A DNA stretch of 64,000 bases from Phenylobacterium haematophilum (GTDB lineage Bacteria; Pseudomonadota; Alphaproteobacteria; Caulobacterales; Caulobacteraceae): NCBI RefSeq assembly GCF_014196295.1, contig NZ_JACIDK010000002.1, forward strand, positions 682,001 through 746,000, read 5' to 3'. Under the pieces are notes generated by a model that had not been told where the DNA came from, searched no databases, and was given only the letters and a program-made list of their open reading frames with translations. This document shows, piece after piece, positions 1 to 64,000 of the stretch (within the stretch, counting starts at the first letter, position 1; each line of letters starts with the position of its first letter). The position numbers and the translations under genes are program-made.

Positions 1-1165
1 CGCCCAGGCCGGCCTGCCGCGCCGCACCCGGCGGCAGCGCCAGGGCGCGACCGGCCGTGCGATAGATCCCGGCGATGGCCGCGTTCGCGCCCGCGTCCGG
101 CTCGTAGGGCGCTGGCTTCGCCAGCGCCTCGGCCGCGACCGGGTCGGGCTGCTGTTCGATCGCCGCGACCAGGGTCCGCGTCGCCAGATAGGCGGTCTCT
201 TCGAACTGCGCGGGCGTGCGGGCTCCGCGGCGGTAGAGCTTGGCGTAGGGATGCTCGTCCAGCGCCGCCCGCGCGCAGTCCACCTTTAGCAGCGCCGCGC
301 AGGCCGCGGCCTTGCGGGTCAGGGCCTGGGCGAGGACGTAGTCGCGGTCGGCGTCTTCCAGTTCGATCGCCTGAACTGTGGCGCTCGCCACGTCGAGCAC
401 CGCGATCGCCCGCCGGAAGTCGCCGCGCTCCAGCAGCTGCTCGGCCTCGATGAGCCGATAGTTGAGCGCATCGACGCTGAGCGGCGGCAGCGAGGCGGCG
501 ATGAACCCGCCGCCGGCCCGGTAGAGCCCATAGGCCCGATCGCTCTCGCCCAGCGCCCGCAGGCTGTCGATGGCGTCCGAGAGCGCCCAGGCGACCAGGA
601 ACCTATCCTCCTGCGGATTGCGCAGGGACGCGATGAGCGACAGCGTCTTGTCGACGTTGTTCCGCGCCCCGACATAGTCCTTGCGCTCCAGCCGGATGTT
701 GGTCGCCAGCACCTGGCGGCGCAGATAGAGCCCGGGATTGTAGGCGTTCTCCTGGCGCCAAAGCTCGCCGTCGAGAATCCGCGCGGTCACGCCCGGCGCG
801 CCGTAGACGAAGCGGCCGTAGTCCTGGAAGTAGCCGGTTTGACGGATGTCCTCGCGCCGCTGCAGATCGTTCGGCGTCGCTGGCGGGGCCATCGCCAGGT
901 ACTTCGGAACCTGCGCGATCACGCAGTCGTCGGCGCGAGCGTGGATGCAAAGTTCCAGCAGGGTGCGGGTCGTGGACCGCCGGGCGGCCGGATCCAGGCC
1001 GTCGCCGGCCAACCGCTGCTCCAGCATCTGCCGAGCGGTCTGGCCCTTGCCCTGAAAATACAGACCCCAGGCCGACGGCTCGGCCGCCACCGCCGGTTGC
1101 GAGCTGAGCAACATGGCGCTTGCGAGGGCGCTCCATGCCGCTAGGCTTCGCGCGGGCGAAGTCAT
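1..1165 (-). CDS. Exported helical-repeat (TPR-like) protein, C-terminus beyond window
   Basis: This is an open frame on the minus strand that runs off the left edge, so the 3' part is missing. From the ATG at 1165 the product begins with a signal peptide (MTSPARSLAAWSALASAM..., ending near AVAA|EPSA). A long mainly helical segment follows, rich in Ala, Leu, Arg and paired residues typical of TPR repeats (for example RRQVLATNIRLERKDYVGAR). Such N-termini are common in bacterial CHAT-domain (caspase-like) TPR proteins, but the deciding C-terminal domain lies outside the window, so this is only a suggestion. An ATG at 1183 would overlap the divergent protease start; the 1165 start gives the better signal peptide. 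The gene is divergent from the exported protease at 1182, so the two probably share a short promoter region. Confidence 0.7.
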   Translation of the reverse strand, partial: MTSPARSLAAWSALASAMLLSSQPAVAAEPSAWGLYFQGKGQTARQMLEQRLAGDGLDPAARRSTTRTLLELCIHARADDCVIAQVPKYLAMAPPATPNDLQRREDIRQTGYFQDYGRFVYGAPGVTARILDGELWRQENAYNPGLYLRRQVLATNIRLERKDYVGARNNVDKTLSLIASLRNPQEDRFLVAWALSDAIDSLRALGESDRAYGLYRAGGGFIAASLPPLSVDALNYRLIEAEQLLERGDFRRAIAVLDVASATVQAIELEDADRDYVLAQALTRKAAACAALLKVDCARAALDEHPYAKLYRRGARTPAQFEETAYLATRTLVAAIEQQPDPVAAEALAKPAPYEPDAGANAAIAGIYRTAGRALALPPGAARQAGLG

Positions 1166-1181
1166 CAGGGGGAAAGGCGCC

Positions 1182-2378
1182 ATGCGGCGGCTCCAGATTT
1201 GCGCGGCGGTGTTGCTCCTAGCTTCACCATCCTACGGCCTAGCGCAATCGGCGGTAGGCCGTGCGGGCGGCGCGATGCCCGCCCCCGGCCCTGATGCGGT
1301 CGACGCCAAGCGCCCGATCGGTGCTGCTCCGTCGCTGCCCGGCGCGCAAGCTGCGCGCTACGCCGCGGCGCTGGACGGCGCGGCGGCCGAGACCCGGCAG
1401 GTCACTCGCGGGGTCAAGGACGCCCAAGTCTATCAATCCGCCTCGCCCTCCGTGGTGCTGGTGCTGGCCGGCGCCGCCTTCGGCTCCGGCGCGCTGATCA
1501 GCGCCGATGGCAAGATCATCACCAACCTTCATGTCGTCGGCGACGCCAAGGAGGTCGGGGTGGTGTTCAAGCCGGCGGCTGAAGGGGCGTCCTTCGGCAA
1601 GGCCGATGTGCGCCGCGCCAAGGTGATCCGCCGCGACGAGGTCGCCGACCTCGCCCTGCTGCAGGTCTCCGAAGTTCCGGCCGGGGTCAAGCCGCTGGCG
1701 GTGGCCGCCCCCGGGGCGGTGCAGGTCGGCTCGGACGTCCACGCGATCGGCCACCCGACCGGTCAGGCCTGGACCTACACGCGCGGCATCGTCAGCCAGG
1801 TGCGCAAGGACTACGCTTGGCGCACCGAGATGGGTATCGATCACAAGGCGACGGTCGTGCAGACCCAGACGCCCATCAATCCGGGCAACTCCGGCGGTCC
1901 GCTGCTCGACGACAACCTCAAGATCATCGGCATTAACAGCTTCAAGAGTGACGGCGAGGGGCTGAACTTCGCCGTCTCGGCCGACGACGTGCGCATCTTT
2001 CTGGGTTTGAAGGAAGACCGCCGCGCCGCCCGTTCGACCGCGCAGCGCGCGACCTCGGCCAGCGGCGACTGCGAGCCTGCGGCCCTCAAGGAATGGGCCG
2101 TCAGCGACCCCAAGGGTCTCGGCTACCTGATCGACTTCAATTGCGATGGGCGGGGGGACTTCGTGCTGATCGAGCCGGCCCGGAAGAGCGACCCGCACAC
2201 CTACCTGTTCGACCACGACGGCGACGGCAGGATCGACGCCGAGATCACCGACCTCGGCCGCGACGGCGATTTCGACCAAGCGTTGCTCGATGTCGACGGC
2301 GACGGGGAATACGACCTGATCGGCGAATTCAAGCCCGGCGAGTCCGACCCCTACCGCTACGAACGCATTGCAAAATGA
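1182..2378 (+). CDS. Exported trypsin-like (S1C/DegP-type) serine protease with C-terminal DxDxDG repeats
   Basis: The 398-residue product starts at the ATG at 1182, preceded by a GGGGAAAGG-type ribosome site, and begins with a signal peptide (MRRLQICAAVLLLASPSYGLA). The catalytic triad is visible: His117 in TNLHVVGD, Asp156 in ADLALLQV and Ser237 in GNSGGP. It therefore looks like an active S1C-type peptidase acting outside the cytoplasm. No PDZ domain follows. Instead the last 100 residues hold three acidic motifs at about 318-326 (DFNCDGRGD), 344-352 (DHDGDGRID) and 370-378 (DVDGDGEYD), resembling calcium-binding DxDxDG loops. The frame stays open upstream to 1113, but that extension would hide the signal peptide. 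The substrate is unknown. Confidence 0.85.
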   Translation: MRRLQICAAVLLLASPSYGLAQSAVGRAGGAMPAPGPDAVDAKRPIGAAPSLPGAQAARYAAALDGAAAETRQVTRGVKDAQVYQSASPSVVLVLAGAAFGSGALISADGKIITNLHVVGDAKEVGVVFKPAAEGASFGKADVRRAKVIRRDEVADLALLQVSEVPAGVKPLAVAAPGAVQVGSDVHAIGHPTGQAWTYTRGIVSQVRKDYAWRTEMGIDHKATVVQTQTPINPGNSGGPLLDDNLKIIGINSFKSDGEGLNFAVSADDVRIFLGLKEDRRAARSTAQRATSASGDCEPAALKEWAVSDPKGLGYLIDFNCDGRGDFVLIEPARKSDPHTYLFDHDGDGRIDAEITDLGRDGDFDQALLDVDGDGEYDLIGEFKPGESDPYRYERIAK

Positions 2379-2387
2379 GGGCGGGGA

Positions 2388-2477
2388 TGGCGGTGAGAGA
2401 GGGATTCGAACCCTCGATAGGCTTTCACCTATACACGCTTTCCAAGCGTGCGCGATCGACCACTCCGCCACCTCACC
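2388..2477 (-). tRNA. tRNA-Ser (anticodon GGA)
   Basis: Read on the minus strand, the element folds as a class II tRNA. The acceptor GGTGAGG pairs with the 3' strand (one G-U pair), the anticodon arm is CACGC-TTGGAAA-GCGTG with anticodon GGA, a long variable arm is present, and the T arm is GAGGG-TTCGAAT-CCCTC. The discriminator is G73 and the CCA end is encoded in the DNA (2388-2390). It reads UCC and, by wobble, UCU serine codons. It lies alone between the protease gene and msrA. Confidence 0.95.
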
Positions 2478-2632
2478 ACAGGCCTTGAGAGGCCCATGGC
2501 CCCTCGCGGAAGCCGCGCAATATACTCATGACGCCCTCACGGGCAAGCCGCGTTCCGCGCGAATTCGCCGGACGTGCAATCGGGCGCGGGCGATCTTATG
2601 TTCCGGGCCAACTCACATCGATCGGGCGCGCC

Positions 2633-3286
2633 ATGATCTTCGCCAAGAAAAACCTCGAGCTACCCACTGTCGACACCGCCCTGCCGGGCCGACCGGCCCC
2701 GCTGCCGACCGCCGAAATCCACTTCGTCAATGGCCGCCCGCTGAAGGGCCCCTATCCGGACGGCCTGGAAGTCGCCGACTTTGCGATGGGCTGCTTCTGG
2801 GGCGTGGAGCGCAAGTTCTGGCAGGTCCCCGGCGTCTGGGTGACCGCCGTCGGCTATCAGAACGGGATCACCCCCAATCCGACCTATGAGGAGGTCTGCA
2901 GCGGCGGCACCGGCCACGCCGAGGCGGTCCGTGTCGTCTACGACCCGCGCGTGGTCACCTATGAGGATCTCTTGAAGGTGTTCTGGGAGAACCACGACCC
3001 GACCCAGGGCATGCGCCAGGGCAATGACATCGGCACCCAGTATCGTTCGGGCATTTACGTCCACAACGACGCCCAAGCCGCCGCCGCGGTCGCCTCGCTG
3101 CAAGCCTACCAGCAGGCCCTGTCGGACAAGGGCTACGGGGCGGTGACCACCGAAATCGACGAGGCGCCGGAGTTCTATTTCGCCGAGGACTATCACCAGC
3201 AGTACCTGGCGAAGAATCCGGCCGGCTACTGCGGCATCGGCGGCACCGGCGTCACCTGTCCGATCGGCGTCGGCGTCAGCGCGTGA
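2633..3286 (+). CDS. msrA: Peptide-methionine (S)-S-oxide reductase MsrA
   Basis: The 217-residue protein reduces methionine-S-sulfoxide in proteins using thioredoxin. The catalytic motif GCFWG is at 53-57 with Cys54 as nucleophile. The family core follows ([23 protein letters not shown], then [23 protein letters not shown]), and C-terminal cysteines in [12 protein letters not shown] can act as resolving residues. The start is placed at the ATG at 2633 ([11 protein letters not shown]), because the longer frame from 2528 adds 35 residues of non-family sequence. Its TGA overlaps the GTG start of the next gene by 4 bases, so the two are probably co-translated. Confidence 0.93.
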
Positions 3287-3621
3287 CGCGCGAGGAGGTC
3301 GAGGCGATCGCCCTGGCCCTGCCGGCGGCCGAAAAGGTCATCCAGTGGGGCGGGTCGGAGGTCTACAAGGTCGGGGGCAAGGTGTTCGCCATCTGCGGCC
3401 TGCGCGGTGGCCTGTCTTTCAAGGTCAGTGAAATCGGCTTCATGGCGCTGACCGACGAGGGCGGGCCGGGCCGTCAGGCGCCCTATCTCGCCAAGGGCAG
3501 CTGGGTGATCGTCGACCTGGACGACGCCGGGGCCGACGAAGCGCGGGGCTGGGTCGCCGCCTCCCACGAACTGATCGCCGCCAAGCTGACTCGCAAGGCG
3601 CGCGCCGAACTCGGCCTCTAG
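3283..3621 (+). CDS. MmcQ/YjbR family protein (DUF419-like)
   Basis: This 112-residue protein matches the small MmcQ/YjbR fold. It has an N-terminal helix ([20 protein letters not shown]), a beta-rich core with a CyaY-like look ([17 protein letters not shown]) and the terminal [11 protein letters not shown] helix. Biochemical function is not established for the family; DNA binding has been proposed for some members. It begins at a GTG overlapping the msrA stop (GTGA), forming a two-gene unit, and its stop overlaps the convergent DUF599 gene. Confidence 0.8.
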
Positions 3622-4331
3622 TCGTTGCGGTTCTCGAGCAGCCCGCGGATGTCGCTCACCGCCCGGGCCGAAGGCGAGTGTCGCTGGCGCATGAACAGCA
3701 GCGCGACGGCCGATATCGTCACCGCCAGGAAGGCGAACGGACCGAACAGCCAGGCCGCGGCGGCCAGGGCGAAGTAGTAGCCGCGCACCCCGCGATTGAA
3801 CGACGACAGCGCCGGGTTCAGCAGGCGGGCCGCGGCTTCGCCATAGGCGCGCTGGAACCCTTTGTCTTCGGTGGTCGGCGTCGCCCCTATCACCGCCAGG
3901 CAGTAGTTCATCTGCCGGATCGCCCAGATGAAATCGAGCAGCCCGCGGGCCAGGGCCAGCAGCACCAGCGCGATCTGCGCCTCGAACAGCATCCGCGAGG
4001 AGGTCTTCAGCACCATCAGGCTCGAGGCGCTGCGGAACGCGCCTTCGCCGCCGAACAGCACGCCGGCAGCGCCGGCGATCAGGATCAGGTTGGACGAGGC
4101 GAAGAACGAAGCCGAGTTCAGAGTGTGGCCCAGCAGTTGGCCGTCCATGAACTTGTTCTCACGGCCGGCCATGGTCCGCATCCAGGCGGCGCGCACGACG
4201 GTCATGTCGGTGTTGATCAGCCCCTTGCCGCGGGCCAGCGTCTTCAGCAGCGGCTCATAGGCCAGCCAGACGACCGTGAATAAGGCGAGCGCGACGATAT
4301 CCGCGCTCGAAAGGACATCGATCAGCTTCAC
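3618..4331 (-). CDS. DUF599 family inner-membrane protein
   Basis: The 237-residue membrane protein has about four to five hydrophobic segments: residues 10-30, 75-95, 115-135 and two near 185-215. It also has the family's conserved central region ([37 protein letters not shown]). DUF599 proteins occur widely in proteobacteria without an assigned function. The C-terminal tail is short and charged. The stop codon overlaps that of the convergent MmcQ gene by 3 bases. There is no direct functional clue from neighbours. Confidence 0.8.
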
Positions 4332-4387
4332 TGAGGTTCGTTCCGGTGGCTAGCGGCCCAATGGTACGGCGCCTCGCGCCAAATCGG

Positions 4388-4822
4388 CTAGCGGTCGGCG
4401 ACGTCGGCGGTGTGGATGGCGCCGTCGCCCTGCTTGACGCCCAGCGCGTACAGCAGGCCGATGAACCAGCCCTTGGTCACGTGCAGCAGCAACAGGGTGA
4501 CGATCGCCAGCGGGATCAGCGTCGCCGGCAGCACGATGACGGGCGAGGCCTCCCAGATCACCGGGAAGATCAGCAGAGGGGCGACGACCAGGTGGCCGAC
4601 GATCAGGATGGTGAAATAGGCCGGGCCGTCGTCGGCCGGATACTTGGCCAGGTTCAGCTCGCAGTGCGGGCAGGTGGGCTGCACCTTCAGATAGCGGCTG
4701 AACAGCCTGCCTTCACCGCAGGCCGGGCAGCGGCCCTTCAGGCCGCGGAGCATCGATTGCACGAACATGGACACGATACCTGGGTGACGTGGCGCCGGGA
4801 TATGCGCCTTGACGGACGTCAA
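4388..4822 (-). CDS. DUF983 family zinc-ribbon membrane protein
   Basis: The N-terminal part carries a four-cysteine zinc ribbon (CPACGEGRLF ... CPHC), followed by two strongly hydrophobic segments (GHLVVAPLLIFPVIWEAS and LPATLIPLAIVTLLLLHV). This is the DUF983 layout. The longest frame starts at a TTG (4822). The ATG at 4768 (MFVQSMLRGLKGRCPACG) fits the family N-terminus better, so the true start may be 18 codons downstream. Function is unknown; alphaproteobacterial members are often linked loosely to respiration genes, but nothing of that kind is nearby. Confidence 0.75.
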   Translation of the reverse strand: MTSVKAHIPAPRHPGIVSMFVQSMLRGLKGRCPACGEGRLFSRYLKVQPTCPHCELNLAKYPADDGPAYFTILIVGHLVVAPLLIFPVIWEASPVIVLPATLIPLAIVTLLLLHVTKGWFIGLLYALGVKQGDGAIHTADVADR

Positions 4823-4928
4823 TGAAAGGGGCTGCGCGGCCGCATCTGCAGGAACATCGCCGCGCCGCCGGCTTTAAATCTGCAGGTGGACGACCGATCT
4901 CCGGTCCCCCGGTGCAAGGGAGCGCCCG

Positions 4929-5090
4929 ATGAGCGAGCAACGCCATACCCCTGCCGAGAAGGATCCGCACGGCCACGTGGGCCCCGCGACCCCGGCCGAG
5001 GACGTCTCGCGCGGCGCCGATCCGGCGGTGGTGCCGCCGAACGACAAGGCCCGTATCGCCGAGGAGGCGTCCCGCGAGGAGGACGCCTAA
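4929..5090 (+). CDS. Small hydrophilic hypothetical protein (53 aa)
   Basis: A good ribosome site (AAGGGAG, 7 bases before ATG) precedes a 53-codon frame. It encodes a charged, probably unstructured peptide (MSEQRHTPAEKDPHGHVGPA..., ending IAEEASREEDA). It has no hydrophobic segment, signal or recognisable domain. The stop lies a few bases from the stop of the convergent entericidin-like gene, with an inverted repeat spanning the junction. I do not recognise the family. The coding case rests on the ribosome site, composition and position. Confidence 0.55.
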   Translation: MSEQRHTPAEKDPHGHVGPATPAEDVSRGADPAVVPPNDKARIAEEASREEDA

Positions 5091-5103
5091 GCGCTTAGCG
5101 CTT
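5089..5103. repeat. 15-bp inverted repeat across two convergent stops
   Basis: AAGCGCT-T-AGCGCTT is a perfect inverted repeat covering the stop codons of the 53-aa gene (+) and the entericidin-like gene (-). As RNA the loop would need to open to three or more bases, leaving a short stem. It may be a weak bidirectional terminator or a protein-binding palindrome. Confidence 0.4.
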
Positions 5104-5232
5104 CATGTCGTTGGCGGCGCCGGTGACAGCTGCGCCGGCGGCCTGGGCGTCACGGCCGATGCCGGCCACCGTGTTGCAGGCCGAGGTCATCAGGGCGGCG
5201 GCGACGGCGGCCAGGACGATGATCTTGCGCAT
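5095..5232 (-). CDS. Entericidin A/B-like small lipoprotein
   Basis: The 45-residue product has a typical lipoprotein signal (MRKIIVLAAVAAALMTSAC) with the lipobox cysteine at 19. The short mature tail NTVAGIGRDAQAAGAAVTG matches the entericidin pattern CNTVxGxGxDxxxxG. Entericidins are small cell-envelope lipoproteins, first described as a toxin/antidote pair in Escherichia coli; most genomes carry one of unknown role. The ribosome site GGGGGA sits about 7 bases upstream. There is a single copy here and no partner nearby. Confidence 0.85.
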   Translation of the reverse strand: MRKIIVLAAVAAALMTSACNTVAGIGRDAQAAGAAVTGAANDMKR

Positions 5233-5709
5233 GGAAAGTCCCCCGAATGGTTCGGCCGCGTCTTGGCCAAGCTTCCTGGCGGCTTTTAGGCCTGCGCCGG
5301 GCCTCTGATCAACCGGCGCGATCGACGTTAGGCTGATGTATGGACCGCGAACCGCTCGCCGCGCTGGTGCTGGCCGCCCACCTGGCGGTCATCGCCTTCA
5401 ATCTGTTCGGACTGGTCGCCATTCCGCTGGGGGCCGCACGGGGGTGGGCGTTCGTGCGCGTGCGCTGGTGGCGGGGCCTGCACCTGGCCTCGATGGCCAT
5501 GGTGGCGGTCCAGGCCCTGGCCGGCCGCGCCTGTTTCCTCACAGTCTGGCAGGACGATCTTTCGGGCGCGAGCGGGCGGGCCCCGCTGATCATGCGGGTC
5601 GTCAACGGCCTGATCTACTGGCCGCTGCCGATATGGGCGTTCACCGTGGCCTACGCCGCGGTGTTCGTCTACGTGTTGGCCCTGTGGAAGCTGGTCCCGC
5701 CGGGTGGCT

Positions 5710-7515
<1,806 letters not shown>

Positions 7516-7580
7516 TGCGCCCGCCCTCTACCACATTCGGAGCGGTTCGCGAGTAGGCCGTCTGCGACGGGACCTCATGG

Positions 7581-7595
7581 TTAATCGCCCGTTAA
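7581..7595 (+). promoter_or_regulatory. CtrA-box (TTAA-N7-TTAA) upstream of eipA-like gene
   Basis: TTAA at 7581-7584 and TTAA at 7592-7595 are separated by exactly seven bases, the full consensus for the cell-cycle regulator CtrA. The box is 63 bases before the eipA-like ATG and 65 bases from the lepA start, in the gap between the two divergent genes. Direct activation of eipA by CtrA is reported in Brucella abortus, which supports the assignment. Confidence 0.7.
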
Positions 7596-7658
7596 GCCTG
7601 ACCGCCGCATTCATGCCCTCTGGGGATGTGAGGCTCGTTCAAGCTTCAAGGGAATTTC

Positions 7659-8285
7659 ATGGACCGCCGCACGCTGATCGTTTCGGGACTGGCCACGCTT
7701 GGAACCGCGGGCTGCGCGACCGCCCAGCCGGGCGGGCCGGGCGAACTGCCGCCGCCGAGCCCGAGCGCCACCGCCAATCCGAGCTATTCGACCGGTCAGG
7801 CCGAAACCTATAGCCGTGACGAACTCGTCAACAACGTCTCCGACTTCCTGGGCGTCACCGCCGAGGCGGCCGGCGGCGCCGTCGAGCGCGCCTTCCAGGA
7901 CAACGGCCGTCCGACCGCCTATATCGCCGGCGAGGAAGCCTCCGGCGCCTTCGTGGGCGGGGCGCGCTACGGCCGCGGCCTGCTCTATATGAAGAACCGC
8001 CAGCCAATCGAAGTATTCTGGCAGGGTCCGTCGGTCGGCTGGGACTTCGGCGGCAACGCCAGCCGGGTCTTCACGCTCTGCTACAATCTCCAGTATCCGG
8101 AAGTGATCTTCCAGCGCTTCCCGGGTGTCGAGGGCTCGGCCTATCTGGTCGCCGGCCTGGGCGTGAACTACCTGCGCTCGGATGACATCATCCTGGCGCC
8201 CATCCGCACCGGCGTCGGCGTCCGCCTCGGCGCCAATGTCGGCTATCTTGGATTCAGCAGGACTCGGCGCACCCTGCCGTTCTGA
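7659..8285 (+). CDS. eipA: EipA/DUF1134 family envelope protein
   Basis: The 208-residue exported protein has an N-terminal signal (MDRRTLIVSGLATLGTAGC) with a possible lipobox cysteine at 19 and a Pro/Ser-rich linker to about residue 45. The DUF1134 core then runs to the end (DELVNNVSDFLGVTAEAAGGA..., GRGLLYMKNRQPIEVFWQGPS, GVGVRLGANVGYLGFSR). In Brucella the homologue EipA is a periplasmic beta-barrel-like protein needed for envelope stress resistance and is activated by CtrA; a CtrA box is present here too. The ribosome site is AAGGGA. Whether it is lipidated here is uncertain, because the Brucella protein is described as soluble. Confidence 0.88.
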   Translation: MDRRTLIVSGLATLGTAGCATAQPGGPGELPPPSPSATANPSYSTGQAETYSRDELVNNVSDFLGVTAEAAGGAVERAFQDNGRPTAYIAGEEASGAFVGGARYGRGLLYMKNRQPIEVFWQGPSVGWDFGGNASRVFTLCYNLQYPEVIFQRFPGVEGSAYLVAGLGVNYLRSDDIILAPIRTGVGVRLGANVGYLGFSRTRRTLPF

Positions 8286-8306
8286 GGAACCTGAGGGGGC
8301 GGCGCG

Positions 8307-9065
8307 ATGCGGCCGGTCAGCGACACCAAGTGGGTCCATTGCATGACCCCGGCCGGCGACAAGCTGGTCTTCGCCGCGCGGCCTGAACTTCGCGATCGCC
8401 ACAAGTCGGTGGTGGTGCTGATCCACGACGTGCTCAGCACGCCCGGCGCCATGGCCCCCTGGTTCGCACGCCTGGAGCCCGAGGCCGAGGTCATGCTCGC
8501 CTCGCTGCCAGGCCACGGCGTCGCCCCGCCGCTGTCCTCGCCCGGCTGGGACGAACTGGTCGCCGGCCTGCACCAGAGTCTGCGCACTGTGGTGCCAGGC
8601 CGGCGCGTTCTGGTGGCTGGGCTGGGCCTCGGCGGTGTCCTGGCCCTTGCGCTCGGCGCACACGGCTACGCCGCGGTCGCCTTCGACCCCTTCTTCGCCA
8701 CCGCCGGCCGCTGGCCGCTGGAGATCGCGCTCGAGCGCACAGCCGCGCGCGGCGAACTGCCAGTTCCCGAATTCATGTTCGAGGCGCTCGGCTGGCGCGA
8801 CGGGGCGATCGTCCAGAATCGCAGCTATGGCGGCCTGCTCGACCGCCTGAAGGCGCCGGCCCTAATCGTTTGCGGCGACGTGCCTCTCGCCCCGCCGCGC
8901 GACCTGGCCATGGCCCCCTCGCTGATGGATGAGGCCGATCACGCTCTGCTCGCCGCCTATCCGAACCTGCGGGTGAAGATCGCTCCGGGCTGCGGCCACG
9001 ACGTCCTCGGCCAAGCGACCGACCTCTGCCGCGACATCATCCTCGACGAGCTGGCCCGCGCCTGA
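8307..9065 (+). CDS. Alpha/beta-hydrolase fold protein lacking the nucleophile serine
   Basis: The 252-residue protein has an alpha/beta-hydrolase outline: a strand and oxyanion region VVVLIHDVLSTPG, LASLPGHG, and a late His in APGCGHDVLG (His231). The nucleophile elbow reads GLGLG (105-109), so the usual Ser of GxSxG is Gly107. It is therefore probably not a conventional esterase; it could be a binding or scaffold member of the fold. A GAGGGGG ribosome site lies before the ATG. It begins 22 bases after the eipA-like gene, so the two may form a CtrA-controlled transcript. Confidence 0.7.
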   Translation: MRPVSDTKWVHCMTPAGDKLVFAARPELRDRHKSVVVLIHDVLSTPGAMAPWFARLEPEAEVMLASLPGHGVAPPLSSPGWDELVAGLHQSLRTVVPGRRVLVAGLGLGGVLALALGAHGYAAVAFDPFFATAGRWPLEIALERTAARGELPVPEFMFEALGWRDGAIVQNRSYGGLLDRLKAPALIVCGDVPLAPPRDLAMAPSLMDEADHALLAAYPNLRVKIAPGCGHDVLGQATDLCRDIILDELARA

Positions 9066-9076
9066 CGCTCAACGCC

Positions 9077-9640
9077 TCAGTGCTTGTCGACCTTGGCCGC
9101 CAGCCAGTCCATCAGCGCCAGCAGCACGCCGGAGAACACGAAGGTCACGTGGATGACCACCAGCCACATCAGACTGCGGTCCGACAGCTCCTTGCCTTCC
9201 GACAGCTCCATGAACGCCTTCAGCAGCGCGATGGCCGAGATCGCCACGATCGAGGCGATCAGCTTCATCTTCAGGCCGGAGAAGTCGACCGTGCCCATCC
9301 AGCCGGGCCGATCCTCGTCGTTGGCGGTGTCGATCTTGGAGACGAAGTTCTCGTAGCCCGAGAATATCACGATCAGCAGAAGGTTGCCGGCCAGCGACAG
9401 GTCGATGAGCTTCAGCACCATCATGATCGCCTGGTTGGGCGTCATGGTCAGCAGGCCCGACAGTTCGTGGACCGCCTCGTTGAAGAACACCACCAGCAGC
9501 GCCGCCAGCGCCCCGACCAGCCCGACATAGAACGGCGCCATCAGCCAGCGCGAATGGAACAGCCCGGACTCCAGCCAACGCTCGGCGGCGGGTTTCTGTT
9601 TGCGGCTCGGGGTCTGGGGCATGGCCTCGGGGTCTCTCAT
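9077..9640 (-). CDS. UPF0114 (YqhA) family membrane protein
   Basis: The product has the UPF0114/YqhA pattern: a basic N-terminus (ERWLESGLFHSRWLMAPFYVGL), three to four membrane segments, the conserved SGYENFVSKID stretch, and GLKMKLIASIVAISAIALLKAFM. Function is unknown. The longest frame begins at the ATG at 9640, but that codon lies inside a strong inverted repeat (9629-9657). An ATG at 9622 (MPQTPSRK) just beyond the hairpin is an equally plausible start. It sits downstream of pheT on the same strand, with a 33-base gap. Confidence 0.82.
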   Translation of the reverse strand: MRDPEAMPQTPSRKQKPAAERWLESGLFHSRWLMAPFYVGLVGALAALLVVFFNEAVHELSGLLTMTPNQAIMMVLKLIDLSLAGNLLLIVIFSGYENFVSKIDTANDEDRPGWMGTVDFSGLKMKLIASIVAISAIALLKAFMELSEGKELSDRSLMWLVVIHVTFVFSGVLLALMDWLAAKVDKH

Positions 9641-9657
9641 CGATCTGGAGAGACCCC
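9629..9657. repeat. 10-bp perfect inverted repeat between pheT and UPF0114 gene
   Basis: GGGGTCTCTC (9629-9638) and GAGAGACCCC (9648-9657) are separated by 9 bases. The hairpin lies 17 bases after the pheT stop and covers the first ATG of the UPF0114 frame. It lacks a T-tract, so it may be a processing or attenuating structure, or control initiation of the downstream gene. Confidence 0.5.
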
Positions 9658-9673
9658 AAGGCGCAGTTTCACG

Positions 9674-12049
9674 TCAAGCGCGCAGCTTGGCGCTCACGGC
9701 CTTTTCAGCGGCGGCGACAACCTTGGCCGACAGCGCCTCGATCTCGGCGTCGGTCAGGGTCTTCTCCCGCGGCTGCAGCAGGATCTCCACCGCCACAGAC
9801 TTGGAGCCTTCGGCCACGCCCTGGCCGCGATAGACGTCGAACACGCGGGCCTGCGTGATCAGCGCCTTGTCGGCGCTGGCCACGGCCTTGATCAGGTCGC
9901 CGGCGGTCACCGCCTCGTCGACCACGAAGGCGAAGTCGCGCGACAGCGGCATCAGGGCGGACAGCTCCAGCGCCGGCTTGGTCTTGGTCGACTTCTTCTT
10001 CGGCTCGGGCACGTTGTCGAGCACCAGCTCGAAGCCGAGCACGGGCCCCTCGACGTCCAGCGCCTTAAGGATGCGCGGGTGGATCTCGCCGAACTCGACC
10101 AGCGCGTTCTTGCCCAGCCGCAGCGCCGCCGAACGGCCCGGATGCCACCAGTCCGACAGCCCGCCCTGGACGGTCTGCAGCGAGCCCGTCGGCGCGCCCA
10201 GGTCCTCCAACAGCGACAGCACGTCGGCCTTCAGTTCGAACAGGGCGTCGGCCGCCCCGCCGTCCCAGCGCCGCGGCGGGTGGGGGGCGACGACGGCGCT
10301 GATCGCGGTCAGCTGGTCGGCCGGCTGGTCGCCCTTGTAGATCGGGCCGATCTCGAACAGCGCCACGTCCGGGAATCCGCGGCGCGCGTTGCGGCCGGCC
10401 GCCTCGATCAGGTTCGGCAGGATCGAGGGCCGCATGCAGTCGAGATCCGAGGCGATCGGGTTCGTGATCACCAGCTCCGGCTGGCCGCCGCCGAACAGGG
10501 CCGCGGTCTCGCGCTTGGTGAAGCTCCAGGTTATGGTTTCGGCATAGCCCTTGGCGGCCATCGCCCGGCGTCCGGTGCGCATGCGCGCCTGGCGGACGGT
10601 CAGCACGCCGCCGGCCGGCCGCGCCATCTCGGGCAGGGCCGAGGCGGGCAGGGCGTCGTAGCCCTCGATGCGCGCCACTTCCTCGACAAGGTCGGCCTTG
10701 CCTTCCACGTCGCGGCGCCAGGTCGGCGGCTGCACCTTGTCGCCGTCGATGACGAAGCCGAGGTCGGTCAGAATTTGGTCGATGCGGGCGGCCGGCAGGT
10801 CCAGGCCCGACAGCTGCTTCACATAGGCCCGGTCGAAGACGACGGCCTCCGGTGCGGCCGGGGCCTCGCCGACCACGGTCACTTCCGACGGCTCGCCGCC
10901 GCAGAGCTCCAGGATCAGCTTGGTGGCCAGCTCCAGGCCGGGGACCTGACTGGCCGGATCCACCGTGCGTGCGAAGCGGTACTGGGCGTCCGAGGTGATC
11001 CCGGTCGTGCGACCGGTCTGCGCGATGCGGATCGGGTCGAACCAGGCGCTCTCGACGAAGACGTCCGTGGTCTCGTCGCTGCAGCCGGTCGACAGACCAC
11101 CCATCACCCCGCCCAGGCCGATGGCGCCCGAGCCGTCGGCGATGACGGTGATCTCCGGCGTGACCGCATAGGTCTTGCCGTCCAGGGCCTCGACGCTCTC
11201 GCCGTCCTTGCCGGCGCGGGCCTCGATGAAGCCGCCGGAAAGCTTGCTGACGTCATAGACGTGCAGCGGCCGGGCGCGGTCGTAGGAGATCAGGTTGGTG
11301 ACGTCGACCAGGGCGTTGATGGGGCGCAGGCCGATCGAGGTCAGCTTCTGCTGCAGCCAGGCCGGCGAGGGGCCGTTCTTGACGCCGCGGATCAGCCGGC
11401 CGGTGAACTGGCGGCAGCCGTCCGAACCGTCCAGGCGGATCTCGATGGGGTTGGCGAACGTGCCCGCCACCGGCGCGACCGAGACGTCCTTCAGCTTGCC
11501 GAGGCCCGCGGCGGCCAGGTCGCGCGCGATACCGACCACGCCCAGCCAGTCGGGGCGGTTGGGGGTCACTTCGAAGTCGATCACCGCTTCCAGGCCCAGC
11601 GCCTGCGCCACCGGCGTGCCGACCGCCAGCGTGTCCGGCAGCTCCATGATGCCGTCGGACTCCGACGCAGTCTCCAGCTCGGAGGCCGAGCACAGCATGC
11701 CGTGCGAGACGACGCCGCGGACCGGCTTCTCGACCAGGGTCACGCCCAGGCCCGGCACATAGGCGCCGATCGGGGCGTAGACGACGGTGATCCCGGCCCG
11801 CGCGTTCGGCGCGCCGCAGACGATCTCCTTGCGGCCGTCGCGGGTGTCGACCTGGCAAACGCGCAGGCGGTCGGCGTTCGGGTGCTGCACGGCTTCGACG
11901 ATCTTGGCGACCGAGAACGCGGCCAGCTTGGCGGCCGGGTCGTCGACGTGTTCGACCTCCAGCCCGGCCATGGTCATGGCGTCGACGACCTGCTGGGTCG
12001 TGGCGTCGGTTTCGAGGTGGTCTTTCAACCAGGAGAGCGTGAATTTCAT
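9674..12049 (-). CDS. pheT: Phenylalanine--tRNA ligase beta subunit
   Basis: The 791-residue beta subunit of the alpha2beta2 PheRS charges tRNA-Phe together with PheS. Domain order is standard: the N-terminal HTH-like B1 segment ([15 protein letters not shown]), an OB-fold tRNA-binding insertion about residues 40-150 ([14 protein letters not shown]..., [12 protein letters not shown]), B3/B4 editing about 210-380, a B5 domain about 400-475, the catalytic-like core ([29 protein letters not shown]), and an FDX-ACB anticodon-binding domain at the end. It follows pheS with a 155-base gap that holds a repeat element, which is unusual inside a pheST pair. Confidence 0.97.
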
Positions 12050-12068
12050 CGAGTGCGTCTCTCTAGAT

Positions 12069-12190
12069 CCTCCCCCACTGGGGGAGGTGGCGTTCGGAGC
12101 GAAGCGACGAACGACTGAGGGGGCCAGCGGCCGCTGGGTTCGAAGGCCCCCTCAGTCCGCTTCGCGGACAGCTCCCCAGCGGGGGAGCAT
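12069..12190. repeat. Intergenic repeat family A, copy 1 (between pheS and pheT)
   Basis: The element starts with CCTCCCCCACTGGGGGAGG and ends with an AGCTCCCC-AGC-GGGGGAGC stem. The inner inverted pair is GACTGAGGGGGCC and GGCCCCCTCAGT. A second copy with the same outer stems and CCCCCTCAGTC core is at 25864-25982. It looks like a non-coding palindromic repeat (MITE- or REP-like) and separates two genes that are normally adjacent. Confidence 0.75.
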
Positions 12191-12204
12191 CTGATCGGTA
12201 AGGC

Positions 12205-13308
12205 TCAGGAGAGCCCCGAGGCCTGGTTGGGCGCCGCATAGGGGCTGAAGCCGTAGTGCTCCAGCCATCGCACGTCGCTGGCGAACATGTCGCGCAGGTC
12301 GGGCATGCCGTACTTCAGCACCCCCAGACGGTCGACGCCGCAGCCGAACGCGAAGCCCTGCCAGACGTCCGGATCCAGGCCGCAGTTGCGCAGCACGTTC
12401 GGATGCACCATCCCGCAGCCGAGGATCTCCAGCCAGTCGGTGCCCTGGCCGATCTTCACCTCGCCGCCGGAGCGATCGCACTGCACGTCCATCTCGGCGC
12501 TGGGCTCGGTGAACGGGAAGTGGTGCGGGCGGAAGCGGGTGACCACTTCGGGCGTCTCGAAGTAGCGCGACAGGAAGGTCTCCAGCGTCCACTTCAGGTG
12601 GCCCATGTGGATCGCCTTGTCGATCACCAGGCCTTCGATCTGGTGGAACATCGGCGTGTGGGTCTGGTCGCTGTCCTTGCGGAACGTGCGGCCCGGCACG
12701 ATCACGCGGATCGGCGGCTCCTGCCCGTTGGCGATCCAGCTCGGCAGCTTCTCGTTGACCGCATGCATGACCCGCACCTGCACCGGGCTGGTGTGCGTGC
12801 GCAGCACCTTTCGCTCGCCGTTGGCGTCCTCCGGCAGGAAGAAGGTGTCGTGCATCTCCCGCGCCGGGTGCTTGGGCGGGAAGTTCAACGCCGTGAAGTT
12901 GTTGAAGTCGGTTTCGATGTCCGGGCCTTCCGCGACCGAGAAGCCCATCTCCGCGAACACCGCGATCATCTCGTCCATGACCTGCATGGTCGGGTGGACG
13001 CTGCCCTTGCGGCGCGGCGGCGCGGGCAGGGTCAGGTCGACCTTCTCGGCCGCCAGCTTGGCGTCGAGTTCGGCCGCCTCCAGCACCTGCTTGCGCGCGG
13101 CGATGGCGGCCTGAACCCGGTCGCGCAGGCCGTTGATCTGCGGGCCGCGCTCGCGCCGCTCATCGGGGCTCATGCCCCCCAGCGACTTGAGCAGGTCGGA
13201 AATGGAGCCGGACTTGCCGAGGGCGGAGACGCGCACTGCCTCAAGGGCGGCGGCGTCGCCCGCGCCTTCGACGGCGGCGAGGATGTCAGCTTCGAGTTGG
13301 GCGGTCAT
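12205..13308 (-). CDS. pheS: Phenylalanine--tRNA ligase alpha subunit
   Basis: The 367-residue catalytic subunit of PheRS activates phenylalanine and transfers it to tRNA-Phe. The N-terminal coiled coil is at about 1-95, followed by the class II core. Visible motifs are [19 protein letters not shown] (motif 1 region), [15 protein letters not shown] (motif 2 side), [19 protein letters not shown] and [18 protein letters not shown] (motif 3). It lies 118 bases downstream of rplT, but the rplT terminator between them argues that pheS has its own promoter or depends on readthrough. Confidence 0.97.
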
Positions 13309-13355
13309 AGCGGCTCGTCTAAGGGATCGGATGGAGCGCGGGAAGCGGAGACAGC

Positions 13356-13389
13356 AAAAAGCCCTCCGGCGGTCCTCGCCGGAGGGCTT
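13356..13389 (-). terminator. Intrinsic terminator of rpmI-rplT
   Basis: On the minus strand a 13-bp stem, AAGCCCTCCGGCG with CGCCGGAGGGCTT and a 5-base loop, is followed directly by TTTTT (complement of 13356-13360). It lies 37 bases after the rplT stop and upstream of pheS. Confidence 0.85.
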
Positions 13390-13425
13390 CTCGAATGCTC
13401 AGTGAGTCTGACGACTCAAACGGCC

Positions 13426-13782
13426 TCAAGCCAGCGCGGCGCGAACCTTGTCGGCGATGGCCTTGAACCCGGTGGGATCGTTACCCGCGATGTCCGAGAG
13501 GACCTTGCGGTCGATTTCGATCCCGGCCTTGTCCAGGCCGAAGATAAACTGCGAGTAGGTAAAGCCTTCCAGACGCGCAGCGGCGTTGATGCGCTGGATC
13601 CAGAGCGAGCGGAAGTTGCGCTTGCGGACCTTGCGGTCGCGGTAGGCGTACTGTCCGGCCTTGTCCACGGCCGCCTTGGCGGCGCGGATGGTGTTCTTGC
13701 GGCGCCCGTAGAAGCCCTTGGCTTGCTCGAGAACCTTCTTGTGCTTGGCGTGGGCGACAACGCCCCGTTTCACGCGAGCCAT
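13426..13782 (-). CDS. rplT: 50S ribosomal protein bL20
   Basis: The 118-residue bL20 is needed for 50S assembly by binding 23S rRNA. The sequence matches throughout: [60 protein letters not shown] and [16 protein letters not shown]. It follows rpmI by 13 bases and forms a two-gene operon with it. infC is absent from this operon and lies 7 kb away. Confidence 0.98.
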
Positions 13783-13795
13783 GTGTCAGTTCTCC

Positions 13796-13996
13796 TTAAA
13801 GGCCGTAGGGGAGCCAAAGCTTGACGATCTTGGTGTCAGCTTCGGTCATCACCTTGGTGCCGCGGTTCTGACGGATGTACTTCGCGTTGTGGCTGATCAG
13901 ACGGTGACGCTTGCCAGCGACCCCGGCCTTCAGCTTGCCGGTCGCGGTCAGTTTGAAGCGCTTTTTCACGCCCGACTTAGTCTTCAGTTTGGGCAT
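13796..13996 (-). CDS. rpmI: 50S ribosomal protein bL35
   Basis: The 66-residue bL35 reads [40 protein letters not shown] and so on, ending KLWLPYGL, a full-length match to the family. The ATG is at 13996 with GCAGAGAA upstream. It is the first gene of the rpmI-rplT operon. The larger frame covering it on this strand is only an upstream extension. Confidence 0.97.
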
Positions 13997-14188
13997 TTCT
14001 CTGCGGAGCCTCGCGGCCCCGTCCTCTGGTGTATTGATGAACCGCCCTGGCATGCCTTTGGCCAGACGACTCCGAAGAGCGGGGCGTTTACGCGAAAGGG
14101 TGAGGGAAGGCAAGGCTTTGAGTCCGCCTGCGGCGACTCGGCGTCGGCTGGGATATAGTCGCCCGACCGGTCCGCTACGAGGCTTTCG

Positions 14189-14896
14189 ATGGCGTCCACG
14201 TCCGCACCGCCCGCCGCCGCGCCGCGCCGCCGGCGCATGCTCGGGGCCTTCGTCGCCCGGCCGCGGCTGCTGGCCGGCGTCGCCGCCGGTCTCGTCGTCT
14301 GGGCCGCCTGCCTGCTGATTCCCAACGAGCTCAGCCTGGTCACGGCGGCCATCCTGGCCTGGGACGCCACCTGCCTGGCCTTCATCGTGCTGGCGATCAC
14401 CATGATGTGGGGCGCCGACCCGGCCCGCATGCGCGCCATCGCCGCGACGCAGGACCAGGGCCAGGGCGTGATCCTGGCGCTCGCCGTCGCCGCGGCCGCC
14501 GCCAGCATCTGGGCCATCGCCCGCGAGCTGTCGGCCGCCAAGGCCGACGAGGGCTTGGTCAAGGCGCTGCGCGTGGGTCTGGTCTTCGCCACCGTCGCGG
14601 CGTCCTGGTTCATGGTGCAGATGATCTTCGCCCTGCACTACGCGCACGAGTACTACGCCCCAGACGACGACACCCCGCGCGACGCAGGCGGCCTGCAGTT
14701 CCCGGGCGGCGAGCTGCCCGACTACTGGGACTTCCTGCACTTCTCGGTGGTCATCGGTGTCGCCTGCCAGACGGCGGACGTCTCCTTCACCTCCAAGGAG
14801 TTGCGCCGCATCGGCACCGTCCACGGCGTCGTCGCCTTCGTGTTCAACACCGTGGTCCTGGCCCTGACGATCAACCTGCTGGCCGGACTGTTCTAG
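14189..14896 (+). CDS. DUF1345 family inner-membrane protein
   Basis: The 235-residue protein has five to six membrane segments. It also has the family signature in the middle, [17 protein letters not shown], followed by the acidic stretch and [22 protein letters not shown] and the closing [27 protein letters not shown]1345 proteins are widespread and uncharacterised. The gene is divergent from rpmI and ends in a 4-base overlap with the convergent EamA transporter gene. Confidence 0.85.
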
Positions 14897-15792
14897 GGCG
14901 CGGGCGCGCCGTCCTCGGCGATCTGCCCGGCGGCGGCCGGATCGGTCAGGATCACGCCGACCGAGGCGGCGATGATCAGCCCGATCGCCAGCCACTGCGA
15001 GAGCGCCAGGTGCTCGCCCAGGATCAGCAGCCCGGCCACCGCGCCAGCGGCCGGCTCCAGGCTCAGCATCACACCGAAGCTGCGCTTGGGAATGCCGCGC
15101 AGGGCGACCATTTCCAGCGAGTAGGGGATGGCGCTCGAGACGATCGCCACCATCAGCCCCAGGGCCAGCAGCTTCAGATCGAACAACCGCGCGCCGGCCT
15201 CGACCAGGCCGAACGGCACGACGATCAGCGCTGCGGTGCTCATGCCCAGCGCCACCGATTGCCCGGCCGGCAGATGGCCGGTCCTCTTGCCCAGCACGAT
15301 ATAGAGCGCCCAGCAGACCGCCGCGGCGGCCGCAAAGCCCACCCCGACCGGATCGAGCGCATGGGCCGCGTCGCGCCACGGCAGCAGCAACAGCAGCCCT
15401 AGAGCAGCCAGCCCGATCCAGACGAAATGGATCGGCTGGCGCGCATGGATCAGCGCCAGGCTCAGGGGCCCGATGAACTCGATGGCGATGGCCAGCCCCA
15501 GCGGAATGGTGCGGATCGCCATGTAGAAGCTGAGGTTCATCAGCCCCAGAACGCTCCCGTAGAGCGCCAGCCGGCCAAGGTCGTCGCGGCTCAGCGGCTG
15601 ACGCCACGGCCGCCAGATCAGGCACAGCAGCAGCGCCGAGAACCCGACCCGATAGGCGGTCGCCCCCTGCGCCCCGACCAGTGGAAACAGCTGCTTGGCG
15701 AACGAAGTCCCAGCGCACAGCGAGACGATCGCGCCGATCAGCGCCGCATAGGGAATCAGGGCGCGCGGGGCTGGTGCGGAAGACATGGACAT
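14893..15792 (-). CDS. EamA/DMT-family transporter, RhtA-like exporter
   Basis: The 299-residue protein has ten hydrophobic segments arranged as two EamA repeats. It resembles the threonine/homoserine exporter RhtA group: [21 protein letters not shown] near the N-terminus, [20 protein letters not shown], and [23 protein letters not shown] in the second repeat. It probably exports small neutral metabolites or amino acids across the inner membrane. The exact substrate cannot be read from sequence. It lies 35 bases downstream of the two MFS genes on the same strand. Confidence 0.82.
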
Positions 15793-15827
15793 GACGGCGA
15801 CCTCCTAGCGGAAGGCGGCCCGCCTCG

Positions 15828-17033
15828 TCACGCCGGCCGCGGCATTCGCTTGAGGATCTGCAGCGCCATGACCACCGCCGGCACGATCAGGATCGCGGTC
15901 ACCACGAAGGCCGCGCCGGGATCGACCAGCGAGAACAGCTGACCGGCGAAGATCGGCCCGCCGATCCGCGCCAGGGCCATGTTTGACATGTTGAGCCCCA
16001 GGGTCTCGCCCTGCCGCTCGGGCGGCGCCGCCTGCGAGATCAGCGCCGTCAGGCAGGGGAAACAGATCGACTGCCCGAAGCAAACGAACGCGAACCCGAC
16101 CATCGCCACCGGCCAGTTGGGCGAAAGGAACTGGAAGAGCATGCCGATCCACATGGCCGCCAGGCCGGCGGTCAGCACCGTGGTCTCGCCATGCCGGCGC
16201 ACCAGCATTCCGGTCAGCACCGCTTGGCAGAACGCCCCCAGCACGCCGATGCCCATGAAGGCGAAGCCGATCTCGCGCGGTCCCCAGCCGAACCGGTGCT
16301 CAGTCCACAGGCCATAAGTCGCCTCGATCCCGGCGAAGCCGGAGATGACCACGAAGCTGATTAGCATCACCCGCAGGATGATCGGGTCGGCCAGCGAGAC
16401 GCGCAGCACTTCCAGGCGGTTGGGCTGGCGGCCCTGCCGCGGCTCGGGCCGGCTCTCGCGCACGAAGGCCAGCACCGCCAGCGCCGACAGCAGGCCGAAG
16501 CCTGCGGCCGCGAACAGCGGGATGTGGAAGCCGAGCGGTCCCAGTTCCGGATGCGCCAGCAGCCCGCCCAGCGCCGGCCCGACCATGAAGCCGAGCGAAA
16601 ACGCAGAGCCCATCAGGCCCATTTTCGCCGCCCGCTCTTCCGGGCGGGTGATGTCGGCCAGCGCCCCTTGCAGGGTCGAGATGTTGCCGGACAGGACGCC
16701 GCCGACGAAGCGGGCGAGGAACGCCAGCCAGATGTTCGGCGCGAAGGCCAGCGCCACATAGGCGAGCGCCCCGCCCGCGATGGTGATCATCAGCACCGGG
16801 CGGCGGCCGACGCGGTCGGACATCCGCCCCCAGAACGGCTCGCCCAGGAACTGCCCGAACGAAAAGGCCGAGAACAGGATGGCGATCTGCCAGGCCGGCG
16901 CGTCCAGCGACTTACCGAAGAACGGCAGCAGCGGGATCACCAGGCCGAAGCCGGCGATGTTCAGGAAGATCACCGACAACAGGACGAGCAGCGCCCGCGT
17001 CTCCTCCCCGCGCGAGACGGGGGGCGGGGTCAT
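15828..17033 (-). CDS. MFS transporter (TetA/multidrug-like), second of a tandem pair
   Basis: The 401-residue major facilitator has 12 membrane segments. The start is the ATG at 17033 ([13 protein letters not shown]), because the upstream extension is the overlapping neighbour read in another frame. The loop 2-3 motif [19 protein letters not shown] is the canonical motif A, and [18 protein letters not shown] matches motif C of drug:H+ antiporters. The ATG overlaps the stop of the upstream paralogue as ATGA, so the two are translationally coupled. Confidence 0.88.
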
Positions 17034-18271
17034 GACTGTTCCGCCGCCTGCGCCTGCTGCGCCTGCAGGTGGGCGCGGGCCTTGCGGCTGGCCGACAGCG
17101 CCAGGAAGATCGCCGGCGCCACCACCAGGGCGCCGATGATGAAGGGCCCGTTGAGGACGTGCTCGAAGACGAAACCGGCCGTGATCGGTCCGACCACCCG
17201 TGCGGCCGCGCCGCACGCGTTGTTCAAGCCCAGGATCTGCCCCTGCTTGTGCGGGTCGGCGGTGCGCGAGATCAGCGCCCCTACGTTCGGGTACGCGACC
17301 GACTGTCCGACGGCGGTGAAGCACATCAGGGCGATGGTCATGGGGCCACCGGTGGACACGGTCTGCAGCAGCGCCCCGATGACGGTCATGCTCATGCCGA
17401 CGGCCAGCATGGGCCCCTCGCCGAACCGCTCGGACATCTGGCCCGTCACCAGGGTCTGGGTCAGGAACGCGGCCACGCCGACGAAGGCGAAGCAGACGCC
17501 GATGTCGCGCGGCTCCCAGCCGAAGCGGGCGTTGGCCCAGGGACCGAACATCGACTCGATGCCGGTGAAGGCGAAGCCGACAAGGAAGGTCAGCAGCATC
17601 AGGCGGCCGATCACCGGATGGCCGACCGCCTCGCCGATCGCCGACCAACGGCTGGGCCGGTCGGTGATGCTGGTGTCGCGGATGCGGCTCTCGCGGATGA
17701 AAAGCATGATCGCGACGACGCAGAGCAGGGCCAGGCCCGAAGCGATGAACAGCGGAATGCGGAAGCCGGCCGGCCCCGCGCCGGTGTGGACGAACAGGCC
17801 GCCGACCGACGGCCCGACGATCAGCCCGACGTTCCAGGCCGCGCTCTGGTACGACATCTGCCGCGCGCGCTTCTCGGGCGGGGTGACGTCGGCAAGGTAG
17901 CCCTGCACGACCGCGCCGTTCCCGGCCGCCAAGCCGCCGATCAGGCGGATCGCGAACGCCGCCCAGATGTTGGGGGCGAAAGCCAGGGCCAGATAGCAGA
18001 GGCAGTTGCCGCAGATCGTCGAGATCAGTAGCGGCTTGCGGCCGTACTTATCGGACAACCGGCCCCAGAAAGGTTCGCCGAAGAACGCGCCGACCGAATA
18101 GGCCGCGAAGATCAGGCCGATCTGCCAGCCCGGCGCGTTGAACGACTTGGCGTAGAACGGCAGCAACGGGACGATGATCCCGAAGCCGAGCATATTGATG
18201 AAAATGACGGCGATCAGGGACGGCGCGGCCCAGCGGGACGGAACCTTCCCGCGCGGCGCGGTGTCGGACAT
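17030..18271 (-). CDS. MFS transporter (TetA/multidrug-like), first of a tandem pair
   Basis: The 413-residue 12-segment major facilitator has motif A GEPFWGRLSDKYGRKPLL and motif C-like AAWNVGLIVGPSVGGLF. It is clearly a paralogue of the next gene (shared MLGFGIIVPLLPFYAKSFNAPGWQIGL pattern near the N-terminus). The start is taken at the ATG at 18271 (MSDTAPRG); a TTG at 18307 is possible. The C-terminus is Ala/Gln-rich. The pair may be a tandem duplication or may work as a heteromer; this is untested. Confidence 0.87.
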   Translation of the reverse strand: MSDTAPRGKVPSRWAAPSLIAVIFINMLGFGIIVPLLPFYAKSFNAPGWQIGLIFAAYSVGAFFGEPFWGRLSDKYGRKPLLISTICGNCLCYLALAFAPNIWAAFAIRLIGGLAAGNGAVVQGYLADVTPPEKRARQMSYQSAAWNVGLIVGPSVGGLFVHTGAGPAGFRIPLFIASGLALLCVVAIMLFIRESRIRDTSITDRPSRWSAIGEAVGHPVIGRLMLLTFLVGFAFTGIESMFGPWANARFGWEPRDIGVCFAFVGVAAFLTQTLVTGQMSERFGEGPMLAVGMSMTVIGALLQTVSTGGPMTIALMCFTAVGQSVAYPNVGALISRTADPHKQGQILGLNNACGAAARVVGPITAGFVFEHVLNGPFIIGALVVAPAIFLALSASRKARAHLQAQQAQAAEQS

Positions 18272-18555
18272 GTGAGCGCTGTTAAGACGACCCGCGTTAC
18301 GCCGCAAGCCCGAGTTCGGGGCTTGGTTGTTCGGTCGCGGGGGTGCGGCTTCAAGGCCTCAGTATGGGGGCGAGGGGGGCTAATCGGCGTCGCGCACGAA
18401 CCCCTCCGGCCTAGCTGCCGTAACGGCATGATCCCACCCTGCGCAGCCCCGATGTCGGACGGTTCGTGCCGTCGGTTCGGCGTCAGGCCCAGGGCCCGGC
18501 TCGGCGGCGGCATCTCGGGGCTTGTGGGGGAGCCGCGCATTTTCTATTGCTGGCC

Positions 18556-18654
18556 TCGCATCAAGAGTTGGGCGTCGCCCAACGCCAACCTGCTTCCCGA
18601 GCAAGGTGGCGCTCCCTCCCGGGAGGATGTGGCCGCGGCGGCAATCCAACGGGT
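18556..18654 (+). promoter_or_regulatory. Candidate SAM-I/SAM-IV-clan riboswitch before metA
   Basis: The fold can be drawn by hand. P1 is GCATC (18558-18562) with GATGT (18626-18630), followed by AAGAG. P2 is TTGGGC/GCCCAA (18568-18582, 3-base loop), then the core GCCAACC (18584-18590). P3 is TGCT/AGCA with loop TCCCG (18591-18603), then AAGGTGGC, then P4 CTCCC/GGGAG (18612-18625). Beyond P1 a small hairpin GCCG/CGGC (18632-18642) is followed by CGGG (18650-18653), which can pair with CCCG in the P3 loop. AAGAG, GCAACC-like and AGGTGC-like segments and a pseudoknot 3' of P1 are hallmarks of SAM-I and SAM-IV RNAs. The gene controlled, metA, fits. It ends 47 bases before the metA start. Confidence 0.65.
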
Positions 18655-18701
18655 GATCCCAGCTCCGTCCCGGTCCGAGTTGAATGACTGAGGGCTGAAC
18701 C

Positions 18702-19640
18702 TTGCCGATCAAGATTCCCGACGCCTTGCCTGCGCGCGCCACACTGGAAGCCGAGGGCGTTATCGTCATGGCCGAGACGCAGGCCGCGCGCCAGGACATC
18801 CGGCCGCTGCGCATCGGGCTGCTGAACCTGATGCCCGACAAGCCGAAGACCGAAATCCAGTTCGCTCGCCTGCTGGGCGCCACTCCCCTGCAGGTCGAGC
18901 TCTCGCTGGTCCAACTGGCCAGCTACACGCCGCGCAATACACCGCCTGAACACCTGGCCGCTTTCTATCGGACCTGGGACGAGGTCAGGCACGAGCGGTT
19001 CGACGGCTTCATCGTGACGGGCGCGCCGGTCGAGACGCTGCCCTTCGAACAGGTAGACTACTGGGACGAACTGACCCGGATCTTCGACTGGACCCAGAGC
19101 CATGTGCACAGCAGTCTAAACATCTGCTGGGCCGCCCAGGCGGCGCTTCACCACTTCCACGGCGTCGGCAAGCACATACTGGCGGCCAAGCGCTGGGGGG
19201 TCTTCTCTCACCGGCTGGCCGCGCCGGCGTCTCCGTACCTCCGCGGCATGTCCGACGAGGTCGACGTGCCGGTCTCGCGCTGGACCGAGGTGCGGGCCGA
19301 AGAGTTGCCCGAGGGCGCGGGGCTGAACGTGCTGCTGGAGTCCGACGAGTCCGGCCTCTGTCTGGTCGAGGATGCGCAGCATCGCGGGCTGCACATGTTC
19401 AACCACCTCGAATACGACGCCACGACCCTAGCCGATGAGTTCGTCCGCGACCGCGCCAGGGATCCGGCCACGCCGCAGCCCCTGAACTATTTTCCGGACG
19501 GCGACGCCGGCCGGCCGCCAGCCAACCGCTGGCGCAGTCACGCGCACCTGCTGTTCGCTAACTGGATCAACGAAATCTACCGCACGACCCCGTACGACCT
19601 CAACGACATCGGCGGTTCGAACTCCGGGCGCCGCATCTAG
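18702..19640 (+). CDS. metA: Homoserine O-acyltransferase MetA (predicted acetyltransferase)
   Basis: The 312-residue enzyme acylates homoserine, the first committed step of methionine synthesis. It starts at a TTG (18702) after a GAGGG ribosome site; the N-terminus MPIKIPDALPARATLEAEGV matches the family exactly. The catalytic Cys is in NICWAAQAAL, and His and Glu are in MFNHLEYD. The substrate-loop motif GAPVETLPFEQVDYW carries Glu where succinyl-type enzymes have Gly, which predicts acetyl-CoA use despite the old succinyltransferase name. A SAM-sensing RNA candidate lies upstream. metZ is 40 kb away in the same window. Confidence 0.95.
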   Translation: MPIKIPDALPARATLEAEGVIVMAETQAARQDIRPLRIGLLNLMPDKPKTEIQFARLLGATPLQVELSLVQLASYTPRNTPPEHLAAFYRTWDEVRHERFDGFIVTGAPVETLPFEQVDYWDELTRIFDWTQSHVHSSLNICWAAQAALHHFHGVGKHILAAKRWGVFSHRLAAPASPYLRGMSDEVDVPVSRWTEVRAEELPEGAGLNVLLESDESGLCLVEDAQHRGLHMFNHLEYDATTLADEFVRDRARDPATPQPLNYFPDGDAGRPPANRWRSHAHLLFANWINEIYRTTPYDLNDIGGSNSGRRI

Positions 19641-20128
19641 GCCTCCCGGGCCTGGCGGGCCCCGCCGGCCATCGCCTCGATCGCGGCCCTTTCGGCGGGC
19701 CACCGGTCGAAGGTCATGAGGATCTGCTGCGCCGTGGCGTCGGCGATTAGCTCGCCGTCGCCGCGCCGGAACTCGGCGCGGACGGTGATCAGCTGTTGGG
19801 TGTGGGCGACGACGCGGGCTTCGATGGTCAGCGGATGGGTGCGGCCCACCCTCAGGAAATTGAGCTGCAGGTTGACGGTGCGAAACAGCCTATCGTCGGG
19901 AACGACCGTCATTGTCGCGAACGACAGCACCTGATCGGCCAGGGCCGCGAGGTATCCACCGAACAGCGAGCCGTCACTGGTCGCAAGCTCCGGCGCGGGA
20001 CTCCAGGATTTTCGCACCCAGCCCTCGCCCCAATCGTCGATCAGGCCGAGCCTTAAGGTTCGCACCACCGGGGGCGGCGTGGCGCGCCCGGTCTTTAAGG
20101 CATCCAGTCGGTCGGTCGCCCAGGTCAT
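19637..20128 (-). CDS. PaaI-type hotdog-fold thioesterase
   Basis: The 163-residue protein has the hotdog pattern of acyl-CoA thioesterases: DGSLFGGYLAALADQVLSFA, where the usual N/HGG-x-(hydrophobic)-D segment is FGGYLAALAD, followed by RTVNLQLNFLRVG and ARVVAHTQQLITVRAEFRRG. It probably hydrolyses an acyl-CoA, substrate unknown. The ATG at 20128 is preceded by GGGGGAGG five bases upstream, which settles the start over a TTG further out. It is divergent from the TetR gene at 20225 and may be its target. Confidence 0.8.
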   Translation of the reverse strand: MTWATDRLDALKTGRATPPPVVRTLRLGLIDDWGEGWVRKSWSPAPELATSDGSLFGGYLAALADQVLSFATMTVVPDDRLFRTVNLQLNFLRVGRTHPLTIEARVVAHTQQLITVRAEFRRGDGELIADATAQQILMTFDRWPAERAAIEAMAGGARQAREA

Positions 20129-20224
20129 TCGATCCTCCCCCAAAATTGCTCAGGTGAGGGTAGGGACGCCGCGCGGGCTCTGTTACTCGACTTACAATGC
20201 CGGGAGCGGTCGGAGGGAGCGGAC

Positions 20225-20851
20225 ATGAGCAGCGTTGAAAATGCTCGCAAAACACCGCGCCAGCAGCGGGCGAGGTACTCCGTCGACGTCATTCTGGAGG
20301 CGGCGGCTCAGGTCTTGGAGGCGACCGGCGAGGCGGGGTTCAACACCAACGCCGTCGCTGAACGGGCCGGCGTCAGCATCGGAACGCTCTATCGCTACTT
20401 CCCGGACAAGCACTCCGTGCTGCGGGCGCTGGCGCTCAGGGAGACCGAAGCGCACCGGAGCGCGGTGATGGCGGCGCTGGAGGGCGGCGGCTCCGGAGTG
20501 GCGCGGGATCGCGCGATCATTCGCGCCTTCGTCCAGGCCTTCGCGGGACGCCATCGGGCGCGGAGGATCGCTGTGTCGGCCCTGCTGGCCCACGCCGATC
20601 ACGGCGAACTGGCGGCGAAGTTCGCGGCGGTGGAAGACGGCATGACCGACGCCGAGGGCCGCCCGCTGACCCCCGTCCAGGCCTTCGTGCTCGGCCGGGC
20701 GGTTCAGGGCGCGATGCGGGCCGCCGTGCTCGAAGGGGTCGACTTCCTGCAGAGCCAGGAGTTCGAGGACGAGCTGGTGCGCCTGGGCCGCGCCTATCTG
20801 GGCTATTCGGCGCGGCCAGGCTCCTCGCAAACGAAAACGGCCACCCCGTAG
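20225..20851 (+). CDS. TetR/AcrR-family transcriptional regulator
   Basis: The 208-residue protein has an N-terminal TetR DNA-binding domain at about 15-65: ARYSVDVILEAAAQVLE, then the HTH NTNAVAERAGVSIGTLYRYFPDK. The ligand-binding helical domain is typical in length. A GGAGGGAGC ribosome site precedes the ATG. The gene is divergent from the PaaI-like thioesterase with a 96-base gap, a common regulator-target arrangement for acyl-CoA-responsive TetR proteins. Its stop codon lies inside the infC terminator hairpin. Confidence 0.9.
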   Translation: MSSVENARKTPRQQRARYSVDVILEAAAQVLEATGEAGFNTNAVAERAGVSIGTLYRYFPDKHSVLRALALRETEAHRSAVMAALEGGGSGVARDRAIIRAFVQAFAGRHRARRIAVSALLAHADHGELAAKFAAVEDGMTDAEGRPLTPVQAFVLGRAVQGAMRAAVLEGVDFLQSQEFEDELVRLGRAYLGYSARPGSSQTKTATP

Positions 20852-20859
20852 GGCGGCCG
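20834..20859 (-). terminator. Intrinsic terminator of infC, inside the 3' end of the TetR gene
   Basis: On the minus strand the stem CGGCC-(A/C mismatch)-CCC with a 4-base loop is followed by TTTT (complement of 20834-20837). It begins 29 bases after the infC stop and overlaps the convergent TetR gene's stop codon, so it may serve both. Confidence 0.7.
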
Positions 20860-20887
20860 CTCGTTTATCTGTCGATGGTCTTCGCGC

Positions 20888-21421
20888 CTAGCGGGGGGCC
20901 AGGATCATGATCATCTGGCGGCCTTCCATGCGAGGCTCGTATTCGACCTTGGCGAATTCGTCGAAGTCGGCCTTGACCTTTTGGAGCAGCTTCATCCCGA
21001 GTTCCGGGTGAGCCAGTTCGCGACCGCGGAAGCGCAGGGTGACCTTGACCTTGTCGCCCTCCTCGAAGAACCGGTGCATCGCCTTGGTCTTCACTTCATA
21101 GTCGTGAATGTCGATGTTCGGGCGGAGTTTGATCTCCTTGATCTCGACGACCTTCTGGCGTTTGCGCGCCTCGTTCTTCTTCTTCTGCTCCTGGAACTTG
21201 AACTTGCCATAGTCCAGGATCTTGCAGACCGGCGGATCCGCATTCGGCACGATCTCGACCAGGTCGAGGCCGGCTTCCTCAGCGGCCTCCATGGCGGCCG
21301 ACGTCGGCATCACGCCCTGCTTCTCGCCGTGCTGGTCGATAAGCAGAACCTTGGGGACGCGGATCTCATCATTGATGCGCGGTCCGTCTTTGACGGGCGG
21401 CGCCTGCATGGGGCGGCGAAT
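20888..21421 (-). CDS. infC: Translation initiation factor IF-3
   Basis: The 177-residue IF-3 binds the 30S subunit and checks start-codon and initiator-tRNA pairing. The N-domain ([20 protein letters not shown]), linker ([18 protein letters not shown]) and C-domain ([20 protein letters not shown]) are all present. I place the start at ATT (21421-21419), four codons before the ATG at 21409. GGAG sits 9 bases upstream of ATT, and the resulting MRRPMQ N-terminus fits alphaproteobacterial IF-3s that begin MRRP. A rare AUU start is the known basis of IF-3 autoregulation in E. coli. The gene is not linked to rpmI-rplT here. Confidence 0.95.
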
Positions 21422-21522
21422 AGGCTTTCGCTCCTAGAGCTGTTGAAACAGGTTCGGCCGGCAGCGCGAGGCTCCGGTCGGCAGCCATATATGACGAAGG
21501 GGATGGCCCCAATCAAGCGGTG

Positions 21523-22497
21523 CTAGGATTGAGGCAGCAAAGCGTTCGCCGCCTGTAGGACCTCGGCCACAGAAAGGTCGCTCAGGTCGCCGGACCGCAG
21601 CACGGTCACGTGGCCGCGCGGGGCGGCCAGCTCCGGGTCGGAAGCACTGGAGAACAGCACCACCGTCGGCGCGCCGGCGGCCGCGGCCAGGTGCAGCGGG
21701 CCGGTGTCGTTGCCAACCACCAGCGCGGCCTTGGCGCCCAGCATCGCGATCTTGGCGAAGTCGGTGCGCCCGGTCAGGTCCCGGACGTGTCCGACCTCGC
21801 GCTGGATCTGGCGGGCGAGGGCGCTTTCCTGCGGGCCGCCGATGATGACGATGTCGTAGCCGCGCTCCGCCAGGATCTTGCCCAGTTGGCCGTAGCGCTC
21901 GGCCGACCAGCGCTTGTCCAGCCGGTGGGCCGAGCCGCCGGGCACGAACAGCGCATAGGGCTTGGGCCGCACCCCGCCCGGCACCGGCCGCGTCTGGCTC
22001 GGCTTGGGCAGCACCCACGACAGGTCCGGTCCCGGCGCGCTGCCGGGTTCGGTCGGGGCGTCGGGCCAGATGCCGGCGTACTTCAGCTGGTCGGCGTGGC
22101 GCTCCAGCGTGTGCATGCGGTTGCGGTTGGGGTTCTTGTGCGGCAGCGAGCAGCCGGCGGCGATGCCCGACCATTCCGGCGGGAACGGCGAGAGCATGTG
22201 GAAGATGCGCGCCGACTGCGCCGAGGTCTGCAGGTCGTAGACGCGGTCGTACTTGGCGGCCTTGATGCGCTTGCGCAGCGCCAGCCACTCGCCCAGCCCT
22301 TCGGGCCGCCCGTCGGTCTCGACGGCGTTGAAGTAGGGGCAGGCCTTGGCCAAGCTCTCGAACGGCGGGGTGGTCAGCAGGGTGATGTGCGCCCGCTTGT
22401 GCGCCTGGCGGATCTTCTTCATCGCCGCCAGCGCCAACACGAAGTCGCCCAGCGCCGACAGCTTGATGACCAGGATCTTCTTGATCTCGCGCGACAT
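21523..22497 (-). CDS. Glycosyltransferase family 9 (heptosyltransferase-like)
   Basis: The 324-residue GT-B enzyme is related to ADP-heptose:LPS heptosyltransferases. The N-terminal motif is KILVIKLSALGDFVLALAA, and the C-terminal nucleotide-binding region includes FVPGGSAHRLDKRWSAERYG and ALVVGNDTGPLHLAAAAGAPTV. It likely adds a sugar to LPS core or another surface glycan at the inner face of the membrane. The ATG at 22497 is in 1-base overlap (TGATG) with the upstream GT4 gene, so the two are coupled. The larger frame on this strand is an extension through that neighbour. Confidence 0.9.
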   Translation of the reverse strand: MSREIKKILVIKLSALGDFVLALAAMKKIRQAHKRAHITLLTTPPFESLAKACPYFNAVETDGRPEGLGEWLALRKRIKAAKYDRVYDLQTSAQSARIFHMLSPFPPEWSGIAAGCSLPHKNPNRNRMHTLERHADQLKYAGIWPDAPTEPGSAPGPDLSWVLPKPSQTRPVPGGVRPKPYALFVPGGSAHRLDKRWSAERYGQLGKILAERGYDIVIIGGPQESALARQIQREVGHVRDLTGRTDFAKIAMLGAKAALVVGNDTGPLHLAAAAGAPTVVLFSSASDPELAAPRGHVTVLRSGDLSDLSVAEVLQAANALLPQS

Positions 22498-23687
22498 CAG
22501 CCGTGCGATCCCGCATGGCGGGCGGCCAGCACGCGCGCGTAGGCGTCCAGCGTCGCCTCGCACATGGCGTCGACTGAATAGAGCCGGCGTGCGCGGTTGG
22601 CCGCCGCCTGGCCCATGGCCGCCAGCCGCAACCCGCCCATTTCGATCGCCTTGCCCATCGCTGCGGCCCAGGCGTCGGGGTCGTCGACCTTGACCAGCCA
22701 GCCGGTCTCGCCGTTCAGCACCGTCTCGGTGGTGCCGCCATGGTCCGAGGCCAGCACCGGCTTGCCCATCACCTGCGGCTCGACCGCCGTGCGGCCGAAC
22801 GACTCCGGCTTGGTGGTGGGCAGCATGGCGATGTCGCAGATCTGGTAGGCGGCCGGCATGTCGTCGCAATGGCCGACCAGCCGCACGTGTTCCGCCAGGC
22901 CCGCGGCGACCACCGTCGCCTCGACCTCTTCACGATAGCCGGTGCGGCCTTGGTCGTCGCCGGCGAATAGAATCAGGAAGTCCTCGACGCCGGCTGCCCG
23001 CATGCGCTTGGCCGCCTCGATGATCAACAGGTGGCCCTTGATGCGCGTCAGCCGGCCGGCCAGCAGCAGCTTCACGCGCCGGTCGCGCGCCTCCACGCCC
23101 CAGGCCTCGCGCAGCGCCTGCACGCGCTCGGGCGTCACCCAACTGGGGTTGAAGCGCTCCAGGTCGATGCCGCGCGGGATCGAGACGATCCTGGCCGGGT
23201 CGAGCTTGTGTTCGGCCAGTACGTGGTCGCGGGTGTAGTCGGAATTGGCGATCACCAAGTCGCCGCGGGTCATCACCGCGTTGTACCAGCGCTTGACGCT
23301 GTTCTTGGCCCCGTAGACGCCGTGATAGGTCGCCACGAACGGGGTCTTGGTCGCCTGCGCCGCCCAAAGCGCCGAGAACGCCGGCGCGCGGCTGCGGGCG
23401 TGGACGATCGACACCTTCTCCTTGCGGATCAGGTCGACCAGCCGCGCGGCGTTGCCGAGCATCACCAGCGGGTTCTTGGTCTGCACCGGCATCTGGGCCA
23501 GCCGCCCGCCGTCGGCTTCGAGCCGCGCGGCCATGCGTCCGCCACGGGTCGCCACCAGCGCCTTGCCGCCGGCGCGCACGACCGCATTGGCCACATCGAT
23601 GGTGGTCTGTTCGGCCCCGCCGGTCTCGAGTTCCGGCACGACCTGCAGGAGAGTGAAGTCTGGGGGAAGCGTCACGAGGTTCTGCAT
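22497..23687 (-). CDS. Glycosyltransferase family 4
   Basis: The 396-residue GT-B enzyme has the family 4 layout. The N-terminal acceptor domain has the ETGGAEQTTIDVANAVVRAG motif and IVHARSRAPAFSALWAA. The donor domain has LLLAGRLTRIKGHLLIIEA and the E-x7-E region near PESFGRTAVEPQVMGKPVLA. It probably transfers a hexose from a nucleotide-sugar to a surface polysaccharide or LPS core acceptor. The start is ATG 23687 (MQNLVTLPPDF). It is first of a two-gene glycosyltransferase operon and is divergent from the hydrolase at 23760. Confidence 0.9.
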   Translation of the reverse strand: MQNLVTLPPDFTLLQVVPELETGGAEQTTIDVANAVVRAGGKALVATRGGRMAARLEADGGRLAQMPVQTKNPLVMLGNAARLVDLIRKEKVSIVHARSRAPAFSALWAAQATKTPFVATYHGVYGAKNSVKRWYNAVMTRGDLVIANSDYTRDHVLAEHKLDPARIVSIPRGIDLERFNPSWVTPERVQALREAWGVEARDRRVKLLLAGRLTRIKGHLLIIEAAKRMRAAGVEDFLILFAGDDQGRTGYREEVEATVVAAGLAEHVRLVGHCDDMPAAYQICDIAMLPTTKPESFGRTAVEPQVMGKPVLASDHGGTTETVLNGETGWLVKVDDPDAWAAAMGKAIEMGGLRLAAMGQAAANRARRLYSVDAMCEATLDAYARVLAARHAGSHG

Positions 23688-23759
23688 AGCGCAAGCCTCG
23701 GTTTGGTAAACCCTCTGCGCGCGCTTAACGATGTCACATCCGCGCGTTATGACCGCTCC

Positions 23760-24506
23760 ATGGCTGAGACGAGCGGATTTCTGGAACGGCCCGACGGGGC
23801 GAAACTGGCCTGGCGGGCGGTGGCGGGCGCGGGCCCGACCGTGGTCTGGCTGGGCGGCTTCCGCTCGGACATGGCCGGGACTAAGGCGCAGGCCCTGGCC
23901 GACTGGGCTCAGGACCGCGGCCGCGCCTATGTGCGCTTCGACTATTTCGGCCACGGCGAATCCGAGGGCGAGTTCGCCAAGGGCACGATCACCCGTTGGC
24001 GCGACGACGCCCTGGCGGTGCTGGAGACGCTGGTCGAGGGGCCGGCGGTGCTGGTCGGCTCGTCGATGGGCGGCTGGATTTCCTGCCTGGTCGCCGGAGC
24101 GGTTCCGCAGCGCGTCGCGGCCATGGTGCTTGTCGCCCCGGCGCCCGACTTCACCGAGAAGCTGATGGCTCCGGAAATGACCCCGGCCGACCGCGCGCAG
24201 ATGGCCGCCACCGGAGTCTGGCTGCGCCCCTCCGAGTACGGGGAGCCCTATCCCATCGCCCGCGAGCTGCTGCAGGACGGGGCCCGCTGGTCGATCCTGC
24301 CGGGGCCGGTGAACATCGATTGTCCGGTCCGCATCCTCCAAGGCGGGGCCGACCCCGACGTGCCCTGGCGCCATGCGTTGGAGCTGGCCCAGGCGATCCG
24401 CGGCGACGACGTGGTCTTTTCCCTCATTAAGGACGGCGACCACCGGCTGTCGCGGCCCCAGGACCTCGCCCGCCTCGCCGGCGCCCTCGACGAGCTCGGC
24501 GCCTAG
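23760..24506 (+). CDS. Alpha/beta-hydrolase (ABHD10-like)
   Basis: The 248-residue serine hydrolase has nucleophile elbow GSSMG (Ser102), an oxyanion region VVWLGGFRSDMAG, an acid in LQGGADPDVPW and a final His in KDGDHRLS. The N-terminal LGGFRSD and YFGHGESEG pattern resembles alphaproteobacterial relatives of mitochondrial ABHD10, which acts on acyl thioesters and acyl glucuronides. Substrate here is unknown. The gene is followed after 3 bases by chrA, so the two probably share a transcript. Confidence 0.85.
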   Translation: MAETSGFLERPDGAKLAWRAVAGAGPTVVWLGGFRSDMAGTKAQALADWAQDRGRAYVRFDYFGHGESEGEFAKGTITRWRDDALAVLETLVEGPAVLVGSSMGGWISCLVAGAVPQRVAAMVLVAPAPDFTEKLMAPEMTPADRAQMAATGVWLRPSEYGEPYPIARELLQDGARWSILPGPVNIDCPVRILQGGADPDVPWRHALELAQAIRGDDVVFSLIKDGDHRLSRPQDLARLAGALDELGA

Positions 24507-24509
24507 GCA

Positions 24510-25847
24510 GTGGCCCCGTCCCAGATCCCGAGCTTCTGGGAGGCCGCCAAGGTCTGGGCCCGAATCGGGTGCTTGAGCTTCGGCGGCCCGGCCGGCCAGA
24601 TCGCCCTGATGCACAAGGTGCTGGTCGAGGAACGCGGCTGGATCGGCGAGCGGCGGTTCCTGCACGCGCTCAACTACTGCATGCTGCTGCCCGGCCCCGA
24701 GGCGCAGCAGCTGGCCACCTATGTCGGCTGGCTCATGCACCGCACCGCCGGCGGGCTGCTGGCCGGCCTGCTGTTCGTGATCCCCGGCGCCCTGGTCATG
24801 CTGGGGCTCAGCATCGCCTACGTGCTGCTCGGCGCCACGCCGCTGGCCGCGGCCCTGTTCCTGGGCGTGAAGTCGGCGGTGCTGGCCATCGTCGTCGAGG
24901 CGGTGCTGCGGGTCGGCCGCCGGGCGCTGAAGACTAAGGCCGCCGTGCTGATCGCGGTCGCCGCCTTCCTGGCCCTCTACGTCCTGCGCGTCCCGTTCCC
25001 GCTGGTCATCCTCGCCGCCGGCCTGCTCGGCTGGTTCGCGCCCGCCCTGATGGCGCCGCCGGCCCAAGGGCAGGACGCCCCCGACGCCCCCGACCTGGTC
25101 GACGCCGCGATCGCCGCCGGGCAGGGCGGTCACCTGGCGCCGTCGCGCGGCCGGGCGTTGCGGGTGCTGGCGGTCTGGCTGCCGGTCTGGCTGGCCCCGC
25201 TCGCGGCGCTCTACCTGCTGACCGGCGAGACCAGCGTCTGGACCCGGCTGGCCGGCTTCTTCTCGACCATGGGCGTGGTCACCTTCGGCGGCGCCTATGC
25301 GGTGCTGTCCTATGTCGCCCAGGCGGCCGTCGACGGCTTCGGATGGCTCCGGCCTGGAGAGATGGCCGACGGCCTGGGCTTGGCCGAGACCACGCCCGGT
25401 CCGCTGATCCTGGTGCTGCAGTTCGTCGGCTTCCTGGCCGCCTATCGCCAGGCCGGCGACCTCGACCCGCTGGCGGCCGGAACCCTCGGCGCCCTACTGA
25501 CCACCTGGGTCACCTTCGCGCCCTGCTTTCTGTGGATCTTCCTCGGCGCGCCCTATGTCGAGGCGCTGCGCGGCCATCGCCCGGCCGCCGCCGCGCTCGC
25601 CGCCATCACCGCCGCGGTGGTGGGGGTGATCGCCAACCTCGCCCTATGGTTCGGCCTGCACCTGCTGTTCGGCGAGGTCGCGCGGCTCGGCGGCTGGGGC
25701 CCCGACGTCCCGGTGCTGGCCAGCTTCGACTGGCGTCCGGCCCTGCTGGCCGCCGCCGCCGCGCTCGCCATGCTGCGCTTCAAGGCCGGCCTGACGACGA
25801 CCCTGATCGCCTGCGCGCTCGGCGGCTTGGCGCTCGGATCGCTCTGA
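24510..25847 (+). CDS. chrA: Chromate efflux transporter ChrA
   Basis: The 445-residue membrane protein is the long, two-domain CHR form. The first CHR domain has FGGPAGQIALMH and LLPGPEAQQLATYVGWL; the second repeats the pattern as MGVVTFGGAYAVLSYVAQ and GLAETTPGPLILVLQFVGF. Ten or more membrane segments are visible. Known members expel chromate by proton-linked exchange; alphaproteobacterial members may handle other oxyanions such as sulfate. The start is GTG at 24510. There is no chromate regulator (chrB) beside it. Confidence 0.92.
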   Translation: MAPSQIPSFWEAAKVWARIGCLSFGGPAGQIALMHKVLVEERGWIGERRFLHALNYCMLLPGPEAQQLATYVGWLMHRTAGGLLAGLLFVIPGALVMLGLSIAYVLLGATPLAAALFLGVKSAVLAIVVEAVLRVGRRALKTKAAVLIAVAAFLALYVLRVPFPLVILAAGLLGWFAPALMAPPAQGQDAPDAPDLVDAAIAAGQGGHLAPSRGRALRVLAVWLPVWLAPLAALYLLTGETSVWTRLAGFFSTMGVVTFGGAYAVLSYVAQAAVDGFGWLRPGEMADGLGLAETTPGPLILVLQFVGFLAAYRQAGDLDPLAAGTLGALLTTWVTFAPCFLWIFLGAPYVEALRGHRPAAAALAAITAAVVGVIANLALWFGLHLLFGEVARLGGWGPDVPVLASFDWRPALLAAAAALAMLRFKAGLTTTLIACALGGLALGSL

Positions 25848-25863
25848 ACAAAGGTCCTCGCCC

Positions 25864-25982
25864 GCTGGGGGAGGTGGATCCATGCGCAGCATGGGGACGG
25901 AAGGGGACTGCTCTCAAGCTGCTTGAGTCAAAGTCCCCCTCAGTCAGCCATTCGGCTGGCAGCTCCCCCAGCGGGGGAGCAA
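25864..25982. repeat. Intergenic repeat family A, copy 2 (after chrA)
   Basis: GCTGGGGGAGGTGG at the start and CAGCTCCCCCAGCGGGGGAG at the end match the copy at 12069-12190, as does the CCCCCTCAGTC core; the central 60 bases differ. It ends at the stop codon of the convergent epimerase-like gene and could act as a bidirectional terminator there. Confidence 0.75.
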
Positions 25983-26849
25983 CTAAGACGGACGCTCGCC
26001 CGCCAAGATCGCCGCCAGCCCCTCGCGATAGGTCGGATAGGCCGGCCGCCAGCCCAGTTCGGACTTGGCCCGCGCGTTCGAGACCCGGCGGTTCTCGCGG
26101 TAGAACCGCTGCGCCTTGACCGGCAAGGCGTCGATATCCAGCGGGGTCAGCGGCGGCTCGGGCAGGCCCAGCAGCGTCGCCGCATGAGCGATGACAACGC
26201 TGTTGGCGGCGGGCTCGTCGTCGACCAGGTTGTAGATCCCGCCGGCCCGCGGCCTAGCGATCGAGGCCGCCAGCCCCGCCGCCACGTCGTCGACATGCAC
26301 GCGGCCGACCACGTGGCCGGGGGCGTCGTAGCGTTTGGCGCGCCCCTCGCGCAGGCGGTCGAACGCCGAGCGCCCAGGGCCGTAGATCCCCGGCAAGCGG
26401 TGCACGGTGACGGTCAGGCCCATGCCGCGCCCGACCTCCAGCCAGTCGCGTTCGGCCGCCACCCGCCGCGCGCCCTCCGGCGACTGCGCGGCCAGCCGGC
26501 TGTCCTCGAACACCCAGCCGCCCCGGCGGTCGCCATAGACCCCGGTTGTCGAGATGTAGCCGATCCAGTCGGGAAACGCCCCGGCCTTAGCCAGCGCCGG
26601 GACCAGAACCTGCAGCGCCGGGCAGCCCTCGGGCCCCGGCGGCGGTGTCACCAGCACGGCCTGCACGTCGCTCAGCCGCGCGGCGATGGCGTCCTTGTCC
26701 TCGGCGGCCACCGCATCGACGCCCTCGGCGCGCATCGCCTCGCCGTCGGCGGGGTTGCGATAGGTGGCGCTGACATCCCAGCCCTTGGCCCGCATCCGCC
26801 GCGCCAGCGCGCGGCCCACGAACCCGTAGCCATAGATGAACAGGCGCAC
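25983..26849 (-). CDS. NAD(P)-dependent epimerase-like protein (YeeZ-type extended SDR)
   Basis: The 288-residue protein has an N-terminal Rossmann motif GYGFVG (residues 7-12), the active-site region YISTTGVYGDRRGGW with STTGVYG replacing the usual YxxxK, and the SDR-like C-terminal IYNLVDDEPA and VSNARAKSELGW. This matches the YeeZ-type family whose substrates are unknown. It starts at a GTG 10 bases after the galU stop on the same strand, so it is second in a galU operon and may act on nucleotide-sugars. Confidence 0.83.
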   Translation of the reverse strand: MRLFIYGYGFVGRALARRMRAKGWDVSATYRNPADGEAMRAEGVDAVAAEDKDAIAARLSDVQAVLVTPPPGPEGCPALQVLVPALAKAGAFPDWIGYISTTGVYGDRRGGWVFEDSRLAAQSPEGARRVAAERDWLEVGRGMGLTVTVHRLPGIYGPGRSAFDRLREGRAKRYDAPGHVVGRVHVDDVAAGLAASIARPRAGGIYNLVDDEPAANSVVIAHAATLLGLPEPPLTPLDIDALPVKAQRFYRENRRVSNARAKSELGWRPAYPTYREGLAAILAGERPS

Positions 26850-26859
26850 CCGGAACCGC

Positions 26860-27729
26860 CTACAGCAGCTCGGCGATCGCCTTGCGGGCGGCGTCGGCGA
26901 AGTCCGGGCGTTGCAGGGCGAAGGCGACGTTGGCCTTCAGGAGGCCGATCTTGTCGCCGCAGTCATAGGTGGTCCCGTCGTATTCCAGCGCGTGGAAGTC
27001 CTGGACCTTCATCAGCTCGGCCATGGAATCGGTCAGTTGGATCTCGCCGCCCGAGCCTTTCCCCTGGCGTTCCAGCAGCGGGAAGATGTCCGGCTGCAGG
27101 ATGTAGCGGCCCGAGATGATCAGGTTCGACGGCGCCGTTCCCGGCTTCGGCTTCTCGACCATGGCGGTCATGCGGTTCAGCCGGCCCTCGCGCCCGTCCA
27201 GGGCGACGATGCCGTACTTGTGGGTCTCGCTCTCGGGCACGGGCTCGACGACCACGATGTTGCCGCCGACCTGGTCATAGGCGGCGACCGCCTGGGCCAG
27301 GGCCGGGGTCTGCGCGGCCATCAGCATGTCGGGCAGGATCACCGCGAACGGCTCGTCGCCGATGATGTCGCGTGCGCACCACACTGCGTGGCCGAGGCCC
27401 AGCGGCGCCATCTGGCGGATGAAGCTCATCGATCCGGGCGGCAGGATGTCCCGGCGGACCTCGGCCAGGACGTCGGTCTTGCCCTTGGCCTCCAGCGCCC
27501 CCTCGATCTCGGGGTTGCCGTCGAAATAGTCCTCGATCGGTCCCTGGCCGCGGCTAGTGATGAACACGAAGTGCTCGATACCGGCGGCGCGCGCCTCTTC
27601 GACCACATAGGAGAGGATCGGCCGGTCGAAGACATTCAGCAGGTTTTTCGGCGTGGCTCGCGCCACGGGCAGGACACGGGTTCCCAGTCCAGCCACCGGC
27701 AACACGGCCTTGCGCACACGTTTGGTCAT
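26860..27729 (-). CDS. galU: UTP--glucose-1-phosphate uridylyltransferase
   Basis: The 289-residue enzyme makes UDP-glucose from glucose-1-phosphate and UTP in the cytoplasm. The nucleotide-binding signature AVLPVAGLGTRVLPVARATP followed by KNLLNVFDRPILSYVVEEA is at the N-terminus. LPLLERQGKGSGGEIQLTD-type sequence and YDCGDKIGLLKANVAFAL near the C-terminus are typical. The product feeds Ugd (33260-34564) and glycosyltransferases. The ATG is at 27729. It heads a small operon with the epimerase-like gene. Confidence 0.95.
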   Translation of the reverse strand: MTKRVRKAVLPVAGLGTRVLPVARATPKNLLNVFDRPILSYVVEEARAAGIEHFVFITSRGQGPIEDYFDGNPEIEGALEAKGKTDVLAEVRRDILPPGSMSFIRQMAPLGLGHAVWCARDIIGDEPFAVILPDMLMAAQTPALAQAVAAYDQVGGNIVVVEPVPESETHKYGIVALDGREGRLNRMTAMVEKPKPGTAPSNLIISGRYILQPDIFPLLERQGKGSGGEIQLTDSMAELMKVQDFHALEYDGTTYDCGDKIGLLKANVAFALQRPDFADAARKAIAELL

Positions 27730-27963
27730 CCAAGCTCTCCCGCAATCCCCCGTACGGGATGCTCGATAGGCGAGGCCGCAGCATGTCAGCCGAAAGTGGA
27801 TATCAGGTTTCGACCAAGCTCAGGCTTCGCAAGATGGAAGAGCTTTTCGACGGATAGAGTTGCGCGAAAGCTAAGCTTTGTCTGTGGGTGCTTTTGCTGA
27901 AGCTCAGCTATGATGCGCTATTCAAGGGTGTTTCGTGAACCTCGGACCGGAACTCACGAGGCC

Positions 27964-27976
27964 GTGAACGGTTCAC
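27964..27976. promoter_or_regulatory. 13-bp palindrome, possible operator
   Basis: GTGAAC-G-GTTCAC is a perfect palindrome 36 bases before the ATG of the small lipoprotein gene. Its size and symmetry suggest a dimeric repressor site, but the regulator is unknown. Confidence 0.35.
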
Positions 27977-28011
27977 GATCCGCCATCCGCAGTTCAAACG
28001 AAGGGCTTCCC

Positions 28012-28311
28012 ATGAAACTTCGCACCTACACCGCGCTCGCGGCGGCTTCCGCGCTCGCCCTGACTCTGGCCGCTTGCGGCAAGAAGGCGGAGGAGGCGAC
28101 TCCGGCCGCCGACACGGCCGTGACACCGCCGGCCGACAGCATGGCCGCCACCCCGCCGTCCGACAGCATGATGGCGACGCCCCCCGCGGGGTCGATGGCG
28201 ACCACGCCCCCGGCCGACGGCATGATGGCGACCCCGCCGGCCACCGGTTCGATGGCGACAACGCCGCCGCCGGCCACCGAAGTTCCCCCGGCGACGCCGC
28301 CGGCGAAGTAG
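28012..28311 (+). CDS. Small lipoprotein with degenerate TPPxxSM repeats
   Basis: The 99-residue protein has a lipoprotein signal (MKLRTYTALAAASALALTLAAC, Cys22). The mature part is low complexity: about five copies of a 10-11 residue unit of the form ATPPADSM / ATPPSDSMM / TTPPADGMM, then a Pro/Thr tail. Nothing enzymatic is visible; it may be a flexible envelope spacer. AAGGG lies before the ATG. The upstream frame extension to 27910 lacks a signal and is not used. Its stop sits in a palindrome shared with glmS. Confidence 0.75.
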   Translation: MKLRTYTALAAASALALTLAACGKKAEEATPAADTAVTPPADSMAATPPSDSMMATPPAGSMATTPPADGMMATPPATGSMATTPPPATEVPPATPPAK

Positions 28312-28318
28312 CCGGCTA
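28309..28318. repeat. Palindrome TAGCCGGCTA joining two convergent stops
   Basis: The ten-base palindrome consists exactly of the TAG stop of the lipoprotein gene (+), four central bases, and the TAG stop of glmS (-). No longer terminator stem is present in this 4-base intergenic junction. Confidence 0.4.
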
Positions 28319-30136
28319 CTCGACGGTCACCGACTTGGCCAGGTTGCGCGGCTGGTCGACGTCCGCGCCCTTCTGGACGGCCACGTAATAGGCCAGCAGC
28401 TGGATGGGCGCGGAAAAGACCAGCGGCGCGATCAGGGGGTCGCACTTGGGCGCGGTCACCACCACGCGGGCGCCCGCGGGGGCGCTCTGCTCGCCCTCGG
28501 GGTCGGTGATGAAGACGACCTGACCGCCTCGGGCCATGACCTCGCTCATGTTCGAGGCGGATTTCTCGAAGTAACTGTCGAAGGGCGCCAGGATCACGAT
28601 CGGCGTGGCCTCATCGACCAGCGCGATCGGTCCGTGCTTCAGTTCGCCGGCAGCATAGCCCTCGGCGTGGATGTAGCTGATTTCCTTCAGCTTCAGCGCG
28701 CCTTCCAGGGCCAGCGGATACATTGGGCCGCGGCCCAGATAGAGCACGTCACGAGCCTTGGCTACCTCGACCGCGATGGCGCGGACGGCGTCTTCCAGGT
28801 TGATCGACTCGGCGATCAGCCGCGGCGCCTCCAGCAACACCTTCACCAGCCGGTTCTCTTCGGTCTCGTCGATCTTGCCGCGCGCGCGGGCGGCGGCGAC
28901 GGCCAGGGCGGTCAGCATGCTGACCTGGGCGGTGAAGGCTTTGGTCGAGGCGACCCCGATCTCCGGCCCGCAATGGATCGGCCAGATCACGTCGGCCTCT
29001 CGCGCGATGGTCGACTCCACGGTGTTGACCAGGGCCGCGCTCTGCATGCCCTTGGCCTGGCAGTAGCGGAAGGCGGCCAGGGTGTCGGCGGTCTCGCCGG
29101 ACTGCGAGATGGCGATGGCCAGCGATCCCGGCCGCAGGGCCGGCTCGCGATAGCGGAACTCTGAGGCGACCTCGACGTCGACCGGCAGGTCGGCCATCCG
29201 CTCGATCAGGTACTTGCCCAGCATGCCGGCGATGTAGGCGGTGCCGCAGGCGACAATCTGGATGCGCTCCAGCTTGGAAAAGTCGATGTCCCCCGGGATC
29301 GTCGTGCGGTCGGTCAGGGCGTCCACATAGGCCGCGATGGTGCGCTGGCACCCTTCCGGCTGGTCGTGGATCTCCTTTTCCATGAAGTGGCGGTAGTTGC
29401 CCTTCTCCATGACCGCGGCCGAGGCGGCGAGCGTCTTGATCGGCCGCTCGACCGGCGCCCCGCTGGCGTCGAAGATCTTCGCTCCGGCGTGGTCGATAAT
29501 CACGTAGTCGCCGTCGTCCAGATAGGCGACGCGGTTGGTGAACGGGCCCAGCGCCATGCCGTCCGAGCCGACGAACATCTCGCCGTCGCCATAGCCGACC
29601 GCCAGCGGCGGGCCGTTGCGCGCGCCCATGATCACGTCGCCGTCGCCGATGACCAGCACGGCCAGGGCGTAGGCGCCGCTCAGCCGGTCCAGGGTCGCCT
29701 TGAAGGCGGACAGCGGCTCCAGTCCGCTGTTCAGGTTCTCGTCGACCAGGTGGGCGACCACCTCGCTGTCGGTGTCGCTGGCGAACACGCGGCCCTTGTC
29801 CTGCAGTTCGGCCTTCAGCTCGGCGAAGTTCTCGATGATGCCGTTGTGCACGACGGCCACGCGCCCGGCGATGTGCGGGTGGGCGTTGCGCTCGGTCGGG
29901 GCGCCATGGGTGGCCCAGCGGGTGTGGCCGATGCCGGTGGCGGCGACCAGCGGTTCGCGCTCCAGCACCGCCTCCAGTTCACGCAGCTTGCCCGGGGCGC
30001 GGCGGCGCTCCAGCACGCCGTTCACCTGCGCGGCGACGCCGGCGCTGTCGTAGCCGCGATATTCCAGGCGCTTGAGGCTCTCGACCAGGCGCCCGGACAC
30101 CGGGGACTTGCCGACGATTCCGATGATGCCGCACAT
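28316..30136 (-). CDS. glmS: Glutamine--fructose-6-phosphate aminotransferase (isomerizing)
   Basis: The 606-residue enzyme makes glucosamine-6-phosphate, entry to UDP-GlcNAc for peptidoglycan and LPS. The Ntn glutaminase domain starts with the catalytic Cys2 ([19 protein letters not shown]); [16 protein letters not shown] is typical. Two SIS domains follow ([34 protein letters not shown]), with the C-terminal [12 protein letters not shown]. It is divergent from glmM, the next enzyme of the pathway, across 111 bases, so the two can be co-regulated from one region. I see no glmS ribozyme signature, as expected for this group. Confidence 0.97.
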
Positions 30137-30247
30137 GTCGCCCTGGTTCCTTTCGTCGCTCGAAAGCGTGATAATCCTGCGTCGCCTTTAGCATTCGCAA
30201 ACGCGGCGTCGACTAAATCTGAGTTTCGCATCGTTTCGGGAACACGA

Positions 30248-31600
30248 ATGTCCAAACGCGCCTATTTCGGCACCGACGGTATCCGCGGCCAGGCCAACAG
30301 CCATCCGATGACCGCCGAAGTGGCCCTGCGCGTCGGCTTGGCCGCCGCCAAGCTGTTCAAGTCCCAGGACGAGCGCCGCCACCTGGTGGTGATCGGCAAG
30401 GACACCCGGCTCTCCGGCTACATGGTCGAGCCGGCCCTGGTCGCCGGCTTCGCCAGCGTCGGCATGGACGTGCGCCTGCTCGGCCCGATGCCGACCCCGG
30501 GCGTGGCGATGATGACCCGCAGCCTGCGCGCCGATCTCGGGGTGATGATCTCGGCCTCGCACAACCCCTACACCGACAACGGCATTAAGCTGTTCGGCCC
30601 GGACGGCTACAAGCTCTCCGACGACCGCGAGCTCGAGATCGAGGCGCTGATGGGCGAGGATCTTCATGTCGGTCTCGCTCCGCCTACGGAGCTTGGCCGC
30701 GTCGCCCGCGTCGAGGACAGCCAGGCCCGTTACGTCGAGATCGCCAAGGCGACGTTCCCGCGCCGCCTGTCGCTGGCCGGCCTGCGGATCGTCATCGATT
30801 GCGCCAATGGCGCGGCCTACAAGGTCGCTCCGGTGGTGCTCTACGAACTGGGCGCCGAGGTCATCAAGATCGGGGTCAGTCCGGACGGCACCAACATCAA
30901 TGAGGACTGCGGCTCGACCCACCCGGAAGCGGTGGCGCGTGCGGTCAAGGAATTCCGCGCCGACATCGGGGTGGCCCTCGACGGCGACGCCGATCGGCTG
31001 ATCATCTGCGACGAGAAGGGCCACGTGGTCGACGGCGACCAGATCATGGCCCTGATCGCCGACTACTGGGCCAAACGCGATCGCCTCAATGGCGGCGGCG
31101 TGGTCGCCACGGTGATGTCGAACCTCGGCCTCGAACGCTTCCTGGCCGCTCGCAACCTCAAGCTCGAGCGCACCAAGGTTGGCGACCGCTATGTCATGGC
31201 CCGCATGCGCGAGGGCGGCTTCAACCTCGGCGGCGAGCAGTCCGGGCACATGATCATGTCCGACTTCTCGACCACGGGCGACGGCCTGCTGGCCGCGCTG
31301 CAGGTGCTGGCCGTGCTCAAGGACTCCGGCAAGCCGATGAGCGAACTGGCCCGCCAGTTCGAGCCGGTGCCGCAGATCCTCGAAAACGTCCGCTTCGCCG
31401 GCGGCAAGCCGCTGGAGACCGAGCACGTGAAGGGCGTCATCGCCGACGCCGAGCAGCGCCTCAACGGAACCGGCCGCATCGTGGTCCGCGCCTCTGGCAC
31501 CGAACCGCTGATCCGCGTCATGGCCGAGGGCGACGACGAGAAGCTGGTCCATGCGGTCGTCAAGGACATCGTCGGGGCGGTGAAGAAGGCGGCGGCCTGA
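30248..31600 (+). CDS. glmM: Phosphoglucosamine mutase
   Basis: The 450-residue mutase interconverts glucosamine-6-phosphate and glucosamine-1-phosphate. The active-site phosphoserine is in [20 protein letters not shown], the metal loop is [10 protein letters not shown] and the C-terminal phosphate-binding loop is [16 protein letters not shown]. The ATG is at 30248 ([20 protein letters not shown]); the frame is open far upstream, but that is antisense to glmS. The stop overlaps the start of the adenine deaminase gene by one base. Confidence 0.97.
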
Positions 31601-32613
31601 TGGGCGATCTGGCCGCCTTCGTCCGCGGCCTGCCCAAGGCCGAACTGCACCTGCACATCGAGGGCAGTCTCGAGCCCGAGCAGATGTTCGAGCTCGCCCA
31701 GCGCAATGGCGTCAGCTTGCCCTTCGCCACTGTCGAGGAGGTGCGGGCCGCCTACGCCTTCTCCAACCTGCAGGACTTCCTGGACATCTACTACCAGGGC
31801 GCCCAGGTGCTGCTGACCAAGGCCGATTTCCACGACTTGGCGATGGCCTATTTCCGCCGGGTCGCCGCCGACGGCGGGCGCCACGCCGAGATCTTCTTCG
31901 ATCCCCAGACCCACACCGACCGCGGGGTGCCGTTCGCCGTCGTGATCGAGGGCCTTCTGTCGGGCATGGACGAGGCCGAGCAGACGCTGGGCGTCACCTC
32001 CAAGCTGATCCTCTGCTTCCTGCGCCACCTGTCCGAAGAGGCGGCCTTCGAGACCCTGGAACGGGCGCAGCCCTGGCTCGACCGCATCGCCGGCGTTGGC
32101 CTGGATTCGTCCGAGGTCGGTCATCCGCCGGCCAAGTTCGCCCGGGTCTTCGCCGCCGCCCGCAAGCTCGGCCTCAAGGTCGTGGCCCACGCCGGCGAGG
32201 AAGGCCCGCCCGACTATGTCTACGAGGCGCTCGACCTGCTGGAGGTCGACCGCATCGACCACGGCAACCGCGCCCTGGAGGACGACGCCCTGACCGAGCG
32301 GTTGGCGCGCGAGGGCATGACCCTGACCGTGTGCCCGCTCTCCAACCTCAAGCTCTGCGTGGTCAACGACCTCGCCGCCCATCCGCTTAAGCGGATGCTG
32401 GACCTCGGCCTGCGCGCGACCATCAATTCCGACGATCCAGCCTATTTCGGCGGCTATCTCGGCCAGAACTGGATCGAAACCGCAGAGGCCCTGGACCTGT
32501 CTCGCGATGACCTGATCACGCTGGCGAAGAACAGCTTCACCGGCTCGTTCCTCGCCCCAGACGAAATCGCCCGACACCTCGCCGAGATCGACGCCTACGT
32601 GGCCAAGGCCTGA
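31600..32613 (+). CDS. Adenine deaminase (adenosine deaminase-like family)
   Basis: The 337-residue amidohydrolase has metal ligands in LPKAELHLHIEGSLE, His in VVAHAGEEGPP, the VDRIDHGNRAL motif and the Asp pair in TINSDDPAYFGGYLG. LDSSEVGHPPAKF replaces the adenosine-specific region and is characteristic of the prokaryotic adenine deaminase branch, so adenine to hypoxanthine is the better prediction than adenosine deamination. The start (TGATG overlap with glmM) implies co-expression. It takes part in purine salvage. Confidence 0.88.
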   Translation: MGDLAAFVRGLPKAELHLHIEGSLEPEQMFELAQRNGVSLPFATVEEVRAAYAFSNLQDFLDIYYQGAQVLLTKADFHDLAMAYFRRVAADGGRHAEIFFDPQTHTDRGVPFAVVIEGLLSGMDEAEQTLGVTSKLILCFLRHLSEEAAFETLERAQPWLDRIAGVGLDSSEVGHPPAKFARVFAAARKLGLKVVAHAGEEGPPDYVYEALDLLEVDRIDHGNRALEDDALTERLAREGMTLTVCPLSNLKLCVVNDLAAHPLKRMLDLGLRATINSDDPAYFGGYLGQNWIETAEALDLSRDDLITLAKNSFTGSFLAPDEIARHLAEIDAYVAKA

Positions 32614-32617
32614 TCAT

Positions 32618-32666
32618 CGGTGTCATCCTGGTTTGCGAAGCAAGACCGGGCCCCATGATCACCTGA
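32618..32666. repeat. REP-like intergenic hairpin, family B copy 1
   Basis: The element is a nested inverted repeat: GGTG...CACC outermost, CAT...ATG, CCTGGT...ACCGGG and TTGC-GAA-GCAA at the tip. The CATCC...CGAAGC...CCGGGxCCCAT pattern matches the dispersed palindromes typical of Caulobacter genomes. It lies 5 bases after the adenine deaminase stop and may end that transcript. The remaining 32.67-33.04 kb holds only a DnaA-box-like site and the ribosome site of the next small gene. Confidence 0.65.
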
Positions 32667-32888
32667 TCGTCCAAGAAGCGGCTCAGGCTCGAAAATTTGC
32701 CGATGGCGCCACCCGGCGAAGGCATTCGGCTTCCACTAATGTCGGCGACAGGAAGGCGTCTCCGCTCGGCTCCCAAGCGTCGGCGCCGGCGTCGCCGAGG
32801 CGCCAGTCGCGGGCTGTGCAGCGCAGGTTGTGAACTCTAAACGCCGCCGTGCGTTGCGTAATGGCAGGAAGAGCCAAGGGCGGCCGAG

Positions 32889-32897
32889 TTATCCACC
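32889..32897 (+). promoter_or_regulatory. DnaA-box-like 9-mer
   Basis: TTATCCACC differs from the DnaA consensus TTATCCACA by the last base only. It lies 150 bases before the small membrane protein gene. A single site may be fortuitous. Confidence 0.3.
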
Positions 32898-33046
32898 GTG
32901 AAGATCGGTGTGAGCTCCGTCTCTGTTCTTGCGCCTATTTGTCGCGTCCGGGCGCGGGTCTTTGCAGATCGGTTAATTCGTGTCAGCCTCTTCCCGTCCC
33001 CGCCGCTCGACCGGCGGGGAACAAAAGAAAAGTCTGGGAGCGAAAC

Positions 33047-33202
33047 ATGCCACGACCCGTCGCCTTTGGAGGCGCTTCGCGGGGTGCTGCTCGGGGTCTG
33101 ACCTCGATCGCCTGCCTCGCCTTTGTCGGAATGCTCGCCATCGCCTTCTGGGCTGGCGCTCTTTGGATCGGCAACACCCTCATTCGCGTGCTGGCCGGCT
33201 GA
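33047..33202 (+). CDS. Small single-span membrane protein (51 aa)
   Basis: The 51-residue product has a basic N-terminus (MPRPVAFGGASRGAARG) and one hydrophobic segment (LTSIACLAFVGMLAIAFWAG) ending WIGNTLIRVLAG. GGAG lies 7 bases before the ATG, and a strong hairpin follows the stop. The in-frame extension back to 32849 is not needed and reads as non-coding. I do not recognise a named family. It would sit in the inner membrane with the N-terminus inside. Confidence 0.65.
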   Translation: MPRPVAFGGASRGAARGLTSIACLAFVGMLAIAFWAGALWIGNTLIRVLAG

Positions 33203-33204
33203 CG

Positions 33205-33237
33205 CGAAAAAGGCGGCGCCTGTGCGAGCGCCGCCTT
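33205..33237 (-). terminator. Intrinsic terminator of ugd (also hairpin after the 51-aa gene)
   Basis: AAGGCGGCGC (33210-33219) pairs perfectly with GCGCCGCCTT (33228-33237) across an 8-base loop. On the minus strand the stem is followed by an uninterrupted T-run (complement of 33207-33211), so the main polarity is ugd termination. Confidence 0.85.
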
Positions 33238-33259
33238 CAGTACTCGGATTGTCGATCTT

Positions 33260-34564
33260 CTAGGCGCGGCCGATGGAGGCGTACTTGAAGCCGCGTCCGC
33301 GGACGTCGTCCGGCCGATAGATGTTGCGCAGGTCGATCAGCGCCGGAGTCCGCATGACCTCCTTCACGCGGTCGAGATCCAGCGCCCGGAACTGATCCCA
33401 TTCGGTGATGATCACCAGCGCGTCGGCGCCGGCCGCCGCCTCATACGAATCGGACTTGAACTCGACGCCCGGCAGCATGTGCTGGGCCTCATGCGCGCCT
33501 TCCGGATCGTAGGCCTGGACCTTGGCGCCCAGCACCTGCAGGGCCGGGATGATGTCCAGGCTCGGCGCGTCGCGCATGTCGTCGGTGTTCGGCTTGAAGG
33601 TCAGGCCCAGCACCCCAACGGTCTTGCCGTTCAGGTCGCCTGCCATGGTGTCGGCGACCTTCGCCGCCATGGCCTTCTTGCGCGCGTCGTTCACCGCGAC
33701 GGTGGTTTCGATCAGCCGGGTCGGCGCGCCAGCGTCGGCGGCGGTGCGGACCAGGGCGAGGGTGTCCTTCGGGAAGCAGGAGCCGCCGTAGCCGGGACCG
33801 GCGTGGAGGAACTTGCTGCCGATCCGCTTGTCGAGGCCGATGCCGCGGGCGACCTGCTGGACGTCGGCGCCCACCGCCTCGCAGAGGTCGGCCATCTCGT
33901 TGATGAAGGTGATCTTCATGGCGAGGAACGCGTTGGCCGCGTACTTGATCAACTCGCTCGTGCGCCGGCCGGTGAACAGGATCGGCGTCTCGTTGAGGAA
34001 TAGCGGGCGGTAGAGCTCGGTCATCACCGGGCGGGCGCGTTCGTCCTCCATGCCGACCACCACGCGGTCCGGGCGCTTGAAGTCCTCGATCGCCGCGCCT
34101 TCGCGCAGGAATTCGGGATTCGAGACAACGGCGAACTGGGCGTCGGGCCGTTTGGCCTTCACGATGCGCTCGATCTCGTCGCCGGTGCCAACCGGCACGG
34201 TGGACTTGGTGACGATGACGGTGAAGCCGTCCAGCAGGCCGGCGATCTCCTCGGCGGCGGCGTGGACATAGGACATGTCGGCATGGCCGTCGCCGCGCCG
34301 CGAGGGCGTGCCCACGGCGATGAACACCGCGTCGGCCTTCTTCACCGCTTCGGCGGCGTCGGTGTCGAAGAACAGGCGGCCGGCCTGCACGTTCTTGGCC
34401 ACCAGGACGTCGAGGCCCGGTTCGTAAATGGGGATGCCGCCGGCGCGCAGACGCTCGATCTTGCTGGCGTCCTTGTCGATGCAGGTCACGGTGTGACCGA
34501 AGTCGGCGAAACAGGCCCCGCTCACCAGGCCCACATAGCCGGTGCCGATCATAGTGACGTGCAT
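33260..34564 (-). CDS. ugd: UDP-glucose 6-dehydrogenase
   Basis: The 434-residue enzyme oxidises UDP-glucose twice to UDP-glucuronate using NAD+. The N-terminal Rossmann motif is MIGTGYVGLVSGACFADFGH, the catalytic Cys is in GPGYGGSCFPKDTLAL, and the C-terminal NAD domain has VLGLTFKPNTDDMRDAPSLD. The product can serve acidic polysaccharide synthesis. It is followed by a good terminator and preceded on the same strand by the phosphomannomutase gene 122 bases upstream, so it may be transcribed alone. Confidence 0.97.
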   Translation of the reverse strand: MHVTMIGTGYVGLVSGACFADFGHTVTCIDKDASKIERLRAGGIPIYEPGLDVLVAKNVQAGRLFFDTDAAEAVKKADAVFIAVGTPSRRGDGHADMSYVHAAAEEIAGLLDGFTVIVTKSTVPVGTGDEIERIVKAKRPDAQFAVVSNPEFLREGAAIEDFKRPDRVVVGMEDERARPVMTELYRPLFLNETPILFTGRRTSELIKYAANAFLAMKITFINEMADLCEAVGADVQQVARGIGLDKRIGSKFLHAGPGYGGSCFPKDTLALVRTAADAGAPTRLIETTVAVNDARKKAMAAKVADTMAGDLNGKTVGVLGLTFKPNTDDMRDAPSLDIIPALQVLGAKVQAYDPEGAHEAQHMLPGVEFKSDSYEAAAGADALVIITEWDQFRALDLDRVKEVMRTPALIDLRNIYRPDDVRGRGFKYASIGRA

Positions 34565-34686
34565 GGGTTATCCTTGAGATCCGTTCCCGCCCCGTCCTTC
34601 ACCACGCCGCGAGCATCCCCGCAATCGAACGCCGATCCAGAATAGGACATTGGTCTTTTGAGTAGGCAAGTTGCGCGCCAGGGGCG

Positions 34687-36186
34687 CTAGACTTCCTGAT
34701 TATAGGCGCCGACCTGCGGACGTCTGGCCAGGCGCGGCTTTACTTCCTGGCGGAAGAGCGCGCGCATGTCGTCCTCCGACTGCGTGCTTTCCACCACGAC
34801 GACGATTTCGGGCTTGTTGGACGAGGCCCGCACCAGCACCCATGAGCCGTCCTCCAGCGCCACGCGCACGCCGTTGACGGTGATCACCTCGACGATCTTG
34901 CGGCCGAGGATCGTGCCGCCGGCGGCGGCCAGCGCTTCGTATTCGGCGACCACGTCATCGACGACGCCGTACTTCTCTTCGTCGGCGCAATGCGGCGACA
35001 TGGTCAGCGAGGTGAAGGCGACCGGCAAGGCGGCCTTCAGTTCCGAGAGCTTCTTGTCTGGGTTGCGGTCCAGCATCGACAGGATCGCGGCCGCTGCGGT
35101 CAGACCGCAGTCGTAGCCGTTGCCCAGCGGCGGATTGAAGAAGAAGTGGCCGCTCTTCTCGAACCCGGCGAGGGCGCCGATCTCGGCGGTCTTGCGCTTG
35201 ATGTAGCTGTGGCCGGTCTTCCAGTAGACGGTCGTCGCGCCGTTGGCGGCCAACACCGGATCGGTCGCGAACAGTCCCGTAGACTTCACGTCGACTACGA
35301 ACGTCGCGTCCTTGTGCAGGGCCGAGAGGTCGCGGGCCAGCATCAGGCCGATCTTGTCTGCGAAGATCTCCTCGCCGGTGTCGTCGACCACGCCGCAGCG
35401 GTCGCCGTCGCCGTCGAAGCCCAGCGCCAGATCCGCACCATGCTCTTTGACGGCCTTGGCCATCTCCTTGAGCATCTCGTGATCTTCGGGGTTGGGGTTG
35501 TAGCGCGGGAAGGTCCAGTCGAGGTCGCAATCCATCTCGACGACCTCGACGCCCATCTTGCGCAGGGCCTGCGGCGCGAAGGCGCCGGCCGTGCCGTTGC
35601 CGCAGGCGCAGACGACTTTGAGCGGTCGCTTGATCTGGGCGCGTTTGGAGACGTCGTCGATGAAGGTCTGGGCGAAGCCCTGGACATGGGTAAGCGATCC
35701 GCCCTCGCGAGCCTTGCCCTCGCCGCCGAGCACGATTTCCTTCAGGCGGCCCATCTCGACCGGGCCGAAGGTCAGCGGCCGCTGGGCGCCCATCTTCACG
35801 CCGGTCCAGCCGTTCTCGTTGTGGCTGGCGGTGACCATCGCCACGCATGGCGCATCGAGCGCGAACTGTGCGAAGTAGGCGGTCGGCGACAGCGCCAGGC
35901 CGATGTCGATGACTTCGCAGCCGGCGGCGACCAGCCCAACCGTCAGGGCCTGTTTGATCGACAGCGAATAGGACCGGTAGTCGTGGCCGACGACGATCTT
36001 CTTCTGACCGAGTTCGTGGATGTAGGTTCCCAGGCCAAGCCCCAGCGCCTCGATGCCCAGCAGGTTGATCTCCGGCCCGAACAGCCAGCGCGCGTCGTAT
36101 TCGCGGAAGCCGGTCGCCTTCACCAGCGGGGTGATTTCGTATTCGAACGTATTGGGCGTGAGATCGGCGCGCGGGACGGGCAGCAT
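34687..36186 (-). CDS. Phosphomannomutase/phosphoglucomutase
   Basis: The 499-residue alpha-D-phosphohexomutase has the phosphoserine loop MVTASHNENGWTGVKMGAQ, the metal loop LGFDGDGDRCGVVDD, the sugar-binding loop GFEKSGHFFFNPPLG and the phosphate loop VLVRASSNKPEIVVVVES. The loop GFEKSGH lacks the GEMSGH of classical ManB/AlgC, and the N-terminus (NTFEYEITPLVKATGFREYDARWLFG) is the longer form seen in alphaproteobacteria. It supplies glucose-1-phosphate to GalU or mannose-1-phosphate for GDP-mannose. The ATG is at 36186. Confidence 0.92.
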   Translation of the reverse strand: MLPVPRADLTPNTFEYEITPLVKATGFREYDARWLFGPEINLLGIEALGLGLGTYIHELGQKKIVVGHDYRSYSLSIKQALTVGLVAAGCEVIDIGLALSPTAYFAQFALDAPCVAMVTASHNENGWTGVKMGAQRPLTFGPVEMGRLKEIVLGGEGKAREGGSLTHVQGFAQTFIDDVSKRAQIKRPLKVVCACGNGTAGAFAPQALRKMGVEVVEMDCDLDWTFPRYNPNPEDHEMLKEMAKAVKEHGADLALGFDGDGDRCGVVDDTGEEIFADKIGLMLARDLSALHKDATFVVDVKSTGLFATDPVLAANGATTVYWKTGHSYIKRKTAEIGALAGFEKSGHFFFNPPLGNGYDCGLTAAAAILSMLDRNPDKKLSELKAALPVAFTSLTMSPHCADEEKYGVVDDVVAEYEALAAAGGTILGRKIVEVITVNGVRVALEDGSWVLVRASSNKPEIVVVVESTQSEDDMRALFRQEVKPRLARRPQVGAYNQEV

Positions 36187-36282
36187 CGTAACTCCGTTAT
36201 CTCTGTCTCGAGGTTCTTAAAGGCCCGTAGACCTTAAGACCATGCGAACGCGAACCTTCGGCGCCCGTTTCGTGACGATCGG

Positions 36283-37263
36283 TCAGACCCCGGCGCGAAC
36301 CAGGTCGTGAACCCGAAGAATGCCGACCGGCCGGCCGTTCTCGACGACGAACAACACCGTGACCATCGGCAGCGGGTCGCTCATCAGCGCGAGGGCTTCT
36401 GCCGCCAGCATCTGTGGAGGCGCGGTCTTTTTCGGCCCCGCCGTCATCACCTCGCCGGCGGTGTGGGTCAGCAGGCCGTCGAGGTGGCGGCGCAGGTCGC
36501 CGTCGGTGATCACGCCCTTCAACGCGCCGCTTGCATCGGTGACCCCGACGATGCCGAAGGCCTTCTCGGTCATCACCAGCAGCGCCTCGGACATCGGCGT
36601 CGCCTCGCCGACCAGCGGCAGTTCTTCCTTGCCGTGCATCAGGTCGCCGACCGTGCGCAGCATCGCACCCAGCTTGCCGCCGGGGTGGAAGATCTTGAAG
36701 TCCTTGGCGCTGAACCCCCGGCGCTCCAGCAGCGAGACGGCCAGGGCGTCGCCGATGGCGATCTGCAATGTGGTCGAGGTGGTCGGCGCCTTGACCTCGG
36801 AAGTGACTTCGGTGGCGTCGGCCAGCAGCAGCGCCACGTCGGCCGCCTGGCCGAGGGGGCTGTCGGCGAAGGCGGTGAGCGCGATCAGGGGAATGTGGAA
36901 GCGCCGCGAATAGGCGATGACGTCGGCCAGCTCCTGGTTCTGACCGGACTTCGACAGCGCCAGGATCACGTCCCCCTCGGCGATCATGCCCAGATCGCCA
37001 TGGCTGGCCTCGTTGGCGTGAACGAAGAAGGCCGGCGCGCCGGTGGAGGCGAAGGTGGCGGCGATCTTCTTGGCCACGTGGCCCGACTTGCCGATGCCGG
37101 TGCAGATCACCCGCCCCTTGGCGGCGTACAGCAGATCGACGGCTTTCTCGAAGGCCTCGCCGAGGGTGTCGGCCTGCAGGCGCAGGGCGTCGGCCTCGGC
37201 GGTCAGGACCCGCCGCCCCACGGCGACGGCGTCGAATTGGGTCATCTGGGCGGCGTCCGTCAT
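36283..37263 (-). CDS. kdsD: Arabinose-5-phosphate isomerase (KdsD/KpsF family)
   Basis: The 326-residue enzyme converts ribulose-5-phosphate to arabinose-5-phosphate, first step to Kdo of LPS. The SIS domain contains VICTGIGKSGHVAKKIAATF and SKSGQNQELADVI. Two CBS domains follow after about residue 205 (DLMHGKEELPLVGEATPMSE..., GVITDGDLRRHLDGLL..., VVENGRPVGILRVHDL). The length is normal. Its ATG overlaps the stop of the small exported protein gene as ATGA. Confidence 0.94.
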   Translation of the reverse strand: MTDAAQMTQFDAVAVGRRVLTAEADALRLQADTLGEAFEKAVDLLYAAKGRVICTGIGKSGHVAKKIAATFASTGAPAFFVHANEASHGDLGMIAEGDVILALSKSGQNQELADVIAYSRRFHIPLIALTAFADSPLGQAADVALLLADATEVTSEVKAPTTSTTLQIAIGDALAVSLLERRGFSAKDFKIFHPGGKLGAMLRTVGDLMHGKEELPLVGEATPMSEALLVMTEKAFGIVGVTDASGALKGVITDGDLRRHLDGLLTHTAGEVMTAGPKKTAPPQMLAAEALALMSDPLPMVTVLFVVENGRPVGILRVHDLVRAGV

Positions 37264-37505
37264 CTAGTGGGGCTGAGCTTTTGGGTCTGGATGTCCGCGA
37301 CGGCCTCACGCGCGGCCTTTATCCGCTGTTCGGAGGCTTCGGTTTCGCGCTGCATCGCAGCCTTGGCCTGGGCGGTCTGCTGCACCGGCGTGTGGCCGAA
37401 GGGGCCGGGCGAGCGCGCGCCCAGGCCTTGCGGCCAGACGGCGCCCAGCGCCACCAGCGCGAGCGCCGCCAGCGCGGCGAAGGGGAAGAACAGGCGATTG
37501 GACAT
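37260..37505 (-). CDS. Small membrane-anchored hypothetical protein (81 aa)
   Basis: The protein has an N-terminal hydrophobic segment (LFFPFAALAALALVALGAVW) that may be a signal anchor, a Gly/Pro linker and a helical charged tail (KAAMQRETEASEQRIKAAREAVADIQTQK) likely to form a coiled coil. No family is recognised. It is translationally coupled to kdsD, so a role in Kdo/LPS supply or its membrane localisation is possible, by inference only. Confidence 0.7.
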   Translation of the reverse strand: MSNRLFFPFAALAALALVALGAVWPQGLGARSPGPFGHTPVQQTAQAKAAMQRETEASEQRIKAAREAVADIQTQKLSPTR

Positions 37506-37607
37506 GGATGCTCATATAGACAGCGCCGCCCTCAGGGGCCAGCGGACCTTGACGCTGGGGGCGCCGGGCCTTAGCCCGCTGACGACCCACAGACGGAGCG
37601 CCGCGCC

Positions 37608-38321
37608 TTGCCCACCTTGATCCTTCTTCGCCACGGCCAGAGCCAATGGAACCTCGAAGACCGCTTCACCGGCTGGGTGGATGTCGACCTGACCGCCGAG
37701 GGCGAAGCCCAGGCGAAGAAGGGCGGCGAACTGATCAAGGCGGCCGGCCTGCAGATCGACCGCGCCTACACATCGGTCCTGACCCGCGCTATCCGCACCC
37801 TGTGGCTGGCCCTGACCGCCGCCGGCCAAGTGTTCGTGCCGGAAACTAAGGACTGGCGCCTGAACGAGCGCCACTACGGCGGGCTGACCGGCCTCAACAA
37901 GACCGAGACCGCCACCAAGCACGGCGAGGACCAGGTGAAGGTGTGGCGCCGCTCGTACGACGTGCCGCCGCCGCCGCTGGCGCCGGGCGGCGAGTTCGAT
38001 TTCTCCAAGGACCGCCGCTACGCCGGCGCCGTGCTGCCTGACACCGAGAGCCTTAAAACCACGCTCGACCGGGTGCAGCCGTACTGGGACGCCGAGATCG
38101 CTCCGCACCTGAAGGCCGGGGAAACCCTGCTGGTTGCGGCGCACGGCAACTCTCTACGCGCGATTGTGAAGCTGCTGTTCGAACTGTCGGACGAAGGCAT
38201 CATCGCTGTGGAAATCCCTACCGGAAATCCGCTGCTGATCGAACTTGACGCTAACCTTAAGCCGACCTCGGCACGCTACCTCGACGAGGCCCGCGCCACC
38301 GCCCTGCCGACGATCGGATGA
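37608..38321 (+). CDS. gpmA: 2,3-bisphosphoglycerate-dependent phosphoglycerate mutase
   Basis: The 237-residue glycolytic mutase interconverts 3- and 2-phosphoglycerate. The phosphohistidine motif is [10 protein letters not shown], and other active-site segments are [31 protein letters not shown] and [15 protein letters not shown]. It starts at a TTG (37608), giving the family N-terminus [10 protein letters not shown]. The TGA overlaps the ATG of the next gene (ATGA), tying it to the RibD-like deaminase. Confidence 0.96.
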
Positions 38322-38761
38322 CCTCGGACGCCGACCTTGTGCACATGCGCCGCGCCATCGCCCTGGCGCGCACGCACGTCGGTCTGACCGGGGAGAATCC
38401 CAGCGTCGGCTGCGTGCTGGTCAAGGACGGCGTCATCGTTGGCGAAGGGGTGACCGCCGAAGGCGGGCGGCCCCATGCTGAAGAGCAGGCTATTGAAAAG
38501 GCTGGCGATCTGGCGCGCGGCGCCGTCGCCTACGTGACGCTCGAGCCGTGTGGCGCGCGCTCGTCGGGCGCGGCCTCATGCTCGCAGCGCCTGGTGAGCG
38601 CGGGCGTGGCGGAAGTCGTGATCGCGTGCGAAGACGCCTCGCCTTACGCCTCCGGGCAGGGCGCCGAGCGATTGGCGGGCGCGGGGGTTCTACTCCGCCT
38701 CGGGGTGCTCGCCGACGAGGCCGCGGGCCTATACGAAACCTACCAACCGCCGCGAAATTAA
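38318..38761 (+). CDS. Stand-alone RibD-type deaminase domain protein
   Basis: The 147-residue protein contains only the zinc-dependent deaminase half of RibD. N-terminal [29 protein letters not shown] leads to zinc ligands in [13 protein letters not shown] and [14 protein letters not shown], where RibD normally has PCxHxGxTPPC. The reductase half is absent. It may deaminate the riboflavin precursor or a different pyrimidine; the altered [12 protein letters not shown] loop makes the substrate uncertain. It is translationally coupled to gpmA, which is not a riboflavin context. Confidence 0.8.
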
Positions 38762-38841
38762 CCACCGCAAGCTAACCCGCGGAAAGAGCGTGTTAATTAC
38801 GCGGACCTAGGATCGGGCCCTGAAAGTCAGTGGGGTTTCCG

Positions 38842-40101
38842 ATGTCCGCCCAGAGCGCTCCAGCCCAGGAGTTGCGCAGGCTCGATCAGCACGAGCTCGA
38901 CGCCGTCTGCGCCAAGCACGACCGCCTTTGGACCTCGAAGCCGGGCGGCGCCCGCGCCGTGTTCGCCTGGAAAGATCTTTCGGGGCTCGACCTCCGCGGA
39001 AAAAATCTCTGCGACGCCGACCTGACCGGCGCGGTGCTCGCCGACTGCCAGATGCAGGGCATTCGCCTCGATCACGCCAACCTGTTCGGCGCTGACCTGC
39101 AGAACGCCAACCTGACCGACGCCTCGCTGCGCCGGGCCGACCTGCGCGGCGCCTGCCTGCGCGGCGCCAACCTGACCGGCGCCGACATGTTCGAGGCCGA
39201 CCTGCGCGAAGGCTCGATCGCCGTCGGCGACCGCGACAAGGGTCTGCGCGTTCTCGAGCACATCAACCGGGTGGGCGAGGCTTCCGGAGCGATTCTGGCG
39301 GGCGCCAACCTCGAACGCTCCCGGCTCTCGGGGGTCATGGCGATCAAGGCCGACTTCAGCGACGCGATCCTCAAGGACGCCAAGCTGGTGCGGGCCAACC
39401 TCAAGCAGGCCAATATGTCCGGCGCCAATATGGCCGGCTGCGACCTGTCCGGCGCCGATCTCGCCGGCGCGGACATGCGCGACGTGATCCTGGTCGGCGC
39501 GAAGACCTTCGCCTGGAACGTGTCCCAGGCCGACATGCGCGGCGTGCTGACCGACGACCCGGTCGGCAAGTCGGTGCAGGACCTGCCCTACAAGACCATG
39601 ATCCGCGACCACGCCAAATGGTGCGAGACCGGCGGCGCCGAGGGCACGCCGAGCGTGTTCGACAACGCCGACCTGCGGGCGCTGGAAACCATCCGCGGCT
39701 TCAACCTGACGGCCCTCTCGGCCAAGGGCGCGGTGTTCTACGGCCTCGACATGGAAGGCGTGCAGCTGCAGGGCGCCCAACTCGATGGCGCCGACCTCCG
39801 CAACTGCAACCTGCGCCGGGCCGACCTGCGCGGGGCGCGCCTGATCGGGGCCAAGCTGTCGGGCGCGGACCTTCGCGATGCGCAGATGGGGCCGCTGCTC
39901 CTGGGCGCGGACCGCACCCTGCCGAGCAACCTCACCGGCGCGACGTTGAAGAACGCCGACCTGGCGCGGGCCGACTGCCGCCACGCGATATTCGTCGACG
40001 CCGACCTTAGCCGCGCCAACTTCACCAGCGCCATGGTCCGCAACGCCAACCTGACCAACGCCCAGAAGTGGGGCGCGCGCGGGCTTGAAGACGTGATCTG
40101 A
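38842..40101 (+). CDS. Pentapeptide-repeat protein (two repeat blocks)
   Basis: The 419-residue protein is built of A(D/N)LxX pentapeptides forming right-handed quadrilateral beta-helices. Block 1 spans roughly residues 50-240 with a short interruption at about 130-155 (VGDRDKGLRVLEHINRVGEA). A non-repeat segment at about 240-290 contains TMIRDHAKWCETGGAEG. Block 2 spans about 290-410. No N-terminal signal is visible, so it is probably cytoplasmic. The ATG at 38842 follows GTGGGG; a GTG at 38830 is in frame. Function is unknown; some family members mimic DNA or bind gyrase, but nothing here proves that. Confidence 0.85.
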   Translation: MSAQSAPAQELRRLDQHELDAVCAKHDRLWTSKPGGARAVFAWKDLSGLDLRGKNLCDADLTGAVLADCQMQGIRLDHANLFGADLQNANLTDASLRRADLRGACLRGANLTGADMFEADLREGSIAVGDRDKGLRVLEHINRVGEASGAILAGANLERSRLSGVMAIKADFSDAILKDAKLVRANLKQANMSGANMAGCDLSGADLAGADMRDVILVGAKTFAWNVSQADMRGVLTDDPVGKSVQDLPYKTMIRDHAKWCETGGAEGTPSVFDNADLRALETIRGFNLTALSAKGAVFYGLDMEGVQLQGAQLDGADLRNCNLRRADLRGARLIGAKLSGADLRDAQMGPLLLGADRTLPSNLTGATLKNADLARADCRHAIFVDADLSRANFTSAMVRNANLTNAQKWGARGLEDVI

Positions 40102-40163
40102 GCCCCTTGGGCTGACGCCCGGGCAAGGCGCTATCTTCGGCCTCCGCCAAGGAGGCTGCGCCT

Positions 40164-40931
40164 ATGCAAACCGTCAGCGTCGAAGTCCGCGGCCGCACCG
40201 CGATCGTCACCATCGAGCGCCCCGAGCGCCGCAACGCCGTCGACGGGGCTACGGCGCAAGCTCTCTACAAAGCCTTCAAGAGCTTCGACGCCGACGAGGC
40301 GCTGGACGTCGCGGTGCTGCAGGGCCGCGGCGGCGCGTTCTGCGCCGGCGCCGACCTCAAAGGCGTCAGCGAGGGACGGGGCAATCCGGTCCATGTCGAC
40401 GGCGACCTTGGGCCGATGGGCTGTACGCGGTTGGCCCTCTCCAAGCCGGTGATCGCGGCGATCGAAGGCCACGCGGTCGCCGGCGGGCTAGAGGTCGCGG
40501 CTTGGTGCGACCTGCGCGTCGCGGCCGAGGACGCGGTGTTCGGAGTGTTTTGCCGCCGCTTTGGCGTGCCGCTGATCGACCTGGGGACGGTGCGGCTGCC
40601 ACGGCTGATCGGCCACTCGCGGGCCATGGACCTGATCCTGACCGGCCGCCCGGTCGGTGCGCGCGAAGCCTTCGAGATCGGGCTGGCCAATCGCTTGGCG
40701 TCGAGCGGCGGCGCGCTCGACGCAGCGCTGGAGTTGGCCGCCAGGATCGGCGGCTTTCCCCAGACCTGCCTGCGCAATGATCGCGCCTCGGCCATCGCCC
40801 AGTGGTCGATGGACTGGGAGGCGGCCGCCCGCTTCGAGGTGGAGTTGGGCCGCGCCACCCTGGCCAGCGGCGAGGCGCGCGACGGTGCAGCTCGCTTCAC
40901 GTCCGGCCAAGGCCGGCACGGGACATTCTGA
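40164..40931 (+). CDS. Enoyl-CoA hydratase/isomerase (crotonase) family protein
   Basis: The 255-residue crotonase-fold protein has the oxyanion-hole segments GRGGAFCAGADLKGVSEG and AIEGHAVAGGLEVAAWCDL. The position of the first catalytic Glu is occupied in GGLEVAAW (a hydrophobic stretch), and the second region reads FCRRFGVPLIDLGTVRLPRLIG, where classical hydratases have a Glu after GVP. The missing canonical Glu144/Glu164 pair means the reaction may differ from hydration. The neighbours do not define a pathway. Confidence 0.85.
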   Translation: MQTVSVEVRGRTAIVTIERPERRNAVDGATAQALYKAFKSFDADEALDVAVLQGRGGAFCAGADLKGVSEGRGNPVHVDGDLGPMGCTRLALSKPVIAAIEGHAVAGGLEVAAWCDLRVAAEDAVFGVFCRRFGVPLIDLGTVRLPRLIGHSRAMDLILTGRPVGAREAFEIGLANRLASSGGALDAALELAARIGGFPQTCLRNDRASAIAQWSMDWEAAARFEVELGRATLASGEARDGAARFTSGQGRHGTF

Positions 40932-40935
40932 GGCG

Positions 40936-40969
40936 AAAAAGAAAGGACGGCGCCTTTCGGAGCCGCCCT
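40936..40969 (-). terminator. Likely terminator of hsp20
   Basis: On the minus strand AGGGCGGC pairs with GCCGTCCT (one mismatch) across a 10-base loop, then a T-rich run (complement of 40936-40944). It lies about 80 bases beyond the hsp20 stop. Confidence 0.55.
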
Positions 40970-40989
40970 GCGAAGTCTGGGAGGGGAGC

Positions 40990-41017
40990 GGGGCGGCGCA
41001 GGTCGCTGCGCCGCCCC
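40990..41017. terminator. Strong GC hairpin between enoyl-CoA hydratase and hsp20
   Basis: GGGGCGGCGCAG and CTGCGCCGCCCC form a perfect 12-bp stem with a 4-base loop. No T-tract follows on either strand, so it may be a pause or RNA-stabilising element between two convergent genes. Confidence 0.5.
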
Positions 41018-41047
41018 GGAGGGCTGGAGGGCCGCCTCAGGGGGAGG

Positions 41048-41503
41048 TTAGGCGGCCTTCTCGCCTTCGATCAGGTTGGCTTCGGTCGCGGTCGAAATCG
41101 CGATCGTGCGGGGTTTCAGCGCTTCAGGGAGTTCGCGCTTCAGCGAGATGGAGAGCAGGCCGTCTGCGAGCTTTGCCTCGGTGACCACCACGTAGTCGGC
41201 GAGTTGGAAGCGGCGCTCGAAGTTGCGCTCGGCCAAGCCGCGATGGAGGAACCGGCGCTGGTCGTCGTTGGCGGCCTTGCGGCCCTGGACGGTCAGGAGG
41301 TTTTCCTTGACCTCGATGTTCAGTTCCTCGGGACGGAAGCCGGCGACCGCGATTTCGACGCGGTAGGCGTTCTCGTCAGTGCGCTCGATGTTGTAGGGCG
41401 GATAGCCGGCCGCGGCGTCAGCGCTGGCGGTTTCCAGCAGCGAAGCCAGGCGGTCGAAACCCACGACAGAGCGATAGAGGGGGGAGAAGTCGATCGTACG
41501 CAT
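41048..41503 (-). CDS. Hsp20/alpha-crystallin small heat-shock protein (IbpA-like)
   Basis: The 151-residue class A small heat-shock protein holds unfolding proteins in a refoldable state. It begins MRTIDFSPLYRSVVGFDRLA and has PPYNIERTDENAYRVEIAVAG, the alpha-crystallin core FRPEELNIEVKENLLTVQGRK, and FLHRGLAERNFERRFQLAD with the AxxGxL-type end LADGLLSISLKRE. The ATG at 41503 is preceded by AGAAGG. Upstream lie a sigma-32-type promoter and a hairpin that buries the ribosome site. The longer frame to 41731 covers that leader. Confidence 0.94.
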   Translation of the reverse strand: MRTIDFSPLYRSVVGFDRLASLLETASADAAAGYPPYNIERTDENAYRVEIAVAGFRPEELNIEVKENLLTVQGRKAANDDQRRFLHRGLAERNFERRFQLADYVVVTEAKLADGLLSISLKRELPEALKPRTIAISTATEANLIEGEKAA

Positions 41504-41511
41504 TTCCAGAT

Positions 41512-41533
41512 ACCTTCTTGTCTCAAGCAAGGT
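41512..41533 (-). promoter_or_regulatory. ROSE-like RNA thermometer hairpin over the hsp20 ribosome site
   Basis: In the hsp20 leader ACCTT-G-CTTG pairs with CAAG-AAGGT across a 3-base AGA loop, leaving one bulged G. The pairing masks the AGAAGG ribosome site, which is 9 bases from the ATG. A weak stem with a bulged G opposite the Shine-Dalgarno sequence is the feature of ROSE thermometers found before rhizobial and enterobacterial small heat-shock genes. Confidence 0.6.
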
Positions 41534-41612
41534 TGCGATGTCGGACGGAGCGCGAGCCGGGATCGGCCTCGGCGGTGTCCGGAAGGCCCGGGTGTCCAGC
41601 GCCTTCGGATGT

Positions 41613-41642
41613 CTAGGTGGGAGGCGATTTGCGCGGTTCAAG
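41613..41642 (-). promoter_or_regulatory. Candidate sigma-32 (RpoH) promoter for hsp20
   Basis: On the minus strand CTTGAA (41642-41637) is followed after 15 bases by CCCACCTAG (41621-41613), close to the heat-shock pattern CTTGAAA-N-CCCCATnT. The predicted leader is about 105 bases and contains the thermometer hairpin. Confidence 0.5.
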
Positions 41643-41757
41643 ACCTGCGGGGCGCAACAATCTTGCATGGCCTGGCTGCCAAGCGCGCAAGCCGGGTTGC
41701 CAGCCGCGCCGACCCCTCTAGGCTGCGCCACGTCCAGGAAAACAACCAGAAGGCTCG

Positions 41758-42606
41758 ATGCAGATGTCCCCCCGTATGTTCGCGCTCGCCACCGCCGCGG
41801 CGATCGCCGTCATCGCCCAGCCGGCGATCGCCTCGGCTGAAGACGCCGCCCTCAAGGCCGCCATCGCCGGTCCGCAGCGCGGCGCCGACCACGTCGCCCG
41901 CGATGCGGCGCGCCACCCCTACGAGAGCCTTGAGTTCTGGGGCGTGAAGCCCAAGGCGACGGTCATCGAGATCTCGCCCGGCTCAGGCTATTGGACCGAG
42001 ATCCTCGCCCCCTACGCCAAAGCCACCGGCGGGACCTATGTCGCCGGCGTCGCCGACCTGGCGAACCCCAAGCTGTCGGACGGCGCCCGCAAGGGCCGCG
42101 CCGACTTCGAGGCCAAGTACGCCGACCAGGCCAAGTTCGGCCCCATCACCTATGTCGGCTTCGGGCCGGTGTCGGGGCCGCTCGGCGCGCCGGGCTCCGC
42201 CGACGTCGTCATCACCGCCCGCAACGTCCATAACTGGATGGGCCAGCCGGGCATGCTCGACAAGGTGTTCAAGGATTTCCACGACGTGCTGAAGCCCGGC
42301 GGCGTGCTGGCGGTCGAAGAGCATCGTTCCGACCCCACCCGCGCCCAGGTTCCGGGGGCGTCGGACGGCTATGTCGCGACCGACTTCGTGATCGCCACGG
42401 CCGAGAAGGCCGGCTTCAAGCTCGACGCCAAGTCAGAGATCAACGCCAACCCCAAGGACACCAAGGACCACCCGTTCGGGGTCTGGACGCTGCCGCCGGT
42501 CCGCCGTTCGCCCGCCGCCGACAAGCCCGATCCGAGCTTCGATCGCGCCAAGTACGACGCCATCGGCGAGAGCGACCGGATGACCCTGCGGTTCGTCAAA
42601 CAGTAG
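41758..42606 (+). CDS. Exported class I SAM-dependent methyltransferase, copy 1
   Basis: The 282-residue protein begins with a clear signal peptide (MFALATAAAIAVIAQPAIASA) and continues as a class I methyltransferase. The SAM motif is VIEISPGSGYWTEILAPYA, followed by an acidic strand end, ADVVITARNVHNWMG and KPGGVLAVEEHRSDP. The C-terminus has the conserved KSEINANPKDTKDHPFGVWTLPP segment shared with its neighbour. Export of a SAM-dependent enzyme is puzzling, because SAM is cytosolic. It is followed after 66 bases by a paralogous lipoprotein form; a hairpin lies between. Confidence 0.87.
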   Translation: MQMSPRMFALATAAAIAVIAQPAIASAEDAALKAAIAGPQRGADHVARDAARHPYESLEFWGVKPKATVIEISPGSGYWTEILAPYAKATGGTYVAGVADLANPKLSDGARKGRADFEAKYADQAKFGPITYVGFGPVSGPLGAPGSADVVITARNVHNWMGQPGMLDKVFKDFHDVLKPGGVLAVEEHRSDPTRAQVPGASDGYVATDFVIATAEKAGFKLDAKSEINANPKDTKDHPFGVWTLPPVRRSPAADKPDPSFDRAKYDAIGESDRMTLRFVKQ

Positions 42607-42619
42607 GGCCACGCTTTGA

Positions 42620-42657
42620 CCATCGTCCCGGGTCAGGTAAGCCGCTCGGGACGATGG
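42620..42657. terminator. 11-bp perfect inverted repeat between the two methyltransferase genes
   Basis: CCATCGTCCCG (42620-42630) and CGGGACGATGG (42647-42657) flank a 16-base loop. It begins 14 bases after the stop of copy 1 and may separate its expression from copy 2. No T-tract is seen. Confidence 0.55.
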
Positions 42658-42672
42658 CGGGTTTGGAATTAC

Positions 42673-43560
42673 ATGCGGCGTATTCTTGCAGGTTCGGCGG
42701 TTTCCTTCTCGCGGCGGGGCGCTCTGATCGGCGCCCTGGCGCTCGCCGCGTGCGGCAAGAAGGGGGAGGCTGAGCCCGCGCCGACCAAAGCCGCACGCAA
42801 CATGACGCTGCAGGACGCGGTGGCCGGTGATTGGCGCTCGCCCGCCGACAAGGCGCGCGACGCCTGGCGCCATCCGATCGAGACCCTGGAGTTCTGGGGC
42901 CTGCAGCCGGGCCAGACGGTGGTCGAGTTCTGGCCCGGCGCCGGCTGGTACACCGACATCCTCGCGCCCTATCTGGCGGCCAATAAGGGCAAGCTGATCG
43001 CGGCCGATCTTGAACCGACCGATCCCGCCTCGACGGAGATCGTCGAGGCCTATCGCGCTCGCCTGAAGGCCAAGCCGAAGATCTACGGCGACGTCGAGAT
43101 CACCGCCTTCGGGCCGACCAGCGGCCCGGTGGCGCCGGCCGGCAGCGCCGACCTGGTGCTGTTCCTGCGCAACCTGCACAACTGGATGGCCGCCGGCATC
43201 GCCGAAAAGGCATTCCGCGACGCCTTCGCCGCTCTGAAGCCCGGAGGCGTGCTGGGGGTCGAGGAGCACCGCGCCGCGCCTGGCGGCGTGCAGGACGTCC
43301 TGGCCGCCAACGGCTATGTCCAAGAGGCCTACGTCGTGCGTCTGGCCCAGGAAGCCGGCTTCGTGCTCGACAAGACCAGCGAGATCAACGCCAACCCGGC
43401 CGACGACCGCGACCACCCGTTCGGGGTCTGGACCCTGCCGCCGGTAAGGCTCACCGCGCCGCGCGGCGAGCCGGCCGATCCGAACTTCGATCGCACGTCC
43501 TACGACGCCGTCGGCGAGAGCGACCGTATGACCCTGCGGCTGGTGAAGCCCGCCGCCTAG
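42673..43560 (+). CDS. Exported (lipoprotein) class I SAM-dependent methyltransferase, copy 2
   Basis: The 295-residue protein has a lipoprotein-type N-terminus (FSRRGALIGALALAAC, Cys near 28; twin arginines precede the hydrophobic stretch). The methyltransferase body matches copy 1: VVEFWPGAGWYTDILAPYLA for the SAM loop, ADLVLFLRNLHNWMAAG, KPGGVLGVEEHRAAP and SEINANPADDRDHPFGVWTLPP. A Tat route would allow export after folding, possibly with SAM bound; this is inference. The ATG at 42673 is chosen because it starts the signal. Confidence 0.87.
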   Translation: MRRILAGSAVSFSRRGALIGALALAACGKKGEAEPAPTKAARNMTLQDAVAGDWRSPADKARDAWRHPIETLEFWGLQPGQTVVEFWPGAGWYTDILAPYLAANKGKLIAADLEPTDPASTEIVEAYRARLKAKPKIYGDVEITAFGPTSGPVAPAGSADLVLFLRNLHNWMAAGIAEKAFRDAFAALKPGGVLGVEEHRAAPGGVQDVLAANGYVQEAYVVRLAQEAGFVLDKTSEINANPADDRDHPFGVWTLPPVRLTAPRGEPADPNFDRTSYDAVGESDRMTLRLVKPAA

Positions 43561-44168
43561 AGCTGCTCGCGGTAGCTGGCGATGATCTGCTCGTCCGGGA
43601 CGGGCACCTTGCCCATGTTCAGCTGGTCGAAGATCATTTCCGCGCCGGAGGGCAGGGCGGTCCGCTCGACCTGCGCCTGGGCCTCCCAAAGCCGGGCCCG
43701 CATGATCGCCTTGGGGCAGTGCAGAAAGGCCTCCTCGACGGCGACCATCAGCACCAGACGCGGCGTCTTGCCGAACTCGACGAACTTGGCGAGGAGGTCC
43801 GGATCGGCGGTGGCGCTCGCCCGGCCGTTGACCCGCAGCACGTCGTCGAAGCCGGGGATCATGAACATCAGGCCGATGCGGCCAGGGCCCGACAGCAGGT
43901 TGCGGATGGTGTCGAGCCGGTTGTTGCCCGGCCGGTCCGGCAGATAGAGCGTCCGCCCGTCTTCGCTGACGTGCACGAAGCCCGGTTCGCCGCCACGGGG
44001 CGAGACGTCGACGGCGCCGTCGGGCCCGGACGAGCTGACCACGCAGAACGGCGACAGGCCGATGAAGGCCCGTCCGTGCTTCTCGACATGGTCCAACACC
44101 TTGTCGAGAACCAGCTTGCCCGGCTGCTTGTAGAGCTCGTCGATGCCGGCGAGATCGAGGGTCTTCAT
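43557..44168 (-). CDS. FMN-binding PPOX-type flavoprotein (MSMEG_1061-like)
   Basis: The 203-residue split-barrel protein belongs to the pyridoxamine-phosphate-oxidase-like group: HGRAFIGLSPFCVVSSSGPDG, VDVSPRGGEPGFVHV, LYLPDRPGNNRLDTIRNLL and GLMFMIPGFDDVLRVNGRA. The family binds FMN or F420-type cofactors; MSMEG_1061-like members are annotated as FMN proteins of unknown substrate. It is convergent with methyltransferase copy 2, with a 4-base overlap, and alone on its transcript. Confidence 0.87.
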   Translation of the reverse strand: MKTLDLAGIDELYKQPGKLVLDKVLDHVEKHGRAFIGLSPFCVVSSSGPDGAVDVSPRGGEPGFVHVSEDGRTLYLPDRPGNNRLDTIRNLLSGPGRIGLMFMIPGFDDVLRVNGRASATADPDLLAKFVEFGKTPRLVLMVAVEEAFLHCPKAIMRARLWEAQAQVERTALPSGAEMIFDQLNMGKVPVPDEQIIASYREQL

Positions 44169-44326
44169 ATGCGTTCTCCCCGCTCTTGTTGAGATCTATT
44201 CGCAAGTATGAGCTTGAACCGGCGCGCTGTCATCCCAAGATGAACGAGCCTGCGCCCAGCTCTGTCAGCATGCAGTCACCTGCAAGCTGCTAGCTTGGCG
44301 CGAACTCGATGCGCTAAAGGCCAGAT

Positions 44327-44770
44327 ATGATCCGCAACGCCCTGCTCGCCCTGATCCCCGCCAGCCTTATGCTGGCTGCTCCCGCCGCCGCGCAGGAGCA
44401 GACCATCCTGCCTGGATACTGGGACGTGACGAACAAGGTCTCGGCGATCATCAGCCAGACCAAGACCGAGAAGCGCTGCATCACGCCGTCGGAGGTCTCG
44501 AAGTTCGTGATGGGGCCGTCCAATCGCCACTACAAGTGCGACTACCCGACCCGGGTGTTCAAGGACGGCAAGATCCGCCTGAAGGGAAACTGCGCCACCA
44601 AGAACGGCAGCCAGGCCGCGTTGGAGGCGACCGGAACCTACTCGCCGACCACCTTCACGATGAACGCCAAGATCAGCACCACCTATGCCGGGGTGCCGCT
44701 GAGCGCCAACGCCACGACCACCGCCAAGCGCATCAGCGAGACCTGTCCGGCGGCCGCGCCCGCCTCTTAA
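44327..44770 (+). CDS. DUF3617 family exported protein
   Basis: The 147-residue protein has a signal peptide (MIRNALLALIPASLMLAAPAAA) and the DUF3617 core: a GYWDVTNKVS start, CITPSEVSKFV, CDYPTRVFKDGKIRLKGNC and a beta-rich ending with a last cysteine (SETCPAA). The paired cysteines suggest disulfides in the periplasm. Function is unknown. It is one of several exported proteins in this 41-45 kb stretch. Confidence 0.83.
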   Translation: MIRNALLALIPASLMLAAPAAAQEQTILPGYWDVTNKVSAIISQTKTEKRCITPSEVSKFVMGPSNRHYKCDYPTRVFKDGKIRLKGNCATKNGSQAALEATGTYSPTTFTMNAKISTTYAGVPLSANATTTAKRISETCPAAAPAS

Positions 44771-44871
44771 CCAAGCCGGAGTCGAATTCGCCGCTCAAAC
44801 CCTGGCTGAGCCGTTTACTTGGCTCGCGCTTGAGGCGAAGCTGACGCTCACGAGCATGTGAGACGGTGCGT

Positions 44872-45183
44872 ATGACGACGACCCTGGAAGAACTGACCCA
44901 GCGCGTGGCCGCCGCCGTGGGCGAGGACGCCGGCCTTGGCAAGACGTTCAAGGTCGATCTGCGCGGCGAAGGCTTCATCCACATCGACGGCGCGAGCGTG
45001 ACCAACGAGGACAAGCCGGCTGACCTGACGGTCTCGATCAGCCGCAAGGACCTCAAGGCGCTCGGGGCGGGCGAACTTAATCCGATGACCGCGGTCATCA
45101 CCGGCCGCCTGAAGGTCTCGGACATGGGCCTGGCCATGTCGCTGCAGCCGCAGATGCAGGCGTTGTTCGCCAAACTGGGATGA
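44872..45183 (+). CDS. SCP2 sterol-binding domain protein
   Basis: The 103-residue single-domain SCP2-like protein reads LRGEGFIHIDGASVTNEDKPADLTVSISRKDLKALGAGELNPM, the family pattern, and ends in the usual helix QMQALFAKLG. Bacterial stand-alone SCP2 proteins bind lipids or acyl chains. The ATG at 44872 is chosen over a GTG two codons upstream. Its stop overlaps the start of the lysophospholipase-like gene (ATGA), consistent with shared lipid metabolism. Confidence 0.87.
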   Translation: MTTTLEELTQRVAAAVGEDAGLGKTFKVDLRGEGFIHIDGASVTNEDKPADLTVSISRKDLKALGAGELNPMTAVITGRLKVSDMGLAMSLQPQMQALFAKLG

Positions 45184-46637
45184 GCATGTCGCCGGCGCCT
45201 TTGATCTCCATTCCAAGCGCGCCGGTTCCGGCCGGCGGCGAGGCGACCTGGTTCGAGGGCGCGGGCAAGGCCCGGCTCCGGGCGGCGCTGTTCCCTGCTC
45301 GCGGTCAGGTGCGCGGCTCCATCGTGCTCAGCGGCGGACGCACCGAGCCGATCGAGAAGTATTTCGAGGTCATCGAGGACCTCACCGGGCGCGGCTACGT
45401 CGTTCTGGCGCACGACTGGCGCGGCCAGGGTCTGTCCCATCGCGAACTGCAAGATCGTTTGGCCGGCCACGCGCGCGGCTATGACGCCTTCCTTGCCGAC
45501 TATCGGGCTCTACTGTCCGCCTACGAGGCGCAGCTGCCCAAGCCATGGTTCGCCATCGGCCACTCAATGGGGGGCTGCCTGACTCTGCTGGCGCTGGCCA
45601 AGGGCGAGGCGGCCCGCTTCCAGGGCGCGATCCTCTGTGCCCCGATGCTGGGGCTGCAACTCGGCAAGACGCCGATGACGGCGGCGCGGTTGATGGCCGG
45701 CCTCAACGTTCTGCTCGGCCGCGGCGGCGCTTTCGCGCGGCCGGCCGGCCCGGCTGAAACCTTCGAGACCAACATCCTAACCCACGACCGGGCGCGCTAC
45801 GAGCGGGCCAGGGCGCAGGTTCGCGCCGAGCCGGAGCTCGACCTCGGCGGGCCGACCTGGGGATGGATCGACTTCGCGCTCAAGGCCACGGCCTATCTGT
45901 CGCGACCCGAGAACTTGAAAAGCGTCACGATTCCCGTCGTCATCGTCTCTGCCGAACAGGACAGGCTCGTCGACAACGCCGCCCAGCGCGCGGCCGCGAG
46001 GAACCTGCCTGCTGGCGAGTTCGTCAGTGTCGCCGGCGCGTTCCACGAGATCCTGATGGAGACGGACACAATGCGGAATATCTTCCTGCGTGCGTTGGAC
46101 GCCCTGCTGGGCCGTTCGGCTCCTGCGCCGGCGACGCCCAAGCCGGCTGAGCCGGCCCCTGCGGCCGCGCCGGCTCCCGCACCAGCGCTGACTGCTGACG
46201 CCGAGCCAGGGCCCGCTCCCAAGGCTGCCGAGCCCGCGCCGGTCGCGACGGCAGCCGCGGTGAAGCCGGCCGCCCCGAAGGCCGCGCCGAAGCCGAAGGC
46301 CGAAGCCAAGCCTGCCGCCACGAAGGCCGCGAAACCCAAAGCAGCGCCGGCCGCCAAGCCGGTGGCGAAGACAACGGCTAAGCCTGCTGCCGCGAAGGCG
46401 CCTGCTGCCTCGAAGGCGCCTGCGGCCGTTAAGGCGGCGGCCAAGTCCAAGCCTGCCCCGGCCAAGGCGGCCGCGTCCAAGCCGGCCGCGGCTCCGAAAT
46501 CCGCAGCCAAACCCGCCGCCGCGAAGGCTGCCGCTCCCAAGGCTGCCGCTCCCAAGGCTGCGGCAACGAAGCCTGCAGCGAAGCCGAAGACGACTGCGAA
46601 GCCCGCGGCCGCCAAGAAGGCTCCGGCTAAGAACTAA
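45180..46637 (+). CDS. Lysophospholipase-like alpha/beta-hydrolase with histone-H1-like tail
   Basis: Residues 1-311 form a serine hydrolase of the lysophospholipase/monoglyceride lipase (S33) type: nucleophile Ser129 in GHSMG, Asp261 in SAEQDRLVD, His289 in GAFHEI, and VLAHDWRGQGLS. Residues 312-485 are a low-complexity tail: a Pro/Ala part, then repeats of KPAAAK and KAAAPK type rich in Lys, Ala and Pro, ending KKAPAKN. It looks like the C-terminal tail of histone H1 or of AlgP/PhaF-type proteins. The frame is uninterrupted and the tail ends at a normal stop, so it is not a frameshift. It is coupled to the SCP2 gene. Confidence 0.85.
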   Translation: MSMSPAPLISIPSAPVPAGGEATWFEGAGKARLRAALFPARGQVRGSIVLSGGRTEPIEKYFEVIEDLTGRGYVVLAHDWRGQGLSHRELQDRLAGHARGYDAFLADYRALLSAYEAQLPKPWFAIGHSMGGCLTLLALAKGEAARFQGAILCAPMLGLQLGKTPMTAARLMAGLNVLLGRGGAFARPAGPAETFETNILTHDRARYERARAQVRAEPELDLGGPTWGWIDFALKATAYLSRPENLKSVTIPVVIVSAEQDRLVDNAAQRAAARNLPAGEFVSVAGAFHEILMETDTMRNIFLRALDALLGRSAPAPATPKPAEPAPAAAPAPAPALTADAEPGPAPKAAEPAPVATAAAVKPAAPKAAPKPKAEAKPAATKAAKPKAAPAAKPVAKTTAKPAAAKAPAASKAPAAVKAAAKSKPAPAKAAASKPAAAPKSAAKPAAAKAAAPKAAAPKAAATKPAAKPKTTAKPAAAKKAPAKN

Positions 46638-47453
46638 CTATTTGGCCGAGCGGCGAAGGGCGACCAAGGCCTCGTCGAGGCAGGCCCGGTCCCCGGCGAT
46701 GGCGATCTGTCCACCGTTCGGCCCTACCGGCTGGCCGCGCCAGTTGGTGACAAGGCCGCCGGCCCCCTCGATCAGGGGAATGGCGGATTCGATGTCCCAC
46801 GACTTCAGTCCCGCCTCGATCACCATGTCCATCTTGCCCATGGCGACCATGGCGTATGCGTAGGCGTCGCAGCCGAGCCGGGCCAGCCGCGCAGCCGCGC
46901 GCACCTGGGTCCAGGCGCCCAGTTCGGCGCCGTCGAAGCAGCCTTCGGGATCAGTCGTGGCGATGATCGCGTCAGTCAGCTTGGGACAGGCGCGGACCTT
47001 CAGGGGGGTGACTTGCCCCTTGGCGACCAATCGCGATCCGCCCGCGTGGCCGATGAAGACCTCGTCCAGATGGGGCTGGCCGATGGAGCCCAGGACCGGG
47101 CGGCCCTGGTGGCGCAGGCCGATCAGCGTGGTCCAAAGCGGCAGGCCGGCGATGAACGCGCGGGTGCCGTCGACGGGATCCAGCACCCAGACGAACTCGG
47201 CGGCGGGGCGATCCTCGCCGTATTCCTCCCCGATCACGCCATGATCGGGAAAGCGGGCCGAGATCAGCTTGCGTATCGCCGCCTCCGCGCCCTTGTCGGC
47301 GGCGGTGACGGGGTCGAAGCCGCGCACGCCGCCCTTGTCCTCCAGTCCGTGGTCGGACCGGAAATAGGGCAGGGTCACGCGCGCCGCGGCGGCGTTGAGT
47401 TCGAGAAGAAAGGCGTCGAGTTCGGCCAGACGGCCGGCGGCAAGGGTGGGCAT
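46638..47453 (-). CDS. hisN: Inositol monophosphatase-family phosphatase, likely histidinol-phosphatase
   Basis: The 271-residue Mg2+/Li+-sensitive phosphatase has metal-site motifs GVIGEEYGED and WVLDPVDGTRAFIAGLPLW, and the late WDIESAIPLIEGAGGLVTNWRG. TRAFIAGLPLWTTLIGL matches histidinol-phosphatases of the HisN type more than inositol monophosphatases. It would convert histidinol-phosphate to histidinol. The ATG is at 47453. No other his genes are nearby, so the specific name is moderately certain. Confidence 0.85.
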   Translation of the reverse strand: MPTLAAGRLAELDAFLLELNAAAARVTLPYFRSDHGLEDKGGVRGFDPVTAADKGAEAAIRKLISARFPDHGVIGEEYGEDRPAAEFVWVLDPVDGTRAFIAGLPLWTTLIGLRHQGRPVLGSIGQPHLDEVFIGHAGGSRLVAKGQVTPLKVRACPKLTDAIIATTDPEGCFDGAELGAWTQVRAAARLARLGCDAYAYAMVAMGKMDMVIEAGLKSWDIESAIPLIEGAGGLVTNWRGQPVGPNGGQIAIAGDRACLDEALVALRRSAK

Positions 47454-47533
47454 GGCATCCGCTTTACCTCGCCGCCGGCCTCCGCGATATCCCCATGTCT
47501 GGGATCGCTTGGTCGGGCGCAAGCAGTCGGGCG

Positions 47534-47935
47534 TCAGGCCGCCTCGTGTTCGCCGTTCAGCGACTTGGCGAGGTCGAGCAGGCGGCGGCGCGGACGTTCG
47601 CCGAGCTGATAGTAGGCGCGGATCAAGTCCAGGGTTTCCTTGCTGGCCAGCATCTCGCCGCCGGCCTCGCCCGGGCCTTCGCCCAGCGCATGCTCGCGCT
47701 GCGCAGTGTCGGACAGGCCGTCGTAGAAGTATCCGACCGGCACTTCGAGCGCCTCGGACAGCTGCCACAGACGGGCCGCCGAGATGCGGTTGGCGCCGCA
47801 CTCGTACTTCTGAATTTGCTGGAACCGCACGCCGCAGGCGCCAGCCAGTTGTTGTTGGGTGAGCCCCAGCAGGCGCCGCCGACGGCGCAGTCGCTTGCCG
47901 AGATGAACGTCGATATTGCTGCCCATGGACTCCAT
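47534..47935 (-). CDS. XRE-family helix-turn-helix regulator
   Basis: The 133-residue protein has the N-terminal Cro/CI-type HTH (GKRLRRRRRLLGLTQQQLAGACGVRFQQIQKYECGANRISAARLWQLSEALEV) and a helical C-terminal part with ERPRRRLLDLAKSL. This form is widespread and often multi-copy in Caulobacterales and rhizobia. Start codon choice lies between ATG 47935 (MESMGSN) and the ATG three codons on (47926). It is divergent from the lpxL-type gene 125 bases away. Confidence 0.88.
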   Translation of the reverse strand: MESMGSNIDVHLGKRLRRRRRLLGLTQQQLAGACGVRFQQIQKYECGANRISAARLWQLSEALEVPVGYFYDGLSDTAQREHALGEGPGEAGGEMLASKETLDLIRAYYQLGERPRRRLLDLAKSLNGEHEAA

Positions 47936-48060
47936 CGCCCCAATCCCTCTGCTTGCCGCCCGTCCCAAAGCGAGACGGCCTGCAGGGAAATTCGCAAGTC
48001 GCGCGCCAAGCGAGCGCTGTTCGCGTTGCGCGACAGGGAACGACGCGACTAGTAGAGGAC

Positions 48061-48975
48061 ATGACGCAGGCCAAGCCCCCGGTGGCGCAGGATCTTTTGT
48101 GGCGGTTGGAGGCCCTGGCCTTCGATGTGGTGATCGCCTTCGCGCGGATGTTGCCGGTCGATCTCGTGTCGGATTTCGGCGCGTGGTTCTTCAAGACCGT
48201 TGGCCCGTTGACCAGCGCCCAGAAGGTGGCGGAGACGAATCTGCGCATCGCCTTTCCCGAGGCGTCAGACGCGGAGATCGCCGACCTGCTGAAGGCGCAG
48301 TGGGACAATACCGGCCGCACCTTCCTCGAACTGCTGATCATGGACCGGATCATCGGCTCGCCCGGCCGGGTCGAGATCGTAAACGGCCAACGCTTCGACG
48401 AAATCGCCGCCAACCAGGAGCCGGTGGTGTTCGTTTCGGGCCACTTCGCCAATTTCGAGGTGATGCCGGCGGCGATCGTCAATTCACCGGTGAAGTGCCA
48501 GATCACCTATCGGGCGATGAACAATCCGCATGTCGAGAAGCGGGTGCGCGATTATCGATTCCGTTACGGCGTCCGCTACTTTGCGCCCAAGGGCGGCGAC
48601 GGCGCGCGCGAACTCCTGGCCGCGCTCGGGCGCGGCGAGTCGGTGGCGCTGATGAACGATCAGAAATTCAACGGCGGTGTGGCGGCGCCGTTCTTCGGCG
48701 TGACCTGCCACACCGCGCCGGGGCCCTCGCGCTTGGCGCTGCGCTTCAACACAGTGCTGCAGCCGATGTCGGTCCAGCGGGGGCGCAAGGCGCGCTTTCG
48801 AGTGGTGGTGCACGATCCGATCCACCTGGAGCACACTGGCAACACCACCGCCGACATCGACGCGGGGGTGCGCAAGATCAACGCCATGATCGAGGGGTGG
48901 GTGCGCGAACGGCCTGCGGAGTGGTTCTGGACCCACAAGCGCTGGCCGAACGAGACCTACCGGCGCAATCGCTAG
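48061..48975 (+). CDS. Lipid A lauroyl/myristoyl acyltransferase (LpxL/HtrB family)
   Basis: The 304-residue inner-membrane acyltransferase adds a secondary acyl chain to lipid A. The catalytic H-x4-E is in FVSGHFANFEVMP. Other family segments are VAETNLRIAFPEASDAEI, QWDNTGRTFLELL, VALMNDQKFNGGVAAPFFG and EWFWTHKRWPNE. A GAGG ribosome site precedes the ATG at 48061; the longer frame to 47953 runs back toward the XRE gene and lacks family sequence. Which acyl chain it uses cannot be told. Confidence 0.93.
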   Translation: MTQAKPPVAQDLLWRLEALAFDVVIAFARMLPVDLVSDFGAWFFKTVGPLTSAQKVAETNLRIAFPEASDAEIADLLKAQWDNTGRTFLELLIMDRIIGSPGRVEIVNGQRFDEIAANQEPVVFVSGHFANFEVMPAAIVNSPVKCQITYRAMNNPHVEKRVRDYRFRYGVRYFAPKGGDGARELLAALGRGESVALMNDQKFNGGVAAPFFGVTCHTAPGPSRLALRFNTVLQPMSVQRGRKARFRVVVHDPIHLEHTGNTTADIDAGVRKINAMIEGWVRERPAEWFWTHKRWPNETYRRNR

Positions 48976-49718
48976 GCCGCAGCCGGGCCGCGCGCCCCCA
49001 CCATCAGCATCGGGTTCATGTGCCGCCCGCGCCACTTCAGCCGCCAGCACAGGTGCGGTCCGGTCGCCCGGCCGGTGGAACCGACCGCGCCGAGGCGCTG
49101 GCCGCGGGCTAGAATCTGCCCGCTGGAGACGTCGACGCTGCTGAGGTGCAGGTAGGCTGACACCAGCCCCTGGCCGTGGTCGATCATGACCAGTCCGCCC
49201 TCGAACAGCATGCCGGGATCGGCCAGCACTACGAGGCCGCCGGCGGGGGTCGACACGGGCGTACCGGTGGGAGCGGCCAGATCGATTCCGTAGTGGGGCG
49301 GGCGCGGGCGCCCGTCGATTATCCGCTGACCGCCGAAGCGCGCGGTGACCCGAAAGTCCCGCAACGGCGCGGAGAAGCCGCTCTTGAAGTCGTCGCGGTC
49401 GGTGACGCTGGCGAAGGCGGCGGCCTTGCGCTTGGTTTCGTCGGCGATCCGGGCTTCGAGCTCGGGGCTCGCCTGGCCCTGATAGACCCGTCGCAGGCCC
49501 TTGATGCGCTGAATGTCGTATTCGGCGCGGTCGATCTGCAGCTGGCGCACGACGTCGGCGCCGCGCGCGTCGATGCGCAACTGGGCGCTGGGTCCGGCGT
49601 CACGGTCGAAGCCGAGATAGAAGAACCCCTCGTCCGAGGCGCGGGTGAGCATTTGGCCGTCGAGGAACACCTTGGCGCGCGGCGAGGTGCGACCGATAGC
49701 GAAGCCGCTTTGCTGCAT
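48972..49718 (-). CDS. M23-family (LytM) peptidase; true N-terminus probably further upstream
   Basis: The C-terminal half is a LytM domain: HYGIDLAAPTGTPVSTPAGG, HGQGLVSAYLHLSS and GATGPHLCWRLKWRG, with zinc ligands HxxxD and the later HLC; such enzymes cut peptidoglycan cross-links. The first ATG is at 49718, but the open frame continues upstream into a textbook signal peptide, NRRTAVLGLASAALAAPARA, with no ATG, GTG or TTG before it. A CTG at 49805 stands where the start would be expected. From ATG 49718 the product would lack an export signal. The preceding DUF2093 gene ends just upstream, so translational coupling may help an unusual start. Confidence 0.82.
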   Translation of the reverse strand: MQQSGFAIGRTSPRAKVFLDGQMLTRASDEGFFYLGFDRDAGPSAQLRIDARGADVVRQLQIDRAEYDIQRIKGLRRVYQGQASPELEARIADETKRKAAAFASVTDRDDFKSGFSAPLRDFRVTARFGGQRIIDGRPRPPHYGIDLAAPTGTPVSTPAGGLVVLADPGMLFEGGLVMIDHGQGLVSAYLHLSSVDVSSGQILARGQRLGAVGSTGRATGPHLCWRLKWRGRHMNPMLMVGARGPAAA

Positions 49719-49812
49719 GCGTCCGTTCAGCGCCAGATCCGCTGCCCGAGCAGGAGCGGCGAGTGCGGCGGAGGCCAGCCCGAGAACCGCCGTGCGGCGG
49801 TTCAGCGGTACG

Positions 49813-50031
49813 TCAGGGATGCAGCTCTTTCCACCGCGCCAGCGCTTCGACCGGCGTGGCGTAGGCTTCCTGGAGGGCTGGGTTCCAGTAGCGAAGGGCC
49901 TCCACCGGGATCTTCACCTTCGAGACGGCGCAGATCACGTAGCGTCCCGGCTTGAGCACGACGAATTCGCCGTCGCCGTAGTGGAGCGAGGCGATATCGG
50001 AGCCGGTGAGGTCGCGGTCGTGGGCGTTCAT
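49813..50031 (-). CDS. DUF2093 family protein
   Basis: The 72-residue protein matches DUF2093, a short alphaproteobacterial family: LHYGDGEFVVLKPGRYVICAVS, KVKIPVEALRYWNPALQEAY, with the region GYVICAV similar to a zinc-knuckle-less beta strand pair. Function is unknown. The ATG at 50031 gives the family N-terminus; the upstream extension to 50127 is not supported. It lies between xseA and the M23 gene on the same strand, an arrangement common in this group. Confidence 0.88.
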   Translation of the reverse strand: MNAHDRDLTGSDIASLHYGDGEFVVLKPGRYVICAVSKVKIPVEALRYWNPALQEAYATPVEALARWKELHP

Positions 50032-50077
50032 GAGGTCTATGTAGCGCGCCGTGCGCGGCGAGAACAGGGCGTCGCGG

Positions 50078-51538
50078 CTAGAACAGGTCGCCCTGGTTTG
50101 ACGGGGCAGGCGGCGGCTTGGGCGCACGAGCCGGCTTTGGCGCCGCCGAGGGGACCGCCGGCGGCGGGGGCGCGCTGGGCGTCCCGTCGATGGTCGCTTC
50201 GCGGCTCTGGTCGGCGAAGACCAGTTTCACGCCCTCGCCGCTGACCAGCGAGGCGCCTTCGCGCACCAGCGATCCATCCGGGCGATGCACGCGGGCGAAA
50301 CCGCGCTTCAAGGGCGCGCTGGGGTCTACCGAAGCATAGAGCTTGGCGAGGCTGGAGAGCCGCTCAGCGGTGCGGTCTAGACCGCGCTCCATCGCCGGCT
50401 TCAGCCGCAGGACCAGCCGCGCGAGCCGGTCGGCGTGAACTTGCTGCGGCCGCTGGAGCAGACCGGGCGACAGCCGCGAAGAGACCCGCACCAGGTCGGT
50501 GTGATGCGCCGCGACGTTGCGCGACAGTCCCGCGCCCAGCCGGCTCGAGGCGAGGTTGAACCGCTGGGCCGCCATTTCGACCAGGTCCGGCACGCGGGCC
50601 AGCGCACGCCCGGCATGCTCGACGCGGCCGCGGCGGTCCTCGACCGTGCGTCCGCCGCAGCGGTGCAGGCGCCCCGAGAGGTCGCCGATATAGGCCTTAA
50701 GCTCGGCCAGGACCGGTGTGGCCATCTCGGCCGCGGCAGTGGGGGTCGGCGCGCGCCGATCGGAGACGAAGTCGATCAGGGTGGTGTCGGTCTCGTGTCC
50801 GACGGCCGAGATCAGCGGGATGGTCCCCGCGGCCACGGCGCGGGCCAGGGCCTCGTCGTTGAAGGCCCATAGGTCTTCGACCGAACCGCCGCCGCGGGCC
50901 ACGATAAGCACGTCGGGCCGGGGCACGGGGCCGTCCGCAGCCATGGCGTTGAAGCGGGCGATGGCGTTGGCGACCTGCCCGGCGGCCGCATCGCCCTGGA
51001 CCACGACCGGCCAGACGATGACCCGGCAGGGCCAGCGGTCGCGGATGCGATGCAGGATGTCGCGGATCACCGCGCCGGTCGGGCTGGTGATGACCCCGAC
51101 CACGGCCGGCATGGTCGGCAGCGGACGCTTGCGCGCCTGCTCGAACAGGCCCTCGCCGTGCAGCTTGGCCTTCAGCCGCTCAAGCTGCGCCAGCAGCGCG
51201 CCGACGCCGGCGGCTTCCATGGTCTCGATGACCATCTGATAGCGCGAGCCGGCCGGATAGGTGGTGATCTTGCCGGTGACCACGACCTCCATGCCCTGCT
51301 GGGGGCGGATGGAGAGGTTCTTGACCGACCCCTTCCAGACGACGCCGTCGATGGCGGCGCGCTCGTCCTTGATGGTCAGGTATACGTGGCCGTTGGAGTG
51401 GTGAGTGACCTTCGAAAGCTCGCCGCGCAGCCGGACGAATCCGTAAGCGTCCTCGAGGGTGCGCTTCAGGGCGAAGGCCAGCTCGGAAACCGAATAGGCC
51501 TTGGCGTTGCTGTCGGTGTCGGTCGCGACGTCGGTCAT
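50078..51538 (-). CDS. xseA: Exodeoxyribonuclease VII large subunit
   Basis: The 486-residue nuclease subunit degrades single-stranded DNA together with XseB. An N-terminal OB-fold is at about 10-110 ([37 protein letters not shown]). The catalytic region has [18 protein letters not shown], the [20 protein letters not shown] motif, and [24 protein letters not shown] coiled coil precedes the short C-terminal domain with [17 protein letters not shown] Pro/Ala tail ends NQGDLF. xseB is not in the window. Confidence 0.95.
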
Positions 51539-51565
51539 AGGGCAGAGATAGCGGCGTGCGCCGTC

Positions 51566-51620
51566 AAAAAGAAGTTCGGGCGCGCCCGGCAGCGAAGCTG
51601 CCGCATGGCGCGCCCGGAAC
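51566..51620 (-). terminator. Family B palindrome acting as gcrA terminator
   Basis: GTTC-GGGCGCGCC (51574 on) pairs with GGCGCGCCC-GGAAC (to 51620). An inner stem CGGCAGC-GAA-GCTGCCG carries the CGAAGC tip seen in family B repeats, and an ACCCATCC remnant follows. On the minus strand the hairpin is followed by CTTCTTTTTG. It lies between gcrA and xseA. Confidence 0.75.
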
Positions 51621-51635
51621 CCATCCCCCCGGATA

Positions 51636-52151
51636 CTAGATGTAGCGGCGCAGCGAGCGGGCCAGTTCGTTGGCGCCGCCGCGCTTCTTGGTCTGCACCG
51701 GCTGGTAGGCGACGCGGGCGTGCTCCATGCAGTAGGGGCCCTCGTCCTGCCGGCGACCGCAGAAGGTGAAGCTGTCGCTCGACGGATCGCCGATCGGCCA
51801 CTTGCACATGTGGGCGCCCAAGGTCAGCACCGTCGCGGTGCCCGGGGCTTCCTCGACGTAGCGCACCGGCGCCGGCGCCGGGGTCGGCGCGGCCGCGGCG
51901 ACCGCGGTCGGCTCGGCGATGCGGCGCGGCGCGGCCGGGGCCGCGGCGGCAGGACGGGCCGGACGCGGCGCCTTGAACGCCGGGCGAGCCGGCTTCGACG
52001 GCGCGGCGCGCCCCGACAGGCCCAGGCGATGGACCTTGCCGATGACGGCGTTGCGAGTCACCCCGCCCAATTGTTTCGCGATCTGGCTGGCCGAAAGGCC
52101 GTCTTGCCAGAGTTTCTTCAGACTCTCGACGCGTTCGTCAGTCCAACCCAT
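51636..52151 (-). CDS. gcrA: Cell-cycle transcriptional regulator GcrA
   Basis: The 171-residue GcrA binds sigma-70-RNA polymerase and activates promoters carrying CcrM-methylated GANTC sites. The N-terminal DNA-binding motif [40 protein letters not shown] is essentially invariant; a Pro/Ala linker spans about 50-110; the C-terminal sigma-interacting part contains [19 protein letters not shown] and [12 protein letters not shown]. Its presence marks the organism as an alphaproteobacterium with the CtrA-DnaA-CcrM circuit. Control sites lie upstream. Confidence 0.97.
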
Positions 52152-52270
52152 GTCTGGCCTCCACCCGCTTGCAAGCTTTCCCAGCGCCGCCCCCGCGGGT
52201 GGCCAGGATCTACATCTTGTGGCAGTCCGAAAGTCCGACCGCCATCAACTACTAGATATCGTAACTCATC

Positions 52271-52336
52271 CATTAACGGCCACAATAGGCGCCCTCAGCT
52301 TCGTCCACAGAAACCAGATATTGATTCTGTCCACAG
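52271..52336 (-). promoter_or_regulatory. gcrA control region: TTAAC half-site, two DnaA-box-like sites, GANTC
   Basis: In the 254-base gap between gcrA and the ABC permease lie a CtrA-type half-site TTAAC (52273-52277), two TCCACAG cores (52301-52310 and 52327-52336, each two mismatches from TTATCCACA) and one GATTC methylation site (52323-52327). In Caulobacter gcrA is activated by DnaA and repressed by CtrA, and these sites fit that control. Confidence 0.5.
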
Positions 52337-52405
52337 GGTTCGCCCGAAAAGCGGCGCCGTGACGGGCGCTTGCGAAGTTCCGAAAGCGGGCGCACATCCT
52401 GGGCC

Positions 52406-53227
52406 ATGAAGGACATGCCCGCCGCCGACGCCGTCATCCCGCCTCAGCCCCGCAACTATCACGGGTTCAATTGGGCCGGATTCGGAACCCTCTACACCCG
52501 CGAGGTGCGCCGCTTCTGGAAAGTGGGCATGCAGACCCTGGCCGCCCCGGTGGTGACGGCGCTGCTCTACATGATGGTGTTCGTGGTCGCCGTGCGTGGC
52601 GCGGCCCCGCCGATCCATGGGACGCCGTTCGCGGTGTTCGTGGCGCCGGGCCTGATCATGATGCAGGTCCTCAACAACGCCTTCGCCAACTCCTCGTCCT
52701 CGCTTCTGCAGGCCAAGTTCAACGGCTTGGTCGGCGACTTCATGACCCCGCCGCTGACGCCTGTGGAGCAGGTGCTGGCCTTCGCGCTCGGCGCGGCGAC
52801 GCGCGGCGTGGTGGTCGGGGCGGTGACCTTCGCCGCGATCCTGCCGTTCGCGGCTCTGCCGATCACCCATATCTGGGCGGTGCTCTATTTCGGGATCGGC
52901 GCGGCGCTGATCCTGGGGATGCTGGGCATCATGGCCGGGCTCTGGGCCGAGAAGTTCGACCACATGGCGGTGGTCACCAACTTCATCATCATGCCCCTGA
53001 CCTTCCTGTCGGGGACCTTCTACCTGGTCGACAAGCTGCCCGAGCCGTTCCGCACGGCCAGCCACTACAACCCGTTCTTCTACCTGATCGACGGCTTCCG
53101 CTACGGCTTCATCGGCCATGCGGAAGGCTCGCTGATCGCCGGGGTCGGTATGACCGCGGGCCTGGTGATCGCCTTCGCCTGCCTGTGCCTCTGGATGTTC
53201 GAGACCGGCTACAAGCTGAAGACCTGA
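52406..53227 (+). CDS. ABC-2 type transporter permease
   Basis: The 273-residue protein has six membrane segments and the ABC-2 family pattern: YTREVRRFWKVGMQTLAAPVVTALLYMMVFVVA at the start, VFVAPGLIMMQVLNNAFANSSSSLLQAK, LPITHIWAVLYFGIGAAL and NFIIMPLTFLSGTFYLVDKLPE. It is the permease half of an exporter, substrate unknown. The ATPase gene is not beside it, either because it is encoded elsewhere or because the protein pairs with a shared ATPase. A perfect terminator follows. Confidence 0.88.
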   Translation: MKDMPAADAVIPPQPRNYHGFNWAGFGTLYTREVRRFWKVGMQTLAAPVVTALLYMMVFVVAVRGAAPPIHGTPFAVFVAPGLIMMQVLNNAFANSSSSLLQAKFNGLVGDFMTPPLTPVEQVLAFALGAATRGVVVGAVTFAAILPFAALPITHIWAVLYFGIGAALILGMLGIMAGLWAEKFDHMAVVTNFIIMPLTFLSGTFYLVDKLPEPFRTASHYNPFFYLIDGFRYGFIGHAEGSLIAGVGMTAGLVIAFACLCLWMFETGYKLKT

Positions 53228-53251
53228 AGCCATCCCTCCTGTCGACCTGCC

Positions 53252-53279
53252 AAAGCCCTCCCGTCTGGGAGGGCTTTTT
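53252..53279 (+). terminator. Intrinsic terminator after the ABC permease
   Basis: AAAGCCCTCCC and GGGAGGGCTTT form an 11-bp stem with loop GTCT, followed by further T residues. It starts 25 bases after the stop. Confidence 0.92.
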
Positions 53280-53298
53280 CATGTTGTGCCATCCATAT

Positions 53299-53321
53299 TG
53301 ATGTTATATTGACTTACATCA
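53299..53321. promoter_or_regulatory. Inverted repeat over the TetR start codon, likely auto-operator
   Basis: TGATGT (53299-53304) and ACATCA (53316-53321) are perfect 6-base half-sites 11 bases apart in an unusually AT-rich patch that also holds TATATT. The right half overlaps the ATG, so binding would block initiation of the TetR-VOC operon. Confidence 0.5.
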
Positions 53322-53965
53322 TGTCGGACGTACGCACATATAATTCGCGGCTGCGCCGGGAGCAGGCCGAGGCGACGCGGGAGCGGATCCTGGCGGCGAT
53401 GGCCGACCTGCTGCAGGCCGAGGGCCGCGTGGAGCTGGTGACCAATCGCGCCGTCGCCGGCGCGGCGGGCGTCACCGAGGTCACCGTCTATCGGCATTTC
53501 CCGAGCCGCGACGTGCTGCTGCGCGGTCTGTGGGAGTGGCTGAACCGCCGCAACGGCGTGACGGTCGGCATGCCCGAGAGCGCCGAGGACATCGTCGCCA
53601 AGCTGCCCGCACTCTATGGGACGTTCGACGCCGCGCCGGCGCACATCGTCGCCTCCATCACCAGCCAGCAGGGCCGGGAGATGCGTGAGAGCCTCAACGA
53701 GCCGCGCCGCGCCGCTTTCCTGGCGGCGGTCGCCGAGGCGGCGCCCGACCTGCCGGCGAGCGAGCAGGAGAAAGCCGCCGCCATGCTGCAGCTGATCTAT
53801 TCCGCCTATGGGTGGGTTTCGCTGCGTGAGCAGTGGGGCGTTACCGGCGAGCGGGCGGCCGATGCGGCGACTTGGGCCGCCGAAACCCTGCTGGACGATC
53901 TTCGCCGCCGCGGCGCGGCGCCTATCAAGCCCGCCGAGCGCGGGACAACCCGGAGCAAGCCATGA
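53321..53965 (+). CDS. TetR/AcrR-family transcriptional regulator
   Basis: The 214-residue protein has a standard N-terminal HTH (EATRERILAAMADLLQAEG, TNRAVAGAAGVTEVTVYRHFPSRDVL) and a helical effector domain. The ATG at 53321 is only a few bases after a TATATT-like box, so the leader may be very short or absent. It overlaps the VOC-protein gene by ATGA. The expected role is self-repression and control of the VOC gene, released by an unknown small molecule. Confidence 0.88.
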   Translation: MSDVRTYNSRLRREQAEATRERILAAMADLLQAEGRVELVTNRAVAGAAGVTEVTVYRHFPSRDVLLRGLWEWLNRRNGVTVGMPESAEDIVAKLPALYGTFDAAPAHIVASITSQQGREMRESLNEPRRAAFLAAVAEAAPDLPASEQEKAAAMLQLIYSAYGWVSLREQWGVTGERAADAATWAAETLLDDLRRRGAAPIKPAERGTTRSKP

Positions 53966-54480
53966 TTGCGCATTTCTCCATTCCGGCCCGCGACACCCGC
54001 GCAACGGCCGAGCTCTTTGGAAAGATCATCGACGGCGAAGTGATGCCGTTTCCCGTCGTCCCCGGTTCATGGGTGGCGATCGCCCGCGATGGCTCCGGCG
54101 TCGGCGTTGAGGTGGTGCCGGCTGCAACCGCCCATCATCAAGGCGCGGGCGACCGCGATCCTGAGCGCGCGGCGAACGGCCCGGAAGTCATGCCTTGGGA
54201 GACCCAGATTCGCCAAGACGGCGACGATCACGCCGCAAGCGGCCTGCACGTCGCCCTGACGACGGCGCTGTCGGTGGACGAGGTGCTGGAGCTGGGGCGC
54301 GCGGCCGGCTGGCGGGCCGTGCACTGCGATCGCGGCGGGGTCTTCGATCTGGTCGAGCTCTGGGTCGACAACCGTGTGCTGGTCGAAGTGCTGCCACCCG
54401 AGGGCACGGCGCGCTATCTCGCCTTCTACAACCCGCAGGCGGCAGCCGCGATGTTCCTCGGCCCGCCGCCGGCGCCCTAG
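53962..54480 (+). CDS. VOC-superfamily (glyoxalase-like) protein
   Basis: The 172-residue protein shows VOC pattern at both ends: MIAHFSIPARDTRATAELFGKIIDGE for the first beta-alpha-beta module and VELWVDNRVLVEVLPPEGTARY at the second. A charged insertion at about 60-90 (ATAHHQGAGDRDPERAANGPE) is unusual. Potential metal ligands are His4 and Glu after DLVELW. It may be a dioxygenase- or lyase-like enzyme, or a binding protein. It is coupled to the TetR gene. Confidence 0.78.
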   Translation: MIAHFSIPARDTRATAELFGKIIDGEVMPFPVVPGSWVAIARDGSGVGVEVVPAATAHHQGAGDRDPERAANGPEVMPWETQIRQDGDDHAASGLHVALTTALSVDEVLELGRAAGWRAVHCDRGGVFDLVELWVDNRVLVEVLPPEGTARYLAFYNPQAAAAMFLGPPPAP

Positions 54481-54887
54481 TTCTGGGGCACGCCCACGGC
54501 GATCATCTCGACGTGGTTCGGAGCGCCGCGGGTGATCACCGGCGTGTGGGTGTCGGTGATGAAGCGCAGCTTGCCGTCGACCTCGATGCGGGCAGAGACC
54601 GTATAGGTGTGGTTGGCGACGATCTGGGCGGGGTCGTAGTTTAGGGTGAACTTGTAGGGCGGCGACCCGCCGGTCAGCACCTGGGTGTCGATGATCTTGG
54701 CGGGCGCATCCATCAGCGAAGTATCTGCCAGACTGACGGTCACGGTTGCTGTCGGCGGCAGCATGATCCGTTCACGATAGAGCACCGAGCCGGTGACCTG
54801 CCCCTTGGCGACCGGGGCGGGGGCGGTGCTGGCGCACCCGGCGATGGCCAGGGCCGCGAGCGGAGCCAGAGCGTAGAGAGTCTTCAT
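54477..54887 (-). CDS. YbaY-family lipoprotein
   Basis: The 136-residue lipoprotein has the signal MKTLYALAPLAALAIAGC (Cys18) and the YbaY core: VTGSVLYRERIMLPPTATVTVSLADTS, then FTLNYDPAQIVANHTYTVSARIEVDGKLRF and ITDTHTPVITRG. Its relatives are described as type III secretion pilotin-like or stress-related envelope lipoproteins, with no defined role. GAGGAGG lies before the ATG at 54887, settling the start. It overlaps the convergent VOC gene stop by 4 bases. Confidence 0.87.
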   Translation of the reverse strand: MKTLYALAPLAALAIAGCASTAPAPVAKGQVTGSVLYRERIMLPPTATVTVSLADTSLMDAPAKIIDTQVLTGGSPPYKFTLNYDPAQIVANHTYTVSARIEVDGKLRFITDTHTPVITRGAPNHVEMIAVGVPQN

Positions 54888-55010
54888 CCGGGGCCTCCTC
54901 GACGAAAAACGTGGCCAAACATGGACCCCTGCGACCGAGTGGTCCATGAAGCTTCACAGAAGCGGTCATTGACAGACCGGCGTTCCCAGCGGAAAACGCC
55001 AAGCCTTCCA

Positions 55011-55036
55011 GTCCCCGCCGCCGTCGCTGCGGGGAC
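55011..55036 (+). promoter_or_regulatory. Leader hairpin before argD
   Basis: GTCCCCGC (55011-55018) and GCGGGGAC (55029-55036) form a perfect 8-bp stem with a 10-base loop, followed by a short T-run. It is 27 bases before the argD GTG. It may be a pause or attenuation element; a role in arginine control is only a guess. Confidence 0.35.
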
Positions 55037-55062
55037 GCTTACGTTTTCGGAGGGCGATCCCC

Positions 55063-56292
55063 GTGACTGAAAAGACCGCGCAACAAGCCGCGACCGTTCC
55101 CAGCGACCACATCATGGGCGTCTACAACCGCGCCCCGCTGGCGTTCGAACGAGGCGAGGGCGCGCGCCTGTTCACCACGGACGGTGACGCCTATCTCGAC
55201 TGCATGGCCGGCATCGCGGTGAACGCGCTGGGCCACTCGAACCCGAAGCTGGTTCAAGCGGTCAAGGATCAGGCTGAGAAGCTCTGGCACGTCTCCAACG
55301 TCTTCAAGATCCCGGGCCAGGAAAAGCTGGCCAAGGTGCTGACCGACGCCACCGGCCTGGACGAGGTGTTCTTCACCAATTCCGGCGCCGAGGCGATCGA
55401 GTGCGCCATCAAGACCGCGCGCAAGTATCACTGGGCCAAGGGCCAGCCGGAGCGGATCGACATCATCGGCTTTGACGGCTCGTTCCACGGCCGCACGCTG
55501 GCGGCGGTCAACGCCTCGGGCAACGCGGCCTATCTCGAAGGCTTCGGCCCGCGCATGCCGGGCTTCGTACAGCTGCCGTTCGGCGACATGGACGCGCTGA
55601 AGGCCGCCGTCGGCCCGACCACCGCGGCGATCATCGTCGAGCCGGTGCAGGGCGAGGGCGGGGCCCGCGCCCTGACCGAGCATCAGCTGCAGGCGATGCG
55701 CCAGCTCTGCGACGAGACCGGCACGCTGCTGATCCTCGACGAGATCCAGTGCGGCCTCGGCCGCACCGGCAAGCTTTTCGCCTGGGAATGGGCTGCGGGC
55801 GTGAAGCCGGACATCGTGGCCCTGGCCAAGGCGCTGGGCGGCGGCTTCCCGGTCGGCGCCTGCGTGACCTCGGCGGCGGCGGGCGCTGGCATGACCGTCG
55901 GCTCGCACGGCTCCACCTACGGCGGCAACCCGCTGGCCATGGCGGTGGCTCTCGCCTCGATGGAAGAGCTGTCCAAGCCCGAGCTTATGGACCATGTTCG
56001 TGAGCTGGCCGGCTACTTCACCCAGCAGTTCAACGGTCTCAAGGACCGCTATCCGGACGTCGTGCTCGACATCCGCGGCAAGGGCCTGCTGATCGGCTTG
56101 AAGCTCGCCACCAACAACCGCGAGTTCATGCAGCACGCGCGCGACCAGCATCTGCTGATCGCCGGCGGCGGCGACAACTGCGTGCGCCTGCTGCCGCCGC
56201 TGACCCTCACTCTCGAAGAGGCCCGCGAGGCGGTGGAGAAGCTCGACCGCGCCTGCGAAGCCGCTCGCGCCAAGGCCAAAGCCGCCGCCTGA
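55063..56292 (+). CDS. argD: Acetylornithine/succinyldiaminopimelate aminotransferase
   Basis: The 409-residue class III PLP aminotransferase acts in arginine synthesis and often also in lysine synthesis. Signatures are FTNSGAEAIECAIKTARKY, IDIIGFDGSFHGRTLAAV, ILDEIQCGLGRTGKLFAWE and the PLP lysine in VALAKALGGGFPVGAC. It starts at GTG (55063) after GGAGGG. A family B repeat and 98 bases separate it from argF, and the argD-argF-hslO order is typical for Caulobacterales. Confidence 0.95.
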   Translation: MTEKTAQQAATVPSDHIMGVYNRAPLAFERGEGARLFTTDGDAYLDCMAGIAVNALGHSNPKLVQAVKDQAEKLWHVSNVFKIPGQEKLAKVLTDATGLDEVFFTNSGAEAIECAIKTARKYHWAKGQPERIDIIGFDGSFHGRTLAAVNASGNAAYLEGFGPRMPGFVQLPFGDMDALKAAVGPTTAAIIVEPVQGEGGARALTEHQLQAMRQLCDETGTLLILDEIQCGLGRTGKLFAWEWAAGVKPDIVALAKALGGGFPVGACVTSAAAGAGMTVGSHGSTYGGNPLAMAVALASMEELSKPELMDHVRELAGYFTQQFNGLKDRYPDVVLDIRGKGLLIGLKLATNNREFMQHARDQHLLIAGGGDNCVRLLPPLTLTLEEAREAVEKLDRACEAARAKAKAAA

Positions 56293-56303
56293 TCCATAGA
56301 CCC

Positions 56304-56342
56304 GCTCATTCCCGGCGCGGCCGGGAACCCATCCTGAGCACC
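56304..56342. repeat. Family B palindrome between argD and argF
   Basis: The tip TTCCCGGC-GCG-GCCGGGAA is a perfect 8-bp stem, flanked by GCTCA and ATCCTGAGC that also pair. The CATTCCCGG...CCGGGAACCCATCC signature matches the copies at 32.6 and 51.6 kb. It could damp transcription into argF. Confidence 0.65.
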
Positions 56343-56390
56343 GCCGCCCGTCGCCGCTGACTGCGGACGCGGGCGGCTTGGAGGGATCCA

Positions 56391-57320
56391 ATGTCCCCGA
56401 GACACTTTGTCGACCTCTGGAAGATCGAAGCTTCCGACCTGCGCGCCATCCTAGATGACGCCAAGGCGCGCAAGGCCGCGCGCCGCGGCTGGCCGCAGGG
56501 GCGCCCCGACGGCGACGCCCCGTGCCGTGAGCGCACGCTGGCGATGATCTTCCAGAAGAACTCCACCCGCACCCGCTTCTCGTTCGACGCGGCCATGCGC
56601 CAACTCGGCGGCGACGTCATCATCTCCACGGCCAACGACATGCAACTCGGCCGCGGCGAGACCATCGAGGACACCGCCAAGGTGCTCTCGCGCATGGTCG
56701 ACGCGATCATGCTGCGCGCCAATAGCCACGAGGACGTCGAACGGCTGGCCTACGCCTCCACCGTTCCGGTCATCAATGGCCTCTCGGACAAGGGACATCC
56801 CTGCCAGATCATCGCCGACCTGATGACCTTCGAGGAGCATCGCGGCCCGGTGACCGGCAAGACCCTGGCCTGGGTCGGCGACGGCAACAACGTCTGCTCC
56901 AGCTTCATCCACGCCGCGCCCAAGCTGGGCTTCAAGCTGAACATCGCCAGCCCGGCGCTGTATCATCCGGACCTGATGGACTTGGCTCGCGCCGCCGACC
57001 TGCAGGGCCAGGTGTTCACCACCGACGACCCGCGCGAAGCCGTTCGCGGCGCCGACTGTGTGATCACCGACACCTGGGTCTCGATGGGCGACGTCGATCA
57101 CGCCGAGCGGATGGAGGCGCTGGAGCCCTATCAGGTCGACGGCGACCTGATGTCGCTGGCCGCCAAGGACGGGGTGTTCCTGCACTGCCTGCCCGCCCAC
57201 CGCGGCGAGGAAGTCACCGACGACGTCATCGATGGTCCGCAGTCGCTGATCTGGGACGAGGCGGAGAACCGCATCCACGCTCAGAAGTCGATTCTCGCCT
57301 GGTGCTTCGGGGCGATCTAA
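56391..57320 (+). CDS. argF: Ornithine carbamoyltransferase
   Basis: The 309-residue enzyme makes citrulline from ornithine and carbamoyl phosphate. The carbamoyl-phosphate loop is [20 protein letters not shown], the ornithine-side motifs are [18 protein letters not shown] and the catalytic segment [14 protein letters not shown]. The length is normal. It lies third from the right in the argD-argF-hslO cluster; hslO follows after 66 bases. Confidence 0.96.
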
Positions 57321-57386
57321 CCGCGACAAGGGGAGGCGGCGGCTGAAGCTCGCAACTTCGGCCGCGCCTCCCTATATGCCGCCACC

Positions 57387-58295
57387 ATGTCCGACACCGT
57401 CATGAACGCCATCCCCGACGACATCGTCGCCCCCTTCCAGATCGAAGGCGAAGCCGTGCGCGGCCGCCTGGTCCGGCTGGGCCCGGCGGTGCACGAAATC
57501 CTCTCCGGCCACGCCTATCCGGAGCCGGTCGCCAACCTGCTGGGCGAAGCCTGCGCGCTCGCCGCGCTGGTCGGCTCCAGCCTGAAGTTCGACGGCCGGC
57601 TGATCGTCCAAGCCCAGGGCGACGGCCCGGTACGCTATGTGGTGGTCGACTACGACACCAGCGGCGCCCTGCGCGGCTATTGCCGATACGACGAGGAAGA
57701 GGTCGCCAAGCTGACGACCGGCTTCGTGCGCCCCGGCGCCAAGAGTCTGCTGGGTGGCGGCGTGTTCATCATGACTGTGGACCAGGGCCCGGACATGGAC
57801 CGCTACCAGGGCGTCACGGCGATCGAGGGCGAGACCCTGGCGCTCTGCGCCGAACAGTACTTCGCCCAGTCCGAGCAGACCCCGACCCGCGTGCGCCTGG
57901 CCGTGGGCCAGGCCGACGTCGGTCAGGGCCCGCAATGGCGCGCCGGCGGCATGCTGATCCAGAACATCGCCGAGGACGACGCCCGCGGCTCGACCACCGA
58001 AGCGTGGGTCCGCACCCAGGCGTTCTTCGAGACGATCGGTGAGGACGAACTGCTCGATCCGACTATTTCGGCCGAAACCCTGCTGTTCCGCCTGTTCCAC
58101 GAAGACGGCGTGCGGGTGTTTGAACCTAAGTCGCTGCAGGCCTTCTGCCGCTGCTCGCAGGACCGCATAGAGACAGTTCTCAAGTCGTTCGGCGAGGACG
58201 AGCGCGCCGACATGGTCGAGGACGACGGTCAGATCCGGGTCACCTGCGAGTACTGCTCGCGGGTCTACGCGATCGATCCGGCCGGACTGGCCTAA
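57387..58295 (+). CDS. hslO: Redox-regulated chaperonin Hsp33
   Basis: The 302-residue Hsp33 is a holdase activated by oxidation. The N-terminal core (PFQIEGEAVRGRLVRLG, ALVGSSLKFDGRLIVQAQGDG) and the C-terminal zinc redox switch are present: CRC in LQAFCRCSQDRIETVL and CEYC in IRVTCEYCSRVY. All four cysteines are kept, so regulation is probably intact. The longer N-terminus (MSDTVMNAIPDDIVA) is typical for alphaproteobacteria. Confidence 0.95.
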   Translation: MSDTVMNAIPDDIVAPFQIEGEAVRGRLVRLGPAVHEILSGHAYPEPVANLLGEACALAALVGSSLKFDGRLIVQAQGDGPVRYVVVDYDTSGALRGYCRYDEEEVAKLTTGFVRPGAKSLLGGGVFIMTVDQGPDMDRYQGVTAIEGETLALCAEQYFAQSEQTPTRVRLAVGQADVGQGPQWRAGGMLIQNIAEDDARGSTTEAWVRTQAFFETIGEDELLDPTISAETLLFRLFHEDGVRVFEPKSLQAFCRCSQDRIETVLKSFGEDERADMVEDDGQIRVTCEYCSRVYAIDPAGLA

Positions 58296-58338
58296 CACCA
58301 GGCTGGCCTCCGGCCGCCGCCGACGCGACTATGGCGTC

Positions 58339-59427
58339 ATGCACGACGCCGACCGCGAATTTGACGAACTGGCCGCCCTGACCGGCGCGCTGCTTAGTGC
58401 GCTGGAGGCGCTTGCCTTCATCGGTCGGCGGCTGAACCCGCCGGATCTGCCTGCGCTGCTGGCCGCGGTCGGAACCCCGGAGGATGCGCTGCGTGAGTCC
58501 CTTCAGCGGATGGCCGCCTGGCAGGGCCAGGTGGTGGCGCTCCGTGAGCCGCTCGAGGAAGCCGGCCTCGCCGTGACGTCAGGCTTCGAGGAGCTTCGTG
58601 CGGGCGTCGCAGCCGGCGATGTGATGCAAGCGTTCCGGGGCCTGCGCCATGCCCCCAGGGCTCAGGAGGCGCTCTATCCCCTGGCCGGCCTGCTGCCGCC
58701 CGTGAACCGCTTCTTCCTGGAGCCCGGGGTGCGCGGGGATACGGCGTTGCAGGCCCGCTTTCATGCGCCTGCGCCTCACACCGGCGTCATGCATGCGGGG
58801 GGCGAGCCTGGCGCGCGTGGGGCGTTCTCGCTCTACGTGCCAGAGTATTACACGGCAGACCGCACTTGGCCGCTGGTGGTTGCGTTGCACGGCGGGTCCG
58901 GGAACGGCCGCGCCTTTCTGTGGAGCTGGCTGCGGGCCGCCCGCAGCCGCGGCGCGATCGTGGTCGCGCCCACGGCCGCCGGCCAGACCTGGGCGCTGAC
59001 GGGCCCCGACTTCGACACGCCCAACCTGGCGCACATCGTCGGCGAGATCGGCGCGCGGTGGAACCTGGACCGCCGCCGCCTGCTGCTCACCGGCATGAGC
59101 GACGGCGGCACCTTCAGCTATGTGAGCGGGCTAGAGCCGACCTCGCCGTTCACGCACCTCGCGGCCGTCGCGGCCGCCTTCCATCCGATGCTGGCCCAGG
59201 CGGCCGACGGGGATCGTCTGCGCGGGCTGCCGATCCAGGTCGTGCACGGCGCGCGCGACTGGATGTTTCCGGTCGACATGGCGCGCGCCGCGGTCGACGC
59301 CTTGGAGGCCGCCGGCGCCGACGTCGCCTATCGAGAGATCGAAGATCTCGCCCACACCTATCCGGTAGAGATGAGCGGCCATATCCTCGAATGGCTCGCG
59401 CTTACGCCGCGTCCAGCGCCCGGCTGA
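58339..59427 (+). CDS. Phospholipase/carboxylesterase-like serine hydrolase
   Basis: The 362-residue protein has a helical N-terminal region of about 155 residues with no known domain, then an alpha/beta-hydrolase of the phospholipase/carboxylesterase type: LVVALHGGSGNGRAFLW, the nucleophile in LLLTGMSDGGTFSY, the acid in VVHGARDWMFPVDMA and the His in IEDLAHTYPVEM. The substrate may be an ester of a lipid or small molecule. The N-terminal extension might be a regulatory or multimer domain. It overlaps the convergent metZ gene by 26 bases. Confidence 0.83.
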   Translation: MHDADREFDELAALTGALLSALEALAFIGRRLNPPDLPALLAAVGTPEDALRESLQRMAAWQGQVVALREPLEEAGLAVTSGFEELRAGVAAGDVMQAFRGLRHAPRAQEALYPLAGLLPPVNRFFLEPGVRGDTALQARFHAPAPHTGVMHAGGEPGARGAFSLYVPEYYTADRTWPLVVALHGGSGNGRAFLWSWLRAARSRGAIVVAPTAAGQTWALTGPDFDTPNLAHIVGEIGARWNLDRRRLLLTGMSDGGTFSYVSGLEPTSPFTHLAAVAAAFHPMLAQAADGDRLRGLPIQVVHGARDWMFPVDMARAAVDALEAAGADVAYREIEDLAHTYPVEMSGHILEWLALTPRPAPG

Positions 59428-60586
59428 CGTCGCGGGTGAGGTCGCCGGCGCCTTCCAGGCCGACGCTCATGCGCACCCAGCCCTCGTTCAATCCGATTTC
59501 CAGGCGCTCGGGCTCGGGCATCGAGCGGTGTGTCGTGGTGCAGGGGTGAGTGGCCATCGACTTGGCGTCGCCGAGGTTGTTGGAGATGTCGACGATCTCC
59601 AGCGTGTCCAGGAACCTCCAGGCCGCCTCGCGGCTGCCAAGGTCGAAGGCCACGACGTTGCCGCCGCCGGTCATCTGGTTGGCGATGATCGCCGCCTGCG
59701 GGTGGTCGGGACGGCCCGGATAGAGCACAGTCTTGGCCTTGGAATGGGCGGCGATGACGTCGGCGATCTTGGCCGCGTTCTGAGCCTGGCGGGTGACGCG
59801 CAGCTCCAGCGTCTCCAGGCCCTTGAGCAGGACCCAGGCGTTGAACGGCGACAGCGCCGGCCCGGTGTGGCGCAGGATGTCCTTGTAGGACTCAGTCATC
59901 AGCGGTTCGGCGCCCAGGATCGCGCCGCCCAACACCCGGCCCTGGCCGTCGATGTGCTTGGTGGCCGAATAGACGACGATGTCGGCGCCCAGGGCCAACG
60001 GCTTCTGGAAGACCGGGGTGGCGAATACATTGTCGACCACCAGTTTGGCGCCGGCCGCGTGGGCGATCTCGGCGACTGCGCCGATGGCGGTCACTTCCAG
60101 CAGCGGGTTGGCCGGGCTTTCGACCAGGAACGCCTTGGTGTTGGGGCGGACGGCGTTCTTCCACGCGTCCAGGTCGGTGGCGTCGACATAGGTCACCTCG
60201 ACGCCGAAGCGCGGCATCCACTCCGACAGGATCCAGCGGCAGGAGCCGAACAGCGCCCGCCCGGCCACGATGTGGTCGCCGGCCCGCACCAGGCCCTGCA
60301 GGGCCACGTGCACGGCGGCCATGCCCGAGGCGGTCGCCTTGCAGGTCTCGGCGCCTTCCAGCAGCGCGAGGCGGTCCTCGAACATCTGTGTCGTCGGGTT
60401 GCCGAAGCGCTGGTAGATGAAGCCCGGCTCCTCGCCGGAGAAACGCTTGTCAGCGGCGCCGGCGCTCTCGTACGAAAAGCTCTGGGTTAGGAACAGCGCC
60501 TCGGAAATCTCTCCGTAGGGCGTGCGCACCATGCCGCCGCGCACCAGCTTGGTCTCGAGTTCCCAATCGCGCGTGTCTTCGGCCAT
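59402..60586 (-). CDS. metZ: O-acylhomoserine sulfhydrylase MetZ
   Basis: The 394-residue PLP enzyme of the Cys/Met metabolism family joins O-succinyl- or O-acetylhomoserine with sulfide to give homocysteine. The PLP lysine is in VVYSATKHIDGQGRVLGG; other segments are FIYQRFGNPTTQMFEDRLAL, ATASGMAAVHVALQGL and HPCTTTHRSMPEPERLE. METZ-type numbering and length fit the family called O-succinylhomoserine sulfhydrylase, but the MetA here has acetyl-type residues, so the real acyl donor is open. It has a clean AGGAACCGCC leader before ATG 60586. Confidence 0.93.
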   Translation of the reverse strand: MAEDTRDWELETKLVRGGMVRTPYGEISEALFLTQSFSYESAGAADKRFSGEEPGFIYQRFGNPTTQMFEDRLALLEGAETCKATASGMAAVHVALQGLVRAGDHIVAGRALFGSCRWILSEWMPRFGVEVTYVDATDLDAWKNAVRPNTKAFLVESPANPLLEVTAIGAVAEIAHAAGAKLVVDNVFATPVFQKPLALGADIVVYSATKHIDGQGRVLGGAILGAEPLMTESYKDILRHTGPALSPFNAWVLLKGLETLELRVTRQAQNAAKIADVIAAHSKAKTVLYPGRPDHPQAAIIANQMTGGGNVVAFDLGSREAAWRFLDTLEIVDISNNLGDAKSMATHPCTTTHRSMPEPERLEIGLNEGWVRMSVGLEGAGDLTRDVSRALDAA

Positions 60587-60723
60587 GGCGGTTCCTTTCA
60601 GCTTAGGCTGGGGGTTCTAAACCTCGACCTGGGCCTTCGCCACCAGTGAAAATCTGCCGCAGCTTGCAGCCAGGCCGGTGCGAAGCCTTGCCAGACTCGT
60701 GGCGGGCGGCGAGTGTCGCGGCG

Positions 60724-61737
60724 ATGAGCGAAGCCCCCGGTATCCTGCCTTCCCAGTCCATTGATGACCTGATCGCCGCGGGCGCCATCACGTCCTCCCG
60801 TCCGTTCGACGCCGACCAGGTGCAGCCGGCCAGCCTCGACCTGCGCCTCGGCGCGCGGGCCTGGCGGGTGCGCGCATCGTTCCTGCCGGGCCTCGGCCGC
60901 ACGGTGCCCCAGCGCATCGAGGACGTGGCGATGCACGAGCTCGACCTGACCAAGGGCGCGGTGCTCGAAAAGGGCTGCGTCTATATCGCCGAACTGCAGG
61001 AGGCCCTGGCGCTGCCGAAGGGCATTTCGGCTCGTGCCAATCCCAAGAGCTCGACCGGCCGGGTCGACGTGTTCGTGCGGCTGCTGACCAACAATTCCGT
61101 CGCCTTCGACGATGTCGCCGAGGGCTATGCCGGCCCCACCTTCATCGAGATCGCCCCGCAGACCTTCTCGATCCTGGTGCGCACGTCCACGCGCCTCAAT
61201 CAGCTGCGCCTCAAGCGCGGCGAGCCGCCGAAGCTCCAGGTCCGCAGCGTCGGGGTCGACCTCTCAGACGGCGTCGCGGGCTTCCGGGCCCGCCGTCACG
61301 CCGGCGTGGTGGACATGGACCATGTCGACGGCCACGACCCCAAGGACTTCTGGGAGCCGCTGATCCCGCGCCGCGGCGAACTGCTGCTCGATCCAGGCGA
61401 ATTCTACATCCTGGCCTCGAAGGAAGCGGTCGAGATCCCGGTGATGGAGGCGGCGGAGATGACCCCGATCGACCCGTCGGTCGGAGAGTTCCGGGTCCAC
61501 TACGCCGGCTTCTTCGATCCCGGTTTCGGCACCGAGGAGGCGGGCGGCGTCGGCTCGCGCGGCGTGCTCGAGGTGCGCAGCCACGAGACCCCGTTCCTGC
61601 TCGAGGACGGCCAGACCGTCGCTCGGCTGGTTTATGAACCGCTGACCGCAAAACCTGCCCGTCTCTACGGCGAGGGCGGGTCTCACTATCAGCGCCAGGG
61701 TCTCAAGCTCTCCAAGCATTTCCGGGTCTGGCGCTAG
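60724..61737 (+). CDS. dcd: dCTP deaminase (long, two-domain form)
   Basis: The 337-residue protein belongs to the long 2'-deoxycytidine 5'-triphosphate deaminase group of alphaproteobacteria, with two dUTPase-like folds. The first half has PASLDLRLGARAWRVRA and ARANPKSSTGRVDVFVRLLT; the second ends GTEEAGGVGSRGVLEVRSHE and YGEGGSHYQRQGLKLSKHF. It would make dUTP from dCTP for dTMP synthesis. The ATG at 60724 is chosen; the frame is open further upstream. A spacer of 186 bases leads to purD. Confidence 0.93.
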   Translation: MSEAPGILPSQSIDDLIAAGAITSSRPFDADQVQPASLDLRLGARAWRVRASFLPGLGRTVPQRIEDVAMHELDLTKGAVLEKGCVYIAELQEALALPKGISARANPKSSTGRVDVFVRLLTNNSVAFDDVAEGYAGPTFIEIAPQTFSILVRTSTRLNQLRLKRGEPPKLQVRSVGVDLSDGVAGFRARRHAGVVDMDHVDGHDPKDFWEPLIPRRGELLLDPGEFYILASKEAVEIPVMEAAEMTPIDPSVGEFRVHYAGFFDPGFGTEEAGGVGSRGVLEVRSHETPFLLEDGQTVARLVYEPLTAKPARLYGEGGSHYQRQGLKLSKHFRVWR

Positions 61738-61923
61738 GCGCTTGTGCTATGCTGGCCGCCTGCGCCCAGCAGTCGATCTACTTCGAGGGCCCACCGCTCC
61801 GCCAAGCCGGCCGACGGCAAAGACGTCTGAGCGCGCCCGCGCGACGGTCCGGCGCTGGATCGAAGCGGGCTCCGGCGCGGCCCGTCCTTGACCGCTGCGC
61901 CTGCGCGCGCCAAACGCTCGCGC

Positions 61924-63198
61924 ATGAACATCCTCCTCGTCGGCTCGGGCGGGCGCGAACACGCCCTGGCCTGGAAGATCGCGGCCTCGCCGCTGGTGAA
62001 GCGTCTGGTAATGGCTCCGGGCAATCCGGGCATGGCCTCGCTGGGTGAACTGCGGCCGCTCAAGGTCACTGACGTTCCCGCCCTGGTCGCGCTGGCCAAG
62101 GAGATCGCCGCCGACCTGGTAGTCATCGGCCCGGAGACCGCGGTCGAGGCCGGGCTGGCCGATGCGTTGAATGCGGCCCAAATCCCGTGCTTCGGGCCCG
62201 TGGCCGCGGCCGGCCAGCTGGAATCGTCCAAGGCCTTCGCCAAGGCCTTCACCGACCGTCACGGCCTCCCGACCTCCGGCTACAAGGTCTGCGAAACCGC
62301 AGAGGCCGGTAAGGCCGCGCTCGACGCCTTCAGCCCACCCTACGTAATCAAGGCGGACGGTCTGGCCGCCGGTAAGGGCGTCGTGATCGCCCAGGACCGC
62401 GCCGAAGCTGAAGCCGCCATCGACGACGCCTTGGGCGGTCGTTTCGGCGCCGCCGGGGCCCGCGTGGTGATCGAAGAATTCCTCGAAGGCGAAATCGGCT
62501 CGCTGTTCGCGCTCTGCGACGGCAAGGACTCCATCGTCTTTGGCGGCGTCCAGGACCACAAGCGCGCCTATGACGGCGAGCTTGGTCCCAACACCGGCGG
62601 CATGGGCACCTACTCGCCCGCCCCGGTCTTCACGCCGGAACTGATCGAGCAGGTCCGTACGCGGCTGGCCGCGCCCGCCTTCGCCGGCATCGCCGCGGAA
62701 GGCGCCCCGTACAAGGGGGTGCTGTTCGTCGAGCTGATGGCCACCAAGGACGGTCCCAAGCTCGTCGAGTTCAACGTTCGCTTCGGCGACCCGGAATGCC
62801 AGGTGCTGATGCTGCGCCTGGAAAGCGATCTGGTTCCCTATCTCGTCGCCTGCGCCAACGGCACGCTGGGCCAGATGCCGCCACCGGTCTGGCGCGCTGA
62901 GTCTGCGATCTGCGTCGTGCTGGCCGCCGACGGCTATCCGGAAAGCCCGGTCACCGGCTCGATCATCCGCGGCGCCGAACAGGACTTCGGGCCAGAGGTG
63001 GTGGTCTTCCACGCGGGCACCTCGCGCGACGCCGACGGGACCCTGCGCGCTTCGGGCGGGCGGGTGCTGAATGTCTGCGCCCTCGGGGCGACCCTGCAGG
63101 AGGCCCGAGACAGGGCCTATGCGGCGGTGGCGAAGATCGACTGGCCTGGCGGCTTCCACCGCACTGACATCGGCTGGCGGGCGCTCACCGCTCGCTGA
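61924..63198 (+). CDS. purD: Phosphoribosylamine--glycine ligase
   Basis: The 424-residue ATP-grasp enzyme adds glycine to phosphoribosylamine in purine synthesis. The N-terminal motif is MNILLVGSGGREHALAWKIA; ATP-grasp elements include PYVIKADGLAAGKGVVIAQ, VVIEEFLEGEIGSLFALCDG and LVEFNVRFGDPECQVLM. The C-terminal residues are usual. The ATG is at 61924; an upstream extension from 61888 is not family-like. It is preceded by a 186-base gap that may hold a decayed small lipoprotein frame. Confidence 0.95.
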   Translation: MNILLVGSGGREHALAWKIAASPLVKRLVMAPGNPGMASLGELRPLKVTDVPALVALAKEIAADLVVIGPETAVEAGLADALNAAQIPCFGPVAAAGQLESSKAFAKAFTDRHGLPTSGYKVCETAEAGKAALDAFSPPYVIKADGLAAGKGVVIAQDRAEAEAAIDDALGGRFGAAGARVVIEEFLEGEIGSLFALCDGKDSIVFGGVQDHKRAYDGELGPNTGGMGTYSPAPVFTPELIEQVRTRLAAPAFAGIAAEGAPYKGVLFVELMATKDGPKLVEFNVRFGDPECQVLMLRLESDLVPYLVACANGTLGQMPPPVWRAESAICVVLAADGYPESPVTGSIIRGAEQDFGPEVVVFHAGTSRDADGTLRASGGRVLNVCALGATLQEARDRAYAAVAKIDWPGGFHRTDIGWRALTAR

Positions 63199-63286
63199 CG
63201 GTTCCCGCGGCGGAACGGCTTGCTCGCCATGCCTTGGCCTCGGTATGGTGGTTCAAACAAGTGTACGAACCGCCGAGGGAACCGCC

Positions 63287-64000
63287 ATGTCCGACACCGC
63301 CGAGCAGCAGCGCGAACAGCTCAACAGCGGGACTAAGGAGGTCGCGGAGTCCCATCGCTTTGACGAGGCCGCCCTGGCCGCCTGGATGCAGGCCAATGTC
63401 GAGGGTTATGCCGGGCCGCTGGAAGTGCGTCAGTTCAAGGGCGGTCAGTCGAACCCGACCTACCAGCTGATCACCCCGACCAAGAAGTACGTCATGCGGC
63501 GCAAGCCGCCGGGCAAGCTGCTGCCGTCGGCTCACGCGGTCGACCGCGAATACAAGGTGATCACGGCGCTCTATCCGACCGGCTTCCCAGTGGCGCGCTC
63601 ATACGGCCTGTGCACCGACGACAGCGTCATCGGCACCATGTTCTACGTGATGGACATGGTCGAAGGCCGCATCCTCTGGGACCAGCAGCTGCCGCAGTAC
63701 GAGCCGGCCGAGCGCCATGCGATCTTCATGGCCAAGATCAACACCCTGGCCGACCTGCACAACACCGACTACCAGGCCATCGGCCTCGGCGACTACGGCA
63801 AACCCGGGAACTATATGGGCCGGCAAGTCGACCGCTGGACCAAGCAGTACAAGGCGTCGGAAACCGTCCATATCGAGGAGATGGAGCGGCTGATCGAGTG
63901 GCTGCCCAAGACCCTGCCCGAGCAGGAGCGCACCTCGATCGTCCACGGCGACTACCGCCTGGACAACATGGTCATCCACCCGACCGAAGCGCGCGTGATC
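63287..64000 (+). CDS. APH-type phosphotransferase family protein, C-terminus beyond window
   Basis: The first 238 residues are visible. The kinase-like fold is clear: MQFKGGQSN-type start (VRQFKGGQSNPTYQLITP), the ATP-binding YVMRRKPPGKLLPSAHAVDREYKV segment, FYVMDMVEGRILWDQQLP and the catalytic loop SIVHGDYRLDNMVIHP. This sequence pattern matches the N-terminal half of ACAD10/11-type aminoglycoside phosphotransferase-like proteins of fatty-acid or cholesterol catabolism. The ATG is at 63287. The ending and the usual acyl-CoA dehydrogenase partner lie outside the window. Confidence 0.9.
   Translation, partial: MSDTAEQQREQLNSGTKEVAESHRFDEAALAAWMQANVEGYAGPLEVRQFKGGQSNPTYQLITPTKKYVMRRKPPGKLLPSAHAVDREYKVITALYPTGFPVARSYGLCTDDSVIGTMFYVMDMVEGRILWDQQLPQYEPAERHAIFMAKINTLADLHNTDYQAIGLGDYGKPGNYMGRQVDRWTKQYKASETVHIEEMERLIEWLPKTLPEQERTSIVHGDYRLDNMVIHPTEARVI

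Follow-up and report, generated by a model that had tools for sequence, protein, structure and literature searches.

What kind of RNA precedes metA in Phenylobacterium haematophilum, how usual is it there, and by what means might it control the gene? The locus lies within a 64 000-nucleotide stretch of the genome, here called the window. For positions 18556–18654, the original prediction proposed a SAM-clan aptamer combining a SAM-I core with a SAM-IV-like pseudoknot and considered its position before metA in a Caulobacterales genome unusual.

The sequence at 18556–18654 was as described. The proposed check with the Rfam covariance models (cmscan) yielded a match to the SAM-I/IV riboswitch family, RF01725, at 18553–18658 on the forward strand, scoring 51.8 bits (gathering score 41.1) and spanning the full model (positions 1–99 of 99). 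The E-value was 1.1e-7 when a 501-base stretch was searched and 1.4e-5 for the window as a whole. Under the Rfam clan rule only the best family is listed, and a weaker SAM-IV or SAM-I match would stay unlisted. With a covariance model built in this analysis, of which the window is one row, the aptamer scored 102.2 bits. No SAM-II (RF00521) match over the gathering score was found in the window, and none up to an E-value of 10 in 18400–18900. The fold energy of 18545–18735 (z −1.66, with 11 of 200 shuffles equally good) is weak evidence alone in GC-rich DNA.

All elements of the aptamer are on the forward strand. P1 pairs GCATC (18558–18562) with GATGT (18626–18630). It is followed by AAGAG (18563–18567), the conserved-core part of J1/2 as located by alignment, which we take to contribute to SAM binding as in the SAM clan. 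The P2 hairpin TTGGGC-GTC-GCCCAA (18568–18582, strands 18568–18573 and 18577–18582) is a stem of six pairs with a three-base loop and no internal loop, so there is no room for PK-1; the prediction that P2 is too short for the SAM-I internal pseudoknot was borne out. P3a and P3 occupy 18584–18610 (P3a 18584–18586/18608–18610, P3 18589–18594/18600–18606) and present a TCCCG loop, of which CCCG (18596–18599) pairs with CGGG (18650–18653) to form PK-2. The P4 hairpin CTCCC-TCCC-GGGAG lies at 18612–18625 (strands 18612–18616 and 18621–18625) and the P5 hairpin GCCG-CGG-CGGC at 18632–18642 (strands 18632–18635 and 18639–18642).

To assess these helices we aligned 78 metA aptamers (the window plus 77 named relatives, 76 distinct rows). 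Standard pairs made up 97.8% of pair cells, compared with 35.8–51.0% when the partner was slid by one to three columns. Two-sided changes occurred in 77 pair cells against a shuffled mean of 20.9 ± 3.3 (0 of 500 shuffles), and such changes affected eight pairs, compared with 6.1 in shuffles (20 of 500): two in P2, two in P3a/P3, one in PK-2 and three in P4. There were none in P1 or P5. In P1 a single pair varies, on one of its sides, and seven of the nine P3a/P3 pairs are invariant; since P1, P5 and most P3a/P3 pairs barely vary, they carry little weight for or against. PK-2 was recounted in 82 matches aligned to the covariance model without that helix, with related rows and one chance match (L029:2824–2907) kept in the count. 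Pair 44–101 was formed in 62 rows (CG 37, UA 14, AU 7, UG 4), pair 47–98 in 60 (GC 44, CG 10, UA 3, AU 2, UG 1), and the inner pairs were standard in 75 and 78. The positions beyond pair in just 30 and 17 of the 82 rows, so PK-2 consists of four pairs. The predicted hairpin and CGGG 3′ of P1, with CGGG opposite the P3 loop, are therefore present as P5 and PK-2, of which PK-2 covaries and P5 shows no two-sided change. The joint absence of a model match and of compensatory changes in homologous metA leaders was to speak against the original prediction; both were found, the changes in P2, P3, P4 and PK-2.

How does this RNA compare with the known SAM riboswitches? SAM-I (RF00162) has the same core and P1–P4 order, but carries a kink-turn and PK-1 in P2, whereas the P2 of the window has neither and P5 and PK-2 are additional. 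SAM-II (RF00521) shares the gene and the presumed ligand, but its fold is unrelated and it has no match in the window or the own genome. SAM-IV (RF00634) shares P5 and a PK-2 reaching from the P3 loop to the 3′ tail, but has P2a/P2b and PK-1 and lacks P4 according to the available part of PMC6890682, whereas the window has P4 and no PK-1. For SAM-I/IV, available sections of PMC6890682 and PMC2864571 give a P2 without internal loop, P4 present and PK-1 absent; RF01725 appears as SAM-I-IV-variant in the table of Weinberg 2010 (PMC2864571, accessible part). The window matches this family in its P1–P2–P3–P4–P1–P5–PK-2 order, its simple P2 and its AAGAG/CCAACC/AAGGU core, as compared by eye with structure 4L81 (sequence from the available text of PMC5393176); a sequence-only MAFFT alignment misplaced the core. 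We found no difference that breaks membership, the linker of the window being GC-rich and 43 bases long, with a Shine-Dalgarno sequence. The score, the simple P2 without PK-1, and P4 together with P5 and PK-2 all agree with SAM-I/IV, as does the usual though not strictly defining context, the leader of a methionine or SAM gene, here metA. Because this combination is exactly that of a known family, the aptamer is no intermediate; the features of the original candidate stood. On model match and conserved pairing, the leader RNA is a well-supported member of the already known SAM-I/IV family. We regard it as highly improbable that the RNA belongs to SAM-I or SAM-IV in the strict sense or no longer binds SAM; the clan core is shared, but P2 leaves no room for PK-1, P4 and PK-2 are both present, and the core bases AAGAG and CCAACC...AAGGTGG match those of the metA alignment.

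The gene itself, metA (18702–19640, forward strand), begins with TTG 43 bases downstream of the RF01725 model end and encodes a homoserine O-acyltransferase of 312 amino acids (PF04204, 411 bits). An in-frame stop at 18696 excludes a start upstream of TTG 18702, and relatives start at the same reading (MPI...) with TTG, ATG or GTG. The best NCBIfam model was MetA_acetyl (NF047918, 435.4 bits, curated cut-off 460.5), followed by MetA_succinyl (TIGR01001, 386.3 bits, cut-off 495); with both below their cut-offs, the acyl group may be either acetyl or succinyl. The protein is 89% identical to the copy in Phenylobacterium sp. PB1.003. An RhtA-like threonine/homoserine exporter gene (14893–15792, reverse strand; 283.4 bits where the cut-off is 354) is separated from metA by roughly 3 kb that include two MFS transporters.

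The arrangement proved not to be unusual. Among the best 80 of 358 named metA loci, those nearest to the query, Rfam scans found SAM-I/IV upstream in 77 and SAM-II in three (L114, L122 and L129); the expectation that alphaproteobacterial metA usually goes with SAM-II thus fails for this branch, where SAM-I/IV, and not SAM-II alone, regularly precedes the gene and is an ordinary leader. As the loci are the nearest to the query, these counts are silent on more distant metA genes. The 77 come from Caulobacterales, Sphingomonadales, Acetobacteraceae, Methylobacterium and others, and the records of two (L063 and L084) are labelled as Bryobacterales and Acidobacteria bins. SAM-II precedes metA and metZ in Sinorhizobium meliloti, according to the available part of PMC9373788. 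A literature search that left most subscription journals outside it turned up nothing on SAM-I/IV before metA in Phenylobacterium.

Scans of multiple genomes for RF01725 used stricter filters that lose weak matches; with the own genome counted in each set, matches were found in 35 of 385 genomes of the class, 26 of 398 of the order, 14 of 101 of the genus and six of 60 relatives, while one of 14 named control genomes had a match, below cut-off. Under the same filters SAM-II matched in five of 60 genomes, four of them over the cut-off, and gave no match in the own genome or in the 35 congeners searched. Nine of the 101 genus genomes have metA. All five copies of 74–100% identity have a SAM-I/IV leader, and the other four (63, 63, 64 and 47% identity; L163, L164, L165 and L166) have no Rfam leader match at E-values up to 0.01, so metA does not need this leader. 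By eye, the upstream regions of L163 and L164 resemble each other over a stretch.

We then consider control. The linker, or expression platform, between aptamer and start codon (18659–18701, forward strand) is 43 bases long, compared with 35–78 bases in the 77 named relatives, and contains a Shine-Dalgarno-like GAGGG at 18690–18694, 37 bases after the CGGG of PK-2. In the predicted linker fold its GGG is paired (unpaired probabilities 0.02, 0.00 and 0.01), and the first G (0.54) and the A (0.99) are largely free, which counts against hiding. A simple consensus scan of 18300–18800 found no terminator-like site between aptamer and metA. Given this and the paired GGG, control is most likely translational rather than transcriptional. 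Very probably, then, metA has a SAM-I/IV riboswitch in its 5′ leader that turns the gene down: high S-adenosylmethionine would close P1 and the P3-loop pseudoknot PK-2, the SAM-bound leader would hide the Shine-Dalgarno sequence, and less homoserine acylation would mean less methionine synthesis. The aptamer, pseudoknot, gene and conserved pairing are the computed parts of this explanation; S-adenosylmethionine is the putative ligand, and off with SAM the putative direction, from class and gene. PK-2 is reportedly part of the switch in the SAM-I/IV structure paper (Trausch 2014). A second SAM-I/IV target, a PLP enzyme with metY at most 1.5 kb upstream in five of nine loci, supports an explanation in terms of methionine and SAM.

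Several relatives, such as L010, L013 and L027, have GC hairpins followed by T-runs just before the start codon, as would be expected were the same aptamer to act by transcription termination instead of Shine-Dalgarno hiding. We consider this improbable for the window, whose sole terminator-like site in 18300–18800 lies upstream of the aptamer, at 18523–18537. The folding of the window's linker was no better than that of shuffles (z −0.31). Mean z was −1.35 for ten Caulobacterales metA leaders (4/10 below −1.5), −2.12 for 68 non-Caulobacterales metA leaders (41/68), −0.46 for nine leaders of the threonine-aldolase-like gene described below (2/9), −1.40 for 25 other leaders of the class (14/25) and −0.80 for four leaders with the Shine-Dalgarno sequence in PK-2, also described below (2/4). 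The 68 leaders speak for Shine-Dalgarno hiding, and the window's own value speaks against it. A closing helix between UGAUC (18654–18658) and GAUCA in the first metA codons was rejected, the UGACC and UGAGC variants being uncompensated.

If Shine-Dalgarno hiding is the mode of control, what would the SAM-free leader look like? Complementarity between a linker arm and the P2 5′ strand and loop is common in relatives: 11 pairs in L010 (AGGGCUGACGC/GCGUCAGCCCU), 11 in L007 (AUGAUUUGACG/CGUCAAAUCAU, with an AU-rich P2 loop) and ten each in L027, L081 and L149. Against shuffled linkers, the best J1/2–P2 helix reached p ≤ 0.05 in 21 of 68 other metA leaders and nine of 25 other class leaders, and in one of nine aldolase, one of ten Caulobacterales metA and none of four Shine-Dalgarno-in-PK-2 leaders. 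Whole-linker duplex energy gave a partial signal, with J1/2–P2 z below −2 in 24 of the 68 and seven of the 25, and in none of the ten, nine and four.

Each leader's own linker was also compared with those of others, once the 145 leaders had been thinned to 90 at 85% similarity. The fit of P2 to its own linker exceeds that to the linkers of others (residual z 7.0, 0/5000 permutations), against z 0.3 for P3, 1.8 for P4+P1 (223/5000) and −1.3 for P5+PK-2; P3 barely varies and is a low-power control, and P4+P1 is not a clean one. Divided by source, P2–linker z was 2.4 for 37 named metA leaders (73/5000) and 6.3 for 53 leaders with G handles (0/5000), the latter with a P4+P1 z of 3.2 (9/5000). Harder thinning, with five draws each, left a P2–linker z of 4.0–5.8 at 39–41 leaders (0/2000 each), 2.1–3.5 at 26–30 and 1.5–4.5 at 17–20 (weakest draw 152/2000); P4+P1 was a weaker positive throughout (z 0.9–3.4), and P3 and P5+PK-2 had no signal.

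The same comparison bears on an exchange of PK-2 strands, by which CGGG would leave the P3 loop and pair with a linker CCCG, freeing the Shine-Dalgarno sequence. The linker of the window does contain CCCG, and CUCCGUCCCG is exact in five of the 16 Caulobacterales metA linkers, the window included, but 4532 of 5000 permutations scored at least as high as the observed P5+PK-2 value, and z stayed between −1.6 and 0.4 over 20 thinned draws. With no own-over-cross signal the exchange was dropped, and we rate it as quite improbable.

A helix between J1/2–P2 and linker with a score of at least 20 and at least seven pairs was found in 26 of the 90 leaders; in a few of them it falls in another part of J1/2–P2, outside the 5′ strand and loop. 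For 22 of these 26, the linker's own fold pairs half or more of the complementary segment with bases downstream, which makes the two pairings mutually exclusive. P2 GACGC and linker GCGUC co-occur (72 leaders with both, 42 with neither, 19 and 12 with one; 145 leaders, relatedness uncorrected). Their flanks form 201 standard pairs against 181.5 ± 4.3 (0/5000; 52 distinct flank combinations), mostly owing to position −2 (33/52 against 22.0, 1/5000), the other four positions being weak (158 to 1471/5000). From these sequence patterns we suggest, tentatively and with slightly less than even confidence, that many alphaproteobacterial SAM-I/IV leaders, the window excepted, switch via P2. With SAM bound, the off state, the linker arm would pair inside the linker and the Shine-Dalgarno sequence would be hidden; in the SAM-free on state the arm would pair with the P2 5′ strand and loop, undoing the aptamer at P2 instead of P1. 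The P2 helix, which could otherwise vary freely, would change in step with the linker. If true, this coupling gives riboswitches of a class with a solved aptamer structure a switch mechanism that can be tested; such an alternative pairing of P2 may already have been described (Trausch 2014; the SAM-IV paper of 2008). The accessible part of a 2024 review counts SAM-I/IV among the riboswitches still without apo structures giving a mechanistic basis (PMC11477058).

The window has neither conserved half, GACGC in P2 or GCGUC in the linker, and would therefore need another exchange. Its linker might also invade the aptamer as the SAM-free state, at J1/2–P2 (GAGUUGG with CCAGCUC) or at P4–P1 (CGGGAGGA at 18620–18627 with UCCGUCCCG at 18664–18672, with one bulge). 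The P2–linker coevolution of the wider set speaks for this, as at best a hint does the J1/2–P2 duplex energy in nine thinned Caulobacterales leaders (z −1.72, 212/5000). However, the J1/2–P2 helix of the window had p 0.29 against shuffled linkers, with the single Caulobacterales metA leader at p ≤ 0.05 noted above, and the 16 leaders of that group, the window included, showed no J1/2–P2 coupling (z −0.2). P4–P1 gave z 2.9 over the same 16, but this was lost on thinning to nine (z −0.55) and the P4–P1 pairing was set aside. On balance, invasion of the aptamer by this linker seems unlikely.

The second of the two RF01725 copies in the own genome precedes a threonine-aldolase-like gene (PF01212) located behind metY (L001:1501–2696, contig C8:49742–50934); the arrangement is also seen at L197:5743–6938 and, in other genera, at L007, L141, L144 and L150. 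Copies with at least 88% identity are present in eight of 101 genus genomes, the own included, and in all eight the riboswitch accompanies the gene. The 17 RF01725 matches in the genus all lie away from the 42–50% identical aldolase paralogue that most genus genomes have. Nothing on a SAM riboswitch before threonine aldolase was seen in the literature search, which had the scope given above.

In six loci (L008, L133, L134, L136, L149 and L157) SAM-I/IV is followed by an ORF for a small protein of the DUF3293 family (PF11697), and these leaders would link that uncharacterized family to SAM or methionine. Five others (L039, L040, L042, L045 and L151) have a compact SAM-I/IV that, by eye, lacks a clear P4. 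Its PK-2 3′ strand, only a few bases upstream of the start codon, doubles as the Shine-Dalgarno sequence AGGAG and lies opposite CUCC in the P3 loop; SAM closing PK-2 would therefore directly hide the ribosome site there. AU-rich SAM-I/IV leaders at L014, L018, L022 and L024 precede genes that cluster together by blastp, and the one at L018 encodes an OmpW-family outer membrane protein.
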